Assembly (NCBI RefSeq): GCF_000002865.3
Contig: NW_001865078.1
Location: forward strand, 316,196-359,380
DNA from: Monosiga brevicollis MX1
Lineage: Eukaryota > Opisthokonta > Choanoflagellata > Craspedida > Salpingoecidae
Length of the DNA stretch: 43,185 bases
Direction: 5' to 3'
Below are positions 1 through 43,185 of the stretch, piece by piece. How positions within the stretch are numbered: position 1 is the first letter of the stretch; every line of letters starts with the position of its first letter. Made by a program: the position numbers and the translations under genes. The notes beneath the pieces were generated by a model, which saw only the letters and a program-made list of their open reading frames with translations, was not told the origin of the DNA and ran no database searches.

Positions 1-108
1 GCGATCATGACGAGTATCTGAGAGAATCGTGCGCTCATTCTCATTTGTACTTCCATCTTCGTTGGCTTCACTCTCATCTGTACTCCTCGTCTTCATCATT
101 GCATTCAG

Positions 109-327
109 GTGACAAGTCCACCGTGCACCACGCCGTCTACGGCGGCATCAGAGACATCACATGCAAGTACCGAGGCGCGAACACGAGAAGCCTCAAGCGC
201 CGCTGTGGACCGTAGCTCTTCCCCATCAATCGTCCAAACTCGGTCTCCACGTCGAACACACCTTGCACGAGTGGCGCAGTGGCAACCACATCCCAAGAAG
301 AGAAAATCGTCTAAGTCCACCCAATGA
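109..327 (+). CDS. Possible terminal exon of an upstream gene (partial)
   Basis: An open stretch rich in Ser, Thr and Arg follows a good splice acceptor (cattcag, ending at 108) and stops with TGA at 325-327. It is more GC-rich than the DNA after it, and an AATAAA signal lies about 60 bases past the stop (389-394), as expected for the 3' end of a plus-strand gene. The last residues are basic (PKKRKSSK), like a nuclear localisation signal. No domain is recognised and the rest of the gene would lie left of the window. It could be chance, since a second frame is also open here. Confidence 0.3.
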   Translation: MTSPPCTTPSTAASETSHASTEARTREASSAAVDRSSSPSIVQTRSPRRTHLARVAQWQPHPKKRKSSKSTQ

Positions 328-388
328 GGAAACAGCTTGCTTACTAAGTGTTTAGAAAAAAAAATCGTCCCGGGCGTTTGTCAATCGA

Positions 389-394
389 AATAAA
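389..394 (+). promoter_or_regulatory. Candidate poly(A) signal AATAAA
   Basis: AATAAA lies about 60 bases after the stop of the possible terminal exon ending at 327. The base composition changes to AT-rich at the same place. Confidence 0.3.
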
Positions 395-1417
395 CCTTGA
401 ATGACCATTGATCAATCGGAACTTGTCTTGTCCATCTGCTTCTACCCACCAAGTTGTCTCATTGCTTCGCTGACTCGTCTTATGGCGCTGCCATTTGACA
501 TACCAATCAGAGCCATGTAGCCCTAGAGAGTCAAAGCCAAATAAGTTTCGTATGGAAAAGAAATGGGATTTATTTCAAAATAAATGATTTTCTGGTCTTT
601 GGGCTGCTATGGCATCCACAGGAAGCGTATGAACACAAGAGCACCCTCGTTTGATCCGCAAAAATTTAGCGCTTCTGCTGTGCTTGATTTGAAACGCACA
701 GCAGACAGAATCGCCGAGCACGACCCGAAATACTGACTGCCAATTAATCGCACCTGCCTCAATCCCAAGAGCAATATGTTGTTACAAAAAGGGAATACAT
801 ATGTTACTTTCAAGGAGGTGACCGAACTATCCCGCTGAACAACATATTAAGGTACATTCCTTGGTGGATGGCTGTCTGACGACATGCCGCGACATGCCGT
901 GTGTGTGGGGAAGAGGTCCTCATGCTCACTGAGTTGGCGACACTTCAGATTCCGTTTGCCGACTGTTTAATGTGTAGGTATTGACACAGTTTCAAGCATA
1001 AAAAGGGGTAGGTTGCCAACCTGAGAACCATAAAGGAAAAAGCTAGTGGAAAAGCGGCGCATGCCACACAGTCCCACAACTCTTGACAACATACCCACAA
1101 ACCAAGTACCGATTTGAAGAATTACGATCCGCGATGACGGAGTGCAACCTCCACGATTCATCGCTTCCACTACAACTTTACAATGAGGTTCTGCGCTTCC
1201 ACTACAACTTCACAATGAGGTTCTGCATCAACTTTCAGGCAGCAGCAAGCCGGGATAACGAGAGAGGATCAATGCCACTGCATTAAGTGTGCCCGTGTGG
1301 CGGTGAATCCGGTGATGCACTTTGACCACTGATGGCTTGAGGGCTCATTTTTATTTTCTTGAGCCGGCATTGCGCCGGTGGAGGTGTGCCTGCCGCTCAC
1401 GGCTAGTGCTCGCGGTG
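395..1417. other. Intergenic region without a recognised gene
   Basis: About 1 kb of mixed, relatively AT-rich DNA. No reading frame on either strand resembles a known protein, and no tRNA-like or rRNA-like sequence is seen. The only structure noted is a 32-bp tandem duplication at 1162-1225. The promoter and 5' leader of the membrane protein gene starting at 1418 must lie in the right part. Confidence 0.6.
1162..1225 (+). repeat. Tandem duplication, 2 x 32 bp
   Basis: Two head-to-tail copies (1162-1193 and 1194-1225) that begin CGCTTCCACTACAACTT and differ at one base. The high identity implies a recent duplication. It lies about 190 bp upstream of the start codon at 1418, so it could be in the promoter or 5' leader of that gene. 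Confidence 0.9.
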
Positions 1418-4163
1418 ATGGGGCTGTTCAAGGGCCTGGGCTTGCTGCTCGTGCTCGTCCTGCTTGGGAGTCGCGCTACGGCGAAGTCGGTGTCGTCAGC
1501 GGAGGGAGACTGGTCTCTGGTGACCAGCCTCCTTGTTGGCCAGGTCCCCCCGGCGCTCAAGGAAGCCGTGGCGCAGTTTGACAACAACATCCTCGTTCAA
1601 AGCCTGGGCCCAAATGCTTTTCTGCTGACCGATGCGCAATACCACAAGCGTGTCGTCTTCAACGAATCTGGCTCCACCCCGCTCGTCGCCCCGTCCATCG
1701 AGTTTCCCGCCTCGGCCTCGGCATGCCTCTTGCCCGATGGCTTCGGTTTTGTGTACAACCATGCCGAGCTTGCCTTTGTGGCCCCTGATGGCACGACTCG
1801 AGCCAAAAAGGCCCTCTCTCCTTCGTTGCTGGCCAACGCCACCTTGGCGTGTGACCCTACTCAAGCCAAGCCCACTGTCATCGTTGGAGTCGTGAACAGC
1901 TCGAGCAACTCACGAAAGCCAGCCGTTCCGTTGATCTTCCGCTGCTTCTACAATGCGTCCACACCTCAGCTCGATTGCCGCACCTCCTCATACCCACGCC
2001 GCAACACGGGCTTTGTTTGGACCCTCGACGGAATCCTTACGGCAGCTGCTTTTTCGACACCCTTTTCCGAATCCAGCTTCTTGCTCTCCAACCAGCTTCT
2101 CTATCCCAACCAGCCCCCGCCACCAGGCCACTCGGTTGACGTCGGCCCGACGGCAACGTGCAAGGAGCTGCAGTACAGCTCTGCCGTCTTTCCCCTCAAT
2201 TCCCAATATGCCGCTCTTATTACGGCCACCCTTGAGTTGTACATTGTGCAAATGGGCCCTCGTCCAATTTTTTCCAATTGTCGCGTTCTCGTGCACCGGC
2301 AGCTTCCCGATGACATTGCCGAGCTCTCCCACGCAAGCATCTACCCCCTTGATCCTTCCGGGACGCTGGCCATGTTGGTGCTCCAGCCCATCGACTCCGA
2401 TTGCGTTCACCTCTATGCTTTGGGGTTTGATCCATCAATTGGGGATCAGGGCATCTTCAACTTGAGCACAGGCCATCCCCTCCCCGGTGTTCAGCTGGCT
2501 ACGCACGTCTTTGTACCCCACCAAAAGCAATTGCTGGTCATGGGTCGTGTGTTGCAGCCACAGAATGTACTCCTCGGTCACACGGTGCCGGCCGAACGAC
2601 AGAACCGCCGTGACATCAATGCCAACACTGAGGGCAAATTGACGCCATCGAAGTTTTCGATAAACCTTCAGGCTTATACAGCGTCGGCCCACTCAATCCC
2701 CAACGGCCAATCGAAGCGCAAACACATGCCGTCATGGCTGTGCTGGGGTCTGAGTATTGGTGTGATGATCGTGCTCGTAGCGGTTGTCGGGCAGCGGGCC
2801 AAGCGTAAGCATGCAGAAGCACAAGGAGACGGCAACAGCAAGGCTTCTAAAAGGCTTCCAGCTATGCCTGATTTTATGATTTCAATGGTCTTTGGCACGC
2901 TGACGAATCATTTCACGAGGATCAGCGAGTCAGACTGTGTTGACTGGTCATCTTCCGATTTGTGGATGTTGCTCCTTCGCATCGATGATAAGAGGAAGAG
3001 CGACGAGAAGAGAACATGGGCACGTCGCCTGCTTGAGTTGCTCAAGCACCACTTGGAGGCTCAAGCGCCTCTACAAGGGCCTCTCCCGGCCCGGCTTGCC
3101 ACATTGCTTTCTTACCTGACGGTTGACGAAGCAAAAGCCTTGGCTTTCACCTTCCTGTGCCACTCCAGTACGTATAAGTACACCATACAACGCGGTGTCG
3201 GCTGAGCTTTTGCGTTTGCCAACACACATTTCCCCGCGCTCATGGTTGCCACTCTTCCAACTACCTCATAGAAAAAAAAGATTACGAGCTGGTCAAAGAC
3301 GTTACAAGGGCCTTGCTGCAGCAATTCGTTAAAATCCCTGATGATCGCTCTGTCAGCGACTTTTTGTTGTCAAACAACGATGGCGAAGAAGAGTCTTGCC
3401 TTTGGATTCGTCTTTTACAACATGGCTTCGTAAGCATGTAGCACTTCTATGCGCGCAGCGGCGATAAATGTTCATCATGGCCTGTGTGTTTCCTTTGCCA
3501 GGATGATCTGGCACACGATGTCTTGGAATTGCTAGACTCTAACAAACAGAAGCAACAGGTTGAAGAGGTGGGTGCAGCTTGTTGTCGCGTTGTTGTGCCA
3601 TAGGTCGAAACGCCTTCTTCTCAACGATTTTATCGTGCCTTGATCACTTGTCGCTACTCTATGGTCAGCTCTTGAGTGTCGACTCAAGAGTTTCTGGGGT
3701 CCAGAAAATCGCGTCGTCTCCAGAGGAGTTTCCTCTTTGCTTTCGCTTCATCGTCAGATATGGTTCCCGAATCAACACACATCGCGCCAAGCTGTCAGCG
3801 ATCGATGACAACTGGTGCGAGCACTGGACGAAGCCCTTGATGACCGACGGCAACCGACCGTATATTATGAATCTCTGCATAGAATTGGTTAAAGACCGAG
3901 ATGTGTATCCCTTCGTGTTTATGGCAATGTGCATTGTGGTCTTTTGTGACAAGAGGCACGGCACGAAGTCTGGACCCTACTGTTCCGCGTGCCTAAAAAC
4001 CTTCAAAGACTACCCGGATCTGTTCAAAGTGAACCTTACAACGGCTCGCAAACGTTACCAAAAGCGAGGCCAAAGAAAAACTGGAGGCCAAGCAAGCAAC
4101 TCGACGCAGGCCACGCCGAGCAGTCCGATGACGTCGTCACCCGTACCTTCCACTGCTTTGTGA
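1418..4163 (+). CDS. Type I membrane protein of unknown function
   Basis: Proposed exons are 1418-3167, 3281-3429, 3502-3567, 3604-3663 and 3705-4163, giving about 827 residues. The ATG at 1418 is the first in frame and opens a clear signal peptide (MGLFKGLGLLLVLVLLGSRA). About 420 lumenal or extracellular residues follow, with many beta-like segments and NxS/T sites. One membrane helix lies near residues 438-460 (WGLSIGVMIVLVAVVG), flanked by basic residues. The cytosolic part is mostly helical and ends in a Lys/Arg-rich then Ser/Thr/Pro-rich tail. The reading frame is well kept across donors GTACGT, GTAAGC, GTGGGT and GTCAGC. The last intron, 41 nt, is unusually short and is the weakest part of the model. 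I do not recognise the family. A sorting-receptor or trafficking role would fit the layout but is only a guess. The gene converges on VDAC, with 162 bp between the stops. Confidence 0.65.
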
Positions 4164-4323
4164 TTCGAATTGCATTTTGTTTTTTTCTTTCTTTCTTTCT
4201 TGTGATGCATGGTTCAATTTTGTTAAAACACTGTCAAACAACACAGTTGGGAAGGCTGATCGCATGGCACCGTCGCCAAAGAGTCGGTAGCAGCGAGCCG
4301 GAAAGAAAAGGAGGGGGAAACAG

Positions 4324-4329
4324 ATTTAT
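4324..4329 (-). promoter_or_regulatory. Poly(A) signal overlapping the VDAC stop codon
   Basis: On the minus strand the last codons read CAA TAA ATC, so AATAAA uses the last two bases of the Gln codon, the TAA stop and the next base. Cleavage here would leave a very short 3' untranslated region, in keeping with the tight convergent spacing to the plus-strand gene ending at 4163. Confidence 0.5.
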
Positions 4330-5622
4330 TGGCTGAGGGTGAGGTGGAGGCCAACCTGGTGCTTGTCCGAGGCGAGGGCGTTGCCGGCAATGTCGGCTGA
4401 GAGACGGAGAAGGACGCCGGGGCGGACGGCAACAACGTAGCTGGCGTTAATGTCCATGGCGGTGTTGATCTTGACCTTGGCAAAGGAAGTGGCGTCGAGA
4501 CGCTTTTGGGCGGCAACGGCGAGGGAGGTGGCACCCGAGGTGCGGTTCCAGCCAAACTGGACACCGGCCTGGACGGCGGGGTTGACAGCGTGGAAGATGC
4601 TGCCATCGACCTTGGCGGCGTCGGTGATGGAGGTGCCAACGATGAGGTCGCCCTCACGGTAGCCGACGGTGAACTTGGTGCCCGAGGGGGCAAAGGTACC
4701 GAGGCTGATGTTGCTGCTGACGCCAAAGAGGAAGTTCTTGTAGCCAAAGCAAGTGGTGGCGTTGATGGCCTTTTGGGTCACGTCCATGGTGGCAGTGAAG
4801 GCATCCTTCTTCAAGGCGGTCTTGAGCTTGAGGTCCTGAATGCCAGCTGTTTCAAGTGACAAAGAAAGGCAGGGGGTGTGCGTTAAGATGGGACAAACAT
4901 GGGCAAAGGAAGGAACGCGCATTCATGGCGAAATTCTCGGTCAAAAGTCATCAGTTGGGAGAGGGGGAGGGTACCAGGCGGGCTTACCGTTGGGGACAAA
5001 GTTGGCGCACAGGGTGGCATCAGAGCCAGCAACAACCTTGTTGGCAACGCCGATCTCGGTGGCCACAACATTCTTGGTGGTCCACTTTTCCTTGATGCTC
5101 ACACCGGTGGGCTATTTGGTCGTGAGAAGGGTTGAAGAGAAAAGAAAGGGGTCAGTCCACAGGCTGCGAGCTGCGTGAATATGGAGTGAAAGAGATGGGA
5201 AGATACTGCGTGAGCACAGACCTTGTGGGTATACTTGGTCTCGAGGAGAGCGTTGACGGCACCGCTGGCGTTAGAGCGGGCACCCTCGACCTTCAGGGCC
5301 TAGCAAACCGCATCACATCGAGAACAGCATGAGATGATCGTCGTGCTGGTCATGGGTAACCCACTGAAAACAAAAGAACGCGCTCACAAACACACAGAAG
5401 GGGGAACAGAAAGGAGCATCAATCAACGTACAACGCCGTTGGCGGCAGTCGACTTGAGGGTGAGCTTGTTCTCGGCGCCACCTGCGGGGGTTGAAAAAAA
5501 AATGAGGGTGAATTGACACGGCGGTGGAAATGGTGGCTGGAGGGCGGCGCTGACCTACCAAAGTCATCGGAGAAGAGGTCGTTGGCCGCACGGGTGATGT
5601 CACCAGCCTTGGGAGGAGCCAT
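4326..5622 (-). CDS. VDAC: Mitochondrial outer-membrane porin VDAC
   Basis: Exons on the minus strand, 5' to 3', are 5559-5622, 5432-5481, 5222-5299, 4988-5111 and 4326-4846. They give 278 residues, close to the usual 280-285, and all splice phases fit. The product is the voltage-dependent anion channel, a 19-stranded beta-barrel that passes ATP, ADP and other metabolites across the mitochondrial outer membrane. The start is MAPPKAGDITRAANDLFSDD, matching the N-terminal helix region of the family. Amphipathic strands then alternate through the chain, for example ENKLTLKSTAANGV and GTKFTVGYREGDLIVGTSI. The end, KHQVGLHLTLSQ, matches the conserved last strand in which a hydrophobic and polar alternation closes the barrel. 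The minus-strand AATAAA (4324-4329) overlaps the TAA stop. No disruption is seen. The protein family is clear. Which VDAC paralogue it is cannot be told. Confidence 0.93.
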
Positions 5623-6635
5623 GTCGATGGTTGGGAGGATTGAAGGAGAAAAAGAGACGAGAAACGGGAAAGCTGGCGACCGGCAGAGACAGGCAAGGCG
5701 ATGGTGGTGAGATGAAAGAAGTCAGGCACAGAGCAGCAGCCGCGATATCTAGCCGCACTAGGGCAGGAGTGACGACAGCACACAGTAGCACACCCGAGAA
5801 GAAAATGGCACAAAAAAAAAACATGGACGAGCCGAGCTAGAGGTACAGAGAGGAAAGAGATGGAGAGAAAAAAAAAAGCATCAACAACAGTGGCAACAAT
5901 CAGTCGTAGTCGTCGCAGTGGGGAGTGATGTTCTCAATAATGACACGGCTCATCAGCCCAAATGGCCACCACAAGACCACCACCAGTTGCAGTCACAAAG
6001 AGGGCAGGGAATGGATCAATGGAAAAAAAAAAGGGAGAGAAATGAGAGAGAGAGATACGAAAAAGAGAGGGCAGAGAGGGCAGAGAGAGAGAGAGGACAA
6101 GAGAGAGAGAGAGAGAGAGAGGAGATTCGAGGTTCGAGAGAGAGATTCTCAAGAGAGAGAGAGAGAGAGGGCAGAGGGTGGAGCTCTTGTTGCGGGTGCG
6201 GGCACAAGCACAGGCGTCATGCGCAACGCCATGAAACCCTTCTCAGCTTCTCAGCGGGTTGCAAAGCGTGTCAAGTGTGCCGGTTATGATCGGCAAGACA
6301 ACGCGTGTCAAGCCTTTCATGCCCATGGTGGCAGGGGAGAGACAACCACAAAAAGGGGGGGGGTCACTGCGGGTCACTGCGGGTCAGTGACCGCGCTGCC
6401 ATTTTGTGAAGGCACGCCACCATTAACACCACAACAGAAAAAGAGCTCCAAACCCGAGTTGTGCTGTGCATAAACCCGCTCAACGATACACCCTGCTCAG
6501 CCATTCTCTCCGCTTGGCCAAGTCAGCGTGTTGATGCCAGTGAGCTGCATGGGGCCTCGATAAAAGACCCGCTGCCATATCACTGGCACAGCACAGACCT
6601 CAAACACCAGACGCCACTGCCACTGTGTGTGTGCG

Positions 6636-6702
<67 letters not shown>

Positions 6703-8165
6703 CACACACACACACAGACACACACTACGCAATACAACAGTTACTCTTTCTTACTTTGCAAATAGAAAATGAGAGAAAAAAAAAAGGGGTTTGAGGCTGG
6801 AAGAGGGGTGAGCGAATAAAACTTGAGAAACAGAGACACGACTTTGTTACTGGCAGAGCATAGTGAGCTGGTAAACGGCGAAGAAGAGATGTGGGCTGGG
6901 GATGATAGAATCTTAGAGAATGGCAGAGCGCAATGAAACAGAAACTTAAAAGAGACTCGGAGATTAGGAGACTCATGGGGTTGGGCCAAAGGGGAATAAG
7001 CCAAAGGGTGTTTTTGAGTGACAAGCAATACAAAATTATGACCCTGGCCGTAGTGGTGACGTTTGCACTGTCCTCGTCAAAAAGCTGACATTGACATTGT
7101 TACACTTTGCTACACTATTGTCTGTTTAGAGACTGATGTTTGACACATAGCTTTGCTGATACTGGTTATAGTTGAAGAAGGAAAAAGTCGGTGTGGAGTG
7201 ATACACAAATCCAGCCAAACCCTTTCGAGCAGTGTCAACGTTGGCACACCCATTGGGCAACCCTATGATGCAATGCACGCCAAAGTTTCAAATGGCGAAA
7301 GCAGTGAAATATCACCAGCACGGGAATGCAGTGAAGTTTTTTTACGTGCAAAAGGCAAGATCTTGTCCAAATTGATTTGGCAGTGGACCGTGCATCTTTA
7401 ATTTTAAGCGCACGCTCTGTAAAATTGAATGGCATTTATTTTGTTGGATCGTCAGGCCTTGCGAGTGGCGAGAGATAGAGAGAAGGTGAGTGTGTGATTC
7501 AGAGAATGTGAAACTTAACGAGAATCTTGTACAGAGAAAAAAAGCCAATAGCAGAGAATGTGTGCTTCTGGATGATCACATCAGAGAGAGAGAGAGAGAG
7601 TGTGTGTGTGTGTGTGAGCGATTTGGCGACGTCGTTGGCGACGGCGACGGCAGCGCCACTGCACTGGTCGCACTGCTTCCCGTGTGCGCGCGGGCTCGTT
7701 TTCCATCCCTCCCGTCTCCTTTCGTTCATGTCGACTGCGTTCAAAAAGCTGTTGTTGTTATTGTCTGTGGGCTTGAGGCATCATCCATGGCTCGACTTTT
7801 TCTCTCACACTGCTGCTGTGCTCGGTAGGAACGGGATCTCAGTCCCGGCTTGCTGTCTGGTTGGCTGTACTGTGCTGTATCTTGCAGCGCGGGAGCTTTT
7901 TGAAGCATCAGTGGTGCGCTTTTGAGCCGGCAGCGAATGGACTGCGTTGTGGCTCGCTGAGGTGGGTCAACGCCCCCGACCAAGTTTGAATTATTTGTCC
8001 TTGTTGGCATTCCAACGGCCCCGTCCAGTGGCGCGCATGAGGGCTCACCCACCTTCATGTCATTCTGCTAGGCGCCGCAACCAGATTACACGCTGAGCGT
8101 CTCTTCCCTTTGACCCGTCCCGCCCGGGTGCAGGCCCCACCTCCTGATTCTCAGACACCGACAGT
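5623..8165. other. Microsatellite-rich intergenic region between divergent VDAC and SEC31
   Basis: About 2.5 kb between the starts of two housekeeping genes read in opposite directions, so both promoters should lie here. It holds GA-rich tracts at about 6044-6171 and 6637-6700, a CA run at about 6703-6722 and a GA-then-GT run at about 7579-7616. Open frames across these tracts read as Arg-Glu or Leu-Ser dipeptides and are repeat artefacts. The remaining sequence (about 6730-7560 and 7620-8165) shows no frame resembling a known protein and no tRNA. Confidence 0.6.
6637..6722 (+). repeat. (GA)n followed by (CA)n microsatellite
   Basis: An almost uninterrupted GA dinucleotide run of about 60 bases is followed by GCGA and then a CA run. 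It lies in the intergenic region upstream of SEC31. Confidence 0.95.
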
Positions 8166-11100
8166 ATGATCATTCAAAGCCTGGAGCGCACCGCGCATTT
8201 GGCTTGGAATCCCGTGGGCGAGGTGAGGTCTTCCGTCGTACGACTCGCCTTCTTGACAGAACCAACGACATCAGTTTTGGGTCCCTGCAACTCTAACAGC
8301 ACCTTTCTTCACCCCGCCAACCCGGGCCACAGGACATTCTCCTGGCCACCGGTACCGATGCGCAACAATTGAGCCCCGATTTTAGGTGCGTACCCGCGCA
8401 TATCCCATACAGCAGCAGACAAAGCCCAGGACCCAGGGTCGTCTTGCTCTCGGCAAATCGAGGATTGTTCTTAACCCCCCGCGCGCTCTCTTGTTCTTCA
8501 GCACAACTGGTCATCTCGAGGTGGTCCGCCCTCAGCTCTCGAGCTCTTCGGCCCAGCCAGATCAAGGCAGCACCAACCCTGATGTGGTCGTTTCCCTGGA
8601 AAGCCCCGATCGCTTTCACGACTTGAAATGGGCCGCCCCCGCCAGCGTACGTCCCATGTTGTCCTGCTCTGCAGCCGACCCTGGTCGACAAGGCTCATGT
8701 CTCCTGCACTTCAACAACCTGCTTAGCGCGAAAATGGCCTGCTGGTTGGCGCCATGGATTCTGGTGTCATTCGCCTGTGGGATGCTGACGCCCTCATGCG
8801 GTACGCTGCACATCCAACATGACCATCTTCGCTCACCGTCTTTACTCAAACAACCATTGCCCTCTGCCCGGTGCCTCTCTCATCTCAATACCTCCCTCTG
8901 TCGTGATCACCGTGGGTCGGACTAGGAATGATCCCAATGCCTTGCTCGCTGCCCCGCGCCACGTAAGTCCTTACCCTTAGTCATCTGGCCTTGGCACTTT
9001 TCAGCACTTTTGGACTTTGAACTCACGCCCCATGATGCTCTGGGCTTGGCCCTGCGCTGCCTGCACACCCGACAGCATTCCGGAGCCGTGCGCGGCCTTG
9101 CGCTCAATCGCCTTGAGCCTCATTTGCTCGCGTCCATTGCCGCCGATTCCGAAGTCTACATCATGGACCTCAACAAACCTGAACAGCACTTTGCCCCGGG
9201 CCCAGATCTCCAGCCGCCCCAGGCCATGACCGGCGTGGCCTGGAACTGCCAAGTGCCCTACATCCTGGCGACTGCCGGCGCCAGTGGTCGCACCACCATC
9301 TGGGATCTTCGCGCCAGCAAGGCCATCATGACCCTCTCACACAACACCCCCGGCTTTCAGCCTCGCAGCCTCGCTTGGAATCCCGACCAAGGGCTCAGTC
9401 TCATCGTTGCTAGCGATAGTGACGCAACACCCGTCATCCAACTCTGGGATCTCCACAACGCCCAGGCCTGCGTCCACCAACTCCAAGGCCACCAAAAGGT
9501 TGGCGCTTGTTCATCCGCCCTCGATTCTCCCGTTTGTGCGCATGCCTTGCCATCCCATTCACCCCGGCTTCGTGTCGTTCCAACCCAATATTTTGATAGG
9601 GCGTGCTCTCTGTTGCTTGGTGTCCTCAAGACTCGAATCTCCTTCTCTCCGGCGGCAAAGATAACCGTGCCCTGTTGTGGGATCCCTTGGCCGAAGCCTA
9701 CGAAGACCAGCTGCTCAAGGAGCTTCACCCCGCTGGCAACTGGATCTTTGACGTCAATTGGTGCCCACGCAATCCGAGTCAGTCTCCTCTCTTTCTGTTG
9801 CAATCCATCTTTGATGGAAGCTCCGCACGACATTGTCCGCGGCAACGCCTGCTTGGGCCTTAAAGCGTTGCCGCCCCCTGTTGGCTTTTGTACTTGTCTC
9901 ACGCAGCCCTGTGTCGCTGTGTATTGGATGCAGGTTTGGTTGCCACAGCCGCTTTTGATGGCCAGGTCCGCTTGCAGTCGGTTGAGGCCGGCTCTGAGGT
10001 CGCAACGACCAACCCACAGCCCGTCCTCTCCCCACGTCTCGGTGCCCATACCCCGACCTCCGTCGGTGGCCAAAGCACCGGACAGCCTGGCGGCAGTGGT
10101 CATCATCACCATCATACTCCCAAATGGCTCAAGCGCCCCTGCGGCGCCTGCTTCGGCTTTGGTGGCCATCTCGTGCGCTTCTCATCCGAGTCTCGCCGAG
10201 TCCAAGTCTTCGCTTCTGTACGCGATGACCAATTGGCCACCCAAGCCGACAGCCTCAACAAGGCGTTGGCCGCCACGGACACTCAGACTCTGGAGCAGCG
10301 CACCGAGGCTCTCGAGCAAACAGGGGCCGCCGGCGCCATCGACGGCGATGATGTCATCTGGCGTTGCATTGTCAGCAGTCTTGATCCCCAGGCCCGTAAC
10401 AAGTATATGGGCCTCTTGGAGCTCAGGTGTGCTGGTGTAGTTCCGACCGTTCTACTCCCGCTCACCAGGACTTCCTGGGTGGTCTCAGATGGTCTTCTTC
10501 TCGCTCATCTCGTGCCTCCGTGCGCCTTCTTCTAGTGCCGACACGGTTGCACAGGAGGCCGACCACATTGCATCTGGTGTGAGTCAGGGCCCCGCTGTGC
10601 CGCCCACGCTGGGCGACGACCTCTACGACGGCTGCTTCAATGCCACCCCGGGCACCTCCGAACACGTGCTCGTGCAAGCGTTGGCCATGCGTCAGTTTGA
10701 CCTGGCCATCGACGTCTGCCTGGCAGAGGATCGTATGGCCGATGCCCTCATGCTCGCCATTGCCGCCGGGTATGTGCGCGTCGTCCCGTTCCACGCCAAG
10801 ATCATCACAGCTTTTGATCAGTATTCCTGTTCACATATCACATCTCTCTCAATTTCTATTGTTTATTTTATTTTATTTTATTTTTTATTTTATTTTTTAT
10901 TTTTTTTTTGACTGTCATTTTTTTTTTTTTTTTTTACTTTTATTAGACCAACCGAGCTGAGTCGTGTGCAGCAATTCTACTTTGCCCGCACCCAGTCCCC
11001 AAGCGCACGCTTGCTGCGCATGATTACCGAGGAGCGCTGGCTGGACATTGTCTCCCACATGGAGCTGGCCGCTTGGCAAGACTGCATGGCACTTCTTCTC

Positions 11101-13015
11101 ACCTATGCTCCAGCCAACGTGATGGGTGATCTGAGCAATGCGTTGGCGCGGCGACTGCAAAATCAAGGCGACTGGTGCGGTGCCCTCGCAACCTTGCCAG
11201 GATTGTGGCGTGTCATCGAGGCAGAGGAAGCTTGCTCATTTGAATGCTTGCTCTTGTCTGTCTCGGACCTTGATTATCACTTAGGTTTTCCGCATGCCTT
11301 TGCTATGTGATTGCTGGTGCTTTGGACGATTTTGGCTCGTGCTATGGCGCTCTCCTGCAGGATTCTGATTTGACTGATGCACAGCAAGTGTACGCATGTG
11401 TCGAAAAGTTGACGGTGTTGCGTCGCGCCCTTGCGCTACAGCGTGGCCAGTCTCCACCCGTATCCCCGGCCTATACGCAGCGCGTGCTCGCGCTCTGCTC
11501 CACGTTGGCAGATCAGCACGATCTCAAGGCAGCCTATGGTATCCTTTCGGCGGCCATCGAGTCCACCGACCCATGGCCACGCACGGCCGCGCCGACCTTG
11601 CGCACCCAATTGGCCGTGGCGGCGGGGGCCAAGCCCCTGCCCACCTCGATCAACCCCAACGCCGTAGCTTCTGCACAGCTGCGCGCCAATCTGGCCCAGT
11701 CCAGCCCCGGTTATGGCGCCAATGCTGGTCCCAGTGGCTTTTTCACGGGTCAACCTGCGCCCACGCACATGTCCAACCCGGCGGCTCGCTCGCCATATCC
11801 ATCTTCGGCCATGAACGCATTCAGCCCCGCTAACATGGGTGTCCCCAATGGTCATGGGGCCATGTCCGCTGTATCAGCTGCCTACGGCACGAGTCATGCG
11901 CCAGCCACCATGCCTGGTGGTTACGGTGCTTCGGGTGCCACGCCCTATCAGCCACCTGCGGCGTCTGCGCCTCACTCTTCAGCTCCGCCCCTGGCAGCAC
12001 CGGCCCCAACGTATCCCGCCAGCTCCTCTTACAACCCCTCGATGGGCTATGGTGCCCCCCCGCCCTCCCGCTTGTCCGCTTCTGCGTCCATGCGTCCAGC
12101 AGCCGGCATGACTCCGCCCATGGGTCTTCCCACACAGGCAACCGCCTCCGTGGCGCCCATCACCACTCCTGGCATGTACGCAGGTGGCCACATGGGTGCC
12201 AACGTGGCTGGGGGTGCCGTGCACGCTGCCGCGACGCCCGCAGCAGCGCCCGTCGCGGCGGTGGCACCCAAGGCGAAGCCAGACAAGCGCTGGAATGACC
12301 CTCCCATGATCATGTCACGGAAGAAACAGCAGTTCCAGGCCCCGGCGCCCATTGCCATGCCCATCGTGGGAGCACCAGAGCAGGCACAGAGCCAGCCAGC
12401 TGCATCGGCCATGGCTGCAGCTGGTGGTGCAACTGCACATGCAGCCATGGGCGGCGCTGCGTCACCAGCTGCAGCGGCGGCTGAGGCAGCCCCAGCTCCG
12501 GCGCCCGAACCCGAAGTGCCGGCCGAGTTTCAGCCTCTGGTCGAAAAGTTTGAGGCCTTGGTGGACCAATACGATGCGCGAGCCAATGCCGTAAGGTTTT
12601 CGTTTCTTGTTCTTTTGTTCCTAGCTCACCCGATGTTGCTGCACTCACAATTTGCAATCTCATGTGTGTTCAGGCACAAAAGCGCAAATTGGCCGACGTA
12701 CGCCGGCGATTGTTGAGCTTGAAGCAAGTGGCTGCCAACCAGTACTTGGATTCGGAGACGGGACAGTCGATGTTTTACAGTTTGCAATACATTGAGGTGC
12801 GTGGTGCAAGCGGCGCGCGGGTGTGAGCTGCATCGTTCGCCGTGCCTGGGCCACTCACATGCTTGCACAAACCTGATGTTGCATAGCTTGGGGATTTTGC
12901 CAATGCCCTGGCTTATCAGCAGTACCTCACAGCCAACACCAACCCGGATGTCACGGGGCAACCCCTGATGGCGCTCAAAGCGCTGATCAACATTGCCAAG
13001 ACGCAAAGTTCTTAA
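8166..13015 (+). CDS. SEC31: COPII outer-coat protein SEC31
   Basis: SEC31 pairs with SEC13 to form the outer cage of COPII vesicles leaving the endoplasmic reticulum and stimulates the SAR1-SEC23 GTPase. Thirteen exons (8166-8222, 8333-8385, 8502-8646, 8727-8800, 8926-8962, 9076-9498, 9600-9777, 9934-10426, 10536-10769, 10947-11174, 11285-12590, 12674-12796, 12887-13015) give 1159 residues with all phases matching. The start MIIQSLERTAHLAWNP matches the animal N-terminus. WD40 repeats follow, with hallmarks SEVYIMDLNKPE, GRTTIWDLRASKA, VIQLWDLHNAQ, NRALLWDP and WIFDVNWCPRNP, then the blade-closing segment LVATAAFDGQV. Next come the ancestral coatomer element helices (FDLAIDVCLAEDRMADALML, WQDCMALLLTYA, LCYVIAGALDDF). 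A Pro/Ala/Gly-rich low-complexity region (about 11700-12500) is the usual SEC23-binding linker. The C-terminal helical domain ends ALKALINIAKTQSS. A His-rich insert (GGSGHHHHHTP) follows the propeller. Confidence 0.95.
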
Positions 13016-13828
13016 AGCCAAATATCAAGTGGGACGCGAGTATGAAAGCCCCGGAGAGCAAAGCGTGCCCTGCATGTGGCAGAACCTTTGCGGGTCCATG
13101 ACCACGAGACTGAATTCATCAAGAGAAAGCCGCCATCTCCAGTCACACAATGTGTTTCAGCGAGTCAGCAAACCGGGTAACATGTTATGAGAGCACCACT
13201 TATGGCTCGGGGAGAATCAGAGAGAGTTAGGAGAGTTTAGAGAGAGAGAGAGCTTCTAGAGTTGAGAGAGATAGAGAAGAGAGAGAGAGAGGGCTCATAG
13301 TGTTTAGAGACAGAGACAGAGACAGACAGAGCGAGACAGAGACAGAAAACAGAGAGAGACAGAGATACACACAGCTAGAGACAGAACACAGAGAGAGAAA
13401 ACAGAGAGAGAAAAGTACAACTACCACATGTAACAACAACAGGGAACAAAAGGAACAAGCACCACTGAAAAACAACAACCAACAACAGAGAGAGAGACAA
13501 AAAAAGACAGAGACAGAGACAGAGAGACAGAGAGAGAAAACAGAGAGAGAGAGAGAGAGAGAGAGATTTCAACATTCACCCATTCACATGTTGAGTCAAA
13601 GGAGAAAAAGTTTTATTTTTTTTTCTTGTGCTTTTCTTGTTTTGAGCGGCGGCGCGAAGAGGAGATGGTGATTGCGGGATGATGGTGCTGCCTGCTGCGG
13701 AGGAGAGGATGAGATAAGCGGGGGAGGAAGAGGGGAGGATAGCGAGGGGGGCTCTGGTTGGGGCGAAGGGGAGGCGGTGGAGGCGGGGCTTTTGATTTTC
13801 GAATGCTTTTTCAGCGCATACCAGGAGC
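13016..13828. other. Intergenic region with GA/CAGA repeats
   Basis: Between the SEC31 stop and the receptor kinase start. Positions about 13207-13568 are purine-rich repeats of GA, CAGAGA and AACAGAGAGAG type. Positions 13620-13800 are G-rich, probably leader and promoter of the next gene. No protein-like frame was seen other than repeat dipeptides. Confidence 0.7.
13207..13568 (+). repeat. Imperfect GA/CAGA microsatellite block
   Basis: A purine-rich block of GA, GACA and GAGAAAACA units, ending in an uninterrupted GA run at about 13538-13565, immediately upstream of the receptor kinase gene. Confidence 0.9.
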
Positions 13829-16800
13829 ATGTCCGAGCCATGGTGGGGTGTGATGGTGGCGCTTGGGGTGCTTGTGGCGCTGACGCGGATGGCTGCCGGG
13901 GATGGGGCTGAGGATTGGCGGGAGACGGTCGCGGTGGGTGGGCTGGATGCGCCCAGCTGCACAGCCATGGATGATGTGGACGGCGATGGTCGGGCCGACT
14001 TGGTTGTGGGAACCATGACCGACCGCAAAATTGCTTGGTACCCGCACTTGGGGGCGGGGCTGTACGGCAGTCAACACCTTGCATGGCTCGGCGCCTCCCC
14101 AATCACCTTCCTGGCCGTCGGGGACCTAGACGGCGACGGTGCTCCTGATATCGTGTTTGCTGATGAGAGTGCCGCCGGTCTACGCTGGCTCCGTAACGGG
14201 CGCGCCACAGGTGAGCCGTTTTCGGCGAAAGCCGCGAGCCTACCCATCTCCATCGTGCCAGAGACGGTCAATGCCCTGCTACTCGTTGACCTCGATATGG
14301 ATGGTGCCCTGGACGTGGTCGGGAGCACGACGTTGGATGGCGCGGGCGGTGAGCGCGTCTTGAGCTGGCATCGAAACAGAGGTAACGGCACTTGGCACGC
14401 CCCCATCATCCTGGCCCAAAACGCCGCCGATCCCTACTTTCACCTTAGCACCGTTGATCTCTACGGAGACGGCCATTTGGCCTTGCTGCACATTCGCAGC
14501 AGTGTTACCACCATGATTCCGAGCTTTTATCCCAATGGCACCCACAGCCCACCGCGTGCCGTGGCTACCGCTGGCTGCTCCCCCTTTAACTTTGCCGCTG
14601 GCGACATTGACGATGATGACCGTGCCGACCTGGCCGTGGCCTGCCCTTCAGAGGGCATCATGGGCTGGCTGAAGAATGCCGGTGATGGAACGTTTGATTC
14701 CCTCGCCGTCATTGGCAGCGCCATCGCCGGTATAAATTGGGTCGTCTTGGGGGACTTGAATGGGGACGGACAACTTGACCTTGCGGCCGTCGCTACCGCG
14801 GCGCCCATCACGCTCTTGTGGGTCCGCAATCGCCTTCACACCGCATCTCAGCGATTTGGTAGCCCCAGTCCCCTCACCTTTCCGGGGTCCGGCATCGCTG
14901 GCATTCACCTTTACGATCTCAACGAGGACGCATTGCTCGATGTTCTTGTCATTATGAAATCTGGTGATCGCATTGGCTGGCTGGCCAACACTGGGGGTGG
15001 TGTCTTCCCCACTGAAGCCACCCCTTTGGTGTCCACCGTCAAGAATCCCACCGTGGCTCTGCCCGTCGACATGGATGGCGACAGTCTGCTCGACTTACTC
15101 TGCGTCTTCAATCAAGGCAACGCCATCTCCTGGTTTCGTGGTGACGGCACGGGACAGTTTGGACTGGAAATCAGTCTGACCACCGCGGTCGAAAGCATCT
15201 CATCCATCACCGTGGCAGATCTCGATGGCGATTCTTTGCCTGACCTGGCTGCCGTGAGCGCGATGCAGGGGTCTCTGATGTGGTTGCGCAACGAGGGCGC
15301 CGGCGCCTTTGCCCAACCCACCGTTATCGCCAACGACCTTGATCAGCCTTTCGTGGTGCTGGCTGCTGACATTAACGGCGATGGCGCTCTTGACCTGGTG
15401 TCAGGGTCTAGCGGTGCCAGCACCGTGTTTTGGTCCCGCAACCTTGGCAACGGTGCATTTGCAACCACAGCCATCCTGCTGGCCAACATCTCCGGCCCTT
15501 ATGCGCTCGCGTTTTCAGAGTTGGATGGCGATGGTCGACGCGACCTCGTGGTATCCAGTTTCTTCCAGGCTGCTGTCTACTGGTATCCTCAAATCCGACC
15601 TGGCACATATCGTCCCCAGAGCCTGGTTGGCAGCGGACTTGAGGGGGCAATAGACCTGGCAGTCGCGGATCTGGACGGCGATGGGTGGACCGACGTGGTG
15701 TCTGCGGCCAGTGAGGACAACAGCGTCTTTTGGCACCAAAATCTGCAAGGGCAAGGGTTTGCCAACCCCAAGCTCGTGTCGAATGATACTCTGGGCGTCT
15801 GGCGCGTGGCAGCGGGCGATCTAGATGGCGATGGGCAACCCGACATCGTTGCTGGGTCAAGCACCGACAACACGGTGGCGTGGTTTCCAAACCTGGGCAA
15901 TCCCACCTCGTTCGGAGGCAAAACTACTTTAATCTCCTCCGCCATGGACTTGCGTGACATGCGGCTCGCTGACTTGGATGGTGATGGTGACCAAGACGTG
16001 ATTGTGGCAAGCTTTGCCGATCATCTTGTGCGCGTCCTTATGAATCCTCGGTACGTGTGCATGTTCGTGCCGTTTGAGAAAGCACGCGTCCCGACGAACG
16101 GCTCACGACGCCTTGTCATGCTTGCTCTGGTGCCCACACGTGTAGCTACACCGCGCCTGTATGGGACCAACCCGTCGGTCTTGCCGACATTGTGACAGTG
16201 CAAAACCGCGTCCAAGCAGCTATCATGTTCAACGAGAGCGCCGTGTTGTTGGCGAGTGTCCCGGATGTGGCCCAACCCACCGCGGGCACCCTGCGTGTCT
16301 TGACACAAGGGCCAACGGGCGCGTGGAATTTTGATCGCTTTTTGGCGTCGCCACGCTATGGAAGTGGCTACCTAGTACGCCAGTTGCTGGCTGCAGAGTT
16401 TGGCTTTGTTGTGGTAGAAGCACCGGCTTCAGACGCCGACGGTACCCAGCTATTGTTCTATGCGCACAACGAGTTGGAGCCTCGAGCTGCCTTGACCCTG
16501 CGCCCTGGCGCCCGGGGCGAGCACGTCACTGTCGCAGGCCAGACGCTGCATTATTTTCAAGGCCGAGTTGGCAGCGAGGTGGTGGCGCCTGTTTGCTCAA
16601 TGCCCCTCCCCGCCGAGCTTCCAGCGACCTTTACAACATGGTCGTCCGAGAACGCGGCCTGCTTTCCTGTGGCAGTGTCGACCACCATTATTGTGCAGGC
16701 CGGGGAGCAGCTGCTGGCCGGAGGCACCGGCATCTACTCGTTGCACATTGATGGCTCGCCGTTTGGGGCTCTTCGCACAGTTCTGTCCAGCTCCGATGCC

Positions 16801-19640
16801 GAGCGCATGACGTTTTGTCCTGTGGCAGCCGTCACAACCACGGGGCGCCAGATCTTCACGTTAATCCTAGACAATCAGCTGTATCTGGGCGTATGGGCCG
16901 TTGCCTACACGCAGGGCCTCTATCTCCAGTCCATGCACGCCATGGCCAACTGTACTGAACCTCGGGCCATGCACCTGCTCAATGACGCCACCCTCATGCT
17001 GACGTGTGTGGATCCGTCGTTCCTGCACGTGGTCGTGATGCACATTGAAACGGGTTTGGCCACGTGGGTCTACTCTGAGTTACTGCCAGTACCTTTGGAT
17101 CCTGCAGCCGGGCGCTTGGTACCCCGAGGCAATGCGACGAGTGCCACCTCTTTTTTCATGCTAGGTGGAACGGGCCTCGTGCATTTGGACATGGTACGCT
17201 TCGTAGATCATGACACGGGCACGCCTCTATGGGACGCCACAACATTGGTAAAGCCTTTTATTTCAACCGTGGAATTTTACTTGATTGTCTTTTCGGGTGT
17301 GCTGCCAACCGCCCCACCCCGCATTGAGACGACGATGGCGAGCACGCTGCCTTTTACTGTCGATTCAACTACAAGTCAGCACCAAACGAGGGCTCCAACC
17401 GAGATCGCCAGCACCACGTTGGCGCCCCAGCCGGCTGGATCGGCAGAGAGCAACGGCGGCAACGCAATTGTGGCGGGCGTAGTAGCGGGTGTCGCTGCCG
17501 TGCTAGTGGTTGCCATTGGCGTTGTTGCCTGGCACCGCCGTCGACAGCGGAAGCCTTTGCCCAACGGGGCGCTTGGCATAGGAGACATTGTCCCCATGTC
17601 CTCCGCGGAACAGATTGAGCTCTGTCTGTTGCAGTTTACGGATCAACTACGCAGCCCGGGTTGGCGCGGCGGGCGAGGTCCACAACCGCTGAATATGGCC
17701 TCACAGTAAGTTGGATCAGTAAACTCGGCGCACGCTGCGCACCAAGCACCGCTTTGGTTTTTCTCAAAGCCTGGCACTTTTGCTGTAGGAAATGGTTGCA
17801 AGATCTGGGCCCACTAGGTAAAGGCAACTTTGGCGTGGTGCGCAAGGTTGGTTCTACTGTGCGCGCAAAGCCTGCAAAAGTTCAGCAGCATCCGAGCAGC
17901 TGACAAACGTGGTTCAATTGTTAACAGGCCAAACCCATACGCCACACGGAAAAATTTGGCGACCAACTAGTTGTGGCGGTCAAGCAATTTGAAAGTATCC
18001 AGGTCCGTCGTGGGGCTGAGGGGGTGGAGACTGTGCCATTGCTGGGGAATCGAAGAGCTGTGCTTGCTCACGTAATTTCTGCTGCTGGCCAAGCAGGCTG
18101 CTGATTACAAGGCGGTCATGATGGAGGCGGCTCTCATGCACACGGCTGGTCGACACCCACACATTGTGCAGTTGCTGGCTGTGGTGCAAGACAGGTACGA
18201 CCTTTGGAGACGACGAAAAAGAAGAGTTCTCAAGGAGAGCGAGAGCGAGCGAGAGGGAGCGGGAGAGAGCGAGAGAGAGAGAGCGAGACAGAGCAAGAGA
18301 GAAGGTGGAATAAACTAAAGGACGCAAGGGAGCGGGGGATTGCAGACCATTAAGAGTGTTGATGGCGCGTGCGTGGTTGTGCGTGAATGCATACATGCAG
18401 CATGCCCATTTCGCTGGTCTTGGAGTATGCAAGTCTAGGTGAGCTGCGAAGCTTTTTACGCAAGCAAGCAGCAGGGTCTCTTCGTTATGACACACAGGTT
18501 TGTGGGTCCTTGATTTTTTTCACGCATAGCCGCTTGTCTCGGAACAGATTGGGGATGAGGAAGTGTCCATTGACATTTATATCCACGCTGACTTAGATTG
18601 AATTGGGCGAGCACGTGTCTCTTGGGCTAGCCCACGTGCACAGTTGCCAACTGGTGCATCGTGACCTGGCCAGCCGGAATGTGTTGCTGTTTCCGCGGTC
18701 GGGGCGCGGCCCGCTTGCCAAGCTCGCCGATTTTGGCCGTATGTGCTGTCATCTTTTACTTGGTGGTCGGCCTTTGTGTGTGTGTGTGTGTGTGTGGCCA
18801 TTGCTTCTCATGTCAACTCTCTCCCCTCCTTTTTCTCTCCAATAACTGTGACAGTTACGCGTTATGTGTCATCAGACCATGCCTACTATCAAGCATCCAG
18901 CTTGGATGACCTTCCCTTTCGGTATGACTAGCTACTGCTTCTCCCTCGGCACTCGGGTCTCATCGCTCTTTGCCGTCGTGCGCCAGCCCGACCCTCAGAG
19001 GCATCATCTTCATGCCTTTTCCTTTTTTCCTTCTTTTTCTCCACAACAGGTGGATGGCTCCCGAGGCGTTGCTGCGCGCCCAGTTTTCGCCGGCATCGGA
19101 TGTGTGGTCCCTTGGCATCGTCATTTGGGAGGTTGGTGCGCCTGCTTGTTGACCAAATGGATCTGCCAAGTGCGCAAGGGGCGGCCTTGCGCGCGTGCAC
19201 ACCAGTGGGAAATGAACGGCCGTCGGTCGATGGATCGGTGCTCATCTCAACTTTGTGACTGGATAGATATTTTCCCAGGGGCGAACCCCCTTTGGGGAGC
19301 GCACCATGCAGATGATGCTCGAGCTGCTGCAGGCTGGGAAGCGCCTGGATACGCAGCACATCCCCTCGGCCCTGCATGCGTACGTAACGGCGAGAACTTG
19401 GACGATTGGACAGTTGTCCATGGTTGCTCATTTTGATTGTGCGCCCTGTGTTGTCGACGGTCGTTCCTTAGGCTTTTGAGCGCGACGTGGGAGGCCAAGG
19501 CAGAGCTGCGACCCAGCGCTCAGGCCGTGGCACAGGCGTTGCAGGAGCAGCACGCCCCCATGGCAGGCTTTGCGGACAATCGCGGCCTTTTGGCCCTGGA
19601 AGAACCTACCGTTTTGGAAGAAGCAGAGAGTGTCTTATGA
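13829..19640 (+). CDS. Receptor tyrosine kinase with FG-GAP/VCBS ectodomain
   Basis: Eleven exons (13829-16050, 16146-17705, 17789-17846, 17928-18002, 18097-18194, 18401-18497, 18597-18738, 18855-18921, 19050-19131, 19267-19379, 19472-19640) give 1560 residues. A signal peptide ([20 protein letters not shown]) is followed by 14 FG-GAP/VCBS repeats of about 50 residues in residues 40-730. Each has a Ca-binding-type motif such as [13 protein letters not shown] or [13 protein letters not shown]. About 430 further extracellular residues follow, then a membrane helix near 1180-1203 ([18 protein letters not shown]). The cytosolic kinase keeps the Gly loop GKGNFGVV, the Lys in VVAVKQF, the helix-C Glu in [18 protein letters not shown], a YY pair in the activation loop, RWMAPEAL and [17 protein letters not shown]-x-RN with RWMAPEAL is typical of tyrosine rather than Ser/Thr kinases. 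The product probably signals from the plasma membrane. The ligand is unknown. Confidence 0.9.
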
Positions 19641-19727
19641 CCCAATCGACCTGGATTGGTGCGACTGCTGGGCGCTGTGCGAGCAAGCTGCGTTGTGCAG
19701 CTTTATAATTTGCATGATGTTAAAAAC

Positions 19728-19733
19728 AATAAA
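19728..19733 (+). promoter_or_regulatory. Poly(A) signal of the receptor kinase gene
   Basis: AATAAA lies 88 bases after the kinase stop codon, in locally AT-rich sequence. Confidence 0.5.
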
Positions 19734-19739
19734 CATCTT

Positions 19740-20679
19740 AACAAGCAAGAAGAAGAAGTCGAATGCGGCCCATTGTTTCCACACCTTACCCATGCCAGTT
19801 TCGGTGCTGCAACGGACACACAAGCGGACAGGGCTGAGAGGTCTGTGGCCCAACCACCTTCACACAGCACAAGCCGAGAGCCAGCAAGAAGGGTCAAGCG
19901 GGAGACATGATTCGTGCGTGGGACTTTGCTTGTGCTTCGGTCGAATACTGTCCCAATTCCCTGCATGCATGCAAATAATCGGTCGAAACTTTTTGGTGGT
20001 TGCTGTGCAACGCATAGGAAGTGACTGATTTGATTGCTCGTTTGCAGTCAGACTGTCGCAGGCAACCGGAGAACCGTCCTCCGTGGCTCACTTGGGCTCT
20101 ACTGGGTCACGGAAGGATGCTGTTGCGCCACTTGATCTTGCGGGCCGAGCAAAACATGAAGCTGTCGGTAGCATGGGCCCATGCAAATCTGGGTGGCATT
20201 GCAGGCACTTCCAACGGTGCACGTCACGCCGCGCGCAAGGTCCTTGCACTCAGCCTGGACAAGCATGGCTTTGGGTAACGATCCGGTCAGGTTGCTGTCC
20301 AGCATCTTGCTTCAAACTCGTGCAGCTGGAGGTGCAGCTTGGGGGTGCCCGGAGCACCAACAGCCGCAAGGCCCATGGGTGTTTGCCAGAGTGGAGTACT
20401 AGCGCCGCTGCCTCAGTGCAAAGGCAATCCTAGCCGCCTCGTTTGAATGTTGTGTCTGTCCACCAAAACGTCGAGGGTCTGCAGGACAACGGGCAGTCTT
20501 TGGTCTTGCGCACGGAAGTCACTCCTGCTCACTGCTGAAGACCCCCTCATCGCGAGAGGTCACCGAGTTGATTCGCGCACCCACCAGAGATCCCCACTCG
20601 GGCCACCACATCTGAGCATTTTTCTCCCAGGTTGAATCAGGGCTACAGTGGTTGATTTTGTTTCCTCCTCACCGCCAAC
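19740..20679. other. Intergenic region, no clear gene
   Basis: About 0.9 kb between two plus-strand genes. A minus-strand frame (20305 to 20099) has six Cys and reads plausibly, but no splice partner or family was found. Nothing else resembles a gene. The promoter of the Cys-rich protein gene at 20680 should lie in its right part. Confidence 0.5.
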
Positions 20680-22768
20680 ATGACCCAGTGGAACTGCGTC
20701 TTGATCGGCGCTGCCCTCACCGTGGGCTTGGCCTCGGCCGTGACAACGCGCATGCCTGAGACCACGACTCGCCAAGCTCCCGTGACGACTGCCACCGAGC
20801 CGGCCGTAGTCTTGGGCGCTTTTATCGAGTCGGACTTGTTCCTCGACCTCGAGGTGGGTGACGTTGATCCCTGAGCTATCGCCTGAGATCGTGCCTCTTC
20901 CCAGCTCATCCTTGGTTGCCACGTGCTTAGGATAACAATGGCAAGGGTGTCAAGCTGAAAGACGCCAATGTCGGCTACCGCTTTGAGGGGGGCTTTCCGA
21001 GTGGCATTGCGTTTGATTACACCCGTGAGTCGAGACGGACGGCAGAGACGATCTAGTGGTGTCGTGCAAAGGGAAATTCGGTGTGGGCTGACGGTTGTGT
21101 TGTGCTGTTGCGTGGGACGTAGCTGGTCGCTGCAAATGCGTGTCTCCCGTGCCGTGCGAAGATCCCGAGGGTCTGAGCTGCTTCCGAGCACGTACGTGCA
21201 GTGACTCCATGGGCCTGAGCTGCTCGCACGTCAAGCCCTGCGATGGCGATGACAACATCAAGACCAAGAAGAAGGTATTTTTTGTTTTTTATCCGATCCT
21301 ACAAATGTGCTCTTTGATCGCTCGCAGACTGGCACACACTCACAGCCGCAATGCTGGTTCTTGTACCCGGCTGGTATGACAGTTTAAATTTGCGGCCACG
21401 TGTGGTGGCGAGAGTGGCGAAGATCTCTCAGAACAGGACCGTCGTCGCATCTACAAGGCGCTGCGCGATGTCATCGAGGAGTGCCCCCGCATCAACAAGG
21501 TAAATATCAAGACGGCGTAAGAGCAGAGACAACGCTCCACATGCATGGAGGTGCTGCTCTTGGGCTGATGCATTATGATTCTCACTTATCGCCCCCATGA
21601 TGCCATTCCGCTTTGTTCAGCCCTGCCGTATCAAGCTGCGTGACGAAGATGACTTGAAATTTGCTGATGAGGACGACTCTGGCCTTGACTCTTACATGGT
21701 CAAGGTCAAGGTCCGCTCTGCCAAGGTATGGCTTGGCTTGCTTTGCTCAAAAGCGCACCATGAGTTCCTTTGCAACAAATACCAGATACCCGACCTGCAC
21801 CGACTCTCACCTCTGCTTCCTCGCTGTCTCGCTGCTAGGATAAGCGCAAGTTGGAGAAGTGCTTTGACCAGGTGGACATGGATCTCCTGAACCGCGGCGA
21901 CTGTACCATTGCGCTGGAGGCCATTAACTTGCCTGGTGTGGCCACCTCGACCTCGACGTCCTCCTCTTCTTCCTCCTCCACCTCGACGTCCACGTCGACT
22001 TCGTCGTCGTCATCGTCGTCGTCGTCCTCATCGACTTCATCGTCCTCCTCCACCTCGACGTCCACGTCCACGTCTACCTCGTCGTCGTCGTCTTCATCTT
22101 CATCGACCTCGACCTCAAGCTCCACCTCGACCTCCACCTCATCCTCATCCTCGTCCTCGTCCAGCACCTCAACTTCGACGTCCACCTCCACCTCGACTTC
22201 CACCTCGACTTCGACGTCCACCTCCACCTCGACTTCCACCTCGACTTCGACTTCCACCTCGACTTCGACTTCCACCTCGACTTCGACTTCCACCTCCACC
22301 TCCACCTCGTCATCCACCTCTACCTCGTCATCCACCTCTACCTCGTCATCCACCTCCACCTCGACGTCCACCTCGACTTCCACGTCCACGTCCACCTCGA
22401 CGTCTACCTCCACCTCCACGAGTCTGGAACCTGGATGGTTTGTGGGTGGATTGGAAGAGTCTTGTGATGATGTATGCAGTGCTGCCAACCTCGGCTGTCT
22501 GGAATCACGCCTAAGCGATGTGGACACGATGGATCGCTTCGAGTACGTGTACAACACCGAGCTGGGTAGCCCTCTGGGCAGCTGCGTTCCTGCCGACTCG
22601 CAGGCCGCAGGTGGTCGCAACACGCCTCGCTATGTTGAGGGCTCGGGCCGTTGCGAGTACTACGATGGCGGTGCAGCGGTGCCTACCTGTGACAAAGAGG
22701 CCATTGGCAGCCAGCGCCGTATCTGCTGCTGTGCAAGCTCTGATGCGGACTGCCCCATTGCGCCCTAA
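20680..22768 (+). CDS. Secreted or surface Cys-rich protein with mucin-like Ser/Thr stretch
   Basis: Six exons (20680-20853, 20931-21024, 21123-21274, 21383-21499, 21621-21725, 21839-22768) give 523 residues with matching phases. The start MTQWNCVLIGAALTVGLASA is a signal peptide. A Cys-rich region follows (CKCVSPVPCEDPEGLSC, with further Cys pairs), then an acidic and basic segment. A run of about 160 residues of almost only Ser and Thr (about 21948-22425) would be heavily O-glycosylated and extended. The C-terminal domain has about 12 Cys and starts GWFVGGLEESCDDVCSAANL. That W-x(5)-SC-x(2)-VC pattern recurs in extracellular proteins of protists and algae, as far as I recall. No membrane helix follows, so the protein is probably secreted or a cell-coat component. 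The precise family is not recognised. The exon 3 to 4 junction needs an acceptor at 21382; it keeps frame. Confidence 0.7.
21948..22425 (+). repeat. Low-complexity Ser/Thr codon repeat within the coding exon
   Basis: An imperfect TCx/ACx codon array built from TCCACC, TCGACG, TCGTCG and TCGACTTCC units, about 480 bases long. It encodes a Ser/Thr tract. The mixture of synonymous codons suggests selection for the amino acids rather than a fresh microsatellite. On the minus strand it gives a spurious Glu/Asp/Val reading. Confidence 0.9.
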
Positions 22769-23384
22769 AATTCTTCTCGAATTTGGTGCCGTGCCTTGCT
22801 CCCGTGACGAGTCGCATCCATTTACATGTCAGTCCCGTTTGTTGAGTTTACTTCTCTTTGTTTCTTCTTTTCTTTTTTTCGTTATTGCTTGTCTTGCTCT
22901 GGTGGGGTTGAGGGCTGGCACATTGCTGCGTCTGGCTCGGCTTGAGGCCGTTTCAGGTTGCGCGTGCCTGTCCACGCTCCCGGCTGATGTGGGTGCCTGT
23001 TTCCAAGGCCCAACGAAGCAAAAATTGAGCTGCCAGCCTGCATACCTCTTGCGCGCCATCGTGATGACCAGACACCTGGGACAGTAGCTGGAATCAGAGC
23101 CGAGCCAATTTAAGACGGCTCACGCTGCAGTGGTGCACGGGGGAAGCGGGGAGCAAGTGGCGTATGTATAACGTGTCTATTGGCGGACAGCACTGGGACG
23201 AAAAAAAAAGAAGAAGAAGGAAAACGGGGAACAAGGCAACACTCAGACATGTACAGGCAGACACTGCCACGAAAGGTACACACAGGCAGGCAGGCAGGCG
23301 CACGCGGACACGCCGTGCCTCTAGTCAGACAGACAAGAACGCTGTAGGTGGGGAGGGAAGAAGGGCGAAGCAAAGGAGGGGCGT
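22769..23384. other. Short intergenic region between convergent genes
   Basis: About 0.6 kb between the stops of the Cys-rich protein gene (plus) and the HMG-box gene (minus). It must hold both 3' ends. No AATAAA is obvious for either gene. No open frame resembles a protein. Confidence 0.6.
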
Positions 23385-24283
23385 TTATGCCTCCTCATCG
23401 GAGAGGGACTGAAACAAAAGGCTCTGGTCGTAAGCAGGGGGGCCAGTCATGCCTGCGCTAGCCATGATAGAAAGCGGCACCTGAGGCAGAGCCCGGTGAA
23501 GCGTAGGGATGTTAATGTCGTGCGACGGGACAATGTCTGGCTGGGCTTTTTTAACGTAGGCACGCTTCTTGCGGGGAGGAGCTTCATCCACGTCGTTGGA
23601 TGCGGCCTTGTTCCGGCGCTTGGGCTGGAAGCTAGGTTGAGGCACAATGCGAGGTGGGGGTGGGGAGAGCGAGAGAGACGCAGGGTGAGCTGGTTGTTTC
23701 AGATCAGCAACAAGAGATGGGGCGAATGAGATGCAGTAGATTGGCCAGGACCGACGGACCGGTAGTTGGGGTAAAGGGCTTGGTGTTCCTGCTTGAGCTG
23801 ATCGGCACGCTGCTGATAGATGGCACGGTCCTCGGAGGAAAGCTCGTTCCAGGAGGTACCAATGAGTTTGGAGAGCTCCGAGTGGTGGAGGTTGGGATGG
23901 GTCTGACGGAGAACGGCACGTTGGTCCTTGGCAAAGATCATAAAGCTGTTGAGAGGGCGCTTGACCTTGACCCCGGGGTCCATGGGTTCGAGGCTGGCGA
24001 CGGGGGCGGCCTTGGCGGCCTTTGTGGCCTTTGTGCCCTTTGCGGCCTTTGCGGTCTTGGCGGGGGCCTTGGCGCCCTTGGCCGTCTTGGCGGGGGCCTT
24101 GGCGGCCTTTGTGGTCTTGGCTGGAGCCTTGGCGGCCTTTGTGGTCTTGGCGGGGGCCTTTGTTGCCTTGGTGGCCTTGGCGGGAGCCTTTGCGCCGCGT
24201 GGGGCCTTGGCCGCCTTTGGTGCGGGCTGAGTGGTGGGCTTGCCGCGCACCTTGGTCGTCGTCTTGGGACGATCCTTGGCCAT
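23385..24283 (-). CDS. HMG-box protein (Sox/TCF-like) with Lys/Ala-rich tail
   Basis: Minus-strand exons 23760-24283 and 23385-23631 give 256 residues, with donor GTCCGT and acceptor CCTAG. The N-terminal 95 residues are Lys/Ala/Pro/Thr-rich repeats (KTTKAAKAPAK units), much like the tail of histone H1. One HMG box follows: VKRPLNSFMIFAKDQRAVLR, then HPNLHHSELSKLIGTSWNEL, and across the intron YPNYRFQPKRRNK. The KRPLNSFM start, the SELSKLIG segment and the PxYR-x-x-P-x-R ending match the Sox/TCF and fungal mating-type (MATA) class rather than the HMGB class. It should bind and bend DNA in the nucleus. The C-terminal part has a further basic cluster (PPRKKRAYVKK). Whether it is a true Sox/TCF relative needs a tree. 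Confidence 0.85.
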
Positions 24284-24344
24284 GGCGACGATGATGGCGA
24301 GAGAGGGTCTACAGGGATTGAGGCAAGAGAGGGAGAGAGAGAGA

Positions 24345-24939
24345 NNNNNNNNNNNNNNNNNNNNNNNNNNNNNNNNNNNNNNNNNNNNNNNNNNNNNNNN
24401 NNNNNNNNNNNNNNNNNNNNNNNNNNNNNNNNNNNNNNNNNNNNNNNNNNNNNNNNNNNNNNNNNNNNNNNNNNNNNNNNNNNNNNNNNNNNNNNNNNNN
24501 NNNNNNNNNNNNNNNNNNNNNNNNNNNNNNNNNNNNNNNNNNNNNNNNNNNNNNNNNNNNNNNNNNNNNNNNNNNNNNNNNNNNNNNNNNNNNNNNNNNN
24601 NNNNNNNNNNNNNNNNNNNNNNNNNNNNNNNNNNNNNNNNNNNNNNNNNNNNNNNNNNNNNNNNNNNNNNNNNNNNNNNNNNNNNNNNNNNNNNNNNNNN
24701 NNNNNNNNNNNNNNNNNNNNNNNNNNNNNNNNNNNNNNNNNNNNNNNNNNNNNNNNNNNNNNNNNNNNNNNNNNNNNNNNNNNNNNNNNNNNNNNNNNNN
24801 NNNNNNNNNNNNNNNNNNNNNNNNNNNNNNNNNNNNNNNNNNNNNNNNNNNNNNNNNNNNNNNNNNNNNNNNNNNNNNNNNNNNNNNNNNNNNNNNNNNN
24901 NNNNNNNNNNNNNNNNNNNNNNNNNNNNNNNNNNNNNNN
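24345..24939. other. Assembly gap (595 N)
   Basis: A run of N flanked on the left by a GA repeat and on the right, after a few bases, by a CA repeat. This is typical of a gap caused by simple sequence. It begins 62 bases upstream of the HMG-box start codon, so the promoter of that gene is partly missing. Confidence 1.
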
Positions 24940-26490
24940 CGTTACACTTCAAGTCAGCATGTTGCGCACACACACACACACACACACACAGAGCACAGCG
25001 AACAGAGAGAGAGAGAGAGGGAGGTGTTGAGAGCAGAGGGTTGAAGGGAGAGGGGGAGGGCGGGCAGAGAGAGGGAGAGAGGTGGATACGGAACGAAGGG
25101 GAGATAGAAGGCAGATGCAGAGAAAGAGGTAGATGTGAATACCGCGGCAGAGACAATGCGAGACACGATGCCGAGAGGCAGAGACGTTAAACGCGAGAGA
25201 GGGAGAGAGGGAGAGCGCCGAGCGATCGAGGCTCGATCGGACCAGAGCAGAAAGACGGAAATCGCGCTGCATCTGGCACAACCGCAGCCGGATACACGCG
25301 GTACAAGGCGTTTACATTGGTGTCTACGCTGCCATCTGTGCCGCATGCGCTGCCGTTTTTGCAGAGAGAGGCAGAGAGAGGCAGAGAGAGAGAGAGAGAG
25401 GGAGAGAGAGAGGGAGAGAGAGAGAGACAGAGAGAGACAGAGAGAAGAGAGAGACAGAGAGAAGAGAGACAGAGAGAGACACAGAGAGAGACAGAGAGAG
25501 CCAGAGAGAGAGACAGAGAGATACAAAGGCATACACAGATCAAACTTATAAAGGGACAGACTATTACTCACCTCAAAGGCGACGACGGAAATACGGTAGA
25601 CAAAGGATTTTGATGCAGGGATCAGGCGTGGTGAGAGGTGTGGTGGGTTTCGGGTTGAGACAGGGTGATCTATAGTGGGAATGTAGAGCAAAGTCAGAGA
25701 GACGTGTCGAGTAGGATCATTGTCAGCGAGTGCGAGAGAGCGAGAGAGGAAGGGGACAAAAGAAATAAGAAGAAAAACGAGTGGAAAACAAAAGGAAGTT
25801 TTTCGGATTTGCCCAAAACAAAAGGAAACAAAAGGAATCGTTTAATATTTTACTTTGGAGGATAAAGCGGAATGTAAGTATATTTTGGAGAGCAGAATCG
25901 TTTGGCGGAAAGTAAAATACATAACTCGAGGAGCGGGGACGGTGGGTGGGTCGCAGCGATCGCTTGCTGGTTCCAAACGTGCCGTGTCCGTGTCTTATGA
26001 TTGTGGCTGGAGAGCTCGGAGGATTATGGGGACGGTCGACGCCAAAGAGCGTTTCAAAAATTGTATCGCTCCTCTGCCGAGCGTCCCGATTAGCATTCGA
26101 ATTGGGCTGATGAGGCGACGTCGCGTGGCGTATCGGTGTGATTGGCGGGTCATGGGTTTATATATTAATTTAGTGCGCTTGGCCCTCAGCTGATCCGCGG
26201 GTACATGGTTATCATCACTCTGGATCCAAACTCTCCATGTCCGTCTCTTGATCGCGCCTTGTTCTTTTTTTTTTCCCCTCCCGTTGCCCATGTTGAGTCT
26301 TATCGTCAAGCATCCAAGCTTCAATTTTCGCGGTGGTGGTGGAGAATCGATTGCCCTTGCTCAACTGGGGAAAGCCAGGCCATTCGGGGAGGTCGTTTTG
26401 AGTCGTCGAACAACGATACGCGTTGAGTCGCCACAATCACCGTGTGCAACCACAAGGCCAGGCAGCAGGTGTTACCCGGCCGATGACAGT
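24940..26490. other. Microsatellite-rich region without a recognised gene
   Basis: Contains a CA run at about 24967-24990, GA-rich stretches at about 25003-25085 and 25360-25525 with AGACAGAGAG units, and then about 900 bases (25560-26490) of unassigned sequence. Frames crossing the repeats are dipeptide artefacts. No tRNA or protein domain was seen. Confidence 0.6.
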
Positions 26491-26504
26491 CCAGTCACAG
26501 TGTG

Positions 26505-26597
26505 CACAGTCACAGTCACAGTCACAGTCACGGTCACAGTCACAGTCACAGTCACAGTCACAGTCACAGTCACAGTCACAGTCACAGTCACAGTCAC
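26505..26597 (+). repeat. Hexanucleotide array (CACAGT)n
   Basis: About 15 near-perfect copies of CACAGT, with one CACGGT variant. It is six-base periodic and GC-balanced, unlike the GA and CA dinucleotide tracts around it. Confidence 0.95.
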
Positions 26598-26640
26598 TGG
26601 TGCTTTTTCCACATCGGAGCGCGACATACACACAAAATAA

Positions 26641-26841
26641 AAAGCAAAAGGAAAGCGGAGGTATCCAGGGGGGTGGCCACCTCATGTCACCATCGCAATT
26701 CGACTGGATGAGAGAGGGGGTTAACCGAGGCGACCGGGCGGCCTCGCACTTCCCACAGAGCCTTGAAATGCTCTGGCATATAAACCCCGTACACGTCAAG
26801 AACTAACACCAAGAAAAAAATATCTTCAAGCACAAGGTCTC
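26641..26841 (+). repeat. Promoter-like module, copy A
   Basis: First copy of a direct repeat whose second copy lies 613-618 bases to the right. The first 110 bases are nearly identical between copies, for example GGCCACCTCATGTCACCATC and GGGGGTTAACCGAGGCGACC. A diverged spacer then holds TATAAA at 26779-26784, and a second conserved block TCAAGCACAAGGTCTC starts at 26826. Conserved upstream block, TATA and downstream block keep the same spacing within a few bases in both copies. This resembles a duplicated core promoter, but no downstream product was identified for this copy. Confidence 0.7.
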
Positions 26842-27253
26842 AGGTGCCAACTTTGGCCCAAAGGGGAAACAACGATACTCGAAAGAGAAACTTTCTTTTT
26901 TTTTTTGTGTGTGTGTATGTGCGCGCGCATTGCTCTCTCGACGGTATTGCACTCGTTGTTTCTTCATTGAACTCTCCAGTCCGTGTCTTGTCATGCCATG
27001 GACATGGGCTCGCCTTGCTGCATGTCTCCATTGAATACCCTCTACCTCTCTCTGTCTTTGACTCTGAATGCTCACTCTCGATCTCTTTGCCTGTCTCCAT
27101 TGAACGCTTTCCTCACTCCTCTGTCGCTCCCCATCGAGCACGCTCTGTCTCTGACTCTGACATGTGAATAACTCCATTCTCTTCTCTCCGTCCTCCTTGT
27201 CGCCCCCCATTTCCCTCTCTCTGGGTAGCCTCTCTGCGGTTATTTATTTCCAA

Positions 27254-27457
27254 AAAGCAAAAGGAAAGCGGAGGTAACCAGAGGGGGGGTGGCCACCTCA
27301 TGTCACCATCGCAATTCGACTGGATGAGAGAGGGGGTTAACCGAGGCGACCGTGTGGCCTCGCGCATTCCTGTTCATCTCATCAACTACATCTACTTATA
27401 AAGACCATCCCAGACACATGATGGAGTGAAGAAAAAAGTAATCAAGCACAAGGTCTC
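27254..27457 (+). repeat. Promoter-like module, copy B
   Basis: Second copy of the module. It has the 110-base upstream block (27254-27364), TATAAA at 27397-27402 and the block TCAAGCACAAGGTCTC starting at 27442. It lies about 460 bases upstream of the signal-peptide ATG at 27864, so it may be the promoter of the L-domain repeat gene, with the intervening CA-rich DNA as leader or intron. Function is inferred from layout only. Confidence 0.6.
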
Positions 27458-27477
27458 GCCCACCAGACAGCCAAACA

Positions 27478-27515
27478 GACAGACACACACACACACACAC
27501 AGACAGACAGACAGA

Positions 27516-27546
<31 letters not shown>

Positions 27547-27558
27547 GACACAGACACA

Positions 27559-27610
<52 letters not shown>

Positions 27611-27632
27611 CGCACACACACGCACGCAAAGT
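27478..27632 (+). repeat. CA/CAGA microsatellite
   Basis: Long CA dinucleotide runs with interspersed CAGA and CGCA units between the promoter-like module B and the L-domain repeat gene. Confidence 0.95.
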
Positions 27633-27707
27633 ACATAGAGACAGAGACACACAAGAAACAGGGTGGTGGGGCATTTGGTAGATGTCAGACTTTTAATGGT
27701 CTATCCC

Positions 27708-27738
<31 letters not shown>

Positions 27739-27863
27739 CAAGAATCGCCGACACGCGCTGGCGCCACACGCGCTCTCGGACGGGGAGCAGCACGACGACC
27801 CAGCCCTTGGCTGTGCATTGGGTGGGAGTGAGGGGCTTCTTTTTTTCAATACCCAACGCCGGC

Positions 27864-28477
27864 ATGCTGTTGTGTTGGGTTGCGTGCAGTCTACTTGTGG
27901 TGATGGGCTCGGCAGGGGTGGATGCTGCTTTGGTCGTTTGGGGTCGATCTGGACGGCAACCTCCACATTAATACCTCCTCAACGGGTGGCGATATGCGTT
28001 TGCTGCTCAATGGGGTTGATGTGCTGCAAGAGCTGGCGGATCTACGCAGAATATGCGCCGAAAGAATGGTCACGCCCACAGTGATTTACTCGGGGACAGT
28101 CGGCTGCCAGCTGGATAGAGTGCCCTTGGATGTGACGCACATCTCCGGCAACATCAGCCTGATGTCATGCTCACTTTTGACGGCAGATGACCTTCAAGTT
28201 TTTAGCAAGCTCGTTCACGTGAGCGGGCACGTGAGCATTGAAGTGAGTCTCAAGTTGTCTTCATCTTTTGCATCTTGCTCGTCAGGAATGAGAAGCAGAA
28301 TGCCGCAGCTTGCCTTGTTGTCAACGGTCGGGTGTTGCGACGTGTGAGCCTTCATGACGGGTTGCGATTACAATGTGATCTGCACAAGTTTGGGTCCCCC
28401 GTATTGGCACGAGCACCAACAGGCCAAGGCAGGGAAGGAGCGGTGCGTAAAAGGAAATTTGAATTTCTCAGCGACTT

Positions 28478-28511
<34 letters not shown>

Positions 28512-31500
28512 GTCTGGATAGTTCAATTCCGTCTTGACCAATGTGGATGGGCTCGCCCGCATCACCAGCGTCGGCGGCTACTTGACCATCAACGTACGTT
28601 ATTGCATCGGGACGTCATACATTTTGTGTCTTTGAATGGGGCACGTCTGTTGACGTGCAGGAGCACTGTGGTGGGAGATATCGTGCCTGTGGGGATCTAA
28701 TGGATTGCTGTGTTGACTTGACACGGAATAATGCCGCTTTGGCCAATGTGAATGGACTTGCCAGTCTCGGCAGCGTCGGCGGCTACTTGTCCATCACTGT
28801 ACGTTACTATTTAAGGGCTCGTTGCTTTGAAATGAGCGTTGCCGTTGACGCGGATGAGAATTTTGCTGGGGTGCTCTCTGCCTGCACCACACACACACAC
28901 GCGCACACACATATCCCAGCATGACCACCGGCCATTCTGAATCCTTCTTCTTCTTTTTCTTTCTCTTCATTTTTGCCTTCTTCTTCTTCTTCTTCTTCTT
29001 CTACTTGGGACTTCTTCTTTTTCTTCTTTTTTTTTTTTTTGCCTTCTGCTTGGTTCTTCTTCTTCTTCTTCTTCTTCTTCTTCTTCTTCTTCTTCTTCTT
29101 CTTCTTCTTCTTCTTCTTCTTCTCTCTCTTCACCCCCCTCCTTTTCTTCCGCCTGTCATCTCTCTGTCATACATCAGCCATGATCAACCAGTTTCAGGAG
29201 GCTCTGCGCTGTGCTCTTTTGCCGTGAACCAACATTCACCTGAGGGATTGCTTCGCGGGCTGGGATAGGATAATTCCAACTTGAGCAACGTGAATGGACT
29301 CGCCAAAATCACCAACGTCAGCGGCTACCTGCACGTTTCTGTACGTTGCTGCATCAGGGCCTGCCACTTTGAATGGAGCGTGTCTGTTGACGGGGATGGC
29401 CATTCCGTGGGGATGAATCGGTTTGTTTTTGTGGTCATCTTGCATGGGATAATGACGCTTTGACCAATGTGGATGGACTCGCCAGCATCACCAGCGTCAG
29501 CGGCTACTTGGCCATCTCCGTGTGTGTTTGGAAGAGAGCGCGACACCTCGACTGCGTGCCTGTTGACATGGACTGTCATGTCGGGGACGGTGTGTTTTTG
29601 TTCATCTAATGGATTCTCGTATTCAAACATGGGTTCAACAGGGAAATTCGGCCTTGACCAATGTGGATGGCCTGGCCAGTATCACCAGCACCGGTGGCTA
29701 CTTGACCGTCAACGTACGTTGCTGGATCGGGACGTGTTGCCTTGAATGGGGTGTGCCTGTTGACGTCGATGAGTATACTGTTGGGATGGTGTTCTCGTGT
29801 GCATCTAATGCATTGTTTTTTTGCATAGAATAATGATGCTTTGTGCAATGTGGATGGTCTTGCCAGTATCACCCGCATCAGTGGCTACTTGACCATCTAC
29901 GTCTGTACTTGTATGGGGCGTGTTATTTTGAATGGGGCCCGTGTGGATGTGGGAGGGCATGTCATAGGTGTTCGTGTGTTTGTGTTCGTCTAATGACTGG
30001 CTTTGTTGGTTTGCATAGCATAATTACAACTTGACCAATGTGGATGGACTTGCCAGTCTCACCAATATTGGCAGCTTCTTGGCCATTTACGTACGTATTT
30101 GTATCAGGTTTTGGCGTTTTGAATCAGGGGGAAGGCTGTTCACGCGGGTAAACATAATGTTGAGGGTGTGCTGTTCGTGTCTGTCTGACAGCTTGTTGTG
30201 TTCATGCACGGTTTCAACAGGGGAATTCCGCCTTGACCAGTGTGGACGGACTTGCCAGCATCAACAGCATTCGAAGCTTTTTGTCCGTTTTTGTACGTTG
30301 CTGTATCAGGGCGTGGCACTCTGATTGTGGTGCCTGTGTGTACGTGATGAGCCGAACGTAGGTATTGGTGTGCTAGTATGCATCTGATGAATGGCATCAT
30401 TGGCTTGCGTAGGATAATTCCAAATTGACCAACGTGAATGGACTCGCCAGTATTACCAGCGTAGGCAGCTACCTGTCCATCATTGTACGTAGCTGCAATC
30501 AAGGCCTGTCATTCTGTGTGTAAACCCGGTGGAAACATGATGTTGGAATTGCCATGCGGCTGATGGATTGCTTTATTGACTTGGATAGAATAATGACGCT
30601 TTGGCCAATGTGGATGGACTTGGAAACATCTCCAGTGTTGGCAACTACTTGTCCATCACAGTATGTTGTTATGTAAGGCCATCTGTGGACGTGGGTGAGC
30701 ATCATGCCGGCTTGTATGTGTGCGTCTGACGACTTGTTGTGTTGTCTCGGTCAGGAGAATGCTGCTTTGACCAATGTGAATGGACTTGGAAGCATCTCCA
30801 CCATTAGCAATTCCTTGGACATCTCTGTGCGTTGCGGTACTTGACTATGGCGCGCCTGTTGGTGTCAAGTGGGTGGCATTCGTCTGTTTGTGTTTGTCTG
30901 ATAGATTGCTTGGTTGGCCTGCATAGGATAATTCCAACTTGACCAATGTGGATGGACTTGCCAGCATCACCAGCGTCAGCGGCGAATTGTCCATCACTGT
31001 ATGTTGCTCAGTAGAACGTGTTGCTTCGAGTGTGGCACGTGTATGGATCCATATGTGGGTAGGCATGGTGTCTGAGGTGGTGTGTTGGTTGTCTGTGTCA
31101 AACGGCTTGTTTCGTGCATCAACAGGGGAATCGCCTTCTGGCCGACGTGGATGGACTTGCCAGGGTCACCAGCATCGGAGACTTGTCCATCGCTGTACGC
31201 TGCCGCTTCACGGCGTGTCACTCTGAATGTGCCGTGTCCATGGCCGCAGCTACACGTTAAGTTGGGGCGGTCTGTTTGGATGTGTCTGATGCCTTGTTGT
31301 CTTGCACAGAACACGACGCCCTGACGAATGTGAATGGACTTGCCAGTATCACCAACATTGGCAGCTACCTGGCCATTGCCGTAAGTTGCTCAATCAGGTA
31401 GTCTGACTGTGGCACGTCCACCGACGTGCCACAGTATAGGGCTGAGGGTATGTGTATGTGTGTGCGTCTAACAGCCTGTGCTATGTCCGCCCCAACAGGA

Positions 31501-33569
31501 AAATTCGGCCTTAACCAATGTGGATGGATTTGGAAACATCACCAGCGTCAGCGGCTTTTTGTCCATCACTGTACGTGACTATGTGAGGATGCATCTCTCC
31601 GCATACGGCGCGTGTGGGCGTGGATGGGCATTTTTGTTGGGGGAGGCGGAGTGGATGCGGCTGACGGCTTGATGTGTCGTTTCGGGTAGAATAATGACGC
31701 CCTGACCAATGTGAACGGGCTTGCCAGTGTAAAACGCCTTGGCAGCTACTTATCTATCAATGTACATAACTGCAATGAGGGCGTGACACTGTTGAATGTG
31801 GCGCGTGTGGACGCAAGAGAGCGTCCTGTTAGGCTTGCTGCGCTAATGTGCGTCTGACGGCTCACACAGGGGAACGCCGCCTTGGCCAACGTGGGTGGAC
31901 TGGCCAGTATCACCAGAGTCGGCGGCTACCTGTCCATCTCTATCTCTGTACGTGTCTACATCAGGCCGATTTACTTTGACTGTGGCAAACCTGTTGATGC
32001 GGGTAGGCATAGTGTTTTGGTCGCTTGTTTGTGACCGTCTGATGTCTTCCCGCGTTGGCTCAATCAGAATACTGAGGCCTTGACCAATGTGGATGGGCTT
32101 GAAAACATCTCCAGTGTTGGCAACTACATATCCATCACTGTAGGTTGTTGTGTCAAACAGTGTCACTTTGAATGTAGCTTGCGTATGGGTTTTGGAAAGC
32201 ATATCGCAGGTGATCGTGGGTATAAGCTCGTCTGATGAGTTGGTTTGCATAGAATAATTTCAACTTGACCAATGTGGATGGACTTGCCAGTATCACCAAC
32301 ATTGGCAGCTACCTGGCCATCTACGTATGTGCTTATATAATGACGCTTCAATTTGAATGGAGTGTGCCAGTTGACCTGGATGAGAATCATGTTCAGGGGT
32401 GTTCTATTCGTTTTTGTCTGATGGCTTGTTGAGCTGGCTTCAACAGGGAAATTCCGCCTTGACCAGTGTGGACGGACTTGCCAGTATCACCAGCGTCGAC
32501 TACTTGCACGTCATCGTATGTTGTTGCATGTGGCATCCGACTGGAGCGAGTATGTTGTTTGGGTGGTGTGCTAGAGTGCACTAATGGCTTGCTCCATTGG
32601 CCCGCATAGAATAACAACGCTTTGTGCAATGTGGATGGACTTTCCAGTATTGCCAACGTTGGCAGTAACTTGCACATCAATGTACGTTGTGTACAAGGGC
32701 GCGTTACGTTCAATGTGGCACGTCCGCGGACGCGGACGATTGGTGTGTTTGTGTGCGACTGATGGATTGCCTTGTTGGCTCCAACAGGAGAATCCCGCCC
32801 TGACCAATGCGAATGGACTCGGCAGTATCATCAGCGTCAGCGGCTACTTGTCTGTCTACGTGCGCTTCTATATCATGCCGTGTTACCCCGTGCCTGGCGT
32901 GTCTGTCGACGCGGATGAGCATTTTGCTGGGGTTGGGTGTGTTTGTGTGTGTCTAATGGATTTCCTTGATTGGCTTGCATAGAATAATGACGCCATGACC
33001 AATGTAGATGGATTTGGAAATATCACAACTGTCGGCCGCTTCTTGTCCATCAACGTACGTAGCTGACCTGAGGGTGTTCATTTTGAAATCAGCGCTTGTA
33101 TGGATGAGTGAGTGCCGTTGGGATTGGTGGGGTAATGTGCGCCTAACGGCTTGCTTCATTGGCCCGCATAGAATAACAACGCTTTGTGCAATGTGGATGG
33201 CCTTGCCAGTCTCGGCAGCGTCGGCGGTTACGTGTCCATCTCTGTACGTTGCTGCGTAGGCCATGTTACTTGAAGTGGAGGATGTGCGTGCACTTGGCGA
33301 GTGGAACTTAAAATTGGTCGCTCATGTGCGTTGCTGTGCTGGGTCGAACAGTATAATGACGCCTTGACCAATGTCGGTGGACTTGCCAGTCTCGCCGAAA
33401 TTCGCGGCTACCTCTCCATCACAGTAAGGTGCTATATCAGAGAGTGTGGTCTGGCCTGTGGTACGTGTGTGGCTTTTGGTGGCATAGTGCTGTGTGTTTG
33501 CGTGCGTCTGACGACTTGTTGTGTTGGCTTGGTCAGTGGAATTCCAACCTGACTAGTGTGAGTGACTTG
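27864..33569 (+). CDS. Surface protein built from exon-encoded L-domain-like repeats (3' end lost)
   Basis: The first coding part has a signal peptide (MLLCWVACSLLVVMGSAGVD) and then VDLDGNLHINTSS with further beta-rich sequence, ending at a GTGAGT donor at 28243. After it come 26 similar exons, each normally 72 nt, phase 0 at both ends, encoding 24 residues with consensus NNxALTNVDGLASITSVGGY plus LSI. This matches the repeated strand-turn units of receptor L-domain / leucine-rich solenoid proteins. Most donors are GTACGT. The predicted product is an extracellular beta-solenoid of over 600 residues for adhesion or recognition. Oddities: the signal-peptide frame and the following frame differ by one base near a GGGG run (27940-27943); some repeat exons lack usual splice sites or frame; and the last repeat (33537-33569) is cut off where transposase sequence begins. 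It may be a recent pseudogene or may use exon choice. Confidence 0.6.
28522..33569 (+). repeat. Tandem array of 26 exon-intron units, about 185 bp each
   Basis: Repeat exons begin at 28522, 28727, 29269, 29448, 29642, 29829, 30019, 30221, 30413, 30589, 30755, 30927, 31126, 31310, 31499, 31690, 31870, 32068, 32253, 32447, 32610, 32788, 32983, 33172, 33352 and 33537. From the fourth on, spacing is 163-202 bases. Introns are themselves related, with a shared GT-rich middle, a segment like GTCTGATGGCTTG and an end like TTGCATAG or TTCAACAG. Lengths differing from 72 are unit 13 (69), 14 (71), 17 (78) and 20 (69). The first three introns are longer and hold poly-T, CA and CTT microsatellites. Confidence 0.9.
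28942..29129 (+). repeat. (CTT)n microsatellite in an intron of the L-domain gene
   Basis: CTT-rich pyrimidine tract with a long pure CTT run at about 29055-29120, between repeat exons 2 and 3. It explains the unusual length (about 470 bases) of this intron. Confidence 0.95.
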
Positions 33570-34852
33570 TCAATCCCGACTGCATCATCAATTGCGATGA
33601 GACTGGCCTGTGCTGGAAGCAGATGCCCAGCTACCGCTACGTCAAAGAAGACGACATCGTTACAGGGCGTGGAACAAAGCTTATGAAGGACAAAAACCGA
33701 GTGACCCTCGTTCTAGCCACAACACTCTCCGGGCTGAAAGTACCCCCATTGATCATTGGGACAGCCAAACGCCCGCACTGCTTCGACTATGATCCGCCAA
33801 ATGAAGGAGATATCAATCTCTACACCCACCAGCAAAGCGCCTGGGCCGACAGAGCCAAGATTGTCCATTGGATCAACAAAATCCTCCTTCCTTGGAAGCG
33901 ACGGTTGGTTGGAGCAGCAAAGATCCTTCTCATCTGGGACAACGCGCCCGCGCACAACGTGAGCAACTTCGAGTTGGATGCGCCTGCGGAGGAGCTTGAA
34001 ATTCTCTGCCTTCCCCCAAACCTCACCAGCCAATACCAGCCCATGGATGCCGGTATCATATCCGCGTTCAAGAGACGTTACAGAACCGCCATGATTCACG
34101 AATATGTGAAAGTCACGGCCACTGACGAGGCGTACAAACAAGCTCTGGAACGAGGCGAAACGACAAGGAAGCGCAGAGGTTGCTCAACGCTTGCCCAAGG
34201 CATCAAGTATGGTCAGATGCCCAGCATGTCTGATGCTGTCAATCTTTCTGGCAAAGCTTGGGGGGAATTGACAGCTGAGACGGTGACCAATTGTTGGCTC
34301 AAGGCAAAATGCCTCCCTGCAACTATAGTCCGTCCACATGCTGACTCGTTGTCCATAACCGCGACCAGCTTCACCCCCATGGAGACAAACGGTGATGCAT
34401 CAACAGATGAGTTGAGCGACACGGACCTGCCTGCACTTGTGGCAGACGAGCTGAGCGACACAGACCTGCCTGCACTTGTGCAGGCCATGGATCACATTAG
34501 CAATGTTGTCCTCCGCAGCGGCCCGCCAGACATCTGCGAGGAGCTCGTGGAGGAAAGTGAAGTGGCGCTGGCTGAGAAGCTTCAGGCGCTGAGATTCCAG
34601 TTGTCGTCCTATGAAGACACTGAGGCGGTCACTGTCGCAATGTCCAGGCTGGTGCTTGAGGACGAGGTCAACACTGCCCACCAAGCCGCCGAAGAGCAGC
34701 GAGTGGAGGCTGAACGTCAAGTCGAAAATCAACGCGAAGTCAAGTCCTTGAAGGAAATAGCTCTGAAGTACGCCGAAGCATACTATGACGCTCTCACCCA
34801 GCTGCGCCTACGGGGCGAGGAGACGGGCGAAGCCATCGAGCGTTTGAATTAG
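33570..34852 (+). mobile_element. pogo/Tigger-like DDE transposase, N-terminal part missing
   Basis: An uninterrupted frame from about 33575 to the TAG at 34850-34852 encodes the catalytic core of a Tc1/mariner-superfamily pogo-type transposase. It begins CIINCDETGLCWKQMPSYRY, with the first Asp at 33596. The second Asp lies in LLIWDNAPAH (33938) and the third in QYQPMDAGIISAFKRRYR (34046), with 35 residues between the second and third, as in the pogo DDD class. The helix-turn-helix DNA-binding part (CENP-B type), expected upstream, is absent. At about 33570 the sequence changes into a host repeat exon. The C-terminal part is acidic then coiled-coil-like and holds a 39-base tandem duplication. 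No left terminal repeat exists and the right end was not identified. Excision would need a complete transposase from elsewhere. The transposase frame differs from that of the adjoining host exon. Confidence 0.85.
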
Positions 34853-35152
34853 ACGGCGTATCACCGCCGAAACGACAGACCTCTCTTCACGATCACTTTA
34901 AGAAAGTTAAATTGCACATGTAAACACGTTGTTCACAGTGGAAAGTACCCCCGTTAAAGTGGAAAATCATGGCTATTCCCACCATTCCACTATAGAGGAG
35001 TCACCAGTGTACCAAGTTTTTTTCTTTTTTTTTTTTAACACAACGATGTAGGCTTAAATAATAGGGGAAAAAACACGGATGGTTGGAGTTAAAGGGGAAA
35101 AAAAAATAAAAATAAAAAAAAAATTACTGAAAAGATAAGATTGCACAACGTT

Positions 35153-35185
35153 GTAGGCTTGTAAAAGATTTTTTTACAAGCCTAC
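35153..35185. repeat. Perfect inverted repeat (14-bp arms, 5-base loop)
   Basis: Left arm GTAGGCTTGTAAAA (35153-35166), loop GATTT, right arm TTTTACAAGCCTAC (35172-35185). A near-direct relative of the left arm with its flank (CACAACGATGTAGGCTT) occurs at 35041-35057. The structure could be a terminator-like hairpin, a transposon end or a replication or recombination scar. Confidence 0.85.
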
Positions 35186-35392
35186 ATGCTTACTAAAGCT
35201 TGCTTGATGTTGGGAGGGGGGAGAATCCCGTGGGCCAAGTCGAGGCGTTGTGTCGCCTCGGGATGCTTCGAGTCCGAAGTGTGATATTGTGTAACCATGT
35301 GAACAGCTGTTGTGCACATATGGACCCTTTTCGTCGGACAAGATCGAAAAGAAGAGAAAAAGCATTTTTTCGCCTTTGGCTTTTGCGTTCTT

Positions 35393-35477
35393 CTTCTTCT
35401 GCTTCTTCTTCTTCTTCTTCTTCTTCTTCTTCTTCTTCTTCTTCTTCTTCTTCTTCTTCTTCTTCTTCTTCTTCTTT
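35393..35477 (+). repeat. (CTT)n microsatellite
   Basis: Nearly pure CTT run of over 80 bases, the same motif as at 28942-29129. Confidence 0.95.
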
Positions 35478-35915
35478 TTGGCAGCGGTCTCGGTATCGAT
35501 ATCGGCATCGGCGGGCTGCTTGACGTGTCTTGTTTTGTGTTTGCATGGTGACTGATCACTTGTGTTCGGTACGGGACTCCCCTGATCGGGACCTTGCGGC
35601 GACGCCAGAACGTTTTGATTGAAAGCATCGCTGCCATTTTTTTTGCTTTCAGTTGGCCTCACTGATCTCGCCTCACAGTCGACAACGTGCGCTGGGCAAC
35701 CAAGTACCCTGTCCTCGCAACTGTCATCGATAACTATTGGCCAAAGGTGAGTCATTTGTTGCTTCAGGCAGAAAAGAGCAAAGAGCCCGCTGACCAGCTG
35801 CCGTTTTGGAAACGGCGCCTGTCGAATTTCACATGTCAGTTCGAATTTTGGGTTGTCAGACGAGTTGAAGCAAAAAGCGGTTCGAAGCGGATGGTGAAAG
35901 CGAGAAACCGTTGCC

Positions 35916-37910
35916 ATGAATGATGGAGAGCAGCTGTACCGGGCGTGTCAGTCAGATCCACCAAAGGCGCTGCAGCTGTTGACCAGTTGGGACCCACAAC
36001 GCATTCGAGATGCTGCCCAATTCAAAGATGATTGGGTATGTATGCTGTTTGGTATAGTGTTGTGTGATATTGGTCACACTTTCAATATGTCACTGCATAT
36101 GGTGACGTAATGGTATAACATGGGACATGTACAAATGCACGTTTGTATCATACCACAGCTTGGCGATGCACCACTGCACGATGCCTGTAGTAACGGTCAT
36201 GACAAGGTGGTGGAGATGCTGTTGAAGCACGGTGTTGATGCTAATGCCAACAACGACGTCAGTAGAGTACCTCCTTCCTTCCCCCCACTTCCCCTATAAT
36301 GGTGCACCTGTACCACACGATGATAATAATGCTGCTGCTGTACCCCATGTTGATGTATCGTACCACAGCTCGGCCATACACCACTGCACTATGCCTGCAT
36401 GTACGGTCAGGTCAAGGTGGTGAAGATGCTGTTGAAGCACGGTGCTGATGCTAAAGCCACGTTCGACGTTAGTACAGTACCTCCCTCTTCCTCCCTCCCC
36501 TCTAACTGCTGCTGCTGTTCCCACTGCTCGTTGCCTTTGCCCAGTCCCTCTCTCCTCTACTTCCTGCCCACCGTGCCCTTCCATTCTGCCTTTTGCTCCT
36601 TTCTTCTTTCGCGCTACACCTTTTCTTTTCTTGTTTTGCGCCCACCCTTTGTGGGTGCGCCCTGCTCCCCGCCCTGTTCCGCTGTATCTTCCACCCGCTT
36701 TCCTTTTCTGATGTTGTGACTCAAAACCCGCCAGTGTCTCTTTCGTTTTGTGATTCTACCTGGAAATGGCTCTTGTGCCGCATCTTCTTCGCTCGGGCTC
36801 GTGATGTCCTAGATTTTGCTGGCTCATCCAGACCCGTTGTCTTGCGCTACATGTCTGTCTTGCCCAAACAATAACGCGGCTGGCCGACCTATGCCACGGT
36901 AGGTCACGGACACATCTCTTCACCTCGCTTGTCGCAATGATCACGCTGAGATCGTTTCGATCCTTCTAAGTCATGGTGCAGACGCCCACGCGAAAAATTA
37001 TGTAAGAAGCTTCTTGCCTGTCCCCTGATGTTGAACAAGTCCGATATCTTGCTTGCGCCTGTTTCTGTCTGATGGATTTGTTTTTGCGGCTAGTATCGGG
37101 AGACAGCATTGCACGTCGCTTGCCAAGGTGGTAGCACGAATGCGGTACAAAGTCTGTTGAGTCACAATGTAGACCCCAACATCACCGATCGCGTATGTTG
37201 CGCTCGTTGCTGTGTGAAATTAAGGGTCTCCTCTCTTGGAAAGGACTCGTTTCTCATGTTTCCGAGCATTGATCATAACATAGAACGGCCAGACGCCCCT
37301 CCATGCAGCCTGCGACGCCTTCTCTCTCAGCCGAGAGAATGTCCACCAACTCTTGCAGCACGGTGCCGACCCAGACGCGAAAGATCTCGTAAGCTTTTCG
37401 CCACGATGCCATACTTTTCTGCTGTTTTGTTACACCTGCAATTGATACCAAAAGTGTCCTGCTGTGGCGGCAGACGGGAGCACGGCCCTTGGATCTGCTC
37501 GTTCGCTGGGCTCCCAGCAAGCTGGAGGTGGGCCCTTTTTTAATTTTCGGTACTGATTGCAGAGGCAAGCTTGCTTACCGATGAATCTGCTTCACGTTTT
37601 AGCCGATCGCAGAGCTATTATTGAGCGCAATCCGTACCCCTTGCTCCTACCAAACTTCGAATTCTCATTGTACGAACCTGTAGCCCGCGTGATTGTTCAT
37701 ATTGTCATGTTCTCATCGAATTTTAACGTGGCGCCAGTCCAAGGCTTGATTGGTGCGGAGCAGGCCAGACGCTGGCGGTGCGCTGCTGCTGTTCTCTGTA
37801 GCGTCGGCTGGCGCGTGGATCCTCTATTGTTCAATATCCAAGATCTACAAACCCTTGGTGACCGCGTGGCCGCTCTAACGTCCGCCGCTCAAGCTACACG
37901 TACAAATTGA
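35916..37910 (+). CDS. Ankyrin-repeat protein, one repeat per exon
   Basis: Eight exons (35916-36035, 36159-36257, 36369-36467, 36903-37001, 37094-37192, 37284-37388, 37474-37527, 37563-37910) give 340 residues. Every intron is phase 0. Exons 2 to 5 are exactly 99 nt, one 33-residue ankyrin repeat each, with hallmarks APLHDACSNGHDKVVEMLLK, HTPLHYACMYGQVKVVKMLL, TSLHLACRNDHAEIVSILLS and TALHVACQGGSTNAVQSLLS. Exon 6 (105 nt) is a sixth-type unit, TPLHAACDAFSLSRENVHQL. Exon 7 (54 nt) gives a capping half repeat, TGARPLDLLVRWAPSKLE. Exon 8 adds a C-terminal domain of about 115 residues with no recognised family. Exon 1 gives an N-terminal cap-like helix pair. Ankyrin stacks bind other proteins and are usually cytosolic. 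No signal peptide or membrane helix is seen. The partner is unknown. Exons 2 and 3 with their introns are a recent tandem duplication. Confidence 0.85.
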
Positions 37911-38542
37911 AATGGGTGACGCTTGTGGTGGGCTTGTGGATCGCTATGCAAACAGAAAATGAAGTCAAACGAGAAGAGCGGGCTTTGCTGAACATCTGGA
38001 GCAAAACAGTCCATCCACCGAAACAGCGTATGTTAGCGTCAAATCCGATCACCTCTGGATTTGGACACTCCCACTGCTTTCGCTTCCCTTCAGCAGCACC
38101 TGCTATGGGTCTGACCGCATCATTTCCGCACAAACCCAACACCCACACACTGAAACACATGAGTAACACCGCGTGCTCCGCGACCCTCGCATACCTTGTG
38201 TTAGCGTCAAATCCGTGCTTCAAACCTACGCGCTTCCTCGCAACCCAAAACCGGCCTCCAGACGCCCTGGAGCCTGACACCTTGGGGCCGACTGCCATGC
38301 GTAATAAGCTTGTGACGATTATTGTATTTCTTGCTGACACGCCTGCGGTTGAGCAGTAGTCACATTTTCCTCAGGAATGAGATTGGGCGACTCTGAGCTG
38401 TTCTAACGGTGCGCCTGGTCTGGTCACTGTGACTGCTCGTCAACCGCAGCCGGTCCAATTGACCAACAAAGCTCTCTATCCGTCCCGACGGACGTCGCAC
38501 AACCCTTCCAAGCCGCTTCCTCAACTCTTACACAGCGTGGGC
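37911..38542. other. Intergenic or upstream-exon region
   Basis: Between the ankyrin gene stop and the first in-frame ATG of the helicase gene. A frame from 37907 to 38359 has a hydrophobic start but overlaps the ankyrin stop and has no recognisable content. The helicase frame is open upstream to about 38429, after a possible acceptor (CAACCGCAG ending at 38450), so an earlier exon may lie here. A 17-bp direct repeat occurs at 38031-38047 and 38199-38215. Confidence 0.4.
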
Positions 38543-41500
38543 ATGACGCTGGTCATCAACGAGCTGAAGCCAGAGCGCATGGTCGAACTGGGCCACAACA
38601 CACCGTCGGCACTCCTCGAGTCGGGCATGCACGAGCTGTTCTGGTCGGCCTACGAGCAGCTCTCGGATCAGGGCCTGGCCGCCGCTGCGGTGACGCGTCT
38701 GTTTGACGACAATGAAGGGCAGTATCAGCATCGCCCCATGCGGCAAGTACAGCCGCAAACCGTCAGCAGGTACCTGAGTCTTGGAACACGCCTGGTCCAA
38801 TTTTTGCTGCTGCTGGAGGCCATGCCAGCCCCCGATCCGTCCAGCTTTCTGGGCCAGGTGCTTGCCAGCCGTGGCCCTGCGGTAATCAATGCCACCGTGG
38901 CTCTGAGGGCGGGCCTGGACGATGAAATGACCAAGAAAGAGCTGGTCGAGCCCCTGACGTCTCTGTGGCTGGCCCTGGTGGAGGTGGAGCTGAGCCTCTT
39001 TGACAACGACAAGGTGCACTTTGTCAACGTCTTCTTATTGTGCACGGCCGTGTCCAAAGGAAGCGGCATCCTGCAAGACATCAGGCAGTGGACCACGACG
39101 CCCGCTGGACTGCTGTACGTTTTCAAATTGTTTCTGCTTCGCCGTGGCAAGAATGAGTCGTGGTCAGTGGCCAACGAGCTCAGGCCGTATATGCAGCCCG
39201 GGCGATTGGTGCATTTCTTGAGCCAGCGCATGAGCATGGCACGAACAGCGAGCGTGGCCGAGGGGCAGGCTGGAGTCGACGTCGAGGTCCGAGCCGATGG
39301 CGACGTGACGGACGAGACGCTGCGCACCATTGTCTGTCGAGGCATTGAGCTCAATGTGGAGGAGCTCGGGGCTGCATTGGAGCAGATGCGCAAAGACATG
39401 ACGGAAACTTTGGACAAGCACCTCTTGCTGGACTCACGCCTGCGGAAAGATTACGAGAAAGAATATGAGCGGCTGCGATTGAAGGAGGATCGGACCAACA
39501 GGGTCAAGAACTGGTGGGTGGGCCATGGCAGTCCAGCCGAGAACGCGCTGTTTGATCACATTGGCCAGACCCCGAGTCTGCGGCAAGAGTTTATCCAAAC
39601 GGAGCATGGGCCCAGTGGCGAGCTGACCTTTCGAGAGAACAGGGTGCGGGTATGGCTTTCATATGTGTGCAGGTTCAACGAGCTAGCACTCACCTACACG
39701 CACATTGCCGGAGGTACGATTGAATCAAGCCGTCTCTTGGCTTTTTTTTTTTTTTTCTTTTTTTCGCGCCACTCATGCCTGTTTGCATTTGACTAGGTCT
39801 GCCGCCACGAGCCTCTGTGTATCAAGGGCTGTCCTACGAAAACGGCGTTGGCCGGCAACGATCTGCGTTTTTTGCCGAGAAGCAGCTCTCCATATTGACC
39901 CGCGTGAGCAAGACCTACTGGCTGTCCCTGAACGAACAGCATACCTTTCGATACATGGATCAGAAAATCAGCACGCTGATATTCATGTATTTGCTGCTGT
40001 GCAAGCCTCTGGAGCACATGCTGAGCAGCTGGCTGCAAAAGCGGGGCAGCCTGAAAACCCCCGACGACGAGAATGGCATTCACAATGCCGAGCAGGACGA
40101 CGAAGATTTGCTCGACGACGAGCTGGATGAAGACCACATGAGCCACAACGAGACGATGACTTTGCGACGCGAGGTCCGGGACGCTCGAAACCACTACAAC
40201 AACAGCCACCTGCTCTTCAATATTGCGCCCCTGCAGACGATGGTCAGCCCAGCCACCATCTATGCGGCATTTCGTCGGCAGATGACCACGTACCTGCATC
40301 GGCCAAAGCTGGGGGTGGCCACGTGGCGACACGCCGCAACCTTCTGGATGACGACGTTTGTCATTAACCGACTGTCGGCCGAGACGACCGGCGCCCTGGG
40401 CAGCCTGATCCACACTCAAGCTCAACACTCTGGGGACACGGCCCAGCGGGCCTATGCGCGCACAGCGAGTGACCATGTGCAAACCAAAATGTCGTCGCGA
40501 CTGATGCATCAAGTGGCCTCGCAAAAATGGCATGCTTTGTTTGGACTAGATCGCAAGCGCAGCATGGCCAAGTTGACAGCGAACCAAGAAGCATTGGAAG
40601 CTCGCTATCCCATCAGCTGGAACCCGGTGACTGACCTCTCGCCCGAGGCAAACGGGCGTATCATCATGAACACGAGGGCCGAGCATGACGTACCCTACAT
40701 GACCCAGCTGGCCAAGCAGGCAAGCATCTCGTGGGGCCACAGTTTCAACAGCCAAGAACAGTTGGACCTGGCTGCGGCCATTGATTAGCACCGGCCGGAG
40801 GATGGATGGCTGATTGTTGTTGCACCGACAGGCATGGGCAAAGCATTTTGTACCCTGCCCAAGCTGGGCTGTCGCCCGCATGCCGGTACGGTGCTGTGGA
40901 TTGTGCCGTTTGTGGCCGTGGCCAACGATTTATTGCGGCGATTTCAAGGCGCAGGTCACAGTGCCCAGCGATGGCTTGGTCCCTCTACACAGGTGGCAGA
41001 TGGCCTGGACGTGCTCATCGTTACGACCGACATGTTTGTCCGCGTGGGATCTGAATCGCTACACGGGAAGGTCTGCTTTCAGCGCATCCGCACCGTGGTG
41101 ATGGACGAGGCGCACACACTCATCTCGGATGCCAGCTACCGAGATGTGATGGACTAGGTCGCAGCCAGTGTGGGCTCTGGCAGATGGACCAACATCAAAC
41201 GCGTGGCATTGACGGGAAAACTTTGCATCGGGGACCAGGAGCATCTGTTTCGAAAGCTGGGTCAGCAAGTGGGGGGCAAGGTGTACCGTCTGGAGACGAT
41301 GCGGCGCGATCTGCAGCTGCGTGTGCTTCACGGAAACCAGCCAAACTTTTTGTCGCATGTGCAAGCCATTGTGGACACGCAGCGTAACATGCGTCAGGCG
41401 AATGGGGAGCGTGTGCACATGATGGTCTTTTGTGACACTGTGAACGAGGTGAAGCTGCTGTGTGACCAGCTGCACGCACGCGGCTACGTGGCCTTGCCCT

Positions 41501-43185
41501 ACTACACCGACCTGGAGGAGAAGGCGCAAAAGGACCATGTGGCACAGTGGCAACGGGGTGAATGCGACGTCATTGTGGCCACCAGCTGCCTCAGCACGGG
41601 TGTGGATCTGCTCACCATTCGCCACGTGCTGTGGTATGGCAACGGCTACAACATCTATACGCTGGCCCAGGTACGTTGTTGCTCGAACAGTCGTGTTACT
41701 GTATGGATTTGAAAATAAAAAAACAAAAAAAAAACAAATGTTGGTTTTGCTGATGGTGTACATGTGCTTGGGCTAGGCCTTTGGTCGGGCTGGTCGCGAT
41801 AAACAGGGTGGAACTGCCGAGCTGTGGCTACCAGTGAGACGTGGGCCAGCACCAGGCATGGAAACTTTTGTCGAAGGCAGTGCGTGCCGCAGCTGGGCGC
41901 TCGGCAAGTTGCTAGATCCCCGCGCCGCGACATGCTTTGCTGCCGGCCAGCCGCTTTGTGACGTGTGCGCAGGAACAGCACAGCGCCTGGAGCCAGCAAG
42001 AGCTGCACGCCAGCAGCGCGCTGCCCAAGCGTTGAGTGTGGCGCATGTGGAAGCAGAGCCCGAGGCGATGGCGGAGGAGGAAGATGTGTTGTCTGAGCCA
42101 CCTGCAGCACGGCTCGAGGAAGAAGAATCGATCGGGCCAGAGTCCGCCTTGGATGTAGCTTCAGCATCAAACGTCGAAACGGCAGCGTCTTCAGGACCAG
42201 CTGCCGTTGCGGCGCAGTCGAGCAGAAGCACTCCACGTGCCCAGGACACGGCTGTGGTGGCGACAAATGCAGGGCCAATGACGGATGCTGCCGTGCCACG
42301 GATACAGACAAGTGATGCTTGGATTGATGAGGCAGATACAGCATCCATGTCGGTGCCAGCTTCACCCATGGTCTCTGATGCTGATGACGAGGCGCCTTTA
42401 CAGCAAGACGCGCGTGGCCCGGCGCAAGCCACGATGGCAGAGGACGAGAGCACGCCACAGCCAGTCATGCAGTCAGCAGCACAGCCAACCCCCACGAAAC
42501 ACGCGCCAACCCCGTCGGCCTCGATCATTTGCGTGCCAGTACCATCGGCCTCGGGTTCAACCTCGTCTCTGGCGCGATCGGCTGCAAGCTCAGCCTCGGG
42601 TACACTGCGGCGTAACCGAGTGCCGCTGGTTGCTGAAAGTTCATGTACCCCTGGGTCTGGCCATCATGACGATGATGGCAACGGCATCGCTACCAGCCCT
42701 GCTCCCTCAACATCCAAGCGAACGGCATCGGACGTCACGTGCACAGCTGCTGCTTCTTCAACAGCGGTTCAAGCAGCAGAGTCGCCTCTTCCCGCAGCAA
42801 AACGAGCAGCATCAAGTGGCACGCGCACCGCTACCGTTGCCGCTACTGCTACCACTCGCTCTGAAGCCACGGTATCTGCTGCGGCTACGCCACCGAATCG
42901 GCACAACGTCGCGCCAATATTTCGGTCGAAATCGGGGACAAAAAAAAAAAATCTGATGAACTACGCGGCGGCTGACAAGTTTATTGGCGTTCTGAAGTTG
43001 ATGGATGATTACTGCATGCGATGTACCATTCGACAGGCGAAACCCGTCCTGAAGGCCGAGCATCAATGCGTATGCAATTGTGGTTGCAAGNCGGTGTCAC
43101 CTCAAAGGACATGAGACAAGTGAATGTTTCGTGGGCGGCAAATATCCCAAATGGACGTGTTGCTACGCTTGTGGAATGCCAAGGA
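38543..43185 (+). CDS. Tyrosine-recombinase-like / RecQ helicase protein (TLH-like), runs off the window
   Basis: Exons are about 38543-39713, 39797-41670 and 41777 to beyond the window end; the true start may lie upstream. Residues from exon 1 to about 40790 contain a long helical region, then KISTLIFMYLLLCKPLEHML, GVATWRHAATFW (R-H at 40321-40332) and AQHSGDTAQRAYAR (H at 40426, Y at 40453). This series resembles a degenerate tyrosine-recombinase fold, as found before the helicase in fungal telomere-linked helicases. A RecQ-type helicase follows: Walker A APTGMGKAF (about 40822), DEAH in VVMDEAHTLI (about 41098), ATSCLSTGVDLLTIRHV, and motif VI AFGRAGRDKQGG. A long acidic, Ser/Ala-rich linker leads to a Cys cluster (CMRC, CVCNCGC, then CCYAC). 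Two in-frame UAG codons (40786-40788, 41155-41157) lie in the helicase with an open frame on both sides. The ambiguous base at 43091 disturbs the frame. It could be a decayed copy or a mobile element gene. Confidence 0.7.
40786..41157 (+). other. Two in-frame UAG codons in the helicase coding sequence
   Basis: UAG at 40786-40788, just before the Walker A region (context AAID, stop, HRPEDGWLIV), and UAG at 41155-41157 after the DEAH box (context RDVMD, stop, VAAS). Both are in the helicase frame, 369 bases apart. No frameshift separates them and no splice-site pair around either was found that would remove it while keeping the motifs. Confidence 0.85.
43091..43091. other. Single ambiguous base (N)
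   Basis: One N inside the Cys cluster at the end of the helicase gene. Counting it as a base leads to a stop within 24 bases. Ignoring it keeps a Cys/His-rich frame (RCHLKGHETSEC, then KWTCCYACGMP) open to the window end, so it is probably a spurious inserted base in the assembly. Confidence 0.8.

Follow-up and report, generated by a model that had tools for sequence, protein, structure and literature searches.

Introduction

Variable lymphocyte receptors of lampreys are LRR proteins with a variable number of modules, subtelomeric surface-protein families of parasites have expanded near chromosome ends, and the L domain of the insulin and EGF receptors is a compact domain. Human NLR genes carry one LRR per exon, an organisation used in alternative splicing, according to the part of PMC6642158 drawn on here. 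For Monosiga, seven LRR receptor kinases are given in the part of PMC3268121 consulted, and such kinases also appear in part of PMC2939053; neither "exon" nor "intron" occurs in the main text of the former.

Here we describe a tandem array of exon-intron units in a stretch of 43,185 nucleotides of the Monosiga brevicollis genome (the window), which is probably a dead or dying copy within a family of secreted or membrane LRR (receptor-L-domain-like) solenoid receptor genes. The genome contains an exact match to a published primer of this species. A sequence-only reading of the window had named the locus as its strongest candidate for an unusual system and had suggested that it could produce surface proteins of variable length or repeat order.

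Structure of the Window Array

An nhmmer search of the window, with a model built from five seed units, yielded 25 full-length units on the + strand (E 7e-11 to 2e-24) and a partial 26th unit on the same strand (E 2.7e-4). The matches span 28522 to about 33586 and the next best match in the window reached only E 0.96. Of the approximately 26 units counted in the sequence-only reading, 25 are therefore complete and the 26th is truncated, which fits the array end placed there at 33569 (Table 1).

Clean exons, which are preceded by AG, followed by GT, a multiple of three in length and open in phase 0, were found in 22 of the 25 units, and they are 72 nt (n = 19), 69 nt (n = 2) or 78 nt (n = 1) long. 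The earlier description of 72-nt exons in phase 0 at both ends thus holds for these 22 units, at 69–78 nt, but not for units 2 and 4, which have GG at the position of the acceptor AG, nor for unit 14, which has retained AG and GT but is 71 nt long, frame-shifted and contains stops. No AG able to start the exon of unit 2 or 4 is present from 14 nt before to 9 nt after the match start. Since the 22 clean units are in phase 0, any subset of those 22 joins in frame, as anticipated from their symmetry.

The 24 introns between complete units are 94–133 nt long, except for one of 470 nt located 3' of unit 2. Exons and introns had both been noted to be similar between copies, and the values bear this out: mean pairwise identity is 70.0% for the exons (n = 25, with unit 2 entered two bases out of register) and 57.7% for 24 introns shorter than 200 nt, compared with 40.1% for the same introns after shuffling.

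Table 1. Features of the window array and its surroundings (positions in the window).
Feature	Position	Strand	Basis
5' exon start: ATG and signal-peptide-like stretch, frame 0	27864..27950 (end approximate)	+	resembles L009
5' exon remainder: N-terminal cap, ends phase 0 before GTGAGT, frame 1	27940..28242	+	
Array, 25 complete repeat units (exon + intron)	28522..33423	+	nhmmer, border inspection
Unit 1 exon, 72 nt, intact	28522..28593	+	
Unit 2 exon, open frame, GG for acceptor AG	28727..28798	+	
Unit 3 exon, intact	29269..29340	+	
Unit 4 exon, open frame, GG for acceptor AG	29448..29519	+	
Unit 5 exon, intact	29642..29713	+	
Unit 6 exon, intact, donor GTCTGT	29829..29900	+	
Unit 7 exon, intact	30019..30090	+	
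Unit 8 exon, intact	30221..30292	+	
Unit 9 exon, intact	30413..30484	+	
Unit 10 exon, intact	30589..30660	+	
Unit 11 exon, intact	30755..30826	+	
Unit 12 exon, intact	30927..30998	+	
Unit 13 exon, 69 nt, intact	31126..31194	+	
Unit 14 exon, 71 nt, frame-shifted with stops	31310..31380	+	
Unit 15 exon, intact	31499..31570	+	
Unit 16 exon, intact	31690..31761	+	
Unit 17 exon, 78 nt, intact	31870..31947	+	
Unit 18 exon, intact	32068..32139	+	
Unit 19 exon, intact	32253..32324	+	
Unit 20 exon, 69 nt, intact	32447..32515	+	
Unit 21 exon, intact	32610..32681	+	
Unit 22 exon, intact	32788..32859	+	
Unit 23 exon, intact	32983..33054	+	
Unit 24 exon, intact	33172..33243	+	
Unit 25 exon, intact, donor GTAAGG	33352..33423	+	
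Unit 26, truncated after about half an exon	33537..33570	+	nhmmer
DDE_1 transposase gene, 3' part	33571..34852	+	PF03184
Helicase_C exon of gene repeated near contig ends	41170..41712	+	PF00271 6e-13

First Exon and 3' Junction of the Window Copy

Upstream of the array lies a 5' exon (27864-28242) whose signal-peptide-like start resembles, by sequence likeness, MVSPWVVCSLLVVMGPAVVHA of the relative L009. The N-cap is out of frame with this start, such that the exon is divided between two frames in the window copy, while it constitutes one open frame in seven relatives (L009, L011 and L033-L037).

At the other end, unit 26 gives way to a transposase gene, truncated at its 5' end and presumably of the pogo type, which matches PF03184 at 5.5e-25 over 33623-34852 in Pfam. 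The part preceding the DDE domain is absent; in the related transposase of L031, an open frame of 143 residues precedes the corresponding point. The possibility that array and transposase have fused to give a new protein was considered and rejected on the grounds that the frames of unit 26 and the transposase differ and that the transposase lacks its N-terminal part. Both the 5' exon and the transposase junction are absent from the sequence-only reading.

Taken from start to stop, the window copy does not provide an open frame with splice sites: the first exon is split, two acceptors are lost, unit 14 carries a frameshift and the gene lacks its 3' end. The suggestion of a working variable surface protein at this locus was consequently not upheld.

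A Family of Arrays in the Genome

The genome was searched for repeats with two composite protein queries. An N-terminal exon is followed by a same-strand array of at least three repeat matches at 17 of 18 distinct fetched places, the window included, and the remaining place (L035) ends in an N gap; the window locus is not unique but one member of a family. In 21 other loci, AG and GT lie exactly at the unit borders of 153 of 181 distinct repeat places, as against 16 of 2519 shifted controls (0.6%). When only internal units are considered the value is 153 of 163, after leaving out 13 terminal units (judged by eye), two in intronless genes, two inside N-terminal exons and one at a locus end.

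Two kinds of 3' end were seen among the relatives. A Cys-cap with a stop closes six arrays (L009, L011, L013a, L014, L015 and L027), and three others are followed on the same strand by tyrosine-kinase exons, at C33:230392 (the query), C33:36976 (81%) and C37:6882 (80%). The relative L028 matches PF07714 (1.5e-16) on one exon and carries a membrane segment that was recognised by eye. No kinase was found near the window array, either in the genome search with the kinase query or among the matches listed in another search. A frame of 3170 amino acids at C55:9028 was set aside, as it runs through an N gap.

In the window 3 of 25 units are broken, compared with 3 to 5 of 163 in the other loci (p 0.03 to 0.07), a weak excess. 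Of the broken units elsewhere, those at L027 4914, L009 6497 and L009 6102 are clear and those at L042 2391 and L049 2580 doubtful, and the L009 array includes two out-of-phase units.

Protein Identity, Selection and Variable Positions

When the 22 clean units were joined, the product matched Recep_L_domain (PF01030) at E 7.5e-22 with 78 bits (cut-off 21.8), and LRR_5 with 29.6 bits (cut-off 27.7). The L-domain or LRR identity proposed from the letters alone was thereby supported at the profile level. A genome search with the Recep_L_domain family yielded five places, a single exon probably being too short to reach the required score, and this result neither supports nor counts arrays. Two Cys-caps and one N-terminal exon that were scanned against Pfam matched no family.

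Pooled dN/dS is 0.48 for 20 window units (units 2, 13, 14, 17 and 20 left out). Codons 2, 5, 7, 8, 10 and 11 of the window units show pN values of 0.00-0.09, and these core codons hardly vary in the residue they encode but do vary at synonymous sites. Across the array units the LRR core, for which we take LxLxxNxxL to be the motif, is conserved while the x positions vary. For a sample of 173 units, consisting of 72-nt units without stops from which exact duplicates between overlapping loci had been removed, entropy is 3.29 bits at the x positions of LxIxxNxxL and 1.58 bits elsewhere, the five exposed positions having been picked after the per-codon window rates were seen; position 20 of the repeat is as variable as the exposed positions. 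The variable residues fall on the predicted exposed face of the LRR.

Differences between Copies

Related copies in the same genome differ in unit number and content, in line with the variability that had been proposed. The C12 pair is 95.5% identical over a 5' stretch and 88.5% over a 3' stretch, yet the copies carry 17 and 8 units, respectively. The C10 pair is 99.0% identical over 880 bp and then 92.5% over about 320 bp, with no match beyond those stretches at E 1e-5 within the part of the second copy available for comparison, about 1.1 kb. Mean identity is 65.2% within arrays and 53.9% between arrays, a difference reached in none of 300 label shuffles. The nearest relative lies in the same array for all 21 window units used, but for only 83 of the 173 units overall, and in the arrays of L013-, L015, L016, L022a and L039 the units resemble one another no more closely than they resemble those of other arrays. 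There is good support for diversification at the DNA level, by duplication and recombination.

Interpretation

In a typical member of the family, the first exon would provide a signal peptide and N-cap, followed by a run of phase-0 exons, each encoding one 24-residue repeat, and the gene would close either with a Cys-containing cap and stop, giving a secreted form, or with a membrane segment and tyrosine kinase. All units would be joined by constitutive splicing into a single solenoid. Repeats may be added, removed or swapped with the frame kept, through gene conversion or unequal crossing-over between units, since the unit borders lie in introns and the exons are symmetric, while selection would hold the LRR core and leave the exposed face free to vary. 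A putative position close to chromosome ends would favour exchange of this kind.

The window copy carries damage in its first exon, two acceptors, unit 14 and 3' end, and is probably a decaying pseudogene. With 22 of 25 units clean and dN/dS below one, the decay appears recent or partial. A message that skips units 2, 4 and 14 would stay in frame, and the strong arguments for death are therefore confined to the first exon and the lost 3' end. Some of the lesions could be sequence or assembly errors and the junction with the transposase could be a misjoin.

A broader reading, which we consider unlikely, is that some 17 to 35 LRR receptor and secreted LRR genes, many of them close to chromosome ends, form a repertoire. 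Recombination would reshuffle their one-repeat-per-exon arrays, whether or not exon choice also contributes, such that recognition surfaces vary among cells or strains, and damaged arrays such as that of the window would be by-products or donors. If true, this would constitute a modular, DNA-level system of recognition diversity in a unicellular relative of animals.

Genomic position bears on a related alternative, that the repertoire is actively and rapidly reshuffled between chromosome ends, with strains or lines differing in their repeats and the window locus a donor or by-product. Nineteen of 28 N-terminal-exon places lie within 50 kb of a contig end, where at most 14.4% would be expected, but these rows are not independent, as 12 of 16 contigs have at least one such place within 50 kb. 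The count derives from 50 listed rows; removal of nine with E >0.001 and of six that were further pieces of a gene already counted left 35 places, of which 28 are on contigs of known size and seven on others; arrays were checked at part of the 35. The neighbouring helicase gene occurs at 18 places (70-99% identity, window included), with 15 copies within 28 kb of a contig end and all 15 in the same orientation to it, the other three not being judgeable. No TTAGGG hexamer occurs in the last 5 kb of the window, and the genome search revealed four in a row at one place. The window array may lie near a chromosome end, or contig ends may simply be where repeats stop assembly. The near-identity followed by divergence of the C10 pair and the variable exposed face also accord with active reshuffling; the evidence comes from one genome, however, and many arrays are internal or old and diverged, such that we judge this alternative distinctly unlikely.

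Alternative splicing, whereby cells would pick subsets of the symmetric exons to generate many ectodomain lengths or combinations per locus and skip damaged units, we hold to be slightly more doubtful still. It is consistent with the in-frame joining of clean units, with the persistence of three broken units in an otherwise open array and with the skipping of LRR exons in human NLR genes, as described in part of PMC6642158. Tandem duplication alone already predicts symmetric exons, however, and the first exon stays split in two frames whichever units are skipped.

That the array is a non-coding tandem repeat reading as exons by chance, to which the similar introns and the window lesions might point, is highly improbable and was rejected in view of the Recep_L_domain match, the selection on core codons, the exact splice borders elsewhere and the kinase or cap exons of relatives.

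We therefore retain the reading of a decaying copy in a receptor family. The window locus alone matters less, since it is apparently broken. A receptor family whose recognition surface is made of interchangeable one-repeat exons, with some members linked to tyrosine kinases and many near contig ends, would be a concrete and testable candidate for the means by which choanoflagellates recognise prey, mates or pathogens, as well as for how modular LRR receptors diversify.

Comparison with Known Systems

The array family resembles the lamprey variable lymphocyte receptors in combining LRRs with a variable number of modules, and may resemble the subtelomeric surface-protein families of parasites in a putative expansion near chromosome ends. 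The window array matches the PF01030 profile above the cut-off but is a long run of single repeats, unlike the compact receptor L domain. One-LRR-per-exon genes and Monosiga LRR receptor kinases are already in print, while the array family itself appears to be a new form of such genes; among open-licence papers, our literature search found no title or abstract describing one-repeat-per-exon arrays in Monosiga.

The published Monosiga LRR receptor kinases, as far as the consulted parts of those papers describe them, share with the family an LRR ectodomain and a receptor-type kinase, three array genes having kinase exons downstream; this comparison is by description and not by gene id, and concerns the family rather than the window copy, for which no kinase was found. 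The closest likeness in exon structure is to the human NOD/NLRC and NLRP genes, whose LRR exons are frame-preserving and matched to repeat units, most NOD and NLRC genes devoting one exon to each 28-aa LRR, according to part of PMC6642158. The Monosiga array, known from genomic sequence, differs from these in its 24-aa unit, its phase 0, its 25 similar copies with similar introns and its signal-peptide-like first exon.

Structure of the array

The window (C17:316196-359380) is the terminal 43 kb of contig C17, which is 359,380 bases long, in a genome of 39.47 Mb. The gene-specific 33 nt of a published reverse primer for the Monosiga brevicollis kinase RTKC8 (PMC10263333) align perfectly at C21:293445, which points to Monosiga brevicollis or a very close organism. 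A search with a model built from five units located 25 complete units on the plus strand, followed by a partial 26th, and the 26 units counted in the sequence-only reading are thus complete except for the last. When exon borders were placed from AG/GT and reading frame, 22 of the 25 units proved to be clean phase-0 exons; the phase-0 symmetry previously assigned to all of them fails for units 2 and 4, where GG replaces the acceptor AG, and for unit 14, which is 71 nt long and contains stops. Introns within the array are also alike (57.7% identity vs 40.1% for shuffled introns) and, since introns as well as exons resemble one another, the duplicated unit is an exon plus an intron.

Joined together, the 22 clean exons encode 528 aa that match Recep_L_domain (7.5e-22), bearing out the earlier view of the repeats as L-domain-like, and they also match LRR_EndoS and LRR_5, somewhat over the cut-offs. 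The majority repeat, derived from 93 units of many arrays, is xNxALTNVDGLxxLTSVGGxLxIx and, when read over the exon border, it contains the LRR motif LxIxxNxxL, with the intron located mid-motif.

Coordinates of features (unprefixed positions refer to the window; C and L denote contigs and fetched loci of the same genome)
Feature	Position	Strand	Remarks
Eukaryotic porin	4326-4922	-	Porin_3, E 3e-25
WD40/beta-propeller-like frame, then Pro/Ala-rich frame	9010-12716		matches under Pfam cut-offs; Sec31-like by eye
Large FG-GAP protein	13829-16195		PF13517, 11 stretches
Open frame after FG-GAP protein	16192-17709		membrane-like stretch by eye; no Pfam match
N run (assembly gap)	24345-24939		
First exon	27864-28242		signal-peptide-like start at first position; N-cap ends phase 0 at last
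DDE_1 transposase gene, 3' part	from about 33571		
Frames beside Helicase_C exon	38429-43114		perhaps same gene
Helicase_C exon	41170-41712		
Array gene with kinase exons (L028)	C33, about 230-235 kb		
Other arrays with kinase exons	C37:6882; C33:36976		
Fourth kinase match	C51:1380987		84%; no array could be placed beside it
FG-GAP-like frames adjoining C12 array	L011:5385-10000		
Intronless repeat frames	C33:43383, C47:1122869, C23:66330, C48:1244663, C11:220086, C46:26967, C45:1102384		

The FG-GAP protein and the open frame that follows it perhaps constitute another surface protein.

A family of array genes

Searching the genome with the first exon, which lies upstream of the array, yielded 50 rows. 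Twenty fetched loci provided 18 distinct places, including the window, of which 17 carry at least three repeat matches downstream on the same strand while the 18th is interrupted by a gap of N. AG and GT lie precisely at the edges of 153 of 181 distinct repeat places in 21 other loci, compared with 16 of 2519 shifted controls. The remaining 28, inspected by eye, comprise 13 terminal units reading into a tail (..C.N..), two in intronless genes, two within N-terminal exons, one at a locus end, five that are broken or doubtful, and five exons with a border moved by about a codon. Each symmetric exon encodes a single repeat, and its borders are conserved family-wide. The same repeat type also occurs in open frames of 370-778 aa lacking introns between repeats, several of them near contig ends. 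The exon arrays perhaps arose from such frames, or gave rise to them by retro-copying.

Two 3' architectures were seen. At L028, the array is followed by a Cys-containing segment, with an LDL-receptor-A match under the cut-off (20.0 vs 24.1 bits), a membrane segment recognised by eye, and tyrosine-kinase exons, one of which matches PF07714 at 1.5e-16. Kinase exons 80-81% like these lie downstream of two further arrays, on C37 and C33, and on the strand of the array in both cases; their distance and strand suggest that they belong to the array genes. Six array ends (L009, L011, L013a, L014, L015 and L027) instead carry a short Cys-containing tail after ..C.N.. and then a stop; as read from sequence, such genes would encode secreted proteins. 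The leader of the FG-GAP-like frames at L011 resembles that of array genes (..NGVDVL..), perhaps representing the same first exon on a different ectodomain.

Constraint and variation

The repeat core is constrained, the x positions of the motif vary, and related copies differ in unit number or content. For 20 window units pooled dN/dS was 0.48 (uncorrected 0.59), and codons 2, 5, 7, 8, 10 and 11 showed pN of 0.00-0.09 and pS of 0.19-0.57. Over 173 units, the x positions 22, 24, 1, 3 and 4 had a mean entropy of 3.29 bits vs 1.58 for the other 19, equalled by one in 20,000 random sets of five, in a test that was not blind because these positions were chosen after the per-codon window rates were known. 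Position 20, outside this set, is equally variable (3.14). In LRR proteins such x positions face solvent on the concave side, and the variable residues would therefore sit where ligand contact is expected.

Units are more similar within arrays than between them (65.2% vs 53.9% identity, a difference that none of 300 shuffles reached). For each of the 21 window units used, the closest relative is another unit of the window array; over all arrays, 83 of 173 units are closest to a unit of their own array, and several arrays are old and diverged. In a C12 gene pair the 5' and 3' stretches are 95.5% and 88.5% identical, yet the genes have 17 and 8 units, the longer including two out-of-phase units. 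A C10 pair shows 99.0% identity across 880 bp that take in units 1 and 2, and 92.5% over the next ~320 bp; beyond this, the ~1.1 kb compared from the second copy gave no match at E 1e-5. The proposal that the repeats vary holds for these pairs in unit number or content, as differences between copies of one genome rather than between strains or cells. Such differences would result from unequal crossing-over, or from conversion, between units; recombination is their presumed cause. Units would be joined constitutively.

The window copy

The window locus is a damaged member of the family. Its signal-peptide-like start and N-cap fall in two different frames, whereas they share one open frame in seven relatives (L009, L011, L033-L037). 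Unit 26 breaks off halfway and the 3' part of the transposase gene follows in a frame different from that of the array; a relative, the 601-aa frame at L031, is open for another 143 residues ahead of the point where the transposase sequence in the window starts. Broken units are in weak excess (3 of 25 vs 3 to 5 of 163 internal units of other arrays, p 0.03 to 0.07). The window copy is probably a pseudogene, mainly because its first exon is split between frames and its 3' end is missing; the lesions and the junction could possibly reflect a misjoin or sequence errors.

Genomic location

Among the 28 of 35 N-terminal places that lie on contigs of known length, 14 fall within 25 kb of a contig end and 19 within 50 kb (expected at most 14.4%; binomial p 2e-10), although the places cannot be counted as independent: on 12 of 16 contigs, one or more lies within 50 kb of an end. 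Of the 23 rows obtained with the Helicase_C exon, 18, counting the window, show 70-99% identity. Fifteen of these 18 copies are no more than 28 kb from a contig end, all in the same orientation relative to it, the other three being on contigs of unknown length. This pattern suggests true chromosome ends, and the arrays are likely to be located near them. Against this, no TTAGGG hexamer occurs in the last 5 kb of the window, and the genome contains a single place with four of them in succession. Comparable to the telomere-linked helicases of fungi, the helicase exon is a candidate chromosome-end marker.

Relation to known systems

The array genes may function as receptors. A search of open-licence papers yielded no description of these arrays. 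Human NLR genes are described with one LRR per frame-preserving exon and alternative splicing (PMC6642158), a one-LRR-per-exon layout shared with the Monosiga arrays. For Monosiga, a study of its kinases lists seven receptor kinases with LRRs (PMC3268121). One-LRR-per-exon genes and Monosiga LRR receptor kinases were already known and, as far as these sources extend, the array family appears to be new among such genes.
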